The notes below the pieces were generated by a model. It was not told the origin of the DNA. It was given only the letters and a program-made list of their open reading frames with translations, and did not search any database. A stretch of 48,963 nt of DNA from an uncultured Granulosicoccaceae bacterium. GTDB taxonomy: Bacteria; Pseudomonadota; Gammaproteobacteria; Granulosicoccales; Granulosicoccaceae. The translations under genes and the position numbers were made by a program. The stretch lies in the NCBI GenBank assembly GCA_938003855.1, contig CALKXD010000210.1, forward strand, positions 1 through 48,963, given 5' to 3'. The first letter of the stretch is position 1. Every line of letters begins with the position of its first letter. Shown piece after piece: positions 1 through 48,963 of this stretch.

Positions 1-930
1 CTTAAATCCCGAATCCTGCGCATGTACGACCGTAGACGTGCCGCAAGGTAGGCGACAGATCGTTCGCCTGAGTTATTGACGTTCGCTGTTGGTTTGAGTG
101 ACTGGGTGTTTCAGTGGCCTGATGGAGTAACCGCAAGGCCAGATGATTGAGAGTCCCTGCAGGCTACCGATATCAACCAGCTGAACAAGCAGGTCGAAGT
201 GGGTAAAGAGAGGCAAGACGATTACTGATCGACGGTAAATCGGCATCACATGTCATGGTAATACCTGATGGTCGATCGGCGTGTAACGCTGATCGGGGTT
301 GACGATAGATTGTGCCGGTTCGGGGTTAGCAGGATATTTGTTGGATGCGCCCGGTTGAATCGGGCGTGAAATTACTGTCGTTGTGATCTAGTCCGGTGTG
401 TATTACTGGTAGCAGGTCTAGCGAGTGCCCATCCAGTAACAAGCGCTACCGCGTACCCCACAGGCACGCCATGTTTTGTCGACCACATGTGGTTACTTAA
501 GAGCAACTAAGTGCCTGCATGGGGTAGGCAAAATCTCACGCACCTGAATGATCCTCGCGACACCCTGTTTCTGGATAGGCGCTGGTTCGCCTGTCAGTAG
601 CTGGACGTAGCAACCAAAACATGGCCGGGGAGGGCAGTGATGTTAAAGCCCTGGTCGATCATAAAGGCCGGTCTGTCGGAGTGAGATGCCGTGGCATCAC
701 GGTGATAACCTTGTGATGGCGGAATCATCCGTTAACTGGTGAGACCTGCGCTGTGAATGCTGCGGTTGGCATACTCCCGGGTACGGGCGGCGCTGTCGCC
801 TGCGTCGCGTTGTGAGTACCTGGCTATAATGCCCACTGGTTTTTCCGCCGCTGTAGCACCTGGTACTTTTACGCTTCAGTGTAACTGTGTGCTGAGGGTG
901 TACAGCATTGAGCCCGCTGTGGCTAAAAAA
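1..930. other. No intact gene recognised
   Basis: No open frame here looks like a real protein over a useful length. On the + strand, 151-228 reads as 25 coding-like residues ending in a stop (TDINQLNKQVEVGKERQDDY is the end) but begins directly after a stop codon and has no start, so it may be the tail of a decayed gene. A structured inverted repeat lies at 454-526. Promoter signals for the gene at 1074 may lie in the AT-richer stretch around 930-975, but I cannot fix them. Confidence 0.5.
454..526. repeat. Bulged inverted repeat enclosing a 12-bp palindrome
   Basis: The left arm TACCCCACAGGCAC (454-467) pairs with GTGCCTG (511-517) and TGGGGTA (520-526), leaving a two-base bulge. The 43-base interior contains the perfect palindrome ACCACATGTGGT (482-493). 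The structure is read directly from the sequence; its function is unknown. There is no T-tract, so it is not a standard terminator, and the arms do not show clear integron attC boxes. Confidence 0.55.
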
Positions 931-1073
931 ACGTGCTCCTCTATTGTTATGAAATCGTTATAACCTGTTATAGCTTCGTGACCAATCCGGTGTGGACGCT
1001 GCCTATACTTCTTCCACGCCGGGCGGAAACGTCCGTTATGCAAGTTTTTTTGCTCTATACGGGATATCAAACG

Positions 1074-1841
1074 ATGAAAATAGTACCTCTTTCTGCCGCT
1101 GTTGCAGCAGCGCTTTTACTTTCCGGACCAGCCCAATCGGCTGAAATTACCGTCAGTATTACTAACCTGACGCAGGGAATGTTGTTTACCCCTCGACTGC
1201 TGGTGGCACACACCGGTGCGGTCGATTTGTTTGAGCCAGGCACCGAGGCATCGGAAGGCCTCACCGCCATTGCCGAAGGTGGTGATACCAGTGTTCTTGC
1301 GACAGCACTTGATACGGATACCAGCGATCAGGTAAACCAGACGTTTGGTGGTCTGGTCGATCCGGCATCCACCAGTGCTGACTACACGTTTGAAACGAAT
1401 GACCATCCTTATCTGTCGCTGCTTACCATGCTGATTCCAACGAATGACGCGTTTGCAGGGCTTGATTCATGGCCGATTCCAACCACTGCCGGAACCTACA
1501 CAGTGACCTTGAATGCCTATGATTCAGGGACAGAGGCAAACGATGAAGTTAACAGTGGTGATACCACATTGACCGGCCCCGGTGGGGTTGCACTGGGCGG
1601 CATCGGTGTCCCCGGTATGGCGGCACCTGCCCCGACCCAGGCAAACCTCGGGCGCGGTGCCAGTGGTGTGGCGATTCAGCAGGTCGGTGGTGTGCTTGAT
1701 GATTCGGGCGCAGAGGGTCAGGTACACATACATCGCAATACCCTGGGTGATACCAACCCGAGTGGCGGAAGAAGTGATCTTGACGCAACGGTTCACCGCT
1801 GGTTGAACCCGGTTGCTCGCATGACTATCACTGTTAACTAA
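1074..1841 (+). CDS. Secreted spondin-domain protein
   Basis: 255-residue exported protein. The ATG at 1074 is preferred over upstream in-frame starts because it gives a clean signal peptide (MKIVPLSAAVAAALLLSGPA, predicted cleavage after AQSA). The mature part begins with ITVSITNLTQG and contains FTPRLLVAHTG, EGGDT, a middle HPYLSLLTMLIPTNDAFAGL segment and an Asp/Glu-rich AYDSGTEANDE patch. These are the hallmarks of bacterial Spondin_N domains, in which the acidic residues probably bind metal. Bacterial members are periplasmic or surface proteins of unknown role. The downstream gene encodes a paralogue 25 bp away, so the two are probably co-transcribed. The assignment to the fold is firm; the function is not known. 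Confidence 0.85.
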   Translation: MKIVPLSAAVAAALLLSGPAQSAEITVSITNLTQGMLFTPRLLVAHTGAVDLFEPGTEASEGLTAIAEGGDTSVLATALDTDTSDQVNQTFGGLVDPASTSADYTFETNDHPYLSLLTMLIPTNDAFAGLDSWPIPTTAGTYTVTLNAYDSGTEANDEVNSGDTTLTGPGGVALGGIGVPGMAAPAPTQANLGRGASGVAIQQVGGVLDDSGAEGQVHIHRNTLGDTNPSGGRSDLDATVHRWLNPVARMTITVN

Positions 1842-1866
1842 TGGCTGCTGCCTTTCGGAGACTACT

Positions 1867-2604
1867 ATGAGTAAATCTATAAAAGTCGGAGCCGCGTTGT
1901 TAGCCAGTGCTGTGTTGACTGCCTGTGGTGGCAGTAGCAGCAGTACTGTTATCGATCCGCCGACGAGCGCCGAAAACGCTCAGTTTGATATTCGCGTTAC
2001 CAATCTCACCAATGCACAGCCGCTATCGCCCGTGGCGATTATGATGCATCGAAGTGGTTTTCACAGTTTTGTCGATGGTGAAGCAGCGAGCCTTGCTCTG
2101 GAGACATTGGCTGAAGGTGGGAACAATGCCGATGTACTGGGTGAGGCAGAAGCAGCAGTTCAGTATATCAGCTCGGTGTCTACAGACGGCCCGGTGGGAC
2201 CGCGTGCGATTAGTCCGGTTGCCACACTGACGGCTCCTGTGGCAGATCTGGCTGACCTGCGACTGAGCGTGATCAGTATGCTGGTGCATACCAATGACGC
2301 CTTCACCGGAACCAACGCAGTTGATATCAGTAACATGGCGGTAGGAGCCAGCATGACATTTACCGGTCCCACCTGGGATTCCGGTACAGAAGCAAACTCT
2401 GAGACAGCCGCGTCGATACCTGGTCCTGATTTTTCTGGCGAGGGATTCAACGCTGCTCGTGACGATATTATAGATCGGGTGCGATTTCACCAGAGTGTCG
2501 TGACCAATGCGTCTGAAGAATTCGGATTGGCCACCTCCAGTCTTGAAGAGCGCCATCGTTTTCTTAATCCGTCATCAAGGATAGTGGTAACCAGAGTTCA
2601 GTAG
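1867..2604 (+). CDS. Spondin-domain lipoprotein
   Basis: 245 residues. The N-terminus carries a lipoprotein signal ending in the lipobox LTAC (Cys20) followed by GGSSSS, so the protein is predicted to be lipid-anchored in the envelope. The rest parallels the upstream protein: FDIRVTNLTNAQPLSPVAIM, an HRSGFHSF segment, ETLAEGGN, SVISMLVHTNDAFTG, then WDSGTEANSE and a C-terminal RFLNPSSRIVV resembling RWLNPVARMTI of its neighbour. It is therefore a tandem paralogue in which one copy is soluble or periplasmic and the other membrane-anchored. The ATG at 1867 follows CGGAGACTACT, a good ribosome site. An 11-bp stem-loop follows the stop. Confidence 0.87.
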   Translation: MSKSIKVGAALLASAVLTACGGSSSSTVIDPPTSAENAQFDIRVTNLTNAQPLSPVAIMMHRSGFHSFVDGEAASLALETLAEGGNNADVLGEAEAAVQYISSVSTDGPVGPRAISPVATLTAPVADLADLRLSVISMLVHTNDAFTGTNAVDISNMAVGASMTFTGPTWDSGTEANSETAASIPGPDFSGEGFNAARDDIIDRVRFHQSVVTNASEEFGLATSSLEERHRFLNPSSRIVVTRVQ

Positions 2605-2628
2605 CACAAAGTATGGTGTGTTGGCCTG

Positions 2629-2655
2629 CGGTGGCAGACAGACAGTCTGCCACCG
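2629..2655 (+). terminator. Stem-loop after the spondin pair
   Basis: CGGTGGCAGAC (2629-2639) and GTCTGCCACCG (2645-2655) form a perfect 11-bp stem with loop AGACA, 24 bases after the stop of the second spondin gene. The stem is strong, but only TTGTG follows, so it may be a weak or Rho-assisted terminator or a 3'-end stabiliser. Confidence 0.6.
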
Positions 2656-2900
2656 TTGTGAGACTTGAGTGCAATCAAATACGTCAGATGTCAGTCTCTA
2701 TTATCAGGAAGTGCACTACTGATTGCAGAGATGGGTCTGTAAGTCGATCACGGGTAAGTCCGCAGCTGCATGGGGTTTCTTCCCTGACGTTCTGAATTGT
2801 CCAGCGCATAAATTGGCTCAAATGGAGGTCATTGTTGCCACTGCGTTCATTGAACGGGGAAGTCAATCGCTGGATGTGTGTGGGCTTGTTGTCTGAGCGC

Positions 2901-2929
2901 TTGACAAATTGCTTTTTCTATAGTTAAAA
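2901..2929 (+). promoter_or_regulatory. Possible sigma70 promoter
   Basis: A consensus -35 hexamer TTGACA (2901-2906) is followed after 17 bases by TTAAAA (2924-2929), in a locally AT-rich stretch 20 bases before the small open frame at 2950. The -10 match is only moderate. Confidence 0.35.
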
Positions 2930-2949
2930 ATCAAGGCTGATGGGTAGCT

Positions 2950-3159
2950 ATGATGCTGCCAGTGCACTGGCTCAAGACAAGTCGTCAGGTGATGTTGATT
3001 GCTCTGTCAGGTAAAATTATCGCTGTTGATTTCGCGGGCTGGTTATGGTGGTGTGCTACGGCATTGGTGGTATTGCAGATAGTTTTAAGCCTTGCTTTTG
3101 TGCGTCCGGGACCAGGAAGCTTGTGTTACCCGCCGATAGAGAATGTAGGCGGTCAGTAA
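2950..3159 (+). CDS. Possible small membrane protein
   Basis: 69 codons starting ATG ATG. The only recognisable feature is one hydrophobic helix at about residues 29-51 (GWLWWCATALVVLQIVLSLA). A promoter-like sequence lies just upstream, but the ribosome site is weak and I recognise no family. The codon pattern does not decide the case. It is the only candidate gene in the 800-bp gap between the spondin pair and the gene at 3411. Confidence 0.28.
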   Translation: MMLPVHWLKTSRQVMLIALSGKIIAVDFAGWLWWCATALVVLQIVLSLAFVRPGPGSLCYPPIENVGGQ

Positions 3160-3363
3160 AGCATTGTGAATTACTGTTACACGCTCGTTGAGTGTAACTA
3201 GCTCTGTTATTCTGCGAGTGTAGTGTCGCTGAGATCTATTGGTTGGTGCTGATGATGTCTGGGGGCGTCCGATCTTTAGTCTGGCATGTCGTGCGGCAGT
3301 ACGCTGTACATTGCCACTGTCTGGTGCGGTGGCCGAGAATTAGAGCTCACCGGGGTTGAGTAT

Positions 3364-3379
3364 GATAATGAGTATTATC
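3364..3379. promoter_or_regulatory. Fur-box-like inverted repeat
   Basis: GATAAT (3364-3369) and ATTATC (3374-3379) form an inverted repeat with a four-base spacer, 31 bases before the start codon at 3411. The half-sites equal those of the Fur box, but the spacing differs from the classical arrangement, and GATAAT could also simply be a -10 element. Confidence 0.25.
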
Positions 3380-3410
3380 GACGTAAAGTAATTCTGAGTG
3401 TGAAATAAGA

Positions 3411-3710
3411 ATGCCGTACCAAATCCTGCTTGGTCTGAACGTATTGGATAGTGAAAAATTCGAAGACTATTGCTCGGCAATGGAGCGATTGGTCGCCCGG
3501 CATGACGGTGAATTGTGCTACGACTTCAAGGTTCCCGATTTTTGCCTGGCAGACAGACATAAGACCATCAATCGGGTGTTTACTTTGAGCTTCTGCAGTA
3601 AAGAAAAAATGGAGGCTTTTTTTTCGGATCGCGAATACTTAAAAACACGCGGTCGGCATGTACTGAAGTCGATCGGTAGTGATCAGGTAATCTTCGGGTT
3701 CGAGAAATAA
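3411..3710 (+). CDS. Small dimeric alpha/beta-barrel protein (DUF1330-like)
   Basis: 99-residue soluble protein. It has the beta-alpha-beta-beta-alpha-beta pattern of ferredoxin-like dimeric barrels: a strand YQILLGLNVL, a helix SEKFEDYCSAMERLVARHDG, a strand RVFTLSFC, a helix KEKMEAFFSDREYLKTRGRH and a final strand SDQVIFGF. The segment 'strand, Ser/Lys-Glu, MEAFF, S-x-EYL' resembles the end of DUF1330 and antibiotic monooxygenase-like domains. No cofactor or catalytic residue is evident, so no function can be assigned. It stands alone, with a Fur-box-like repeat just upstream. Confidence 0.7.
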   Translation: MPYQILLGLNVLDSEKFEDYCSAMERLVARHDGELCYDFKVPDFCLADRHKTINRVFTLSFCSKEKMEAFFSDREYLKTRGRHVLKSIGSDQVIFGFEK

Positions 3711-3807
3711 CCAGTGCCGGTGACCATTGGGTATGCCGCAGGTAAGGCAGTAGTTGGTCTGCATGCGCGCTTACTAAACTGCAATGGCCTGTTTTTCACG
3801 GGGTGTA

Positions 3808-4314
3808 TCAGTCATGACTGTGTTTATAGATACGGACGGTGCCGCGGGTTTTACTCTCGATGGTCCGATCAAGCGTAGCGCCCAATTTAATTGCCAGTTG
3901 AATGGACGCCGTGTTTTCTGATGATATACAGCTGTATACGTTGTCCCAATGCAGAGTCTCGAACGCGTAGCGGCGTGCGCGAACAGCGGCTTCAGCGGCT
4001 ATACCGAGTCTTTGCTTGCTGTTAATGATGCCCCAGGTGATTTCCGGCGCCGGCCAGCCTTCGGGATTCCACAGTCCGACAATCCCGCAAAAATCAGCAC
4101 TTGATTTCTCTTCTACCGCCCAGGGCCCATAGCCCCGGATGATCCAATGGCCCATCATCGCGGCGGCAGCGCGCCAGGCGGCTTCCCGGTTTAATGGACC
4201 ACCATAGTATCTGGTTTCTGCTGAAGCATAGAAACCGGCATAGGACTCGAAATCGGTATTGTGCCGGAATTCCCGTAGTATGAATCGCTCTGTTTCTATT
4301 ACCGGTATCTGCAT
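3808..4314 (-). CDS. GNAT-family N-acetyltransferase (RimJ/RimL type)
   Basis: 168 residues from the ATG at 4314; a longer form would need a TTG at 4350. IETERFILREFR near the N-terminus is the typical opening of the Acetyltransf_3 (RimJ/RimL) subfamily. A core FCGIVGLWNPEGWPAPEITW and the acetyl-CoA loop QRLGIAAEAAVRARRYAFE follow, then SENTASIQLAIKLGATLD, the usual ending of the fold. Such enzymes transfer acetyl from acetyl-CoA to protein N-termini or small amines; the substrate cannot be told here. The gene is cytoplasmic and stands alone. Confidence 0.85.
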   Translation of the reverse strand: MQIPVIETERFILREFRHNTDFESYAGFYASAETRYYGGPLNREAAWRAAAAMMGHWIIRGYGPWAVEEKSSADFCGIVGLWNPEGWPAPEITWGIINSKQRLGIAAEAAVRARRYAFETLHWDNVYSCISSENTASIQLAIKLGATLDRTIESKTRGTVRIYKHSHD

Positions 4315-4706
4315 CGACTTATTCCGTACTTTCAGAGATTGGCAGGTCAACAGACGAGCTCTCTTGTGGCTAACGTTGGCAGACCATTGTCTGCAATTGT
4401 CTAAAGTGTAAAGTTATCGTAAACAAATTGTCAGGCCAGTCAATCACTGTATGACCCTGCAGCGGTTGATTGCCAATATCTTGGTTTAGTTGATCTATGC
4501 TTTGATGCATCGCCACGTCACCGATGCGGGAGAGCTGCTTGAAGTCTGCCGGCCTTTTGTTGAGAGCACAGAAATTTGTTGTGCTGATGCCTTGCTGTCG
4601 CTGACGGAGTGTCAATGCGGTAGCAGCAGTGTGCTACCGAAAAATGCCGGGCGGGTCTTCGCGTGACGGCTGGACATTTGCCCGTGTATTCATGTCGTCT
4701 GCTTTT
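4315..4706. other. Intergenic stretch, no supported gene
   Basis: A TTG-started frame on the minus strand (4370-4615) exists, but it shows no family features and no ribosome site, so I do not call it. I see no repeat or terminator with a T-tract, apart from a short T-run at about 4700 that lacks a convincing stem. Confidence 0.4.
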
Positions 4707-5390
4707 TTATCGTGCGCTGGACGAGTAGTTCGGGAATTGCCCGATGTTTGTTCGGCGGTGTTGAAAGGCCGGTTTTGTCGGACTTCGGGTCCTTAGCCGG
4801 CCAAGGATGATTGCGACAACAAAAGCCAGGTACAGGGTGAACAAGTACAGCGGGTAGGCCAGAATTATTAAATTGATGGTCCCGACCGACAATATCGCAC
4901 AGATTGAGGCAAGCAGAGATACCGCCCAGGTAATGAGTGTCTCACTGTCCGGATCACGATAAGCCTTGAGCACAGTGGCAATGCCACCCAACAGGCTGAT
5001 CGTTATAGTGATTGCCAAGGCGTAGGCGGCCGACTCGGTGAAGTACCACAGTACTAATCCGAGGGTGGCGGCAGCAAGAATTATGCAGTCGGTGCGGCTG
5101 AGATAGGCGCCTTTACCAACCCGTATCGACAGCAGCAACACCACAATCGTGCCGGTTATCTGCACACCGGCAAACCATAGCGACGTGGAGGCACCTTCGT
5201 AGATTTGCGACAGAAAAGCGATAGAACCGAGTACGGACCAGATCAGCCAGGAGGCTCGTTGTGGGCGCGTTCGCCCCGCTATTGTATCGATAATATAGGG
5301 TATGTAGGCAAAGGTGCTGAGCACCCCGGATGCAATACCGAAGAACAGCAGTCTGTCTATTGAAGGAATGAGCTCCATGACCGTCATCAT
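4707..5390 (-). CDS. Multi-pass membrane protein, PQ-loop-like
   Basis: 227 residues with about seven hydrophobic helices. The first part reads GVLSTFAYIPYIIDTIAGRT, then RPQRASWLIWSVLGSIAFLS: a PY-x2-DT-x2-G-x-T-x-P-x2-SW pattern like PQ-loop/SWEET-type repeats. The second half (LLGGIATVLKAYRDPDSETL, then ITWAVSLLAS) looks like a second copy of that pattern, so an internal duplication is likely. The ATG at 5390 was chosen over a GTG at 5471 because AAAGGA lies nine bases upstream of it and the extra N-terminus is not hydrophobic. Substrate and function are unknown; a small-solute transporter is one possibility. Confidence 0.72.
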   Translation of the reverse strand: MMTVMELIPSIDRLLFFGIASGVLSTFAYIPYIIDTIAGRTRPQRASWLIWSVLGSIAFLSQIYEGASTSLWFAGVQITGTIVVLLLSIRVGKGAYLSRTDCIILAAATLGLVLWYFTESAAYALAITITISLLGGIATVLKAYRDPDSETLITWAVSLLASICAILSVGTINLIILAYPLYLFTLYLAFVVAIILGRLRTRSPTKPAFQHRRTNIGQFPNYSSSAR

Positions 5391-6063
5391 AATTGTAGAT
5401 CCTTTACCCGGCACAATGTGCCAGTGATGTCTCCGGCAATTCCATTGCCGGAAGGGTGTGCTCGGGAACACGTTGTGTGTTCGAGTTGATACAGCGTGGT
5501 TTATAGATTTGACCGGCTGGCGGTTGCCGGAAAAATCGACAGCGTGAGGTATTCGCTAAAGATAAGCCACTAGCGGATGGCCTGAAAACAAGCCTGACCC
5601 TGTCGCTTTCCGATGGTTAAAGAGTAACCAACTGCACCTGCATTTGGAAGTCTTGAATCGTGGTAATTTTACCTTAGCCTGATGCGGCCGGGTAAGGTGA
5701 TCCGGCCAGCCGTTTACGGGTGTCAGCACTATCGGGCATTCGGTACCGGTCGTGCAGCCGATCGAAAATGCGCTGTTTCTCTGAGCTGTCCTGCAGTCCT
5801 TTGTTGTGATTACCGTTGTAGTGACTGACCGCTGATGTTGGCGTTGTGTCGATTGGCAGTACAGACCCGGTGGCCCTTAGTTAACAGTGGACTTTCAGCA
5901 GCTATTGACCGTTTGACTGTGCCGAAGAGGGCGGTTACGCGGGGTATTACTGAACGCCGGACAATTTATCTGTATGCGTCGCAGGCAAGTCAAATCTAAA
6001 ATCATGCACTATGCTCATAGCTAACCTGAATTTATTGCCTGGCACCCAGATCCGGAGACCTCT
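5391..6063. other. Intergenic stretch with a possible gene remnant
   Basis: This lies between two divergent genes and should hold both promoters; none is clear. On the minus strand 5674-5880 is open for about 68 codons and reads as a coding-like tail (for example EKQRIFDRLHDRYRMPDSAD), but it has no ATG or GTG near its beginning and follows a stop. It may be the 3' remnant of a lost gene. Confidence 0.35.
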
Positions 6064-6153
6064 TTGTGGGAATGGTCCAATACACACACTCGCTTAGCAG
6101 AATCACTCCGCGCCCTGCTGGATTTGACACCGGGAGTCACTGCCGATGACTAG
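6064..6153 (+). CDS. Possible 29-residue leader or small protein
   Basis: A TTG codon at 6064 lies six bases after GGAG and opens a 29-residue frame containing WEWSNTHTRLAESLRALLDL, a plausible amphipathic helix. It ends at 6153, overlapping the kinase start at 6146 by eight bases. The GGAG spacing, the protein-like composition and the overlap suggest translational coupling with the kinase. The rare start codon and short length make it uncertain. A second overlapping frame from GTG 6066 also runs into the kinase start (stop at 6147-6149) but looks less protein-like. Confidence 0.35.
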   Translation: MWEWSNTHTRLAESLRALLDLTPGVTADD

Positions 6154-8317
6154 TCAGGACGCGCTACCCGGAGGGCACCGGGTTCGATGGTATGAAATCG
6201 AAAGCCTGATTGGCCGTGGTGCCATGTGCCATACCTATCTGGCGACCGACCACAATCTGCAACGTCAGGTAGTAATAAAAGAGTTCTTCCCAGGCAGAAT
6301 CTGTGTTCGCGATGACGATTATTCGGTGGTTCCCGCGTCGGTACAGATGGCTCAGGCCTACCAGACGCTGAAGGAGAATTTTGTCGCCGAGGCAAAAACC
6401 CTGGCGCAGTACAGGCTGGAGAATATTGTCCAGGTGCACACCACGTTTGAGCTTAACCAGACTGCTTATCTGGTAATGACGCATGAGCAGGGTGGTAGTC
6501 TGGCGTCGATGATAGCGGAAAGCGTTGAGCCGCTCAGTGAAAAAATGCTGCTGGATATTTTGCGGCCGGTCATTGACGGATTGGCGAAGATTCATAATGT
6601 GGCCGTCACGCATGGTGATATTAACCCGTCAAATATTATTATTCGTGGTTACGGTGCACCGGTGCTGGTCGATATCGGATCATCCCGATCGCTGGCAAGC
6701 CAGATGCGCTGGCAGCACAGTCTACCGTCGAGTGTTGGTTATGCGCCGATCGAAATGCTCGACGGGACGGCCGGCACCGCGGGTGCATGGTCAGATATCT
6801 ATGCGTTATCAGCGACGCTGTATCACGCGGTAGCGCAACACAGTGCGGTTGATTCACTGCAGAGGGCCAGTGCAGTGGGCGCCGGCAGAACCGATCCCTA
6901 CAGATCGTTGGCCAGCGGCCCGAAGCGACAGTACTCCGTGGGATTTCTGGCGGCGATAGATTCCGGTATGTCGCTCAAACCCCGGCAGCGCCCGCAGAAT
7001 ATACGAGCCTGGGAGAATCATCTGCGCGGCATCGTTGATCCGACCCAACTAGCCCCCCCGGTGGCCAACAACAATGCGCTGTTGCCGAGAAAAACCAGTG
7101 AAGAAGTGTTGGGCGTTCATCGTGTGGGTGCTGAAAATACTGTTAAAACCGCCCCTGCCAAAGCTCCGTTGCCGACGCAGAATCCGCCATTGGTGCAGCA
7201 TCCACCGGTGGCTGACACATTCCCCCCTGCAGACCTTTCTGAACCGGTCTCTGTTGTGCCGGAAGATGTCCCGGTTGAACTCATTGCCGAGTTAGCGCCC
7301 GGCCGCAGACGTTTCACCCTGTCGCACGCAGGGCTCGCTGCCGGGGTAGCTCTGTTGATGGTTCCGGTGGTTTATCTGGGCATCGCGAATTATCCGGGTA
7401 CGCCGCTGCAGGCTGCTAATCGAACGGCAGCAGTTAACGACACGGTCCCGTCGGATCAATCTTCTGCCGCAGCACAGCAAGCGCAGACCACAGCACCACT
7501 TGCCGTGGCAGAAAATGCCAATGCGGTGGACACCCCGGTCGAGCTGGCTGACGCTGGAGAGCAAGCCGCGCTGGAAGAGACATCTGAGGTAGCGCTGAAT
7601 ACCGTGGCCATACCTGAACAGTTCAGCGCCGTTGTCGCCGAACCGACGATGCAGCAGCTGGCAGCAAAGGCCGCGGATGAACAGACGGTGACTGAGTTAC
7701 TCTCGGCAGTGAGTTGCGGCTCGTTTCTGCCTGTCGAAAACGGCTTAAAGCTTGACGGCGTAATTACCAAAACCGCATTGGATTGGATAAGCCCGAATTT
7801 ACCGGTAGATATCGCTGAAAACGATACTGAAAACCTGGTGGTGCTGGATGATGTCTTCTGTGCACCGCTGCTGGCACTGAAAGAAATAAAAGATCCCGCT
7901 CAGGTAACGCTTGCAACAGAAAACAACAATACCCGTTTTCGCGAAGGTGATCGTCTGGTCCTGAAGCTGGCGGTCGATGCCTACGAAGATAACTATGTCT
8001 ACGTTGATTATTTCACGATGGATGGTGCGGTGTTGCATATGTTGTCGTCGCAAACAACTACTGACAGTAACGCCAATTTTCTGATGCGTGGTGAATCAAT
8101 GCTGCTCGGTGAGCCCGGTGATATTGAGCGCTGGGATATTTCCCGGCCCTACGGCAATGAGCTGATCAGTGTCATGGTTTCTGATTCTCCGCTGGATATC
8201 GAGTCCACCGAAGAGGTTGAAGATGCACAGGTCTACCTCGACAGAGTCAAACAGGTACTTGCTGCCAGCGGGGCGCGAACGGTGAGCAGTTTTATCCCTA
8301 TAACCATCGAAAAATAA
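6146..8317 (+). CDS. Membrane Ser/Thr protein kinase with DUF4384-like domain
   Basis: 723 residues. Residues 1-300 are an Hanks-type kinase: glycine loop IGRGAMCHTY (22-31), ATP lysine K45 in VVIKEFFP, alpha-C Glu about E82, catalytic loop HGDINPSN (156-163) with D158 and N163, metal site DIG (176-178) and GYAPIEM as the APE equivalent. The loop has Gly for the usual Arg and Asn160 where most kinases have Lys, so activity may be reduced. A Pro/Ala-rich linker leads to one membrane helix (about 394-414), a second linker and a C-terminal DUF4384-like domain (about 590-690; FREGDRLVLKLAVDAYEDNY, then YVDYF), predicted periplasmic. The start follows CGGGAG nine bases upstream. It is followed by an FGE-fold gene; such kinase/FGE pairs occur in signalling modules and T6SS loci, but no T6SS gene is seen here. 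Confidence 0.88.
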   Translation: MTSQDALPGGHRVRWYEIESLIGRGAMCHTYLATDHNLQRQVVIKEFFPGRICVRDDDYSVVPASVQMAQAYQTLKENFVAEAKTLAQYRLENIVQVHTTFELNQTAYLVMTHEQGGSLASMIAESVEPLSEKMLLDILRPVIDGLAKIHNVAVTHGDINPSNIIIRGYGAPVLVDIGSSRSLASQMRWQHSLPSSVGYAPIEMLDGTAGTAGAWSDIYALSATLYHAVAQHSAVDSLQRASAVGAGRTDPYRSLASGPKRQYSVGFLAAIDSGMSLKPRQRPQNIRAWENHLRGIVDPTQLAPPVANNNALLPRKTSEEVLGVHRVGAENTVKTAPAKAPLPTQNPPLVQHPPVADTFPPADLSEPVSVVPEDVPVELIAELAPGRRRFTLSHAGLAAGVALLMVPVVYLGIANYPGTPLQAANRTAAVNDTVPSDQSSAAAQQAQTTAPLAVAENANAVDTPVELADAGEQAALEETSEVALNTVAIPEQFSAVVAEPTMQQLAAKAADEQTVTELLSAVSCGSFLPVENGLKLDGVITKTALDWISPNLPVDIAENDTENLVVLDDVFCAPLLALKEIKDPAQVTLATENNNTRFREGDRLVLKLAVDAYEDNYVYVDYFTMDGAVLHMLSSQTTTDSNANFLMRGESMLLGEPGDIERWDISRPYGNELISVMVSDSPLDIESTEEVEDAQVYLDRVKQVLAASGARTVSSFIPITIEK

Positions 8318-8322
8318 CTGCT

Positions 8323-8340
8323 GCCGACTGACCGGTCGGC
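8323..8340 (+). terminator. Small stem-loop after the kinase gene
   Basis: GCCGAC (8323-8328) pairs with GTCGGC (8335-8340) six bases after the kinase stop. The stem is short and only TATTGCC follows, so it is at most a weak terminator or a processing element between the kinase and FGE-fold genes. Confidence 0.3.
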
Positions 8341-8544
8341 TATTGCCAGTGAGTGCACAACGTTGAATCTGTCAGCGCCGCTGGACAACTATTGTGATCG
8401 TGTTCGCAATAGCGATCTTCAAACAGTGGGTTTTACACGAAAAATATACCGTGCACTAAACTCATGTTGTTCTAGATACTGAAAAAATGCACCGGGTTGT
8501 TCTGCACTTCAGTGCCTCAATTTGACCAAAGCGGGTTAATACAC

Positions 8545-9765
8545 ATGGAAAAAAAGTCGTGTTTTATCTATTGCCGTAACCTGATGTTATCAGTGAGCGC
8601 AGGTTTGCTGATTGGTGGCGCTTCTGTCGTCGAGGCAGGTATTGCCTCCAAGGAAACCCCCGAGCGGGTTGAGATGATGTTCTGGTCTGCCGTGCAAAAC
8701 AGCACTAATCCGGAAGAACTTGACGCCTACGTCGAAGAATTTCCAGAAGGGCGGTTTGCACGCCTGGCCAAGGTGCGTGCACGAGCACTACGCCGTGGTG
8801 TCGGAACAACGTCCGCCCCTGTTGTGGCCGACCCGGTTGCCGCTGAGGTGGTCATACCCGCGCCGCAGGTGACGGAACCGGTAGTCGCCGCCGCTAAGGC
8901 CGCACCGCCAACCACTCCGGCAGCTCCCCCGGTGCTGCTGGCTGATCCTATAGACAGCATTGCAACGCCTGAGGTTGAGGTGGTATCTATAGAAAGCAAG
9001 TTAGGAAAAAGCAAAGAGCCTGTGCAGGAGTTAACGCTGGCGCGGCAGAAGCCGGCTGTTGAGGCCTCTCATGATTGTGTCGACTGCCCCGAAATGGTCA
9101 GTCTGAGTGCTGGCCGCTTTACGATGGGATCAACCAGAAAGAACGATCGCGCGGACCCGCCCCATGAGGTAGAGCTCGATTATCAATTTTCCATCTCGCA
9201 GTACGAAATTACCTCGGCGCAGTGGATCTACTGCGTTGATCAGGGAGGATGTGAAGAGATTGAGGGCAATCGCGACAATAAATCGGATCGCTCTCCGGCG
9301 GTGAACATCAGTTATAGGGATGCACAGGATTACGTCCAGTGGATAAGCGCTATGTCCGGAAATGAATACCGTCTGCCGACCGAAGCCGAGTGGGAATACG
9401 CCGCACGCGCAGGAACGTCGAGCAACTACTGGTGGGGTGATCAGCTAAAAGATTCAGTGGCCAATTGTCGTGGATGTGGGGGTGAGTGGAATGACAGTCT
9501 CCCCGCTGATGTGGACCAGTTTCCGGCTAACCCGTTTGGCTTGTATGCAATGTCTGGTGGCGTGTCTGAGTGGGCGCAAGGTTGCTGGACTGGCAGTTAC
9601 AAAGACAAAGCTGGCGATGTTGATAGTGAGAATTGCGAGCAGGGTGTGTTAAGAGGCGGGTCGTGGAAGAATGATGCCGACTATCTGAACTCTGCCACCC
9701 GGATTAAATTTGAAACGGATGTTCGCTATCTAACCAATGGTTTCCGGATCGTTCGGGTCAACTGA
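8545..9765 (+). CDS. Exported FGE-fold (SUMF1-like) protein lacking catalytic cysteines
   Basis: 406 residues from the ATG at 8545, chosen because a signal peptide follows (LMLSVSAGLLIGGASVVEAG). Residues about 35-80 form a repeat often seen with kinases and caspases (ETPERVEMMFWSAVQNSTNP, then EFPEGRFARLAK). A Pro/Ala/Val linker leads to an FGE-sulfatase domain (about 185-406): GRFTMGS, SQYEITSAQW, NISYRDAQDYVQW, YRLPTEAEWEYAARAG, NPFGLYAMSGGVSEW and GVLRGGSW, ending in NGFRIVRVN. True formylglycine-generating enzymes use a cysteine pair near the C-terminus; none is in the matching segment after GGSW, so this is probably a binding or effector version. It lies downstream of the kinase and presumably works with it. 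Confidence 0.86.
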   Translation: MEKKSCFIYCRNLMLSVSAGLLIGGASVVEAGIASKETPERVEMMFWSAVQNSTNPEELDAYVEEFPEGRFARLAKVRARALRRGVGTTSAPVVADPVAAEVVIPAPQVTEPVVAAAKAAPPTTPAAPPVLLADPIDSIATPEVEVVSIESKLGKSKEPVQELTLARQKPAVEASHDCVDCPEMVSLSAGRFTMGSTRKNDRADPPHEVELDYQFSISQYEITSAQWIYCVDQGGCEEIEGNRDNKSDRSPAVNISYRDAQDYVQWISAMSGNEYRLPTEAEWEYAARAGTSSNYWWGDQLKDSVANCRGCGGEWNDSLPADVDQFPANPFGLYAMSGGVSEWAQGCWTGSYKDKAGDVDSENCEQGVLRGGSWKNDADYLNSATRIKFETDVRYLTNGFRIVRVN

Positions 9766-10234
9766 AACCTTGATCAGGCCCCGTGGCGACTGGCTGCGGG
9801 GTTGTAGTGCAGTACATGATCTAATAACTCGATCACCACCAGCGTGGTTGAGGTCAGGCCGCAAGCAGGGATCCCTGTTATCTAATTGTCCGGTTCTCTC
9901 TCTAAAATAACCAAAGCGGTGGTCTGTCGCGGGTACTCATCCTGGCTCCCGGCATACGGGTGCCTGCCAGCGGTGGCGGTGCAGCGGTTGCAGGTGAGAT
10001 AATGCTGTCTATTACCGGCCGAATGATATGTGTAAGTAACGCCTGATGGCGGCAACAGAAGTCTGTATTGTATGCAGTGCCAGCGTTGAGGTGGGATAGG
10101 GCCGGCGGCCGTTGCTACACCTGGCCGTGACCCGGTAGGTATATGGCGCTATGCTGCTGCTTCGTTTACACCGCTATAGAGCGACAGTATCGGTGCAAAC
10201 AGGTTAACGGGTAAAGGCGTTGTAAGCTGTTCCG
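9766..10234. other. Convergent intergenic stretch, nothing recognised
   Basis: This lies between the ends of the FGE-fold gene (rightward) and the vWA gene (leftward). It contains a loose GC stem right after the FGE gene (CCCCG at about 9779 with CGGGG at about 9797) and the short palindrome AGGGATCCCT near 9867. I see no open frame with protein-like features and no T-tract terminator. Confidence 0.4.
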
Positions 10235-11053
10235 CTACCACTGGCAGTCGAGCTCTGTCGCGGACGGACTGTTTGCCCCGGCGCTGTTGTTTGCCCCCTC
10301 CCAGAGTTCGGCGAGTAGCTTCCAGATAAGAAGTTGTGATCCTGTGACAAAGCGGCCATTGGCATTAGCTGCCTTTGCAAACTCACAGAAAAATCCGTAA
10401 TCGCGACCATCAGTGTCGATGCCTGAATAGATAGCCAGCACTCTGTTGCCGCTGCTTGCACCGGTAAATTTAGCCGCGGCGCTGGGTGCATCAGTGGTGT
10501 CGGGGTCGCCTATGCTGCTCAGGGCGGTGTATTCAGGGCTCATGTCGCCAATCAAGACGAAGATGCGGGTTCTGTCATCGGATAAGTAGTTCGGGGTAAA
10601 CAGTTCAAGCCCGCGTGAGATTGCCTGCACCGGATCTACATAGCCGCCGGCGGCTATTACGTTTTCATCCAGAAACGCCAGCAGCCCGGCCAGGTTCCGG
10701 TCGGTCATCGGCTTAAGCGGGAAGGAGATATAGTGCTCGTTACCTGCGACAAAAAGGTCCCGATACGCTACCAGCCCGATTCGGAAATCGTCGATGAGGT
10801 TAGGGAAGTTATTGCCCAGTTCACCGAGGGCGGTTTTTAACTGAGCTATCTGCTCCCCCATTGATCCGCTCACATCGATAGCGATCACAAGGTCAATGTT
10901 AGTCGGGGCAACTACCTCGGGAGAGGGGGGCTTTAGCAGCGAGATAAGCACAATAAATAATAAGACGAACACTGCCATCATGCCGAAGATGAGATCACTG
11001 AACATCTCATAAAAACCATCCCGGGGTCTGGGGCGGTTCAACCATACGGCCAT
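10235..11053 (-). CDS. vWA-domain protein with MotB-like membrane helix
   Basis: 272 residues. After a short basic N-terminus there is one helix at about 17-40. The stretch FSDLIFGMMAVFVLLF aligns by eye with the stator helix of MotB (pattern ADF-x-TAMMA-x-F); Asp20 takes the place of the proton-carrying MotB aspartate. From residue 53 it is a von Willebrand A domain: DLVIAIDVSGSMGEQ has the MIDAS motif D60-x-S62-x-S64, LVAYRD provides a further acidic site, and RTIFVLIGDMSPEY-like strands follow. MotB normally ends in an OmpA-like peptidoglycan-binding domain; here vWA takes its place. The start is supported by AAGAGA upstream. The MotA-like protein encoded at 13260 is the likely partner. 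Confidence 0.85.
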   Translation of the reverse strand: MAVWLNRPRPRDGFYEMFSDLIFGMMAVFVLLFIVLISLLKPPSPEVVAPTNIDLVIAIDVSGSMGEQIAQLKTALGELGNNFPNLIDDFRIGLVAYRDLFVAGNEHYISFPLKPMTDRNLAGLLAFLDENVIAAGGYVDPVQAISRGLELFTPNYLSDDRTRIFVLIGDMSPEYTALSSIGDPDTTDAPSAAAKFTGASSGNRVLAIYSGIDTDGRDYGFFCEFAKAANANGRFVTGSQLLIWKLLAELWEGANNSAGANSPSATELDCQW

Positions 11054-11271
11054 GTATTGTCTCTTAGGTTATCGTCGGAAGCTGTGTTGCGGGAAAGATT
11101 CACCGGGTTGTCCGGAGAGTCCGGGCTGACGCTCCGCCTACCGGGCTTCAGCGGTAATTCAATACCCCGGAAACACCAGGGCAATGTGACGCGCAGAGGG
11201 TTTGATCGAGTTACCTTTCAACCCGCCCCCGGCGGATGTTACAACCACCCGGCGGTCGATTGACTGCCTTG

Positions 11272-11297
11272 CAATGCCCTGTTAGCTGCGGGCATTG
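11272..11297 (-). terminator. Stem-loop between the TAXI and vWA genes
   Basis: CAATGCCC (11272-11279) pairs perfectly with GGGCATTG (11290-11297), 16 bases past the stop of the leftward TAXI gene. No T-tract follows in the direction of transcription. With the 260-bp gap before the vWA gene, it suggests partial separation of the two transcripts. The rest of 11054-11313 shows no convincing gene. Confidence 0.4.
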
Positions 11298-11313
11298 AGG
11301 GGGGCGTTAAATC

Positions 11314-12303
11314 TTAGTTGCCTGCGGTCTTCAGTGTTTCGGTCGCTTTGTTGATCGCTTCGATCAGGCTTGAGTTTTCTGAGGGTGCGGTGCTGACCTG
11401 ACTTGATCGCAGGCACTCATACTGGCTCCAGCCATTGAGCTTCGCGTCAAAGTCGACTTTCTGCCATTTTGGATGGCCATTGTCCTGCAGCCAGTCATGA
11501 TTGGATTCGATAATACGGCTGACATCTGCAAGACGCTGGCAGTTGTTCATGCGGTAGGCAAAAGTGGTCAGTACAGCTTTGACCGCGATAGTAGGGACAT
11601 CTTCCTCGAGAAAGTCATAAGTACTTTGTGGGATGGTGGAGGTGGTCTGGTAGGTTTCCAGAATGTTTTTGTCTGTCAGTGGCAGCAAATGGAGTTGATC
11701 GTCTGCATCCACGTGTTCCTTAAACAGTGTCACCGGTAGTCCTGCGACATAAACCATCGCGTCAATCTCGCGCTTTTTAAGCGCGCTGAGTGCACTTTTA
11801 CCTGATTGATAAACTTCCTCTATATCAAAATTTGCCAGTGTCGAAAAAATTACTTTGGAGGTCAGATAGGTGCCGCTGCCGGTGGTGCCGATGGCGATGC
11901 GTTTGCCGTCCAGGTCGTCGAAATCCTGAATGTCACGGGTCGCCAGTATATGAATTTCTTCATTGTAGAGCGGGTACATCATGCGGATTTTTTTGGCGTA
12001 TTTTTTCATTGTCCGGTCGTCGGAACTGGCGATAAAAGCCAGCACATCGGACTGCACGATACCCATCTGGGCGTGTGGTGCTTTGTAGACGTCTTTAATA
12101 TTGTCCAGTGATCCGCGCGACTCATGGACATCCAGGTTGATGTTGTGACTCTGTAGCAAGGTGCTGAGATCCTTGCCGATTTTGATATAGGTGCCAGAGC
12201 TGCCACCGGTAACAATGCCGAGCGTTTCCTGCGCCGCAGCGGGGGTCACTTGAATTACTACAGCAAGCGAGAAAATCGCAAAATGGCGGAAGTAATTTTT
12301 CAT
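11314..12303 (-). CDS. TAXI-family solute-binding protein (orphan)
   Basis: 329 residues from the ATG at 12303; this start gives a signal peptide (FAIFSLAVVIQVTPAAAQE) while the longer frame upstream does not. The mature protein opens with LGIVTGGSSGTYIKIGKDLS, the TAXI (TRAP-associated extracytoplasmic immunogenic) signature. It continues with VHESRGSLDNIKDV, QMGIVQSDVLAF, DLDGKRIAIGTTGSGTYLTS and a KKREIDAMVYVAGLP segment. TAXI proteins bind carboxylates such as glutamate for fused TRAP permeases. No permease lies next to it; the nearest fused TRAP gene is 23 kb away with its own TAXI protein. Its place between the zinc-ribbon/MotA pair and the vWA gene suggests a sensory role in that complex, which is inference. 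Confidence 0.88.
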   Translation of the reverse strand: MKNYFRHFAIFSLAVVIQVTPAAAQETLGIVTGGSSGTYIKIGKDLSTLLQSHNINLDVHESRGSLDNIKDVYKAPHAQMGIVQSDVLAFIASSDDRTMKKYAKKIRMMYPLYNEEIHILATRDIQDFDDLDGKRIAIGTTGSGTYLTSKVIFSTLANFDIEEVYQSGKSALSALKKREIDAMVYVAGLPVTLFKEHVDADDQLHLLPLTDKNILETYQTTSTIPQSTYDFLEEDVPTIAVKAVLTTFAYRMNNCQRLADVSRIIESNHDWLQDNGHPKWQKVDFDAKLNGWSQYECLRSSQVSTAPSENSSLIEAINKATETLKTAGN

Positions 12304-12504
12304 TGTCACTTTCAAATATCCCTCAAGAAATGGTACGTGCTGACGGACCGGCGGTCCGCGATTTGATTGCTCACCGTGTCGATAGCGTTGCGGCCGCCCG
12401 TGCCTTGGCGGTGGACTTGCGGAGTTAAGTCTAGTAGTTCGCAGTGGTTTGTCCACGCGGCAAAGTGTGGCCTGGTTGGCAGCTTTGTATAACTGACGGC
12501 GCGG

Positions 12505-13260
12505 TCAGTTTTTCAATGCGTCCAATAGATCCTTACTGACATCGATACCGCTGCCCGCTGGCGCGGCAGGCGCATCAATTACCGGCGTATTAGAGCGGGT
12601 AGTTGTTACCGGCTTTGCCGAAAGCGCGGTGTCGGTGGCGACTATCGCCTTGGTGGTCTCGGTGGGCATTACTGCGGGTTGCGAGGTCGGGCTGACGGGG
12701 CTTGTGTCCGTCGACTGTGTGTCGTGCAGGGCGCTTGCCATAGCCGGGGAGTCGGCGGTGGTTTTATAGATCTGTGCGACCAGAACGTTGTACAGCCAGC
12801 TGCAGAAAAATACACCGATGATCGTTGAGCTGATAGCCAGAGGTGTTTGCAGAGACCCGGGTATCGGTCTGCTACGCAGCGCGGCCAGCCTAACCCGCAC
12901 AGGCGTCGTCGATGGGGCTGGAGGTGGAGCCGGGCTTACCGGCTGCGGGTTTTCCCGGGGTTTCTTTTTCGAACTGACGGAACCGCGTGCCGTTGTGCCG
13001 ACCCTTCGTCTGGATTTCTTTTTTGACCTGGCCGGTTTGGCTTTTACAGGGTTAGTTTGAGTCGGGTTTGTTTGAGCCAGTCTGGTGGTGGTCGGCTCGC
13101 TTTTATTGCCACTGAGTTTTATTTTCGGCAGAGGCACAGCGGTGGTATCTCCGCACTCTTTGCAGCGTTTCCGGGTTCGGGATTCTGCGTAGGTGGCGGT
13201 CAGCGTGGTGCCGCAGTGCTGGCACTCGTAGCGTATTTTGCTCTGTTGCGTTTTAGGCAT
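12505..13260 (-). CDS. Zinc-ribbon single-pass membrane protein
   Basis: 251 residues. The N-terminus has a CxxC...CxxC zinc ribbon (Cys13, Cys16, Cys33, Cys36; YECQHCG and KRCKECGD). Next comes a long basic, Lys/Arg/Pro-rich disordered stretch (about 45-135), one membrane helix at about 141-162 (SSTIIGVFFCSWLYNVLVAQ), and a Ser/Thr/Pro-rich C-terminal part ending in SKDLLDALKN. The ribbon should face the cytoplasm. The start codon shares one base with the stop of the upstream MotA-like gene (TGATG), so translation is probably coupled and the two products are likely in one complex. I recognise no named family; an adaptor role is a guess. Confidence 0.78.
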   Translation of the reverse strand: MPKTQQSKIRYECQHCGTTLTATYAESRTRKRCKECGDTTAVPLPKIKLSGNKSEPTTTRLAQTNPTQTNPVKAKPARSKKKSRRRVGTTARGSVSSKKKPRENPQPVSPAPPPAPSTTPVRVRLAALRSRPIPGSLQTPLAISSTIIGVFFCSWLYNVLVAQIYKTTADSPAMASALHDTQSTDTSPVSPTSQPAVMPTETTKAIVATDTALSAKPVTTTRSNTPVIDAPAAPAGSGIDVSKDLLDALKN

Positions 13261-14054
13261 CAGGATTTCTTGTAAAAACCGACTTCATAAAGTTGAAGAG
13301 CATGGCTTCGCATAGATGGCAGTACGTGAACCTCGGTGAGTTCCGCTATGTGAGTGACATATTTGGTGATGTTGGCTTCGATGACATTAGTCAGGATTCG
13401 CAGCACGACGCCACCCAGTATGGCTCCCAGGAGTGTAGTATAAAATGCGGTGTCCAACCCGGATAAGGCACCGCCTTCAACCATCAGGCTGGAAATAAAC
13501 AGCGTGGTATTCTCGGGATCAAAGTCGCCCAGTGAGAGGCGAAGTTTACCGACCATGACGATTAACCCCATGATAGTGCCGATTAACCCCATCGTGATCA
13601 GAATGCTGGAGAACAGTTCGGAAACGCGGTTTTTAGCGTGGAGTTTATCGTTCAGGATGCCAATCAGGGTTTCCTGGCTGATCTCATGGTTTTCCTGAAA
13701 AATAGTAAACAGTGAATTGATGTGTGATCGAAAAAGGGAGTCCGGTGTTTTTTTCAGAAACTGCTCGATATCGTCGAGCTCAACCAGTTCGGCCACCTGC
13801 TGCGAAGCGGTGAGGGTTTCTCTGGACAGAAAAAGCGCATCGCCAAAGCTTCTGAATAGTGTCAGGCTGGCCAGAATACCGATGATCGTGTAGGCGATTA
13901 CATCGCTGTGTAAGCCGAGTATGGTGTTGCCGGTGAACAGTGAAACCGTCAGCATGCCCATGCTGAGTAATAGAATGGTAAACCAGAACAACCACTCGCG
14001 CAGCGACGAGCGTGCCGAGAAGTGTGTCTGATATTCCAATGGCGTAGATGACAT
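13260..14054 (-). CDS. MotA/TolQ/ExbB-type proton-channel protein
   Basis: 264 residues with four membrane helices in the 2+2 pattern of MotA: WLFWFTILLLSMGMLTVSLF, VIAYTIIGILASLTLF, a cytoplasmic loop of about 70 residues, then SELFSSILITMGLIGTIMGL and GLDTAFYTTLLGAILGGVVL. The third and fourth helices, with GLIGTIMGL and LDTAFYTTLLG, carry the MotA/TolQ/ExbB signature. The family forms pentameric ion-driven motors around two copies of a MotB/TolR/ExbD partner. No ordinary partner is nearby, but the vWA gene at 10235 has a MotB-like helix. The ATG at 14054 was chosen over a TTG at 14078. It is the first gene of the leftward group. Confidence 0.87.
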   Translation of the reverse strand: MSSTPLEYQTHFSARSSLREWLFWFTILLLSMGMLTVSLFTGNTILGLHSDVIAYTIIGILASLTLFRSFGDALFLSRETLTASQQVAELVELDDIEQFLKKTPDSLFRSHINSLFTIFQENHEISQETLIGILNDKLHAKNRVSELFSSILITMGLIGTIMGLIVMVGKLRLSLGDFDPENTTLFISSLMVEGGALSGLDTAFYTTLLGAILGGVVLRILTNVIEANITKYVTHIAELTEVHVLPSMRSHALQLYEVGFYKKS

Positions 14055-14344
14055 TCGTGCTGTTTCCGGATCCTGCAATATAGAAATAAGTGAGCCGTGT
14101 GGTATCGGCGGGTTAGCTCAGGGTGTCTGCTGCCCGGGGGTGTTGCAGTAACCCGGTTCAATGACTGCGGGTCAATCCTTTGAACCTGTTTGCGTTACCG
14201 CGATTGATGCCAGGGGGTTGTGTCCGTTGCTTTTAGATTGTTACCAGCATCTATAGATCAGAGCGGCGCACTTGTCATGTAGCGGGGGCGTGGTCGTATC
14301 GCAGATTCAGGCCGATGGTGTCAGCGGCGTGCCCGGTGCTGAGC
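14055..14344. other. Intergenic, probable promoter region of the MotA-like group
   Basis: 290 bp between arfB and the MotA-like gene, both leftward. I see no gene or clear stem-loop. The start of the MotA-like gene lies about ten bases after a GGA-containing weak ribosome site. Confidence 0.35.
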
Positions 14345-14758
14345 TCAATAGTCGGTTTTACCGCGAAGTTGCTTTAGTTTGCTGTGTTTAGTCTTGCTGT
14401 CCATGCGGCGTTTTTGCGAACCGCGAGTTGGCCGGGTCGGACGCCGTTTTTTCGGCACCACGGTAACGCTTCGGATGAGGTCACCCAGTCTGGCAAGCGC
14501 GTCATCGCGGTTTTTGTCCAGCACTCGGTATTGCTGTGCCTTGATAACGACCACACCTTCTTTGGTAATACGGCTGTCACGCAATGCCAGCAGGCGCTGC
14601 TTATATGCGTCCGGTAGTGATGATGCGTTGATATCAAAACGCAGATGCACAGCAGAAGAGGTTTTGTTTACTTTCTGCCCTCCGGCGCCCTGTGCACGGA
14701 TTGCCTGCAGCTCTATTTCGGCGGCGGGAATGATAAGGTGTGGTGAGATCTGAAGCAT
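14345..14758 (-). CDS. arfB: Alternative ribosome-rescue factor ArfB
   Basis: 137 residues, the usual size for ArfB (YaeJ). AQGAGGQKVNK carries the GGQ motif (Gly26-Gly27-Gln28) that hydrolyses peptidyl-tRNA, followed by the release-factor-like HLRFDINASSLP and DSRITKEGVVVI segments. The C-terminal tail is highly basic (KKRRPTRPTRGSQKRRMDSK), as needed to enter the empty mRNA channel of stalled ribosomes. The protein frees ribosomes on non-stop mRNAs without needing a codon. The gene stands alone. Confidence 0.95.
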   Translation of the reverse strand: MLQISPHLIIPAAEIELQAIRAQGAGGQKVNKTSSAVHLRFDINASSLPDAYKQRLLALRDSRITKEGVVVIKAQQYRVLDKNRDDALARLGDLIRSVTVVPKKRRPTRPTRGSQKRRMDSKTKHSKLKQLRGKTDY

Positions 14759-15002
14759 GGTGGCTACAACAATTGAGCTGGGCAGGTTACCGGTGAGTGG
14801 GTCGGGTAGCAGTATAGCCGCTTACCGGACTCCCACCCGACAGAATATCTGCAAACCCGCTGTGCCGCGGCACTGTGGTGATCTGTATTACTTTATTATG
14901 TCTTGCACACGCGGGACGGAATTGATTTGAATTGCGGGTGGGCCGATCGTTGCTATGGTGGACTGTACACGCACTGTCAGGTGTACGCGCACAGACTGGC
15001 GA

Positions 15003-15443
15003 CTAACTGTGTTCCACCGCGGCGATGAAATTGTGATACAGCGACCAGTCAGGTTGTCGGGAGTTTTCTATTTCTATCGGATACGCAATTTTTTCGGCAA
15101 GTGCGGCATTGAGCTGCTCCATCCAGAGGTCGACGTCGGCAACGTACCAATGCCATTCCTTGTTGCCGTTGCCGGTGACTACCAGCATCAGGTGGCCGTA
15201 TTCTCTGCAGTCGAGATGTGAAAGAGCGTTTTCAAGTTCGATCTGCGCCTCGTTGGTCGCTGCATCCGGCATACCGCTGTCAGCGGCCGGCTCATACGAC
15301 CAGTAAATGGTGATCAGATAGGGGTAGCTTGCCTGTTCAGACCCGTCGGGGATACTTTTAAGGCTCCGGAACACCAGCGTGTTGCCGTTTTCTTCGCCGC
15401 TTGCGGTGAAGGTGTTGTCTGGTGCAGATTGTTCTGAAGTCAC
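15003..15443 (-). CDS. DUF695 domain protein
   Basis: 146 residues, soluble. LITIYWSYEPAADSGMPD near the start, an AQIELENALSHLD helix, HLMLVVTGNGNKEWHWYVAD and a final KIAYPIEIENSRQPDW with SLYHNFIAA match the pattern of DUF695 proteins, which are small cytoplasmic proteins of unknown function. Asp and Trp residues in that last segment are conserved in the family. No operon partner is seen; the HAD gene starts divergently 155 bp away. Confidence 0.75.
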   Translation of the reverse strand: MTSEQSAPDNTFTASGEENGNTLVFRSLKSIPDGSEQASYPYLITIYWSYEPAADSGMPDAATNEAQIELENALSHLDCREYGHLMLVVTGNGNKEWHWYVADVDLWMEQLNAALAEKIAYPIEIENSRQPDWSLYHNFIAAVEHS

Positions 15444-15598
15444 TGTGTTCCCGTATGTGCAGCGTGGTGGTGCGGGGATTGTGCCAGTGGCACCGGCACA
15501 GCGCCAATCGATTTGATAACACGGTAGCAGAGATCGCTGCGAAGTAAGCGGTCATTTCGGTACAATTGCCCATTACTCACCAGAGCCGGCACACGCGC

Positions 15599-16312
15599 AT
15601 GAGCAGCACCAGGATTACGGGCATTATTTTCGATAAGGACGGCACATTGTTTAGCTTCAGTGATGTGTGGGGCACCTGGTGTGAGCGCGTGCTGCTGGAG
15701 TTGGCGCCGGGTGATCCCGGGTTGCAAGCCCGATTAGCCGATGAAGCAGGCTACAATCTGGCCAGCAAGGAATTCCGCGCCGGCTCACCGGTTGTCAATG
15801 CCTCGGCCGATGAGACCACCGCGCTGTGGACGGCGCTGTTGCCGGGTAAATCGTTCGCGGATGTGGAGGCCGCCGGCCTGCGTTGTCTGACCGACTTGCC
15901 GTTAACGCCGCTGGCTGATCTGCCGCTCTATTTTGCCGATCTGCGGCAGGCGGGAATGAAGCTTGGTGTTGCCACTAATGACTACGAATCTGTCGCGCGT
16001 GATCAGCTGTGCTCAGTGAATGCTGAAGCCGCGGTTGATTTCATTTGCGGATTTGATTCGGGTTTTGGCTACAAGCCGGATTCCGGCATGATTGACGCGT
16101 TTTGCAGGCACACCGGGTGTGCAGCGGAGAATGTAGCGATGGTAGGGGACAGTACTCATGACCTTCACGCGGGTCTTGCAGCAGGTGTCGGATTGAAAAT
16201 CGGTGTCTTAACGGGGCCTGCCAGTGCCGCTGAATTGCAGGACCATGCCGATGTGGTGCTTGATGATATTTCCGGGTTGCTGCCATTTCTGCGCAACGGG
16301 ATATTGCTCTGA
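15599..16312 (+). CDS. HAD-superfamily phosphatase (Gph-like)
   Basis: 237 residues from the ATG at 15599; an earlier TTG at 15566 would add a non-conserved stretch. All four HAD motifs are visible: IIFDKDGTL (motif I with nucleophile and acid/base Asp), LGVATNDY (II), GYKPDSGMI (III, Lys) and MVGDSTHDLHAG (IV). A helical cap lies between motifs I and II, as in phosphoglycolate phosphatase and related enzymes. It should hydrolyse a small phosphate ester in the cytoplasm; the substrate cannot be deduced. It is followed 55 bp later by yajD, possibly in one transcript. Confidence 0.88.
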   Translation: MSSTRITGIIFDKDGTLFSFSDVWGTWCERVLLELAPGDPGLQARLADEAGYNLASKEFRAGSPVVNASADETTALWTALLPGKSFADVEAAGLRCLTDLPLTPLADLPLYFADLRQAGMKLGVATNDYESVARDQLCSVNAEAAVDFICGFDSGFGYKPDSGMIDAFCRHTGCAAENVAMVGDSTHDLHAGLAAGVGLKIGVLTGPASAAELQDHADVVLDDISGLLPFLRNGILL

Positions 16313-16367
16313 CCGGTCTATTGTGTTGTATTGAGTCTGGTTTTAGCCACAGATTACAGGTGCCCCG

Positions 16368-16727
16368 ATGGCCAATAACAGCAGCAAACTAGACAAACTG
16401 GTCGCCTCGGCGCGTGCCTCCTACGAGAGTCGGGAGGATGGTTACCGCCAGCGCTCACTGAAAATGTACCCCTGGGTGTGCGGTCGCTGCATGCGTGAAT
16501 TTGATCAAAGCAATGTGCGTGAACTGACCGTGCATCATCGCGACCACAATCACGACAACAACCCGGAAGACGGCAGTAACTGGGAGCTGCTGTGTGTGTT
16601 TTGTCACGATAACGAACACCAGCGCTTCGTGGAACAGATTACCTACGGGGAAGATAAAACCGGACCTGTGGCCACCCATAACCCTTTCGCAGATCTAAAG
16701 TCCATGCTTGGCAAAGACACCGACTGA
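16368..16727 (+). CDS. yajD: YajD-family HNH nuclease
   Basis: 119 residues. GYRQRSLKMYPWVCGRC (with MREF next) and RELTVHHRDHNHDNNPEDGS followed by NWELLCVFCHDNEH match Escherichia coli YajD almost throughout. Two CxxC pairs bind zinc, and the HH/N/H residues form the HNH active site. The ending NPFADLKSML is also typical. The family is conserved in gammaproteobacteria, and its cellular role is not well defined. Confidence 0.93.
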   Translation: MANNSSKLDKLVASARASYESREDGYRQRSLKMYPWVCGRCMREFDQSNVRELTVHHRDHNHDNNPEDGSNWELLCVFCHDNEHQRFVEQITYGEDKTGPVATHNPFADLKSMLGKDTD

Positions 16728-16871
16728 TCTCTGTAGATTCAGACGATAGTGGTGGCCGGACCTGCCTCCGTGGTATCAATTGACTGCAGGCCGGTGATCG
16801 TCCCGGACTGTCGGCACTGGATATAAATTATCGAACCAAAAAACCGAATCGACTTACCGGGCGGGTCCCTG

Positions 16872-17720
16872 TTGGTGGTCAACGCATTGTTGCTTGGCCT
16901 GAACCAGGTATTGATCAAGCTGGTAAATGACGGTCTGCAGCCGGTGTTTCAGGCCGGGTTGCGCTCGGTTTTTGCGATGTTGCTTATTGTGGCTTTTGCT
17001 TTACTGATGAAGCGTCGTCTGAGTATCCGGGACGGTACGCTGATGTATGGAATCATCTGTGGTCTGGTTTTCGCGCTGGAGTTTATTGTGTTGTTTTCTT
17101 CACTGGACTTCACCAGTGTAGCGCGGGTTTCTATATTGTTTTATACCATGCCGGTGTGGCTGGCGATTGGTGCGCACTTTCTATTGCCCGGTGAACGCCT
17201 TACGCCAATGCGTGTGGCGGGTCTGACGCTATGCGTGACGGGCATGGTAGTGGCATTGATGGACCGTGTCGGGGCCGATGATGAAAACCGTCTACTCGGT
17301 GAGGTGCTGGCGATTGCCGCGGGTATCTGCTGGGCCGTGATAGTCTTGTTGGTACGTGGTACAGCACTTAAAAAATCGTCACCGGAGATGCAGCTGATTT
17401 ATCAGCTTGGCGTCTCTGCGGTGGTGCTGTTACCGCTATCGCTGCTGTTTGGTGATCTGATTCGTGAGATGACCTGGACGCTTACCCTGATATTTGCCTT
17501 TCAGGTGGTTGTGGTAGTCGCCGTTGGTTTTACGATATGGTTCTGGGTGCTGTCTGTTTATCCGGCATCGGCCACCGCATCGTATGGATTTCTAGCACCG
17601 TTGTTTGGTGTGTTTTTCGGTTGGCTGATACTGGATGAGCAATTAACATTGGCCATTCTGGCGGCATTGGTACTGGTGTGTGCGGGTATTGTGCTTATCA
17701 ATAGAAAGCCGGCCGCGTAA
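16872..17720 (+). CDS. EamA/DMT-family transporter
   Basis: About 282 residues and ten membrane helices in two EamA repeats. The second repeat contains YPASATASYGFLAPLFGVFF and GWLILDEQLT, the classic EamA end, and the first has DFTSVARVSILFYTMPVWLA. The start is uncertain: TTG 16872 or GTG 16875 after GGCGGG. The family exports or imports metabolites such as amino acids across the inner membrane; the substrate is unknown. Confidence 0.86.
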   Translation: MVVNALLLGLNQVLIKLVNDGLQPVFQAGLRSVFAMLLIVAFALLMKRRLSIRDGTLMYGIICGLVFALEFIVLFSSLDFTSVARVSILFYTMPVWLAIGAHFLLPGERLTPMRVAGLTLCVTGMVVALMDRVGADDENRLLGEVLAIAAGICWAVIVLLVRGTALKKSSPEMQLIYQLGVSAVVLLPLSLLFGDLIREMTWTLTLIFAFQVVVVVAVGFTIWFWVLSVYPASATASYGFLAPLFGVFFGWLILDEQLTLAILAALVLVCAGIVLINRKPAA

Positions 17721-17886
17721 CAACGACAATATCAACGCTGTGTCTATAGCTGTGTATAGGCGATTGCCATCGGGGTACTCTGCTTATGCCGGGCTTCTTT
17801 TGTCATAGCGCGCGATCATACAAAGTAGCACTCAATTCAGGTAGTGATGCACTGCCAATTGCTGTCGCAGTCTATAGTGAATTTTG

Positions 17887-19437
17887 TCAAATCGGTAGTG
17901 GTGATAAGCGTGGCTCGTTGCTGCCGAGTTTTTCTTTGCCTTTGGCAACATAGGCTGTCAGTGCTTCGTTGACAGCGCTGTCGATAGGCGGTGGTTCAAA
18001 TTCTTTGAGTACTTTTTGCCAGACGTCGGTGGCGCGCATGGTGGCGTCTTTAGCACCCGCCAACTGCCAGTTCTCTTGGTTTTGCCAGTCGCTTAAAAAA
18101 GGCTGATAAAAAGCGTTTTCGAAGCGTTCCATGGTGTGGTCGCAGCCGAAAAAATGGCCACCGGGGCCAACGTCTGCCATTGCTTCCATGCCGATCTCGG
18201 TGAGATCAATTTTCAGTGGTTCGAGCAGATGGCTCATGTGCTGCAGCATCTCGCAGTCGAGGATGATTTTTTCGAACGAGGCGACCAGGCCACCCTCGAG
18301 CCAGCCGGCTGCATGGTAAATCAGATTGCCGTGACCCATGGTAGCCCCCCAGAGCGCCATTTGTGTTTCCCAGGTGGATTGCGCATCTGCTGTGTTGGAG
18401 GCATTACAGGCGCTGGTGCGATAGGGGATTTTATAGCGACGGGCAAACTGACCACCCGCCATATTGGCCAGTGAATTTTCCGGCGTCCCGAACGCGGGTG
18501 CGCCTGAGCGCATATCAACGTTGGATGTGAAGCCGCCATAGATCACCGGTGCACCGGGGCGAGTTAGCTGAACCAGTGATATGCCGAGCAACGCTTCGGC
18601 GTTCTGTTGTGCCAGAGCCCCGGCCATGGTGGTCGGAGTCATTGCGCCCATCAGCGTAAACGGCGTGACTATCACCGGCTGCCCGAGCATCGCCATTTGC
18701 ATTGCACCATAGGCCATTGCATCGTCCAGTTTACGTGGCGAATTGATATTGATGTTGCTCATTACGGTCGGTTGATCGACAAGGTCCTCGAGTGATTTAC
18801 CGAGTGCGATGGCACACATCTCTGCGGCATCATGAATCCGACCGGCGCCGATCGACATGGTGGAAAACACCTTGTCGGAAAGCGTCAGGCATTCGAAGAG
18901 TGTGTCCAGGTGACGGGTGTTCGGTGGCAAGTCAGTTGGAGCCAGTGCCTGATTGCCAAAAAAGCTGATCACATTGAAGTACTGGCCCAGCGAAATGACC
19001 CGGCGATAATCCTCGATATTGCCGGCGCGCCGGCCATTGATGCAATCGTGCACATTTGGTGGACCGGAGACCAGGCCAAAATTGATTACATCAGCGCCAA
19101 CTGAAATTTGGTTGTCCGGGTTGCGCGGTGTCAGGGTGAAAGTTTCCGGCGCCGTGGCGATGGTTTCCATCACCAGGCCACGGTCCATTTTCACCATGCC
19201 GTTGTGGTCGACGTCGGCACCGGCGCGTCGAAACAGGTCCAGCGCCTGATCGCCTAGTACTTCGATGCCTTGTTCTTCCAGTATCGTCAGTGAGGCGTTG
19301 TGGAGCAGATCGAGTTGCTCTTCATCGAGTGCTTCAATGGGGGCGAAGCGGTTTTTAAGGTTTTTGCGCTGCAGTTGCGGAATCGCCGCATCGGCGGGTT
19401 TTTCGCGTCGACTCTTGCGTCTGCCTGATCGTGCCAT
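17887..19437 (-). CDS. MttB-family (trimethylamine methyltransferase-like) protein, non-pyrrolysine
   Basis: 516 residues from the ATG at 19437 with GGAAAGAG upstream. The opening LHNASLTILEEQGIEVLGDQ, then PDNQISVGADVINFG, MSNININSPRKLDDAM, ARRYKIPYRTSACNASNTAD and MADVGPGGHFFGCDHTMERF are features of the MttB family. There is no in-frame amber codon, so this belongs to the non-pyrrolysine group, some members of which demethylate glycine betaine or related quaternary amines onto a corrinoid protein. No corrinoid protein or reactivator is near, so substrate and partner are open. The N-terminus is basic (RSGRRKSRREK). Confidence 0.88.
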   Translation of the reverse strand: MARSGRRKSRREKPADAAIPQLQRKNLKNRFAPIEALDEEQLDLLHNASLTILEEQGIEVLGDQALDLFRRAGADVDHNGMVKMDRGLVMETIATAPETFTLTPRNPDNQISVGADVINFGLVSGPPNVHDCINGRRAGNIEDYRRVISLGQYFNVISFFGNQALAPTDLPPNTRHLDTLFECLTLSDKVFSTMSIGAGRIHDAAEMCAIALGKSLEDLVDQPTVMSNININSPRKLDDAMAYGAMQMAMLGQPVIVTPFTLMGAMTPTTMAGALAQQNAEALLGISLVQLTRPGAPVIYGGFTSNVDMRSGAPAFGTPENSLANMAGGQFARRYKIPYRTSACNASNTADAQSTWETQMALWGATMGHGNLIYHAAGWLEGGLVASFEKIILDCEMLQHMSHLLEPLKIDLTEIGMEAMADVGPGGHFFGCDHTMERFENAFYQPFLSDWQNQENWQLAGAKDATMRATDVWQKVLKEFEPPPIDSAVNEALTAYVAKGKEKLGSNEPRLSPLPI

Positions 19438-19812
19438 GTGTTGCTGCTCTTTCCGCTGGTGGGTTTCAAAGCGGCCAGTGTCCCACGAGGCTGCCGTACT
19501 GCCAGTCTGAGTGTGCCACATCTGCCTGATGGAATGCAGCTTCCAAACACGGCGGGCACAGGGTCGCCGGTTGAGTATTTAACCGGCGTGTTTCAAACGG
19601 TCTAAAATACGATAAACTCGGGGCCTTGGGAGATCTTTGAAGCGAGATCGACTGCAGGGGCAGAGCGGACGTCCGGTTGGTCTGGCGGAATGGCTTGCCG
19701 CCAGCGGGTACACAAGGTTTACACACGCAAGTTACTGAATGATGCCTCCCTTAAAAATACGCAGCGGATTACCGAAGTCTGCCAACCTGCCTGAATTGCG
19801 AGGGAGTGATCT
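19438..19812. other. Divergent promoter region, no gene
   Basis: 375 bp between the MttB-family gene (leftward) and the PQQ-associated pair (rightward), presumably holding both promoters. An AT-rich patch near 19603-19618 (CTAAAATACGATAAACT) could contain -10 elements. No inverted repeat stands out. Confidence 0.35.
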
Positions 19813-21012
19813 GTGGTTGCTATCATGACAAGTTGTGCCAGCTGCCGGTGGTGCCGGGTTGCTGTGGTTCTGGCGATGGCATGGTGCGGTAGTGCTGCGG
19901 CCGATGCACTCGATGTGCGAATAATCTACCTTGAGCAAAAACAGCAGCGACCTCCGGTACTGTCAAACCTGGTGGTGTGGCCTGAAAACGAAGGAGAGCA
20001 GGGTGCGTTGGTCGGTGTGGCCGATAACAACACCACCGGTAAGTTCCTGAAGCAGACTTACACCCTTGAGCAAATACTGGTCGAAGAAGGTAATGACGTT
20101 ATTGCTGCCGCCGAAGCGGCGCTGGCCGGACCGGTCGTGGTCATTGCCAATGTCAGCGCTGACAATCTGCGTCGCATTGCTGACCTGCCGATGGCCCGGG
20201 ATGATCTCATATTTAACGCTGGCAGCGCTGACGTTGCTCTGCGCGACGACGAGTGCCGCGCCAATGTGCTGCACACACTACCATCGCGGGCAATGCTAAC
20301 CGATGCACTGATGCAGTTTTTCACCAAGCGCAAATGGAAGTCGGTGTTTCTGCTTGAGGGGAATCGCGTGGTTGACGGTTTGTTTGCCGATGCGGTTCGG
20401 CAGTCTGCCCGCAAGTACCGCATTTCCATTGATCATGAAAAACGCTGGCTGGATGATGCAGACATGCGTCGCAATGCAGCAGCAGAGATTCCTGCGTTTA
20501 CTCAGGCGCGAAAGTACGATGTGGTTGTGGTTGCTGACGAGCATGACGATTTTGGTCAATACGTCATGTTTAATACCTGGTTGCCGAGGCCGGTGGCCGG
20601 AACGTCCGGGTTAGAGCCGGTTGGCTGGCACCGGGTGGTCGAGCAATGGGGAGCGGCGCAGTTACAGTCGCGGTTTTACGAGCGGGCCGGACGCGGCATG
20701 ACCAGCGTCGACTACGCGGCCTGGGCGGCTGCGCGAAGCATCGGGGAGGCGGTAACCAGAACCGGTTCGGTGATGCCGCAGGAACTAATGTCCTATATAG
20801 TGTCTGACAAGTTTTCACTGGGCGGGTTCAAAGGTGCAAAGATGACCTACCGCCGGTGGAACGGGCAGTTGCGCCAGCCGATACCGCTGGTACATCCTCA
20901 ATCGGTGGTGGCGCTAGCGCCGATCGACGGATTTTTACACCAGACAACCGAGCTCGATACACTGGGGCTCGACCAGCCGGAATCACGATGCACAAGTATG
21001 GGAACACAGTAA
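19813..21012 (+). CDS. PQQ-associated ABC-type substrate-binding protein
   Basis: 399 residues, GTG start at 19813 with AGGGAG seven bases upstream. A signal peptide (VAVVLAMAWCGSAAADA) leads into LDVRIIYLEQKQQRPP, then NTTGKFLKQTYTLEQILVEE, VVVIANVSADNLRRIADL, LHTLPSRAMLTDALMQFFTK and KYDVVVVADEHDDFGQYV. This matches the periplasmic-binding-like protein found in PQQ-dependent alcohol-oxidation loci (TIGR03863 type). It is followed without a gap by its usual beta-propeller companion. The ABC ATPase and permease that normally go with them are absent, as are any quinoprotein dehydrogenase genes. Confidence 0.87.
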   Translation: MVAIMTSCASCRWCRVAVVLAMAWCGSAAADALDVRIIYLEQKQQRPPVLSNLVVWPENEGEQGALVGVADNNTTGKFLKQTYTLEQILVEEGNDVIAAAEAALAGPVVVIANVSADNLRRIADLPMARDDLIFNAGSADVALRDDECRANVLHTLPSRAMLTDALMQFFTKRKWKSVFLLEGNRVVDGLFADAVRQSARKYRISIDHEKRWLDDADMRRNAAAEIPAFTQARKYDVVVVADEHDDFGQYVMFNTWLPRPVAGTSGLEPVGWHRVVEQWGAAQLQSRFYERAGRGMTSVDYAAWAAARSIGEAVTRTGSVMPQELMSYIVSDKFSLGGFKGAKMTYRRWNGQLRQPIPLVHPQSVVALAPIDGFLHQTTELDTLGLDQPESRCTSMGTQ

Positions 21013-21999
21013 GTGGGAAAGTGGAACCTTAGTGGTTTAGCAGCCGGTTTGCTGATGTTCTCACAAGGCGCGTCGGCTCATTGGATCTATATTTCCAATG
21101 AAAAAGACGACACGCTATCGGTGATCGATTCGGAAACCAACGAAGTAGTGAAAACTATTGAAGTTGGTGAGCGTCCGCGAGGCGTGACGTTGTCGCATGA
21201 TTTTAAATACCTGTTTATCTGTGCCTCCGATTCCGACACGGTGCAAATGATGGACATCGCCACTGACAAGATCATTCACGATCTGCCCTCCGGCGAAGAC
21301 CCGGAGCAATTTGCCTTGCATCCGGATAACCGGCATTTGTATATTGCTAACGAAGATGATGCAGTAGCCACTGTGGTGGATATTCAATCCCGCACTGTGG
21401 TTGCACAGATTGATGTTGGTGTGGAGCCAGAGGGCATGGCAGTGAGTCACGATGGCAAGTGGGCTATCGTCACCTCTGAAACCACCAACATGGCACACTG
21501 GATTGATACTGAAACGCAGGAGCTTGTTGACAATACACTGGTTGATCAGCGTCCGCGTGATGCAGAATTTAATGCCGACGATACCGAGCTGTGGGTGTCG
21601 TCAGAGATTGGTGGCACGGTATCAGTCATCAATACTGAAACTCGTCAGATCGATAAGATCATCAACTTTGAAATCAAAGGCATCTCCCCTGACCGGATTC
21701 AGCCTGTCGGTATAGAGCTTACTGCGGACGGTAAGTATGCGTTCATTGCACTGGGGCCGTCGAATCATCTTGCTGTTGTGGATCGCGCAACCTACCAGCC
21801 GATCAAATATATACTGGTGGGCCGGCGAGTCTGGCACACAGCGTTATCGCCAGAGCAGGACAAGCTCTACACCACTAATGGTGTGTCCGGTGATGTGACC
21901 GTGGTCGATGTAAAATCACTGAAGGCGATCAAGTCTGTCAAAGTCGGGCGCTACCCGTGGGGCGCGGCGATTCTGCCGAAAGAGCATATTCCTGACTAG
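21013..21999 (+). CDS. PQQ-associated seven-bladed beta-propeller protein (YVTN type)
   Basis: 328 residues. The GTG start immediately follows the TAA of the preceding gene, with GGGA nine bases upstream. A signal peptide (LAAGLLMFSQGASAH) precedes repeated blades of the form YISN-x-DDTLSVID-x-ET-x-V-x-TI-x-VGERPRG, as in IYISNEKDDTLSVID, YIANEDDAVATVVD, WVSSEIGGTVSVIN and YTTNGVSGDVTVVD. This is the TIGR03866-type periplasmic propeller that accompanies PQQ-dependent catabolism; its exact role is not known. It ends convergently with the dehydrogenase gene. Confidence 0.88.
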   Translation: MGKWNLSGLAAGLLMFSQGASAHWIYISNEKDDTLSVIDSETNEVVKTIEVGERPRGVTLSHDFKYLFICASDSDTVQMMDIATDKIIHDLPSGEDPEQFALHPDNRHLYIANEDDAVATVVDIQSRTVVAQIDVGVEPEGMAVSHDGKWAIVTSETTNMAHWIDTETQELVDNTLVDQRPRDAEFNADDTELWVSSEIGGTVSVINTETRQIDKIINFEIKGISPDRIQPVGIELTADGKYAFIALGPSNHLAVVDRATYQPIKYILVGRRVWHTALSPEQDKLYTTNGVSGDVTVVDVKSLKAIKSVKVGRYPWGAAILPKEHIPD

Positions 22000-22142
22000 T
22001 TGGCGTTGCGTATCGTGTGCCGACTGGCGTTTGGCATCGCCTCCTCTAGATGCCGGTACTGGCATCACCGTTTGTGCCACCAGCACCGGTAGTGATGCCT
22101 TGCCCACAAGGCGAGATCACTTCAGGGCGGAGCATGCTGCTG

Positions 22143-23036
22143 TCAGGGCAGATTGAGACCACCGTTTCTAGCGTATACCTTGGCCACCGCCGAGTCGTCT
22201 TCGCGGCCAAGTCCGGAGCCGGCGGCGGCGAGGAACTGCTGTAGTGCAGCAGCAGACAGCGGCGTCGGGAATTTAGACGAGTGAGCAATATCACACACGA
22301 TGCCCAGATCCTTGACGAAAATATCAACGGCTGAGTGCGGCGTGTAGTCACCGTCGGCGATGTGCGGGCCACGATTTTCAAACATCCAGCTGGTACCGGC
22401 ACACTGCGAAATTACCTCGACGGTGGTCTTTGCATCGACACCCTGGCTGAGTCCAAAAGTAATGGCCTCCGCGGCCGCGGCAATGTGCACGCCGGCCAGC
22501 AGTTGATTGACCGACTTCATTGCAGAGCCGGGTCCTGCAGCATCACCGAGAGTGAAGACTTTTTCAGCCATAGCATCGAGTGCGGGTTGAGCGGCGCTGA
22601 AGGCGTCAGCAGTCCCTGACGCGAGCACTGAAATTTTGCCTTGCGCCGCTTTCACCGAGCCACCGGAGATCGGTGCGTCCAGATAGTGCAACTGGTGTTT
22701 CTGGCAGTGTGCTTCCATTGCTTTGGCGAACTCGGGCGGCACAGTGGCGCAGGATACAATCACCGCTCCCGGTTTCATTGATGAGAGTAGCTTGTCCTGC
22801 AGTAATATCGATTCTGTCTGGGCAGCGTTGACGACCACTAGAATCAGGCAATCGAGCTGTGCGGCCACATCTGCCAGCGGATCAGACTTGCCACCAGCGG
22901 CGACAAATTCAGCGACGCGGGCGTCACTGATGTCGTTACCGTAGGTGGTGATGCCGGCTTTTACCAGGCTCGAGGCCATGCCAAAACCCATAGATCCCAG
23001 TCCTGCGACGGCCGCTGTGTAGTCCTTTGTCGTCAT
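22143..23036 (-). CDS. NAD(P)-dependent 3-hydroxyisobutyrate/threonate-type dehydrogenase
   Basis: 297 residues from the ATG at 23036. AAVAGLGSMGFGMASSLVKA is the Rossmann nucleotide loop, LDAPISGGSVKAAQGKISVL the substrate signature, and GSAMKSVNQLLAGVHIAAAA holds the catalytic Lys and Asn (K-x2-N). The NQLLAGVHIAAAAEA stretch is closest to L-threonate dehydrogenase (LtnD)-like members of the beta-hydroxyacid dehydrogenase family. It should oxidise a short 3-hydroxyacid in the cytoplasm. It lies 47 bp downstream of paaK on the same strand, so the two may be one operon. Confidence 0.88.
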   Translation of the reverse strand: MTTKDYTAAVAGLGSMGFGMASSLVKAGITTYGNDISDARVAEFVAAGGKSDPLADVAAQLDCLILVVVNAAQTESILLQDKLLSSMKPGAVIVSCATVPPEFAKAMEAHCQKHQLHYLDAPISGGSVKAAQGKISVLASGTADAFSAAQPALDAMAEKVFTLGDAAGPGSAMKSVNQLLAGVHIAAAAEAITFGLSQGVDAKTTVEVISQCAGTSWMFENRGPHIADGDYTPHSAVDIFVKDLGIVCDIAHSSKFPTPLSAAALQQFLAAAGSGLGREDDSAVAKVYARNGGLNLP

Positions 23037-23083
23037 TAAGTTTTCTCTACTCAAATAGGTGGTTGTTGTGTTGCAGTGGTGTG

Positions 23084-24391
23084 TCAGATGCCGCGTTTGT
23101 CGACAGTGCGCACGGCTTTGCCCTGGCTGCGCGGCACGCCCCCGCTGTCAGCTACGTTGACGATCGCCGTCACCCCCACCACCTCTTTTACCAACTGCGC
23201 AAGCTTATCGCCGGCGGCTGTCCTTTGCCCGGCCGACAGATCACTGCCGGCTGCCTCTGTGTTGATGGTCATCACGTCCATGCGGTTGTCGCGAGTCAGT
23301 TCAATTTGAAAATGGGGCGCCAGCGCCTCGATCTTCATTAGCTGTTCTTCAATTTGCGTGGGAAATACATTGACGCCGCGCAGGATGATCATGTCGTCAC
23401 TGCGGCCGGTGATTTTTTCCATCCGCCGCATGCTGCGGGCGCTACCCGGCAGCAGCCGGGTCAGATCCCTGGTGCGATAGCGAATGATCGGAAAGCCTTC
23501 TTTGGTCAGCGATGTAAACACCAGTTCACCTTGCTCGCCATCGGCGACCGGCTCGCCGGTGTCCGGGTTGATGACTTCCGGGTAGAAATGGTCTTCCCAT
23601 ATGGTCGGTCCGTCTTTGGTTTCGACACATTCGCTGGCGACGCCCGGGCCCATGACTTCTGACAGCCCGTAGATATCGGTGGCGTGCATATCGAAGGCTT
23701 GTTCGATTTCCTCGCGCATCGCGTTGGTCCAGGGTTCCGCACCGAAAATACCCACCTCCAGCGAGCTGTCTCTCGGGTCGATGCCCTGAGCGCGGAATGC
23801 ATCGAGGATCGACAGCAGATAGCTTGGGGTCACCATGATAGTTTTAGGTTTGAAGTCTTGAATCAGTGTGACCTGACGTTCAGTCATGCCACCTGATACC
23901 GGTACGACCGTGCAGCCGAGTTTTTCAGCGCCATAGTGCGCGCCGAGTCCGCCGGTGAACAAGCCATAGCCGTAGGCGACGTGGACCAGATCGCCGGTTT
24001 TGGTGCCGGATGCCCGCATCGAACGCGCAACCAATGTGGCCCAGTTGTCGATATCTGTGCTGGTATAGCCGACCACAGTGGGCTTGCCTGTGGTGCCGGA
24101 AGAGGCGTGTATCCGACGAATTTGCGCCTGCGGTACGGCAAACATGCCATACGGGTAGTTATCGCGCAGATCGGCCTTAACGGTAAACGGGAAGCGCGCG
24201 ATATCGTCGAGTGATTTGAGGTCGTCAGGGTGAATATTGGCTGCGTCAAAACTGTTTTTGTAGTGTGGCACGTTGTTGTAGGCGTGAGACAGCGACCATT
24301 GCATGCGTTGCAACTGCAGTGCGCTGATTTCATCACGCGATGCTATCTCAATGGGGTCCAGTGCTGCACGATCAGGCGTCAGGTCTTTCAA
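23084..24391 (-). CDS. paaK: Phenylacetate-CoA ligase
   Basis: 435 residues, the normal length for PaaK. The adenylate-forming motif HASSGTTGKPTVVGYT (95-110), VAYGYGLFTGGLGAHYGAEK, TDIYGLSEVMGPGVASEC, YRTRDLTRL and GRSDDMIILRGVNVFPTQIE are all typical. It activates phenylacetate or a similar aromatic acid with ATP and CoA. No other paa gene is in the window, so the true substrate could be another aryl acid. The downstream hydroxyacid dehydrogenase is probably co-transcribed. Confidence 0.92.
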   Translation of the reverse strand: MKDLTPDRAALDPIEIASRDEISALQLQRMQWSLSHAYNNVPHYKNSFDAANIHPDDLKSLDDIARFPFTVKADLRDNYPYGMFAVPQAQIRRIHASSGTTGKPTVVGYTSTDIDNWATLVARSMRASGTKTGDLVHVAYGYGLFTGGLGAHYGAEKLGCTVVPVSGGMTERQVTLIQDFKPKTIMVTPSYLLSILDAFRAQGIDPRDSSLEVGIFGAEPWTNAMREEIEQAFDMHATDIYGLSEVMGPGVASECVETKDGPTIWEDHFYPEVINPDTGEPVADGEQGELVFTSLTKEGFPIIRYRTRDLTRLLPGSARSMRRMEKITGRSDDMIILRGVNVFPTQIEEQLMKIEALAPHFQIELTRDNRMDVMTINTEAAGSDLSAGQRTAAGDKLAQLVKEVVGVTAIVNVADSGGVPRSQGKAVRTVDKRGI

Positions 24392-24843
24392 GTTTTGACT
24401 CCACTTGACTTAGTCGCCCGATGATCGCGGGCGGTGGGCGGATACGTGGCGATATTCTCGCAGAAACGTTCACCCGGCGCGATTCGATTCTATGCTGCCA
24501 GACGCAGGTATCAGGATAATGGCGACCGGCGCAACTGACCCTCTGGATCAGCCTGTGGCAGCGCCTTGCTGGAAGTTTTTACGTAATGAAACGATATTTG
24601 GGGATTTCACTGGTGCCACAACTGTTAAAAAACGTTAAAGTTGTCGCAGTGCCAGACGCGAAGCAGTACTAGACCGGGAATGGGTCATGGTAGCGCTGAT
24701 CGGGCGCATTTCCTGTGGATCGTAGCAGTTGCGGGAAAGCAAAACGTTGAGGGAACAGCTGAACATGGTATTGATTTGGGAGGTGTAGTGAATAATTCAT
24801 AAATAATTGATATCAAAGTAATCTTTGAAGTGGGGCGAGTACA
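24392..24843. other. Divergent intergenic region
   Basis: 452 bp between paaK (leftward) and the LuxR-type regulator (rightward). The last 70 bases before the regulator are AT-rich (TAATTCATAAATAATTGATA) and probably hold its promoter. A loose inverted sequence (AACTGTTAAAAAACGTTAAAGTT, split as two TTAA-containing halves) occurs near 24619-24641. No gene is supported. Confidence 0.4.
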
Positions 24844-26004
24844 GTGCAAAGCAGTGGGTCAATATCCGAGGCAATTCGCAGTATCTATGATGCGGCGATT
24901 ACGGAAGATCGGTGGCGCCAGGCGCTAAACACGTCGGTTGAGCATATCGGAGCCAGGAGCTCTGCGTTGCTGGTTCGTGACATCGACACCTCCCGTCCCT
25001 ACCAGATCAATGCGCTTTGCGATCGTTTTGAGGAGCTCCCCGATGGCGTCCTTGACTACTATGTAGAAAATCTCAGTCATGAAGAACTGCTGGCCTATGA
25101 GTATGTGATCAAAAACAAACACCAGATGCTGTTTGACGATCAGGACATCTGGCCCGATATTCACAGCCCCGACAGTCGACTCGACTTCAAATACCTGTCT
25201 GAACACGTGGGTATTTTTCGACGGCTGGTCAGTCGCCTCAACGACAACAGTCGCTGGTTCGACTGCATTACTTTTCAGTTCGACAACAAATACCATAAAA
25301 TTCCCGAGCACAGCTACACCAGAGCACAGGAACTGATTCCGCATCTGGCCCAGGCAATTGAGCACGGACGGATAAATCACCGCCTGAATGTCATGTACCG
25401 TGCGGTTCTGGGGGCGCTTGATCACGTGCGAATCGGTATGTGTGTGGTGCTTGATAATGGCGAGGTGATTGTCGCCAACAAGGAGGCGAAGCGGCTGCTG
25501 GATATGAATGATGGCCTCTCGCTCAGTGCTACCGGCCACTTGTACTGCGACAGCACAGAGCTGTCGGCAGAAATCGGTCATGCGGCAACGATGCTTTCAA
25601 ACACAGCCAAAGGAATTAATAGTCAGGCGATCTATAGCCTGAAAATTCCCCGTAAGTCGGTGGATTCAGAGTTTCTGCTGGAGATCACGGCGTTGCGCGA
25701 TTGTCGATCAGAAATTGAGACCGGTCTGTCCGGGGCATTACTGACGGTCATTGATACAGAGAAAAAATACCAACTGGATCTGTCTGTATTCGGCCGTGCC
25801 TACAAGCTGACCGATGCCGAGCTGAAGGTGACCGAATTGATTATTGCCGGTCTGGAGAATCAGGAAATAGCGGATGATCGGGGCGTTAAAGTCAGCACCA
25901 TTAAAGCACAGGTGAAATCTATACGGGTGAAAACCGGGGTTACCTCCCGGGTGCAGTTACTGAGGCTGGTGCTTCAGACTGATCCACCTATCGGCGATGA
26001 ATAA
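24844..26004 (+). CDS. LuxR-type transcriptional regulator
   Basis: 386 residues from a GTG preceded by GGGGCGAG. The C-terminus (about 318-378) is a LuxR helix-turn-helix: YKLTDAELKVTELIIAGLEN, then QEIADDRGVKVSTIKAQVKS. The first 300 residues have no receiver or autoinducer-binding motif that I recognise; a PAS-like stretch may lie at about 185-290 (LDHVRIGMCVVLDNGEVIVA, then NKEAKRLLD). That architecture is common in orphan LuxR proteins that sense metabolites or redox state. The target is unknown; paaK lies divergently upstream. Confidence 0.85.
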   Translation: MQSSGSISEAIRSIYDAAITEDRWRQALNTSVEHIGARSSALLVRDIDTSRPYQINALCDRFEELPDGVLDYYVENLSHEELLAYEYVIKNKHQMLFDDQDIWPDIHSPDSRLDFKYLSEHVGIFRRLVSRLNDNSRWFDCITFQFDNKYHKIPEHSYTRAQELIPHLAQAIEHGRINHRLNVMYRAVLGALDHVRIGMCVVLDNGEVIVANKEAKRLLDMNDGLSLSATGHLYCDSTELSAEIGHAATMLSNTAKGINSQAIYSLKIPRKSVDSEFLLEITALRDCRSEIETGLSGALLTVIDTEKKYQLDLSVFGRAYKLTDAELKVTELIIAGLENQEIADDRGVKVSTIKAQVKSIRVKTGVTSRVQLLRLVLQTDPPIGDE

Positions 26005-26131
26005 AGCCGTCGTTTTTGCGTGGCAGTAGCGGTTGATTTTCCCGGTTGACCGGCAGGCCGCGGTGTTGTGATTTACGGTGTTTTTCAGTGTCTGGCACGG
26101 GCCGGGGCAGGTGATTTCAGTGCCGGGTTGC

Positions 26132-27556
26132 TCAGTCTGGCACGGATCGAATGGCTTGCTCCAGAGTCTGCAGTTTATCGGCGATATCCAGTGATTCCAC
26201 ATTGCCGAGACCCAGCACGATCTCCCGGCAAACCCGTGCTGATCGCTTATGCCATAGCATGCGTTCCAGAGGTACAGCGCCGATGCTCTGGTGTCGAAGC
26301 GCTTGCTCCAGCGCATTAAGTGGGCGGGGTTTACGCAGCGTCAGCACCATGTTGAGGCTGCCGGCATAGTTGGCTGGCGCTTGCAGTGTGCGGCTGTTCT
26401 GAAGATGTTCCAGCAGTACTTTGCGGCGTTGTGTATAGATGTGACGGGCGCGCTGAAGGTGGCGCGTGACCGCGCCGTTATCCAGCAGTTCTGCGACGGC
26501 GGCCTGATTGATGGTGTTGTGACCGCCGCCGAGTGATCGAAGGCAGTGGTGGGCGCTGTCGGCGTGGCTCGCCGGCACCACCAGCCATGCGACGCGTACC
26601 GCCGGAAACATCAGCTTTGAAAAAGTGCCGGCGTGCAGTACGCGTGCTTCGGTATCGATTGCCGCCAGTGCCGGGCCGGGTTGAGTGGCGTCGCGGAATT
26701 CACTGTCGTAGTCATCTTCGAATAACACCGTACCGTGCGTGCGTGACAATGCCAGCAACTGCGCCCGCCGATTTGCGCTCAACGGCATGCCGCGGGGGTA
26801 TTGAAAGCAGGGGGTGCTGTATATCAGTGCCGGTGGGTTGTCTGTACTGGCAGGCACCAGACCCTGGTGGTCGATGAGGCAGGGCGACAATTGCAGGCCC
26901 AGGTGGCGAAAGGCGTCGGTCGCACCGGAATAGCCCGGTGACTCTACCCAGACGGTGTCGCCCTGATCGGTAAACAAAGCACCACCCAGGAGCAGACTTT
27001 GGCGGGTAGAAGCCGTGATGATGATTTGCTCCGGCTGCACATACAGCGAGCGATAGGTAGCAAGGTAGCGTGCCAGCGCCGATTGCAATTGTGGCAGAGA
27101 ACTGTGCTGGTAACTCAGTTGCGCCGGAGACAGGCGCGATGCGACCTGTAGTGCGTTTTTCCAGGCGGTCTGCGGGAACAACGCTGTGTCCGGCTGGCCC
27201 GGTGAAAAGGTATCGGGACGCGGTGGTGCTACCTTAAACTGCCTTGATCGTCCCGACAGCGGCCAGCGGCTTCGCGAAGACGGTGTCGGCGGGTGGGGGT
27301 GGTAGTTTACCCGGGTACCACGCCGACCATCGCTGTGCAGCAGGCCTTCGTCGCAGAGTTGGTTGTAGACACTGATCACTGTGTTGCGACCGATACTAAG
27401 CTCAGCGGCCAGTGTGCGGCTGGCGGGCAGTGTCATACCGTGGAGCAACCGGCCAGTGATAATTGCCTCGTACAGAGATAAATACAGCTGCCTTACCTTG
27501 GGCAGATCTGAGCTTGGCGAGGGTAACAGCGAATGCAACTGCTCAGGGCTGAGCAT
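26132..27556 (-). CDS. MocR-family transcriptional regulator (GntR wHTH + aminotransferase-like)
   Basis: 474 residues. Residues 15-85 are a GntR winged helix (YEAIITGRLLHGMTLPASRT, then LAAELSIGRNTVISVYNQL). After a linker comes a fold-type I aminotransferase-like domain: TASTRQSLLLGG, VWVESPGYSGA, LFEDDYDSEFR (PLP Asp) and GTFSKLMFPAVR with the PLP lysine K314. MocR proteins use PLP as effector ligand and regulate nearby genes. The divergent neighbour across 174 bp is a molybdopterin oxidoreductase, and a perfect inverted repeat lies between them, so autoregulation and control of that neighbour are likely. Confidence 0.93.
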   Translation of the reverse strand: MLSPEQLHSLLPSPSSDLPKVRQLYLSLYEAIITGRLLHGMTLPASRTLAAELSIGRNTVISVYNQLCDEGLLHSDGRRGTRVNYHPHPPTPSSRSRWPLSGRSRQFKVAPPRPDTFSPGQPDTALFPQTAWKNALQVASRLSPAQLSYQHSSLPQLQSALARYLATYRSLYVQPEQIIITASTRQSLLLGGALFTDQGDTVWVESPGYSGATDAFRHLGLQLSPCLIDHQGLVPASTDNPPALIYSTPCFQYPRGMPLSANRRAQLLALSRTHGTVLFEDDYDSEFRDATQPGPALAAIDTEARVLHAGTFSKLMFPAVRVAWLVVPASHADSAHHCLRSLGGGHNTINQAAVAELLDNGAVTRHLQRARHIYTQRRKVLLEHLQNSRTLQAPANYAGSLNMVLTLRKPRPLNALEQALRHQSIGAVPLERMLWHKRSARVCREIVLGLGNVESLDIADKLQTLEQAIRSVPD

Positions 27557-27569
27557 GTGAGTACCTGTT

Positions 27570-27623
27570 TATTTTGGTTCTGTTCATTTGGTCATTATGT
27601 GCCTATATAACAGAACCAAAATA
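27570..27623. promoter_or_regulatory. Probable MocR operator: perfect 15-bp inverted repeat
   Basis: TATTTTGGTTCTGTT (27570-27584) and AACAGAACCAAAATA (27609-27623) are exact inverted copies with a 24-base spacer; a partial third copy, ATTTGGTTC, lies at 27655-27663. The repeat begins 14 bases upstream of the MocR start. TTGGTT in each arm could serve as a -35 element in either direction, so binding should affect both promoters. Confidence 0.8.
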
Positions 27624-27730
27624 CTACATACTCCTGCTCAAACTTCCAAGATAGATTTGGTTCGGGCGTGTGCGGTGTTGTCTGGCCGCTATCCACGTGA
27701 TCTGAAACACCTCGACAAGAGATAATCTTT

Positions 27731-29791
27731 ATGCAAAGCAGCAACGCTGATGTTATTAACCGCCCGAGTGTCTGTCCGCTGGATTGCCCCGATTGTTGCA
27801 GCCTGAATGTATCAGTGCGTGATGAAAAAGTGGTTGCCGTGCAGGGCTCGTCGGCTAATCCCTATACAGACGGTGTAATTTGCAACAAAGTCTCTCGCTA
27901 TTACCCCGAATTTGTTCACGGCGAAGGGCGCTTACATAAACCACTTCAGCGTACCGGCAAGCGTGGTGACGGGCAATATCAGGAAATTTCGTGGGAAAAG
28001 GCTTTGGATCTGGTCTACGAGGGGTTCAGCAAAGCCATAGATACCTATGGGTCTCAGTCGGTGATGCCATTTAATTATGCCGGGCCGCACGGTGAGTTAG
28101 CTGCAGGTTCAATGGATTGCCGCTTTTTTCATAAGCTAGGCGCTACACGGCTGAACCGCGGGCCGCTTTGCGGGGCAGTTCGGGGTCGTGCTTATACCAG
28201 CTTGTACGGAGCTGCTGCCGGTATGCCGCCAGAGCAGGCAGAGCATGCGGATCTTATTGTGGTGTGGGGTAATAATGTCACGGTCTCCAACCTGCATCTG
28301 ATCCGCGTGATCAACAAAGCACGTAAGACAGGAGCGCGTTTGATTGTGATTGATCCCAAGCGCACCAAGGTGGCTGAGCAAAGTGATTTATATCTGCCAA
28401 TACACCCCGGTACAGACGTGGTTTTTGCGCTGGCGGCTGCCGCAGAGCTTGAGCGCCGTGGTGCTGTCGATGCAGAATTTATAGAGCTTTGGACGCTTGG
28501 GTTTGAACAATACATGCACGAAGCGCGCAAGTATACGGTGGCAGAAGTAGAAAAACACTGTGGCCTGAGTGAGGCGCAGTTTAATGAATTTATAGATCTG
28601 TACACAGCGGCAACCACCGTTGCCGTATCGGTGGGCAATGGCATAGAGCGGGGTCGTAGTGGTGGCTCGGGCCTGCGCGCGGCGATGGCGCTGCAGGCAA
28701 TCACCGGTAACCATGGCAGGCTGGGGGCGGGTGTACTGGCAAAGGCGGGGCTGATTAACCCGAAGACAACTGACAAGTTGCAACGGCCTGATCTGATGGC
28801 CGAACCGACGCGCGTATTTAACATTGTTGATGTCAGTGAAAAACTGCTCAACCGCGAGATGAAAATTCCCGTCAAGGCGATCATGATCTACAACCATAAT
28901 CCGGTCTGCACGCATCCGGATCAACAGCAAATGATCGACGCTCTAAGTCAGCAGGATCTTTTTATTGTCGGTTGCGATATTGTGATGACAGACTCTATGC
29001 AATACGCTGATGTGATTCTGCCGGCGGCCAGCCATTTTGAATATGCAGACATTTATGGTTCCTACGGACAAAACTATCTGCAGCGCGCTGAGCCTGCGAT
29101 TCCCTGCGTCGGTGATAGCCTGCCGAATACCGAGATCTTCCGTCGACTGGCAAAGCGTTTCGGTTTTGAGGAAGATGCCTTCAGTGAGTCTGATGCACAA
29201 TTGATGGATGCGGCTATTGATGGCAGCGATGTGCGGCTCAACGGTGTGAAACCCAGTGAAATCTCTACCGGCAAAGCGGTTGAACTAAAACCGGTCGCCG
29301 GCGGTGAAACTATTCTGTGCGAGAACGTGTTGCCGGCAACGCCGTCGGGGAAAATTGAACTGTATTCTGCAGAACTAGAGCAACAGTACGGATTTGGCGT
29401 GCCGCGCTACGACCCCGTACTTAAGGACAGACGGTTTGTTTTAATCTCTCCTTCTTCGTCGAAGCGCACCAACGCCACCTTTGGCGGCTGTGCAGAGTCG
29501 GGCGGGATAGAAATCCTGGAGATGAACCCGGCAGATGCCGGATCTTTGCAGCTGGCAGACGGCTGTAACGTTGTCGTGAGTAATGACCTGGGTGAAGTCA
29601 GTTTACAGTTGCAGGTGACGGATGCCGTACAGCCCGGTGTACTGTACAGCCCCAAGGGTACCTGGCTTGGCACCAGCGCCACCGGCCGCACCGTAAACGC
29701 ATTGATCAATGCTGCAGTGCGCACTGATATCGAAGACGGCGCCTGTTACAACGAAACCTTTGTTGATGTAGGGGCATCTGGCTTGCGCTAG
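27731..29791 (+). CDS. Molybdopterin-dependent oxidoreductase (DMSO-reductase superfamily)
   Basis: 686 residues, no Tat signal, so probably cytoplasmic. Cys15, Cys19, Cys23 and Cys51 (CPLDCPDCCSL and VICNK) form a C-x3-C-x3-C-x27-C [4Fe-4S] motif. RGPLCGAVRG near Cys147 probably supplies the Mo ligand. VVWGNNVTVSNLHLI, IVIDPKRTKVAEQSDLYLPI and YNHNPVCTHPDQQQM are cofactor-binding segments, and a molydop-binding domain closes the protein (SPKGTWLGTSATGRTVN). Length and layout fit the BisC/COG0243 group. The reaction is unknown. Control by the adjacent MocR protein would point to an amine, amino acid or heterocycle substrate, but that is inference. Confidence 0.88.
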   Translation: MQSSNADVINRPSVCPLDCPDCCSLNVSVRDEKVVAVQGSSANPYTDGVICNKVSRYYPEFVHGEGRLHKPLQRTGKRGDGQYQEISWEKALDLVYEGFSKAIDTYGSQSVMPFNYAGPHGELAAGSMDCRFFHKLGATRLNRGPLCGAVRGRAYTSLYGAAAGMPPEQAEHADLIVVWGNNVTVSNLHLIRVINKARKTGARLIVIDPKRTKVAEQSDLYLPIHPGTDVVFALAAAAELERRGAVDAEFIELWTLGFEQYMHEARKYTVAEVEKHCGLSEAQFNEFIDLYTAATTVAVSVGNGIERGRSGGSGLRAAMALQAITGNHGRLGAGVLAKAGLINPKTTDKLQRPDLMAEPTRVFNIVDVSEKLLNREMKIPVKAIMIYNHNPVCTHPDQQQMIDALSQQDLFIVGCDIVMTDSMQYADVILPAASHFEYADIYGSYGQNYLQRAEPAIPCVGDSLPNTEIFRRLAKRFGFEEDAFSESDAQLMDAAIDGSDVRLNGVKPSEISTGKAVELKPVAGGETILCENVLPATPSGKIELYSAELEQQYGFGVPRYDPVLKDRRFVLISPSSSKRTNATFGGCAESGGIEILEMNPADAGSLQLADGCNVVVSNDLGEVSLQLQVTDAVQPGVLYSPKGTWLGTSATGRTVNALINAAVRTDIEDGACYNETFVDVGASGLR

Positions 29792-29894
29792 TGTTGTCTG
29801 GTATTGCTGACTGTCGCCAACTGAATGGTGTTACCGTCGCCGCCCCGTTACGATGAACCGACTGGCTGGTGGTGGATAAGCCCGGTGACCCGTA

Positions 29895-30851
29895 ATGAAA
29901 GAAAAGACAATTAAGCACAAGGTAAAGCCTGATGCGTCCGGTAGTGTGCTTGTTGGTGCACTGATGCTGACCGCATCGCTGTTCAGTTTTGCGTTGCAGG
30001 ATGTGTTTGTAAAGGCGCTCAGTGATCGCTATACCGTGGTGCAGATACTGACATTGCGAATTGCTGTCGTGTTTGTGTTTTTTCTGGGGTTGTGCCGGCT
30101 GCGCTATGGCTGGAAGATTCTTCGCACTGAGCACGTAAGGTTATTGCTGGGCCGTGGGGTACTGGCTTTTCTGGCGTTTACGGCCTACTACATGGCGTTG
30201 TCGAAAATACCAATGGCAGAAGCCTCAGCGGTGTATATGACAGCGCCATTGTTCGTCACGCTGCTGTCTGTGCCATTGCTCGGTGAGTCTGTCGGTGTAC
30301 ATCGGTGGTTTGCAGTCTGTGTCGGCTTTCTAGCCGTGCTGTTGATTATTAATCCGGGATCAGCACTGTTTAAAATCGAGATTGTGCTGCCGCTGTTCAG
30401 TGCGCTGTGCTATGCCATGCTGCCTATTTTGACGCGCAAAGTGGGCTTGTCCGCGCATGTATTAACAATGACACTCTATAATGCGTTGTCGTATCTGCTG
30501 TGTTGCATACTGCTATCCGTTGCCATCTATTGGTTTCCGGCCAATGGTGATTCGTCCGGGTTATGGCAGGATCTGGCGCAGCCGTGGGTGCTTCCCGGTG
30601 CCTTCGATTCCGGGGTGATTGTTGTGTCCGGGGTGATATTCTGTCTGGCCATTCTTTGCATCACACAGGCTTACCGGGTGGCTTCGGTGAGTGCGATAGC
30701 CCCCTTCGAGTACACCTATTTGTTGTGGTCAATTGTGATGGGCTATATCGCGTTTGGCGATGTGCCGGGCGTGCGTACTGTGCTTGGTGCAGCGATTATT
30801 GTTTTGTGTGGTATCTATGTGTTGTATCGCGAACAGCGTCGTGCCGCCTGA
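29895..30851 (+). CDS. EamA/DMT-family transporter
   Basis: 318 residues and ten helices in two EamA repeats. The first has FALQDVFVKALSDRYTVVQI, MALSKIPMAEASAVYMTAPL and VLLIINPG. The second has SVSAIAPFEYTYLLWSIVMG and YIAFGDVPGVRTVLGAAIIV. It is an inner-membrane metabolite transporter of unknown substrate. It follows the molybdopterin oxidoreductase by 103 bp on the same strand and may belong to the same MocR-controlled unit. A strong hairpin overlaps its stop codon. Confidence 0.87.
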   Translation: MKEKTIKHKVKPDASGSVLVGALMLTASLFSFALQDVFVKALSDRYTVVQILTLRIAVVFVFFLGLCRLRYGWKILRTEHVRLLLGRGVLAFLAFTAYYMALSKIPMAEASAVYMTAPLFVTLLSVPLLGESVGVHRWFAVCVGFLAVLLIINPGSALFKIEIVLPLFSALCYAMLPILTRKVGLSAHVLTMTLYNALSYLLCCILLSVAIYWFPANGDSSGLWQDLAQPWVLPGAFDSGVIVVSGVIFCLAILCITQAYRVASVSAIAPFEYTYLLWSIVMGYIAFGDVPGVRTVLGAAIIVLCGIYVLYREQRRAA

Positions 30852-30881
30852 CACTGTCTGCGGTTGCAGACAGTGTCAGGC
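30846..30881. terminator. Convergent 16-bp stem-loop
   Basis: GCCTGACACTGTCTGC (30846-30861) and GCAGACAGTGTCAGGC (30866-30881) form a perfect 16-bp stem with loop GGTT. It includes the stop codon of the EamA gene and lies 21 bases from the end of the leftward alcohol dehydrogenase gene. It probably ends or stabilises both transcripts, although no T-tract is present. Confidence 0.75.
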
Positions 30882-30902
30882 GAGCTTACAGCACGACAGA
30901 AA

Positions 30903-32048
30903 CTACAGGCAGGCGGTCAGCAGTTTTAAGGTGTTTTCGTGCGTCATGGTGACTGGATTGCCGCCGGTGCTGGGGTCTTCCAGTGCACTTTTTACAAGGC
31001 TGTCCAGGTCGGGGTCTTTCACGCCTAATTCGGTCAGATTTGCAGGTATTGAAAGCGTTTTGTTAAGCTGGCCAACAAAATTATAGAAGCCGTCATAGCC
31101 GCCTTCAATGCCGAGGTAGCTGGCCGCTGCATTGAGTTTTTGTTCTATTTCAGGGCGGTTAAACACAAGTACGTTTTGCATGACGACAGCATTGGTGGTG
31201 CCGTGGTGGGTGTTGAAGACGGCCCCGATCGGATGGGACAGTGCGTGTATTGCGCCAAGCCCTTTCTGAAATGCCGTTGCACCCATGGCAGCGGCGCTCA
31301 TCATGTGGCCACGCGCTGTGAGGTTTGCGCCATCGGCGTAGGCAACCGGCAGATTTTCTTTCACCAGTCGCATGCCTTCCAGTGCCATGCCCTGGCTCAT
31401 CGGGTGGTAGTGCGGTGAGCAATAGGCTTCGAGGCAGTGGGCAAAGGCGTCCATGCCGGTGCCGGCGGTAATCATTTGCGGCATGCCGACGGTTAGCTCG
31501 GGATCACAGATAACCTGCACCGGCAATACTTTGGGATGAAAGATGATCTTCTTTACGTGAGTAACCGAGTTGGTGATTACTGACGCGCGTCCCACCTCTG
31601 AGCCGGTTCCGGCGGTGGTGGGTACAGCGATTATCGGGTGAATGGCGTCGGAGTCGGCGCGTGTCCACCAGTCGCCAATGTCTTCAAAGTCCCACAGAGG
31701 GCGCGACTGGCCAACCATGAATGCCACCATTTTGCCCAGATCAATGGCTGAGCCTCCACCAAATACAATAACGCCGTCATGTTGACCGGCCTTGTAAATT
31801 TGCAGAGCCTCATCGAGGTTTTTCTCGGTCGGGTTCGGGTCGACGTTGCTGAATACGGCCCGCCCCAGGCCGGCGGCGTCGAGCAGATCAAGGGTGCTGG
31901 CGGTTATCGGCAGATCCGCCAGTCCGCGATCAGTCACCAGCAAGGGCTTTTTAATGCCAGCGGCGGCACATGCGTCGCCAAGTTCATTGATGCGGCCCGC
32001 ACCGAATTTTATGGCGGTGGGGTATGACCAGTTGCCAACCAGTTGCAT
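30903..32048 (-). CDS. Iron-containing alcohol dehydrogenase
   Basis: 381 residues, the normal length for group III alcohol dehydrogenases. DGVIVFGGGSAIDLGKMVAF is the NAD(P) loop, and IIAVPTTAGTGSEVGRASVI the family signature. Metal ligands are in TGMDAFAHCLEAYCSP and in AIHALSHPIGAVFNTHHGTT. It oxidises an alcohol or reduces an aldehyde. It is 47 bp downstream of the glutamine-synthetase-like gene, so the alcohol or aldehyde may derive from a glutamylated or aminated compound (inference). Confidence 0.92.
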   Translation of the reverse strand: MQLVGNWSYPTAIKFGAGRINELGDACAAAGIKKPLLVTDRGLADLPITASTLDLLDAAGLGRAVFSNVDPNPTEKNLDEALQIYKAGQHDGVIVFGGGSAIDLGKMVAFMVGQSRPLWDFEDIGDWWTRADSDAIHPIIAVPTTAGTGSEVGRASVITNSVTHVKKIIFHPKVLPVQVICDPELTVGMPQMITAGTGMDAFAHCLEAYCSPHYHPMSQGMALEGMRLVKENLPVAYADGANLTARGHMMSAAAMGATAFQKGLGAIHALSHPIGAVFNTHHGTTNAVVMQNVLVFNRPEIEQKLNAAASYLGIEGGYDGFYNFVGQLNKTLSIPANLTELGVKDPDLDSLVKSALEDPSTGGNPVTMTHENTLKLLTACL

Positions 32049-32095
32049 AGTATTGCCTGTTGTGTCTTTGTTTATAGGGTGCGGTGGCCGAGGTT

Positions 32096-33463
32096 TCAGG
32101 CTCGTTCGAATCCGCGTTTTATTTCGTAGTCGGTGACGATGCGATTAAACTCTTCGAGTTCCCATTGTGCAGCACGTACATAGTGATTGACAACATCGTC
32201 ACCGAATGCCTCGCGCAGCATCGCCGAGGTGCTTAGCGCTTTTGCGGCGTCACGCAGGTTGTTGGGGATGTTTGTGGCGTCCGCGGCCGCGTAGGCGTCG
32301 CCGGAATACTCTGGTGGCAATTCGGATTTACTGTTGAGACCGGCGATACCGGCGGCGATTATAGCCGACAGCGCAAGATAGGGGTTGAGATCTACCCCGC
32401 CGATACGGCATTCAAAACGGACAGCGCTGGTGCCATTGCCGACAACGCGATAGCCCGCCGTGCGGTTGTCGACCGACCATATGATCTTGGTCGGCGCGAA
32501 GGTACCGGCAATAAAGCGCTTGTAGGAATTTATATAGGGTGCCAGAAAAAAGGTAATATCGGCGGCGTGGTTGAGCTGACCGGCCAGGTAGTGCTTCATG
32601 GTGTCTGACATGCCGTGCGGATCTTCAGCGTCATAGAAGGCAGGCTTACCATCCCCGGTCCACAATGATTGATGGACATGACTCGATGAACCGACAGTGT
32701 CCTCGTGGCATTTGGCTAGAAACGTCACGCTGCGACCCTGTCCGTGGGCAATTTCTTTTACCGCGTTTTTGGCAATGGCGTGGTTGTCTGCCATATCGAC
32801 AGCGTCGGCGTAGCGAATATTCAGCTCGGCTTGTCCGGCTTCGGCTTCACCTTTGGTGTTCTCAACCGGAATACCAGCGGCTGCCAAACCGTTGCGTATC
32901 GCCCGCATCAGGGGCTCTTCCTTGGCGGTCTGGAATATATGGTAGTCCTCGTTATAGGGGCTGAACGGGGTTAAGTCACGGTAGTCTTTGCGGCGTGCTT
33001 CGTCATAGCTTTCGCAGTAGAGAAAAAACTCCAGCTCAGTGGCAGAAGCGGCGGTGTAGCCAAGCGCCTGCAGCCGGGCCACCTGCTTTTTCAGCATGGC
33101 GCGCGGTGAGTGCGGTACTTCTTCATGAGTATGATGGTCCAGCACATCGCAGAGCACCAGCACGGTGCCTTCCGCCCACGGGGTTCGCCTCAGGGTGGAT
33201 AGATCAGGCTGCATGACATAGTCACCGTAACCACTGGTCCAGCTGGTGGATTGATAGCCGTCGGGCGTGGCCATTTCGAGGTCGGTGGCAAGCAGGTAGT
33301 TGCAGCAGTGGGTTTCCTGCCAGGCATGATCGATAAAGTTCTGCGCGTGGAATCGCTTGCCCATTAAGCGCCCTTGCATATCCACGATAGCGGCCACCAC
33401 AGTATCTATAGTGTTGTCGGCGACAGCGGCTTTTAGTTCATCGAGTGTCATGTTGCCTGGCAT
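32096..33463 (-). CDS. Glutamine-synthetase-family protein (gamma-glutamyl-amide synthetase-like)
   Basis: 455 residues. Metal and ATP sites are visible in ASATELEFFLY, GEAEAGQAELNIRYADAVDM, FLAKCHEDTVGSSSHVHQSL, VDNRTAGYRVVGNGTSAVRF and CRIGGVDLNPYLALSAIIAA. The N-terminal part (VDMQGRLMGKRFHAQNF) and lack of the usual GlnA adenylylation region place it among PuuA/IpuC/GlnA3-like enzymes, which join glutamate to an amine. Such enzymes start polyamine, ethanolamine or alkylamine degradation. The start is either 33463 or 33451. It lies in the same leftward series as an N-formylglutamate amidohydrolase family gene and a dehydratase. Confidence 0.88.
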   Translation of the reverse strand: MPGNMTLDELKAAVADNTIDTVVAAIVDMQGRLMGKRFHAQNFIDHAWQETHCCNYLLATDLEMATPDGYQSTSWTSGYGDYVMQPDLSTLRRTPWAEGTVLVLCDVLDHHTHEEVPHSPRAMLKKQVARLQALGYTAASATELEFFLYCESYDEARRKDYRDLTPFSPYNEDYHIFQTAKEEPLMRAIRNGLAAAGIPVENTKGEAEAGQAELNIRYADAVDMADNHAIAKNAVKEIAHGQGRSVTFLAKCHEDTVGSSSHVHQSLWTGDGKPAFYDAEDPHGMSDTMKHYLAGQLNHAADITFFLAPYINSYKRFIAGTFAPTKIIWSVDNRTAGYRVVGNGTSAVRFECRIGGVDLNPYLALSAIIAAGIAGLNSKSELPPEYSGDAYAAADATNIPNNLRDAAKALSTSAMLREAFGDDVVNHYVRAAQWELEEFNRIVTDYEIKRGFERA

Positions 33464-33863
33464 AGTATATAAACCCTGTTAATGTCTGATTGAAAGTGAG
33501 CGGACGACGTGCGTAGAGGTATTGCGATTGTGGTCTGTCACTGCGGAATTCGGTAGGCGTTCTTCGTTGCGTATTATCGGGCGATTTGTACCGTGTTGGA
33601 TGGATAGGTTATCTGTCCTGAGCATTGCCTGATCCCGGTCGTGAACAAAAACCCGTATGACTCGATTAATGACGGCTTTAAGCTGTGACTGAATTGAGTT
33701 AATGCATTGCAATTTCCCGCTGTGTTGCGCGTGTCCCGATCAGCCTTGAAAACCCTGGCGGCCCCGGCTGCTGCGGTGTTGGCGTCTTGCTTATTGTTTA
33801 CCATAAACGGTGATCGGCAGCTACCATGCGATGTATTCAATGATGCGGGACTACAGGCGCCAC
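33464..33863. other. 400-bp gap inside the leftward catabolic series
   Basis: This lies between the N-formylglutamate amidohydrolase and glutamine-synthetase-like genes. A TTG-started minus-strand frame of 77 codons (33479-33712) ends 15 bases before the GS-like start but shows no family features, so it is not called. The gap may hold a separate promoter for the GS-like and alcohol dehydrogenase genes. Confidence 0.35.
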
Positions 33864-34640
33864 TTATTGTTGCTGGTGCAGGCCCGCGTGTTGTTGAGGC
33901 AGCGCATCCTGCAGCAACTTGCAGAGATCGGAGCTGACGCTGTGAATGGCATCGGTGCTGGCGATGAGGTCGTTGCGGATTTCGATCATGGCATTATGCA
34001 GCTTACGTGGTAGAGCATGTTCCTGCAGGGTATGGGTGACACCGTCCTGCGGGCCGTAGGGTTCATTGCGGCGTGTCAATAGAGTGGTGTGGCGCGCAGC
34101 GTTTGCCAGCAGCTTATCGGCAAGGCGGCTGTCGTCATCGTGCAGAATGCCAAGTTCAACCTCACGGGGTTTGCCGTGGTACAGCGGTGTAAAGCTGTGC
34201 AGGGTAACTATTGCGGGGTCAGTACCCTGCGACACCCCCTGATCGATTACCCGCGTCAGGGTTTCGCGAAACGGCAGGTAGACCGTCTCTATGCGCTCAT
34301 TGCGTTGCTGCTCTGTCAGTTCTGCGTTAACCGGAATATCAAACGCTTCACTGCTGGCGGTGATCGCGGTCGTTGATGACGGAGGCCTGTTGCAGTCGTA
34401 CACCAGTCGTGACACAGTGCCTGCCACCAGTGGTGAATCAAAGTGCCGGCTTAAGTGGACGGCGGTGGCCAGCGCACCCGGGTCCCACGCCGCATGAGAT
34501 GCGATCGTTTTATCGTCGAGGCCAAGCTGTTGGTAGCGACCGGGAATAGCATTGGACGCGTGCTCGCAAACAAAAATAAATGGTCCCCGGCCTGACGGGT
34601 TAATGACCTCTACCGATTGATTCTGATCGTTTGAATTCAT
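33864..34640 (-). CDS. N-formylglutamate amidohydrolase family protein
   Basis: 258 residues from the ATG at 34640, which has AGGG seven bases upstream. FVCEHASNAIPGRYQQLGLD, SHAAWDPGALATAVHLSRHF, VYDCNRPPSS and IVTLHSFTPLYHGKPREVEL are family motifs with conserved His, Glu and Asp residues for metal-assisted hydrolysis. Members remove formyl from N-formylglutamate (HutG) or related N-acyl amino acids. No histidine-utilisation gene is near, so a different N-formyl or N-acyl substrate is likely in this island. Confidence 0.9.
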   Translation of the reverse strand: MNSNDQNQSVEVINPSGRGPFIFVCEHASNAIPGRYQQLGLDDKTIASHAAWDPGALATAVHLSRHFDSPLVAGTVSRLVYDCNRPPSSTTAITASSEAFDIPVNAELTEQQRNERIETVYLPFRETLTRVIDQGVSQGTDPAIVTLHSFTPLYHGKPREVELGILHDDDSRLADKLLANAARHTTLLTRRNEPYGPQDGVTHTLQEHALPRKLHNAMIEIRNDLIASTDAIHSVSSDLCKLLQDALPQQHAGLHQQQ

Positions 34641-34748
34641 AAAAGAGCCCTGCGTGCCGGCTGGCGAGTATGTGATGACGGCAGTGGTGCCTGCTGCCAT
34701 GGAGTACGGGTGTAAAGTACGTTCAGGTGGCGGGGTTGTGTCGGGTTT

Positions 34749-35744
34749 CTACGCTGATGTAATTGCGCGCGCCAGTATCGCCGGGTCAACATTGCCGCCC
34801 GAAACAATACAAACGATAGTATCTGAGTTTATTTCCTGCTGGCGAAACAAAGCGGCGGCCAGTGCCACAGCGCCGCCGGGCTCTGCAACCAGCTTGAACC
34901 GGTGTTGCGCGACTGCCATCGCCTGTAACGCTTCATCGTCAGTGACTACCAGTCCGGCGCCACAAAGGCGTTTGATTACCGGGAAGGTTAATTCCCCCGG
35001 TGATGGTGTCACGATCGCGTCGCAGATTGATGGCCGGTAATCAATCACAGACTCGCGCTGACCGCTGCTGACGGACCGTGCAACGTCGTCGTAGCCGGCA
35101 GGCTCTACGCTTCGAACGACAAGATCGGGTGCCTCTGCCTCTAAAGCCAGCGCTATGCCTGAAGTCAGACCACCGCCGCCGCAACACACCAGCACGTCGG
35201 CTTGATTGATTTGTTGTTCGTTGAGCTGTCGGGCGAGTTCGAGTCCACAAGTGCCTTGTCCGGCGATGACCTGGGTGTTGTCGTAAGGTTTGATCAGAAT
35301 GCAGCCGCGTTGCTCTGCGAGTTCGCGTCCGATAGCCTCGCGGTCCTCGCCACCGGGTCTGTCGTACAGCACGACTTCAGCACCGTAGGCTTCGGTGTTA
35401 CGGCGCTTCAGTTCCGGTGCATCGTTGGGCATGATGATGGTTGCTTTGGTTTTATGCAGGGCGGCGGCATAGGCAATCGCCTGCGCGTGATTACCGGACG
35501 AATAGGCAAGCACCCCGGCGTTAAGCTGCACCGGTGTCAGTGTTGACAGAGCCGCCCAGGCACCGCGGAACTTAAACGCACCGGTGACTTGCAGGCATTC
35601 GGCTTTGACCAGAATTCGTTTGCCGGTCTCATCATTTAACAGCGGGCTTTCCAGCAGCGGCGTGGTATTTACATGACCGAGACAGCGTTGCTGCGCTGCT
35701 CGGACATCATCAATGGTCGGGACGCGGTTGTGGTCGGGAATCAT
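34749..35744 (-). CDS. PLP-dependent threonine/serine dehydratase-type enzyme
   Basis: 331 residues from the ATG at 35744, 23 bp after the fused TRAP gene; an apparent longer frame runs antisense-like through that gene and is rejected. The PLP lysine is K58 in LQVTGAFKFRGA. SSGNHAQAIAYAAAL, IIMPNDAPELKRRNTEAYGA and the glycine loop VCCGGGGLTSGIAL follow. There is no C-terminal ACT regulatory domain, so it is a catabolic type. It would deaminate a hydroxyamino acid; serine, threonine or 3-hydroxyaspartate-type and EutB-type substrates are all possible. It is tightly linked to the TRAP permease, suggesting that the transported solute feeds this enzyme. Confidence 0.9.
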   Translation of the reverse strand: MIPDHNRVPTIDDVRAAQQRCLGHVNTTPLLESPLLNDETGKRILVKAECLQVTGAFKFRGAWAALSTLTPVQLNAGVLAYSSGNHAQAIAYAAALHKTKATIIMPNDAPELKRRNTEAYGAEVVLYDRPGGEDREAIGRELAEQRGCILIKPYDNTQVIAGQGTCGLELARQLNEQQINQADVLVCCGGGGLTSGIALALEAEAPDLVVRSVEPAGYDDVARSVSSGQRESVIDYRPSICDAIVTPSPGELTFPVIKRLCGAGLVVTDDEALQAMAVAQHRFKLVAEPGGAVALAAALFRQQEINSDTIVCIVSGGNVDPAILARAITSA

Positions 35745-35767
35745 GGGCTGCTCGCTTGCTGGCCTGG

Positions 35768-37552
35768 TCACAGAAAAAGCACAATCACGCCTGCGATAAT
35801 TACCAACAGCTGCGCAATTAGATTGATGCGTAGTATGACGCCGAACGAGATCGCTGTCAGCGCCAGCGCTGTTTTTATAAATGCCAGCAGGGCCGCGATA
35901 GTATTGCTGCCAAGTTGCAGCAGCGCCGGCTCTGCAATCATCGCCGGTGGAATCAGATAGAGACCGATACCCAGAGCCATAGCCTTGAGTGCCACCTGCA
36001 GCCAGTTTTCGTTGACCATGCCGGCGGCAATAAACACCGCTCCGCAGACTGGCGGGGTGATGGTAGATAACAGCGCATACCAGAACACAAACAGATGTGC
36101 CTGCAGCGGGCTTAAGCCCAGTTCGATCAACGCCGGTCCCGCCACTGATACACAGATAACATAAGCCGCCGTGGTGGGAACTTCCATACCGAGTATCAGG
36201 CAGGCGAGGGCGGTCAGGATCAGTGCCAGCCATAGATTACCACCTGACCCGGCCAGAATAGTTGATGTGATTTTGATGCCGAGCCCTGTCATGCCGAGTA
36301 CCCCGATAATGATCGAGGCGCACAGAATGATTGCAGCGATGCTGGCGATCTGACTGCCTGCCTGTACGCACAGTGAGCCGATACGCGGTAGAAATTTATC
36401 GATGGAAAATGCCGGTGTACTATCGAAGGCGAGCAGCAGCACCGCGGCGAGTCCGGCAATGCAGGCCGAGTATTGCGGGGTGAAACCGAAAAAAAACATG
36501 CCTGCCAACAGCACACTAAAAGGTATTAAAAAAAATGCGGTAGTGATGATAACGCTGCGTGTATCGGGCAGCAGGTCTTTTGGTATAGCGGCGAGATTGT
36601 AGCGTCGACTATAGGCGTCGATGCCGATCCACACGGCAAAAAAGTACAGCACCGCCGGTAGCAAGGCGGCACTCATGATGCCGGTATAAGGTATGCCGGT
36701 TAATTCCACCATCACAAAAGCACCGGCGCCCATCAATGGCGGCATAATCTGTCCGCCGCTCGATGCCACCGCCTCGGTTGCCCCGGCCAGTGTTTTCGGG
36801 TAGCCGAGCCGTGTCATGGCGGGCAGGGTAACTGCACCGGTAGAGGCAACATTGGCCGACGCTGAGCCGGAGATTGATCCAAACATGGCACTCGACAACA
36901 CGGATACTTTGGCGGCACCGCCGCGCAGTCGGCCACCGGCTGCCGCTGCCAGATTCATAAATCCCCGGCCTGCTTCACCGGCGTTTAATATCGCGCCGAA
37001 GATGACAAACACGGCCACGACGTTGACCGAGATCCCGGTGAGTTTGCCCCAGACGCCGCCCTCGGCGATGGTGAGCGTGCCAAGAAAGCTTTTTAGCGGC
37101 AAGGCGCTGAAACCAAATTCACCAGGCAGGTGCTGACCGAGCAGGCCGTACAGCAACGCCAGCACGGCCACCAGTGGCAGTGGCCAGCCAATCGCGCGGC
37201 GCGCCATTTCCAGCACGATAAGCAACAGGGCTGTGGCCATTGCTACCTGACCGTAGCCGGACAGATAACCATACTGATCACCGAGCGCTGATTGATGCCA
37301 GGCGATCCAGAGGCAAATAGTAATACCGGCAGCGCCGGGTGCGATGTCGGTAATAAGGCGGAGTCGAGGCCTGGCTGTCGGCCTGGCATCGGGTGAAGGT
37401 TTGCCCGGGAAAAAAATCCACGGCAGCGCCAGCGCCATGTGCAGCGGCCGACTGACCAGGTTGGGTGTCAGGCCGCTGAACACCAGCCACAGGTGAAACA
37501 GAATTGATGCGGCACCAAGGGTTATCCAGAGGGTGCGTGGAGTGTGCAACAT
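35768..37552 (-). CDS. Fused TRAP transporter permease (TAXI-type DctQM)
   Basis: 594 residues and roughly 16 hydrophobic helices. The N-terminal quarter resembles the small DctQ part. The rest is DctM-like, with AMFGSISGSASANVASTGAV, TEAVASSGGQIMPPLMGAGA, LGMEVPTTAAYVICVSVAGP and FWYALLSTITPPVCGAVFIA. This is the 4TM-12TM fusion that works with TAXI binding proteins; a TAXI gene is just upstream. It is a sodium- or proton-driven importer in the inner membrane. The dehydratase gene follows 23 bp later. Confidence 0.92.
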   Translation of the reverse strand: MLHTPRTLWITLGAASILFHLWLVFSGLTPNLVSRPLHMALALPWIFFPGKPSPDARPTARPRLRLITDIAPGAAGITICLWIAWHQSALGDQYGYLSGYGQVAMATALLLIVLEMARRAIGWPLPLVAVLALLYGLLGQHLPGEFGFSALPLKSFLGTLTIAEGGVWGKLTGISVNVVAVFVIFGAILNAGEAGRGFMNLAAAAGGRLRGGAAKVSVLSSAMFGSISGSASANVASTGAVTLPAMTRLGYPKTLAGATEAVASSGGQIMPPLMGAGAFVMVELTGIPYTGIMSAALLPAVLYFFAVWIGIDAYSRRYNLAAIPKDLLPDTRSVIITTAFFLIPFSVLLAGMFFFGFTPQYSACIAGLAAVLLLAFDSTPAFSIDKFLPRIGSLCVQAGSQIASIAAIILCASIIIGVLGMTGLGIKITSTILAGSGGNLWLALILTALACLILGMEVPTTAAYVICVSVAGPALIELGLSPLQAHLFVFWYALLSTITPPVCGAVFIAAGMVNENWLQVALKAMALGIGLYLIPPAMIAEPALLQLGSNTIAALLAFIKTALALTAISFGVILRINLIAQLLVIIAGVIVLFL

Positions 37553-37569
37553 GTTAACGAGCCCACGGC

Positions 37570-37588
37570 GGCGGGTTAAGAACCCGCC
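37570..37588 (-). terminator. Stem-loop between TAXI and TRAP permease genes
   Basis: GGCGGGTT (37570-37577) pairs with AACCCGCC (37581-37588) around loop AAG, 18 bases before the permease start and 122 bases after the TAXI stop. No T-tract follows in the leftward direction. It probably stabilises or partly attenuates the transcript, giving more binding protein than permease. Confidence 0.5.
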
Positions 37589-37710
37589 AGTGATGTTGTT
37601 TGAGCGGTTGGGCAGCGCGGCAGGTACCGGACAAATACTCTACAGTGATGCCCGGTCGCCGCACATGGTTGCATCCAGCCCTGCCTCTAGCGGATAGTTG
37701 AATCGACTGT

Positions 37711-38679
37711 CTAGCGGTGATGCGCTTCGATCGGTGCTCCGGCTTCTTCATAGGCCTTCAGTGCGCCGGGGTGAATTTCGGTGTTTATATTGGCCAGCAT
37801 CGCCGGGCTGACTGCACCCCACCAGGCGGCGCCGGTGCTCATAGAATTGCGTTGATCCCAAAATGTTTTAGTCAGTGCGTAAGCAGTTTCGTCGCTCATG
37901 CCGGTGTTGCTGTAGGCCACTACGGGCAGTGATGTGGTGATGATATCGGCACTCTGGCCCGCATAGGTACCGGCGGGTATGACTAATCGGGTGCGCTTTG
38001 TGGCTGCGATTTGCTCGTCTGATAGCGACAGCACGGTAACGCCGGTACTGGCTGCGGCCTCGATAACATTCGGTGCCGGAAACGAACCGGCAGTAACAAA
38101 GCCGTCGATTTGTCCGTTGACCAGTGCCGGTACGGCGTTTGACAGTTCGACGTCAGCGATCTTTACCTTGCCCTCGAGCCCAAACAGTTTCAGGTATTTT
38201 GCGCCTTCTTTTGCACCGAAGCTGCCTTTGCCAAGCAACACGGTTTTACCTTCCAGGTCAGCAAAGCCGTTGATGCCGGTGTCGTTGCGAACCACAAAAT
38301 GCATTGTCAGTGACGGGATCGGAAACAGCGCACGGATGTTGGCAAATGCGGGATTGCTTTTGTCTTTGAACATGGCTTTGCCGTCCCGCGCCAGGCCGAT
38401 CAAGGCGGGCGGTGTGGTAAACACGAAGTTGCCGTCGCGCACGGCTGATTCCATAACATTCTGCACCGAGCCCTGGCTTTCCTCTACGGTGACGATAACG
38501 TTGCCGTCAGACCCTTTTTTCATCGCTTCGGCAATCTGCACGCCCATCTGGTAGTACGATGAAGTCGACTTCGCTGATTTGTAGGTTACCCGGGTTTCAG
38601 CGGCGGCATTGGTTAACAGCAACGTCGATGAAATAAGAACAGTTGTTGCAGCCTTGCTGCATAGAGCGAAAAGAGTCAC
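37711..38679 (-). CDS. TAXI-family solute-binding protein
   Basis: 322 residues; GTG start at 38679 with GGAGG six bases upstream. A signal peptide (AATTVLISSTLLLTNAAAE) precedes YKSAKSTSSYYQMGVQIAEA, TVEESQGSVQNVMESAVRDG, FADLEGKTVLLGKGSFGAKE and NGQIDGFVTAGSFPAPNVIE, the TAXI layout. It is the periplasmic receptor for the fused TRAP permease encoded immediately downstream. TAXI ligands known in other species include glutamate and 2-oxoglutarate; the substrate here is likely the one metabolised by the linked enzymes. Confidence 0.9.
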   Translation of the reverse strand: MTLFALCSKAATTVLISSTLLLTNAAAETRVTYKSAKSTSSYYQMGVQIAEAMKKGSDGNVIVTVEESQGSVQNVMESAVRDGNFVFTTPPALIGLARDGKAMFKDKSNPAFANIRALFPIPSLTMHFVVRNDTGINGFADLEGKTVLLGKGSFGAKEGAKYLKLFGLEGKVKIADVELSNAVPALVNGQIDGFVTAGSFPAPNVIEAAASTGVTVLSLSDEQIAATKRTRLVIPAGTYAGQSADIITTSLPVVAYSNTGMSDETAYALTKTFWDQRNSMSTGAAWWGAVSPAMLANINTEIHPGALKAYEEAGAPIEAHHR

Positions 38680-38751
38680 TGGATCCTCCGGTAGTTTAGT
38701 GTTGCCCCGAAGACTCCGACGGACGTGATTGCTCCGGGTGGCGGTGGATAA

Positions 38752-38776
38752 ACACCGACCCGTTGCGGGTCGGTGT
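38752..38776 (-). terminator. Stem-loop after dctP-type gene
   Basis: ACACCGACCCG (38752-38762) and CGGGTCGGTGT (38766-38776) make a perfect 11-bp stem with loop TTG, 49 bases past the DctP stop on the minus strand. No strong T-tract follows. It may protect the binding-protein message or end part of the transcription. Confidence 0.6.
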
Positions 38777-38825
38777 GTAGGTCACAGCGTTCTGGTTATC
38801 GGTGATAAACGCTGTCTGGATGGCT

Positions 38826-39851
38826 TTAGTCGAGCAAGCCGATTTGCTTCATAAACGCTAAGTGGGCGTCGAGTGCTTCGCGGGCAAGTGGTGATTTATC
38901 CGCAACGTCTTCCCAGGCCTGCACGGCAATAGCGCGCATTTTGTCACGATCTTCCTGAGCCCAGTCGATCACGGTGATGTCGTCCCCGGCCTTGTGCTCA
39001 GCCACCAGGCGTTTGTCTTCGAGATCGGACAAGCGACGCATGGAGGTGTTCATCGCTGTGTACCAGACGTCTAGAATTGCCTTGTCTGCATCACTCATTT
39101 TTTCGTGAGCGGATTTATTCATGACCAGCTGCAGCACGGCCATAGAGTGGATACCCGGATAGATCGGATACTTGGCTACCTTGTGCATTCCGCTGGCGTC
39201 GTTGTTCACATAGGCTGAAGCGTCTGCTGCCTGCACCAGGCCTTTTTCAAGTGAGGTGTATACCTCTGAAAACGGCAGTGCTACAGGAGAAGCACCGGCG
39301 CGCTTGAACACCTCTGCGGCCAGTCCTTCCGGAGACCGGAGCTTTACGCCTTTGAGATCGTCGATGGTCTTAATTGGAATGGAGGAAACAAATGCCTCAC
39401 GTGCGTATGGGCCGCAACCGATAACCACAGTATTGCCGCCAGTGTATTTGTCGTAGACTTTTTGCAGGATTTCTTTACCGCCGCCGTACTGACAGAACGT
39501 TTGCATCTGGTCGACTGTATCGTAACCGGATATCAGATCACCAAGAATTGAAAATGCCTGGTCACGACCTGTGAAATAAGAGATTGCGTTGAGGTCACCG
39601 GAAAGGATGCCGTTGGCAACAGCGTCAATGGTTTCTTTGTAAGGGACTACCGCTTGGGTGGGCAGAACTTCCATTTTAGTGCCGTCAGGACCGGTCATGG
39701 TGTTGAATTTTTCGACCCAGGTTTGATAAAACTGCATGGCCCAGTCACCGGCACGCGAGCTTGCCTGCAGCTTGATGGTGTCAGCTGCCTGCACTGTATT
39801 TGCTGACAGAACAAGCGCCATCGCACCAACCGCGATTCCAATTCGATTCAT
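38826..39851 (-). CDS. TRAP transporter DctP-type solute-binding protein
   Basis: 341 residues with a perfect ribosome site (GGAGGA six bases before the ATG). A signal peptide (AVGAMALVLSANTVQAAD) precedes the DctP fold. GVKLRSPEGLAAEVFKRAGA contains the Arg that normally clamps the ligand carboxylate; LPFSEVYTSLEKGLVQAADA is the other family signature. This is a different class from the neighbouring TAXI protein. Its permease is presumably the DctQM fusion transcribed divergently at 40143. A 42-residue membrane protein gene precedes it. Confidence 0.91.
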   Translation of the reverse strand: MNRIGIAVGAMALVLSANTVQAADTIKLQASSRAGDWAMQFYQTWVEKFNTMTGPDGTKMEVLPTQAVVPYKETIDAVANGILSGDLNAISYFTGRDQAFSILGDLISGYDTVDQMQTFCQYGGGKEILQKVYDKYTGGNTVVIGCGPYAREAFVSSIPIKTIDDLKGVKLRSPEGLAAEVFKRAGASPVALPFSEVYTSLEKGLVQAADASAYVNNDASGMHKVAKYPIYPGIHSMAVLQLVMNKSAHEKMSDADKAILDVWYTAMNTSMRRLSDLEDKRLVAEHKAGDDITVIDWAQEDRDKMRAIAVQAWEDVADKSPLAREALDAHLAFMKQIGLLD

Positions 39852-39896
39852 GTATTTCCTCCAGATTGTGAAAATTAAGCCTGATTAAAGACCATC

Positions 39897-40025
39897 TTAA
39901 AAACCATCGGCTAATGTAAACATCAGCCACATGATAAAAGCACCAAGTGAAAGCCCGACAAGCCAGCTCCAGGGGCCATAATAGCGTACTGGATCCTGCC
40001 GTCCACCGTCATCATCGTTGTTCAT
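39897..40025 (-). CDS. 42-residue single-pass membrane protein
   Basis: A short frame from ATG 40025 to TAA 39897. The N-terminus is acidic and polar (MNNDDDGGRQDPVRYYGP), followed by one helix (WSWLVGLSLGAFIMWLMFTL) and a short tail. Composition and topology are protein-like, and it lies directly between the divergent TRAP permease and DctP genes. The ribosome site is weak. It may be an accessory subunit of the TRAP system; I know of no named family. Confidence 0.55.
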   Translation of the reverse strand: MNNDDDGGRQDPVRYYGPWSWLVGLSLGAFIMWLMFTLADGF

Positions 40026-40142
40026 AGAACGCACTTTTCTTTTTCAAGGGGATTGACCCAAGGACTCCCATGGGACACTGTTACGGGCAAATTGTCAATA
40101 ATCGCCGTGTGTTGCGGTGGTTCATGCCAGCAGAGGAAAAAT

Positions 40143-42209
40143 ATGGCGCATCAGGCGACGACCAATGTCCTATCGGCGGGAGCTGTAACGGACGATACAA
40201 CCGACTCGGACGGCCGCTCCGATCGTTTCTCGTTTATTGATCATCTCAGTCGATTCAGCGGACTGGCGGTCGCGCAACTTTATTTTCTGTGTGCCGCGGT
40301 AACGGTCTACGAAGTGGTGGCCCGCTATGTGTTCGATGCGCCAACGTCCTGGGCGTTTGAAATTGTCATGGTGATGTGTGCGGCGGCGTGGACGATCTCT
40401 GCGGGCTACGTCACTTTAAAGAAGCGTCACATCGGTATTACGGTGTTCTACATCATGGGCACCGACAGATCGCGCTGGTGGCTTGATGTCGTCGCTTACG
40501 TGGTCGGAGTGATCGCGTTATTTCTATTGGTTGACGACACCCTGGTGCGCGGGCTGGACGCAGTCAGCATCGTTGAGCGATCCGGCAGCGCGTTCAACGC
40601 GCCGCAGCCGATGATGCTGAAAGCCCTGTTGGTGATTGGTGCGATCCTGTATCTGGCGCAGTTGCTGGTTAATCTCTGGCGGCACTTCGACAGTGCGTTA
40701 GTACGCAATATCGTGCTGCTGATTGCTGCACTTATTTTTGCGCGCTTTGCGCTGACTATTATCATCCACTATGCCGGTGACGGTGGCATTGCAAGCACAC
40801 TGCACAACGCCTACAGCAGCGTAGGTGCGGTGGCCAATCCTCAGCAGTACATCGATGCGCGCAGCTATGAGCTCAGCACCGTCAGTCTGGTGATGGTGGC
40901 GGTGCTGTTGTTGTTGATGACTACCGGCATGCCGCTGGGCATAGTGACCATGTTTGTCTCCGTGATGACGGCGCTTATTTTCTTTGGCCCGAACGGCCTG
41001 TATCTGGTGTCCACCAATTCCTACGGCCTGCTGGAAAAATACCCGCTGGTGGCGGTGCCGCTTTTTGTGTTGATGGCCTCTATTCTGGAGAAGGCCGGCG
41101 TGGCCGAAGATCTGTTTGACGCTATGTCGATCTTTGCCGGTAACCTTCGCGGAGGTGTGGCCGTGCAGACGGTGGCGGTCGCCGTTGTACTTGCTGCGAT
41201 GTCTGGCGTGATGGGCGGCGAAATAGTGATGTTGGGTCTGGTAGCGCTGCCGCAAATGCTGCGACTTGGCTACGATACCAAACTTGCTGTCGGTGTCATC
41301 TGCGCAGCCGGTTCACTGGCAACGCTGATACCGCCGAGTATTATCATGATTGTCTATGGCTTATCAGCCAACGTGGCTATCGGCGATCTGTTTCTGGCGG
41401 GTGCCGCACCTGGTTTGCTGCTGGCAACGTTCTATGCAATTTATGTTGTTATCCGCTGTTATATCAATGCCGATCTGGCTCCGACCGCCGCCGAAGTGGC
41501 GGCGATCAAAGGGCCGACTGAAATGACCATGGAAAAGCGTGTTGCGGTTGGTATGTGTATCACGCTGATCGCCTGCGTGATGGGGTCAATCTATGCCGGT
41601 ATAGCATCGGTTACCGAGGCGGCAGGCGTTGGTGTCTTCGGGGCGATCATTGTGGCGTTAATACGCAACCGGTTTAACTGGAACATGATGCAGCACGCAC
41701 TTGCGGGCACCATGTCGACCGTGGGTACCATTATCTGGCTGATTATCGGCGCGGTCGCTTTTGTTGGTATCTATAACCTGATTGGTGGTGCCAACTTTAT
41801 GCGTTCGCTGTTTGCTGATCTTGGTTTGCCGGCACTCGGAATTATCTTTGTGATGATGGGTATACTGGTGATTCTCGGAACCTTTATGGAGTGGATCGCC
41901 ATTGTTTTTATCACCGTGCCGGTATTTGCACCGGTAATCAGGGATCTTGCACCGGAGCTTGGCCTTGAGCCGGACTGGGCGGCTGTCTGGTTTGGTGTCT
42001 TGTTTGTGATGAACATACAAATCTATTTTTTGTCTCCACCATTCGGTCCCGCGTGCTTCTGGCTGAAGTCGGTGGCACCATCACACATCACCCTGCAGCA
42101 GATATTTGCAGCGGTTATTCCGTTTATCTTTCTGCAGATTATCGGGTTGTTGATAGTAATGCTGATACCGGAGTTCGCGCTGTGGCTGCCACGTGCACTC
42201 AGTGGTTAG
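40143..42209 (+). CDS. Fused TRAP transporter permease (DctQM)
   Basis: 688 residues from the ATG at 40143, chosen because AGAGGA lies six bases upstream. Residues about 40-190 are a DctQ part (AVTVYEVVARYVFDAPTSWA, with FEIVMVMCAAAWTISAGYVT). Two extra helices link to a DctM part with TTGMPLGIVTMFVSVMTALI, PLFVLMASILEKAGVAEDLF, ICAAGSLATLIPPSIIMIVY and PPFGPACFWLKSVAP. It is an ion-driven importer of carboxylate-type solutes, most likely served by the divergent DctP protein. Confidence 0.92.
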   Translation: MAHQATTNVLSAGAVTDDTTDSDGRSDRFSFIDHLSRFSGLAVAQLYFLCAAVTVYEVVARYVFDAPTSWAFEIVMVMCAAAWTISAGYVTLKKRHIGITVFYIMGTDRSRWWLDVVAYVVGVIALFLLVDDTLVRGLDAVSIVERSGSAFNAPQPMMLKALLVIGAILYLAQLLVNLWRHFDSALVRNIVLLIAALIFARFALTIIIHYAGDGGIASTLHNAYSSVGAVANPQQYIDARSYELSTVSLVMVAVLLLLMTTGMPLGIVTMFVSVMTALIFFGPNGLYLVSTNSYGLLEKYPLVAVPLFVLMASILEKAGVAEDLFDAMSIFAGNLRGGVAVQTVAVAVVLAAMSGVMGGEIVMLGLVALPQMLRLGYDTKLAVGVICAAGSLATLIPPSIIMIVYGLSANVAIGDLFLAGAAPGLLLATFYAIYVVIRCYINADLAPTAAEVAAIKGPTEMTMEKRVAVGMCITLIACVMGSIYAGIASVTEAAGVGVFGAIIVALIRNRFNWNMMQHALAGTMSTVGTIIWLIIGAVAFVGIYNLIGGANFMRSLFADLGLPALGIIFVMMGILVILGTFMEWIAIVFITVPVFAPVIRDLAPELGLEPDWAAVWFGVLFVMNIQIYFLSPPFGPACFWLKSVAPSHITLQQIFAAVIPFIFLQIIGLLIVMLIPEFALWLPRALSG

Positions 42210-42230
42210 CGGATGACCGCGTGTCAGTGA

Positions 42231-42260
42231 CCCGGCAGCACTGTCGCTAGTGCTACCGGG
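42231..42260. terminator. Convergent stem-loop with one mismatch
   Basis: CCCGGCAGCACT (42231-42242) and AGTGCTACCGGG (42249-42260) pair over 12 positions with a single C/A mismatch around loop GTCGCT. It lies between the ends of the DctQM gene and the leftward dimethylformamidase-like gene. No T-tract follows. Confidence 0.55.
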
Positions 42261-42327
42261 GTTGCAGCGGCTGGTCAGTGGCGCACGGGTACTTTGTTAA
42301 AGTGCGCAATGCTGGTGGAAGGTCCGG

Positions 42328-44514
42328 TCAGGTCACCACGTGATTGACCACATTCAGCAGCAGCTTTGAGACGTTATTGTTGAAGCCGTTGTGCGGTAAC
42401 GATCCACAGAATGTGATTGACCCCACTGAGAATACGGCCCCGCCTGCGGGCGTCTCGAACCATACCATGTCGGCATGGATCAGCTCTTCAGCGGGGGCGC
42501 CGGGCAGGGTTGTGATGTGAGTCAGCATTTCCTCCGGCACCAGGATGAAGTCGTCGCCGTGTGCTTCCGAGCGTGCCAGTATGGTTGCGTGCTCGGGCGT
42601 TCCCAGGCGCGTGTCGGCGCGGTCAAGCTCAAAGCCCGCCGCGCCGCCCCCACAGAGACCAAAGTCACCGATGATGTCGTCATCAATGCCGTCAAATACC
42701 CAGGCTAGATCGTCTGTCACCGGCCGTCGTCGATAGTACGAACCATTGAACTGCCCTTGTGCCGAGAAACCCACGCCGCAGAGATCCTGCGGAGGTCGTC
42801 CGTTGCGTCGCCACAATCCGCCATAGCCACCGTCGAACGCCTGGTAGTACTCTCCGGGTTCAGCGGCCCAGGCTCTGATGCCGTCTTCGGCTCGACGGAT
42901 TTCGATTGCATTGGGATTTTCTTCGTGCAGTGCAATGCGCCAGTAAAACCCGTTGCCACCCAGATACATCAGATTGCCGCCTTGCTCGCGATAGTCTGTT
43001 ATCGCCTTTAATGATTCAGGTGTGTGGTATTCCGGGTGGCTGGTTGTCAGCAACGCCTGGTAGTGGTTGATGCAGGCTGCGCCTTCGTTATGTAGTTCGC
43101 GGTCTGTGATAATGTCGAAGTCAATGCTGTGATGGTGCAACCAGCTGATCAGGTGACTGTCGGCCTGGAAGTGACGCAGACCTGAGCACTCGGCCTGGCC
43201 AAACGTAATATACCCGGGCCTCAGGTTAAACAGCGGCCGCTCATGTGAGGCATGGCAAATACCGCTGCCATCGCTGTGGAAGTTATAAGTTGACTGGCCG
43301 TAGTCTGGATACTCAGCGGGGTTCCACGGATAGGCGTTCCGCTCTTTATTCAGGTTTTTCCAGTCCGGCTGCCAGTCGGGGCGGGCGTGATTGCCATAGA
43401 CGGCATAGGTGAAGGTGGGTATCAATACACACAGTTTACTGGTGGGTCGGTTAATCGGGGGGCAGACATAGAAGGGCATTGCATCTTCGTATTCCCCGGC
43501 ACTGATTCGCATCACGTAAATGCCGCTTTGCATATCTGCGGGGACAGTGAAGGAGAAGTCGGTTTGCCAGTCGAAGGCGACAATATCGTCTTCGTGAAAA
43601 TGAATTGCGGCGTATTGATCAGGGGCATGTCTCCAGCACATTTCACTGCCATCCCATGTTGAGCTGGTGACGGCGCGAGTCGGAAGATTTACCAGTGTTG
43701 CATGCGCTGCAGAGGTGCTGGTATCCAGTGCTGTGGTCGATGATATATTTTTACTGAAATCCCACCTGGCCAGTACCGTGTAGTCGTCGGTGTCTGTACA
43801 TTCACGCACCGATGGGCTGTCTATCTTTCCGTTAAAGTAATCGACCTGTGATACTACCCCGGCACTATCTGTCACTGATCGTGCAGCCAGGGTGCAGTGG
43901 GCGGGTGTGCGATAGGCAGCATCGAGAGCCCCGGTATCGAGTGTGTGCTGCGTACTGCTGACAAGCGTGTTGTCTTTTGAGCGTACCTCAATTGTGGCAG
44001 AGCGAATACTCCGGTCAACCGTTACCTGCACCGTGGCCCAGCGGCGTAGGGCAAGGCGATAGCCGCTGGATACAGTCACGTCGGCGATTTTCAGGGCGGC
44101 GCCGCCATCGGCGTCAATTATTATGGCAAGACCGGCAACGCCGAGGATGCACTGTTCGCGTTTTTTCGTCAGTGTCGGCAATACCGTGGCGGTCAGTTCG
44201 GTGACCGGTAAAGAGAGTTTTATAGCATTGCTTGTTGTGCCATAGGACCCTGGATGAAACGGCTGATGGCGGGCTGCGAACGGCTCGATGGCTATGTCGG
44301 TCTCACGCTCGATGATACCGGGCCCGGCAGGATTGGGATCAGCGCAGATTGACTGCAGCAGCCGGGCGTTGACTTCAGTCGCATCTGTCGTGCAGGAGAC
44401 TTTAAACGCGATTCTCTCACCAGGTCTGACAGACAGCCGGTCGCTGTAACCTGCCAGTGGCACTTCTTTTTTCTTTGTCTGCGATGTCGCTGTCGCGTCG
44501 AGTGGGTGATCCAT
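42328..44514 (-). CDS. N,N-dimethylformamidase large-subunit homologue
   Basis: 728 residues from the ATG at 44514 (a longer form from 44598 is possible), close to the size of known DMFase beta subunits. The N-terminal half has a beta-sandwich region and a concanavalin/LamG-like stretch (about 120-230). The C-terminal half matches the DMFase beta-subunit catalytic domain: LFNLRPGYITF, LISWLHHHSIDFDIITDREL, ALLTTSHPEYHTPESLKAI, GGNLMYLGGNGFYWRIALHE and LWRRNGRPPQDLCGVGFSAQ. Known enzymes hold one iron with Tyr and Glu ligands and split dimethylformamide into dimethylamine and formate, together with a small alpha subunit of about 15 kDa. No small-subunit gene is visible nearby, so the substrate may be another amide. 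Confidence 0.88.
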   Translation of the reverse strand: MDHPLDATATSQTKKKEVPLAGYSDRLSVRPGERIAFKVSCTTDATEVNARLLQSICADPNPAGPGIIERETDIAIEPFAARHQPFHPGSYGTTSNAIKLSLPVTELTATVLPTLTKKREQCILGVAGLAIIIDADGGAALKIADVTVSSGYRLALRRWATVQVTVDRSIRSATIEVRSKDNTLVSSTQHTLDTGALDAAYRTPAHCTLAARSVTDSAGVVSQVDYFNGKIDSPSVRECTDTDDYTVLARWDFSKNISSTTALDTSTSAAHATLVNLPTRAVTSSTWDGSEMCWRHAPDQYAAIHFHEDDIVAFDWQTDFSFTVPADMQSGIYVMRISAGEYEDAMPFYVCPPINRPTSKLCVLIPTFTYAVYGNHARPDWQPDWKNLNKERNAYPWNPAEYPDYGQSTYNFHSDGSGICHASHERPLFNLRPGYITFGQAECSGLRHFQADSHLISWLHHHSIDFDIITDRELHNEGAACINHYQALLTTSHPEYHTPESLKAITDYREQGGNLMYLGGNGFYWRIALHEENPNAIEIRRAEDGIRAWAAEPGEYYQAFDGGYGGLWRRNGRPPQDLCGVGFSAQGQFNGSYYRRRPVTDDLAWVFDGIDDDIIGDFGLCGGGAAGFELDRADTRLGTPEHATILARSEAHGDDFILVPEEMLTHITTLPGAPAEELIHADMVWFETPAGGAVFSVGSITFCGSLPHNGFNNNVSKLLLNVVNHVVT

Positions 44515-44745
44515 ACGGACTATTTGCCTGTCGTCGTCGAAGGGGTTGACTATATCATTTGAGTGGCGTTCTGACGCCAGCCGCCTTCGGTGCAACATAG
44601 CGACTGCAAGCAGGCGCTAGTCGGCTGGCGAATCCTTAAGGATGGGTTTGGCGTAAGATGACCAATTACGTAGCGACTTTTCGCGTGAAGATGGCATGAA
44701 ATATGTTCCTCCAAGCGGCGGTTAATATGCCTGATCGGAGAAGTT

Positions 44746-45996
44746 GTGATTTTGAAGGACAAGCGAGGCGTGGTTATTGTTCCAGAGCAGAGCGATGCTT
44801 CGCTGTTAGAACTCATAAGAGATGCGGGCCTCAGTGTCAGCACGTCCTTCGATGCGGCTGTCAGTGACTGTCTGTTTGCGCTGGTAGATCTGGCTGCAGA
44901 TCGCGAGCAAGCCATCAGTTTTATGCAGCAGCGCAATATCCATGCGCCGTCTTTGCCGATGCTGGTTCTGGTGAGTGGTGACTGCTCGATACAGATCCGC
45001 CTTGCCTGGCAGCATGGTGCCTGCGATGTTCTCGATGGTGGCGCTATGACACAACAGCGGTTTGACTTTGCGGTGGCCAGGGAGCGTAACCGCCCGGGGT
45101 TGATTCCGGATCAGTTCGCCAGTGTGGTACTTGATAATATTCCCAACATGATCTTCGTCAAGGACGCCGCCGGTAAGATACTCTATTGCAGTAAATCCTA
45201 CGCCGATCAGCACCATATCGATCGCAGTCGTTTGCTGGGCCACCTTACCGCTGAGTATAGTGGTGACTGGGATGAAGAAGCACGCTGGCGTGACGAAGGT
45301 ATAGATCTGATAAAGTCACCGGGTAAAATACTTGAGAAGGAGTATGGCTACCGTTTTACCGACTCTGCTGAGAAGACCTGTCACGTTGCGAGGCGAGCGC
45401 TGGAGTCAGATACCTGTCATATGTCAGCGGTCCTCGGTGTTGCCACGGATGTTACGCGCCTGCACAACCAGAAGATAAAAGTGGAGCGAGAGTCAAAAGT
45501 TGATCCTCTGACCGGTTTGTACAACCGGCGTTTCCTGAAGAGCCATATACTTGACCTGGCGCGGGAGTCGTCCGGCAGGACAACAAAATTTGCCCTGGTG
45601 CTGCTTGATCTTGACGGTTTTAAGGCAGTGAATGATACCCATGGCCACCTGATCGGTGATCGCTTGCTGTTCCTCGTTGCGATGCGTTTGCGCGGTGTGG
45701 TTAGGCAAAGAGATGTGGTTGGTCGTATCGGCGGGGATGAGTTTATGGTGGTGGTGAAGGAGGATACCAACAGGCTGCCTGTCAGCACCCTGGTACAACG
45801 CATCACTGACCGGCTGAAGATGCCGTTTTTTGTCAACGGGATGAAATTGTCCATCAGCTGCAGTGTCGGTGTGAGTCGTTACCCGGAGCAAGGCAGATGC
45901 TTTGAGCAGTTATACAAAAATTCTGATCAGGCCATGTACCGAGCCAAGCGCAACAAACATCAACCAGCTCAAAAAGCCGTAATGACGGCCGTCTGA
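44746..45996 (+). CDS. Diguanylate cyclase with PAS and receiver-like N-terminus
   Basis: 416 residues, GTG start with GGAG six bases upstream. Residues 1-110 look like a degenerate response-regulator domain (GVVIVPEQSDASLLELIRDA, SLPMLVLVSGDCS). A PAS domain covers about 120-240 (LDNIPNMIFVKDAAGKILYC). The GGDEF domain follows: DPLTGLYNRRFL, LVLLDLDGFKAVNDTHGHLI, and GRIGGDEF with intact GGDEF at 329-333. The product-inhibition I-site RQRD is at 320-323, five residues before it. It should make cyclic di-GMP from GTP and be inhibited by product. No membrane helix is seen. Confidence 0.93.
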   Translation: MILKDKRGVVIVPEQSDASLLELIRDAGLSVSTSFDAAVSDCLFALVDLAADREQAISFMQQRNIHAPSLPMLVLVSGDCSIQIRLAWQHGACDVLDGGAMTQQRFDFAVARERNRPGLIPDQFASVVLDNIPNMIFVKDAAGKILYCSKSYADQHHIDRSRLLGHLTAEYSGDWDEEARWRDEGIDLIKSPGKILEKEYGYRFTDSAEKTCHVARRALESDTCHMSAVLGVATDVTRLHNQKIKVERESKVDPLTGLYNRRFLKSHILDLARESSGRTTKFALVLLDLDGFKAVNDTHGHLIGDRLLFLVAMRLRGVVRQRDVVGRIGGDEFMVVVKEDTNRLPVSTLVQRITDRLKMPFFVNGMKLSISCSVGVSRYPEQGRCFEQLYKNSDQAMYRAKRNKHQPAQKAVMTAV

Positions 45997-46013
45997 TCAC
46001 TGCGCTGCAGTGG

Positions 46014-47456
46014 CTACATCAGCAGTAGCGACATCAGTGTCAGCGACACAATTCCCAGTAATGTGACCGGTAAAATTCGTCTCAGCAAGTCGGATTCGGC
46101 ACCCGGTGTGCCTGCGACCGTAGCGGCAAATACCAGCCGCCCGGGTGACGCCATGCTGCTATTGCTGCCAGCAGCATTCTGCGTCGCCGCGGTGATATCG
46201 ACGGGCAGGCCCACTTGTGCGGCTGCACTGGCTTGCAACGACATAAACAACGCATTCGAGGAGGCATTGCTGGCTGTTAAAAAACCGCCCAGGCCACCGA
46301 TGAATGGTACGGCAACGGCATAGTAAGGTCCGGCAGACTCTGCGATTGCAGTGGCGATCAAGCGGGTCATTCCGGCTTGCTTCATGAGCTCACCGAATAA
46401 CAGAAAGCCGCCTACAGCCAATGACGCCATCAGCCATTGTTTTGCCGAATTTGCGAGAATTGAGCGGGTCGATTTCCGGGCCGCCGGCTGCGTTGCCATG
46501 CCACTCAGTGCGGCGATGATCAGCCAGAAGCCGGGGTGATAAAAAACCGCTAAGTAGGATTCGCCCACGTACAGTGTCACTGCTTGCAGGGTATTGCTGA
46601 GCGGGGTGTAAAAGCGCGTGAGAAAAAGCGCACTCATCAGTACGATAAAGGGAACCAAGGCTTTGCCGAAACCGCTGCCGGACCTGGATTGTCGGCCGTT
46701 GAAATTGACCGCAAGCGCTGTGCAGACTATCAGTAAGCCGGCAACACAGCCTGCTAACTCGATACCGAGGGTAATCGATGCGAGCCACAGCAGGGTGCTC
46801 AACAAGGTGGCATAGGCGACGAGCCACAGGAGCTGTCGTATGTGCCCGGTCCATAGGCCGCTAACCAGCAAAGCGGTACCACCACACAGCAGCAGATACG
46901 GATAGCTGATAATCGCCGACACCTCGGCAAGTCGTACCTCCTCCACGCCTGACAGGTCGGAGCCCAGCACTGTGCCGACAGCAAGCGCACCCCATGGCAC
47001 AGCACATTGCCCTAGAAGTGCCAGCACGGCGGATTGCAGTGGTGTGTAGCCCAGCGCAATAAAAAGTGGTGCGACCACCACAATACCGACACCGAAGCCG
47101 GTCGCCGATTCAAAAAAAACGCTGACGCCAAAGACAATGGCAAACAGGCCGTGAAGCGGGTCGGTGATGTTGCCTGCAACCGTCTGTGCAATGGTATCGA
47201 GCGCACCGCCGACCTTCAGTACCTGGTACAGCAGCACACCGCCGAGTAGCACGTAGCTGACATTCATCGTGTTGTACAGGCCCGCTTCAATGGCACGGAT
47301 GAAGCCATCCGTCTGCAATTGGAACCCGGGCCACAGCACCACGATCAGCACCGTTAGCAGGAGCCCTGACAGCCCCGCTTTCAGGGCGGTTTGGCGCCAC
47401 AGCAATATGGCGAGTGTCGAGCCGACAATCGGCAGGCAGGCGACAAGTAGATTCAC
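46014..47456 (-). CDS. L-lactate-permease-family transporter
   Basis: 480 residues from a GTG at 47456, with about 12-14 helices. Family signatures are FESATGFGVGIVVVAPLF, LGQCAVPWGALAVGTVLG, GGLGGFLTASNASSNALF and TQNAAGSNSSMASPGRLVFA. Known relatives import L- and D-lactate or glycolate with protons (LldP/GlcA). It is somewhat shorter than LldP (about 550), so substrate range is uncertain. The start codon lacks a good ribosome site. It ends 17 bp from the convergent cyclase gene. Confidence 0.9.
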   Translation of the reverse strand: MNLLVACLPIVGSTLAILLWRQTALKAGLSGLLLTVLIVVLWPGFQLQTDGFIRAIEAGLYNTMNVSYVLLGGVLLYQVLKVGGALDTIAQTVAGNITDPLHGLFAIVFGVSVFFESATGFGVGIVVVAPLFIALGYTPLQSAVLALLGQCAVPWGALAVGTVLGSDLSGVEEVRLAEVSAIISYPYLLLCGGTALLVSGLWTGHIRQLLWLVAYATLLSTLLWLASITLGIELAGCVAGLLIVCTALAVNFNGRQSRSGSGFGKALVPFIVLMSALFLTRFYTPLSNTLQAVTLYVGESYLAVFYHPGFWLIIAALSGMATQPAARKSTRSILANSAKQWLMASLAVGGFLLFGELMKQAGMTRLIATAIAESAGPYYAVAVPFIGGLGGFLTASNASSNALFMSLQASAAAQVGLPVDITAATQNAAGSNSSMASPGRLVFAATVAGTPGAESDLLRRILPVTLLGIVSLTLMSLLLM

Positions 47457-47661
47457 CGTCGGGGGATCACCGGGTCGATGAGGCCGCTACTGTCCACCCG
47501 GGGGTAGTGCACATAGCTGCACTGCGGCGTACTACACGAAGAAGTCAGTCTGTTTATCCGGCTAGTGCGCACGAGCGGTCTATCTGGCGTTCCGAGTGGT
47601 AATTTTACCCGATAAATGTGGTATTCGCTTTCTTCAGTAGCATGGCAGTTTTGCGGATACT

Positions 47662-47747
47662 ACCGGTGTGGAATGGAACCACGTATTAAGGAAGGTCACT
47701 TCAGGGACGGTTGAAGGGGAAAGCAGGATGCTCTCCCCTTCTTTTTT
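47662..47747 (+). ncRNA. Candidate CsrA-sequestering small RNA (RsmX/Y/Z-like)
   Basis: An 80-90-base stretch with no open frame contains six GGA motifs (47670-47672, 47675-47677, 47690-47692, 47705-47707, 47718-47720, 47726-47728). Several fall in hairpin loops: GTGG-AATGGAA-CCAC (47668-47682), CTTCA-GGGACGGT-TGAAG (47699-47716, competing with the terminator) and AGC-AGGAT-GCT inside the terminator stem. It ends in an intrinsic terminator with six T. A possible promoter is TTCAGT (47633-47638), 17 bases, GATACT (47656-47661). A palindrome GGTAATTTTACC lies at 47598-47609, about 65 bases upstream of the expected start. GGA-in-loop hairpins are the hallmark of RNAs that titrate CsrA/RsmA. The identity is inferred from structure only. 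Confidence 0.55.
47713..47747 (+). terminator. Intrinsic terminator
   Basis: GAAGGGGA (47713-47720) pairs with TCCCCTTC (47734-47741), continues after one mismatch with AGC/GCT, and is followed by TTTTTT (47742-47747). The T-run is on the + side only. No rightward gene precedes it, so it most likely ends a small RNA. Confidence 0.88.
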
Positions 47748-47904
47748 GGTGCAACCTCTACCGCATTGGCGTGCTGCAGCGGCTGGCGGTTACCGGTCGA
47801 GCGGTTTTCACCATTGATGACGAGCGCTGTGCAGTGATTACCGTGAGTGTGTTGCGACAAGACGCCTCGACAACACCACCCTGACGTTTGATTCAGTGGA
47901 CTGG

Positions 47905-48867
47905 TTAGTTGGCCAGGCCGCGCAACTCCATATACATATTGGCATAGTTGGCACCGATTTCACGCAGGCCTTCAGCGGTGAAATGTACATTCACGTCATC
48001 GTAGGTTGGCAAGCCGGAACCGGCGACACAGGCAGTCCAGTAATCGGAGTCTCTGTTCAGTGCCATCAGTCGAGAGTTCACCGGTGACTGTGCGGTTTCG
48101 CCGCAGATAAACGGACGGTTGTAGTCAAACCAGCTTTCGTTTCTGAAGTTAGTGATCAGGGTCCAGAGCTTGTTACTGTAGTAGTCGTTGGCAACGTCTT
48201 CACCATGATAGTCGGTGTCGTTGGTGCCATTCTTTGACCAGTCTGTTTCACCCTGGTGCCACAAGATTCCGTCGTAGCTCGATTTGTGGGGCAGTTCATT
48301 CAGGGCTGCAACGGCCTTGTTGCGAACCTTGTTGTAAAAGTGCCCTTCATAGTCCCAGTGGCTGATACCCTCTCCCGGTGCGGTTACCAGTACTATTCCA
48401 ACCACGCGGTCGGACCGGCTGGTGGACAGCGTTTTGCCGAAGTGCATGCCGAAGTTGTTGTGCGGATCGCTGTCAGGGCTGGTGCGCGGGTGCCAGCCCA
48501 GATCCCAGATCTGATTGAGGCTGGCGCGTTGCCATCCCGCGTCTGTGTAGGCATAGAATCGATCAGTGGAGCTGTCGAGTTGTGGGTTGAATTCTGTCTG
48601 GGCACCGAGTGCATTCGATTGCCCTGTGATCAGAATCAGGTCGGTAATACCGCTCGGGCTGTCGATCAGTGGCTGCGGTGCGTCAGGAACGTCAGGCACC
48701 ACGGAATCGTTGGGAAGTGTAGGGTTGGTATCTTCGGTGGGCGGCACCGAAGTGATTTCGCGGGTATCCAGCGCAATCGAGCCGCCTTCGCTACCAGCGC
48801 CGCAGCCTGTAAGCAAAATGAGACATGTAAAGAGTATTGATGAGGTTGCAGGACTAAACCGTTTCAT
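47905..48867 (-). CDS. Lipoprotein carbohydrate esterase (SASA / sialate O-acetylesterase-like)
   Basis: 320 residues. The lipobox LTGC (Cys22) predicts an envelope lipoprotein, followed by a Pro/Ser/Thr/Asp-rich linker to about residue 75. The SGNH-type fold then shows LILITGQSNALGA with nucleophile Ser84, ILWHQGETDW (about 201-210) and a DDVNVHFTAEGLREIG ending with the catalytic Asp/His pair near 290-295. This matches the SASA esterase family, which deacetylates sugars of polysaccharides. A perfect LacI-family-type operator palindrome lies 45 bases upstream of the start, pointing to sugar-dependent control. Confidence 0.88.
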   Translation of the reverse strand: MKRFSPATSSILFTCLILLTGCGAGSEGGSIALDTREITSVPPTEDTNPTLPNDSVVPDVPDAPQPLIDSPSGITDLILITGQSNALGAQTEFNPQLDSSTDRFYAYTDAGWQRASLNQIWDLGWHPRTSPDSDPHNNFGMHFGKTLSTSRSDRVVGIVLVTAPGEGISHWDYEGHFYNKVRNKAVAALNELPHKSSYDGILWHQGETDWSKNGTNDTDYHGEDVANDYYSNKLWTLITNFRNESWFDYNRPFICGETAQSPVNSRLMALNRDSDYWTACVAGSGLPTYDDVNVHFTAEGLREIGANYANMYMELRGLAN

Positions 48868-48911
48868 TACCGCGTCCGATTAAATAAAGCAGACGGCAAT
48901 TGTCTCAAAAC

Positions 48912-48923
48912 TGAAACGTTTCA
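48912..48923. promoter_or_regulatory. LacI-family-type operator palindrome
   Basis: TGAAACGTTTCA is a perfect 12-bp palindrome with the central CG typical of LacI/GalR operators, 45 bases upstream of the esterase start. No LacI-type gene is in the window; the regulator may be encoded just beyond its right end. Confidence 0.6.
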
Positions 48924-48963
48924 TCTGTGAATCATTTCGGGAATGGCGAAAAAATGCCAGCTT

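Follow-up and report, generated by a model that had tools for sequence, protein, structure and literature searches.

A candidate lineage-specific set of Csr-type small RNAs with a shared promoter element in the Granulosicoccaceae

The small RNAs of the Csr and Rsm systems evolve fast and are easily overlooked by sequence search. The known RsmX, RsmY and RsmZ RNAs are about 110-130 nt long, longer than the RNA described here. The repeat of CsrB reads CAGGA(U/A/C)G, and the CsrA consensus obtained by SELEX is RUACARGGAUGU (PMC7652899). The GacA/UvrY site found before Csr sRNA genes is the inverted repeat TGTAAG-N6-CTTACA, and in E. coli, where csrB and csrC are by far the strongest UvrY targets, both genes carry an extra half-site beside it (PMC4682653). 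Pf1, a lineage-restricted Csr sRNA of the non-model marine bacterium Pseudoalteromonas fuliginea, has 21 GGA motifs and a recognisable canonical GacA-type sequence (PMC9927453). The literature that we searched contained no mention of CsrA in connection with Granulosicoccus, nor of the palindrome reported below.

The stretch of DNA analysed here (the window; 48,963 nt) is the whole of contig C210 from the 6.8-Mb genome of an uncultured Granulosicoccaceae bacterium, the named relatives of which are Granulosicoccaceae MAGs and 'Chromatiales bacterium (ex Bugula neritina AB1)'. An intergenic stretch at 47457-47904 is flanked by an L-lactate permease gene (46014-47456) and a SASA-type esterase gene (47905-48867), both on the minus strand, and its plus strand carries no gene, as a first-pass annotation of the sequence had stated in proposing a CsrA-titrating small RNA there. 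On that strand, an orphan terminator, the promoter spacing and conservation in a relative delimit a predicted sRNA of ~80 nt (47668-47747, with the start placed to ±2 nt), which is present in a single copy in the source genome. All six GGA motifs claimed for it are there in the sequence (47670, 47675, 47690, 47705, 47718 and 47726), and an extra GGA at 47655 lies inside the promoter.

The first hairpin (GTGG-AATGGAA-CCAC, 47668-47682) folds with a GGA in its loop and is followed by the motifs AAGGAAG (GGA at 47690-47692) and AGGGACG (GGA at 47705-47707). The intrinsic terminator that had been proposed was confirmed at 47713-47747, where a stem of GAAGGGGA and TCCCCTTC with AGCA-GGA-TGCT (47713-47741) folds to expose the apical loop CAGGATG (GGA at 47726-47728) and is followed by a T6 tract (47742-47747); a simple terminator scan did not pick up this hairpin. 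Since the GGAs at 47675, 47726 and 47705 were mostly unpaired in partition-function folding (unpaired probabilities of 0.99, 1.0 and 0.71, respectively), the earlier claim that at least three motifs are presentable is fair, with near-fully exposed loops holding only two of the six. The folding energy was unremarkable (z of -0.4 and -1.4), indicating no unusual stability. An ATG at 47673 could open a 13-aa reading frame, a coding reading that we rejected because the related genome G012 has no ATG at this position; no ORF is shared through the RNA. As far as sequence alone can tell, the RNA is non-coding and has a promoter and a terminator of its own.

The GGA count by itself is not enough to mark this RNA as significant. 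Its cluster is denser than any other in the window and alone reaches six or more GGAs per 86 nt; since an order-1 Markov model of the window predicts about 3.8 such clusters, the cluster alone is not significant, and the significance of the sRNA comes from comparative evidence. Segment by segment, and with order-1 Markov shuffles as the reference, the locus was compared with that of the Bugula neritina symbiont AB1 (G012, L027), whose permease protein is 68% identical. Upstream of the permease gene and beside the same esterase gene, this genome carries the same promoter element, followed by a terminated RNA of 81 nt that is rich in GGAs. The RNA (SW score 172, shuffle maximum 100) and the promoter (108, shuffle maximum 82) were conserved above all shuffles, whereas the 5' and 3' flanks were at chance (62 and 67, shuffle means 65-67). 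Five of the six GGAs were retained in G012, compared with 7 of 45 other non-overlapping triplets (binomial, about 5e-4). The GTGG/CCAC stem of hairpin 1 is kept around a GAAGGAG loop, AAGGAAG is conserved, AGGGACG has the counterpart ACGGATG, and the terminator keeps the GGA in its loop while one inner pair shows a compensatory change from A-U to G-C. The proposal had been tied beforehand to conservation of the GGA loops, and it stands after this comparison.

These data bear on the simplest alternative, namely that a GGA-rich terminator arose by chance in a decaying intergenic region. Such an artefact would be in keeping with a GGA cluster that is expected at random and with a possible gene remnant upstream (47537-47566), but the sharp conservation of promoter and RNA relative to randomised flanks, together with the recurrence of the promoter element ahead of five other GGA-rich RNAs, makes it very improbable indeed. 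When the intergenic region was compared directly with 57 genomes by blastn, nothing useful emerged; a 30-bp match in G034 was dropped because it lies inside a dehydrogenase-type gene (L003). The matching segment, 47537-47566 on the minus strand, agrees with the coding DNA of that gene at 28 of 30 bases and is possibly a decayed gene remnant or a chance match.

The first-pass annotation had also connected the RNA with the neighbouring diguanylate cyclase and permease genes. This link is weak, because the cyclase gene lies apart from the permease gene in G012 and because the related sRNAs of three other relatives (G004, G010 and G009) adjoin other genes. Most relatives of the permease gene have no such sRNA upstream, so the synteny is not general, and the two neighbours are probably incidental.

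A covariance model built from the sRNA pair of the source genome and G012 led to G004 and G010, in which the same element stands ahead of RNAs of ~160-175 nt with 7-9 GGAs. Besides G012, three relatives have the palindrome, half-site and -10 box, ahead of a further four GGA-rich terminated RNAs in all. The longer RNAs of G004, G010 and G009 are plainly CsrB/Rsm-like, with 7-9 GGAs and compensatory pairs, and one in G004 contains CACAGGATGT, which is near the SELEX consensus for CsrA. In each of the six sRNAs, the terminator loop contains a GGA. The second GGA-rich RNA of G004 (L125 1241-1457) has the same element and a consensus TATAAT box, which means that two or more of these RNAs occur in some members. 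Weaker covariance matches (L080, L082, L085, L136-L138, L140 and L141) were dropped for want of a convincing GGA and terminator structure, and a model of the long-type sRNAs (R2) had no match in the source genome or G012. The comparison with Rfam RsmX, RsmY and CsrB models that had been suggested gave no match in the window at the gathering score, and at relaxed E-values the CsrB, CsrC, RsmX, RsmY and PrrB_RsmZ models matched neither near the locus nor at the five related loci. Taken together, the predicted RNAs form a Csr-type sRNA set that is specific to the lineage, has its own promoter element and lies outside the Rfam families; it was revealed by the conserved promoter element rather than by RNA sequence, in a marine and partly host-associated lineage.

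The RNA resembles CsrB/CsrC and RsmX/RsmY/RsmZ in its multiple loop GGAs, its CAGGAUG-type element, its stand-alone intergenic gene, its intrinsic terminator and a palindromic upstream site, but differs from them in having no Rfam match, in being shorter (~80 nt) and in the sequence and spacing of the upstream site. The terminator loops CAGGATG and CAGGAAG fit the CsrB repeat, and the GGA count (six, about three exposed) equals that of RsmX of P. brassicacearum (PMC7911923). Like Pf1, it is lineage-restricted, dense in GGAs and found in a non-model marine bacterium; unlike Pf1, it has far fewer GGAs and no canonical GacA-type sequence. The source genome encodes two CsrA proteins above the NCBIfam cut-offs, both of which retain the conserved residues, L4 and R44 among them. 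The locus thus combines loop GGAs, conservation above background and non-coding character with the presence of CsrA, as is typical of the CsrB/RsmXYZ class. From the anatomy of the RNA, its resemblance to CsrB/Rsm RNAs and the presence of two intact CsrA proteins, we infer that it is transcribed, binds CsrA and titrates it; with the conserved GGAs and the shared promoter, the proposal of a CsrA-titrating RNA is well supported, and a CsrA-sequestering RNA of the CsrB/RsmXYZ type is very probably what the locus encodes.

The same features could in principle belong to a conserved base-pairing sRNA whose GGAs come from a purine-rich seed and which does not act on CsrA. A short, single-copy RNA with a terminator U tract of the kind seen in Hfq-bound sRNAs would suit this interpretation, which is nonetheless improbable given the selective retention of GGAs in G012, the GGA in the terminator loop of all six RNAs and a promoter held in common with much longer multi-GGA RNAs.

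The candidate activator site of the predicted CsrA-sequestering RNA is the palindrome GGTAATTTTACC (47598-47609, plus strand), identical at the sRNA promoters of G012, G004 (two), G010 and G009, with its centre 51-53 bp before the -10 box. A conserved half-site, GGTAT (47620-47624), lies exactly 10 bp past the palindrome, a spacing shared by all eight promoters compared, although it reads AGTAT in one of them (G004b). The -10 box, GATACT at 47656-47661, appears as GATACT, GATAAT, TATAAT or GATAGT across the eight, always 57-59 bp from the start of the palindrome.

We searched for the pattern GGTAWTTTTACC-N10-GGTAY alone, with no RNA sequence in it. Allowing one mismatch at most, it gave 13 matches within the genus (in 5 of 14 genomes) and 5 among 34 other family genomes, compared with 3 matches for a reversed-pattern control in all 48. 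Exact matches numbered seven, all within the genus, and none was found in 368 other Gammaproteobacteria genomes. Five of the seven precede GGA-rich terminated RNAs (in the source genome, G012, G004, G010 and G009) and two precede DUF1127 genes (in the source genome and G012); a one-mismatch match precedes the second GGA-rich RNA of G004. The exact palindrome alone occurs six times in the source genome, against about 0.55 expected, mostly between genes.

The first-pass annotation had described the palindrome as placed like a GacA/UvrY activating site without matching the consensus. Both observations were borne out in that the same letters recur at six sRNA promoters, a GacA ortholog exists and no TGTAAG-N6-CTTACA is present at the sRNA promoter. 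As in the GacA/UvrY site, the element is an inverted repeat with GTAA..TTAC halves and an extra half-site before Csr sRNA genes (PMC4682653). Unlike that site, the GTAA and TTAC blocks of the 12-bp GGTAWTTTTACC are 2 bp apart rather than 8, and the half-site GGTAY follows 10 bp downstream. Across the source genome, only two sites matched the canonical sequence with one mismatch, neither on C210, a control pattern gave more, and no GGA-rich RNA followed either site in a genome-wide search.

A response regulator gene lies directly upstream of uvrC in the source genome and its relatives, as uvrY does in E. coli, and by this synteny its predicted product is a divergent GacA/UvrY ortholog. It was found in 38 of the 48 family members searched and in 27 of the 28 near-complete ones, is 32% identical to E. 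coli UvrY and scores 128 bits, below the NF007018 cut-off of 280. Across the genus its recognition helix is STYKRR(A/S)F; genus g4 has STHRTRAF there, and E. coli UvrY has NSYRYRMF. The source genome's own copy (L069 1498-2244) has VDYQE in place of the VDDHE found in most, a change of one acidic-pocket residue; the G012 sequence is VDNQE.

In the mechanism that we propose, the promoter has a poor -35 region and would need an activator on GGTAATTTTACC-N10-GGTAT (centre at about -64) to initiate transcription near 47668. The most probable candidate for this role is the clade's divergent GacA/UvrY encoded beside uvrC, and we regard the chances that GacA acts here through a changed site as roughly even. 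The stand-alone ~80-nt RNA would then bind CsrA dimers via GGAs placed in hairpin loops or in single-stranded linkers, a capture that would free CsrA-repressed mRNAs, as CsrB/CsrC and RsmX/Y/Z do. Should GacA indeed bind the new element, the case would provide a compact example of a conserved two-component regulator with a changed DNA code and the same output.

Another regulator, whether of the NarL/LuxR type or unrelated, might instead bind the palindrome ahead of a genuine CsrA sponge, in which case the Csr RNAs of this clade would be switched on independently of Gac; we take this possibility seriously while placing it somewhat short of even. The palindrome is unlike TGTAAG-N6-CTTACA, which is missing here; exact copies are also found close to a kinase gene and between T6SS genes, DUF1127 genes have a variant upstream, and the genome encodes dozens of response regulators. 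Set against this are the retention of the uvrC-adjacent ortholog across the family, the standing of csrB/C as the foremost UvrY targets in E. coli (PMC4682653) and the activator position of the palindrome, with an extra half-site as at E. coli csrB and csrC. A broader form of the GacA reading is less probable: in this subclade, the recognition helix (STYKRRAF vs NSYRYRMF in E. coli UvrY) and the site (now GGTAWTTTTACC-N10-GGTAY) may both have changed, with the regulator driving CsrA-sponge RNAs, directly controlling DUF1127 genes and possibly reaching T6SS genes. If true, the Gac regulon would have been re-addressed and its CsrA output kept.

Several copies of the palindrome lie away from sRNAs. 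Those at L009, L010, L011, L012 and L014 were set aside because no sRNA-like sequence follows them. A second exact GGTAATTTTACC in the window (5662-5673), intergenic and flanked by a minus-strand ORF of 254 aa and a Ser/Thr kinase gene (6146-8317), likewise has neither a GGTAY half-site nor sRNA-like sequence. The copy at L014 1501-1512 in the source genome lies between divergent T6SS genes (encoding an ImpA_N/TssA-like protein and an FHA-domain protein), and from its position the same regulator may directly reach T6SS genes. The full element, as GGTATTTTTACC-N10-GGTAT, precedes a DUF1127 small-protein gene in both the source genome and G012 (L086 1501-1527 and L117 1501-1527), with a GATAGT -10 box spaced as at the sRNA promoters; some DUF1127 proteins are reported to bind RNA (CcaF1, PMC10253847).
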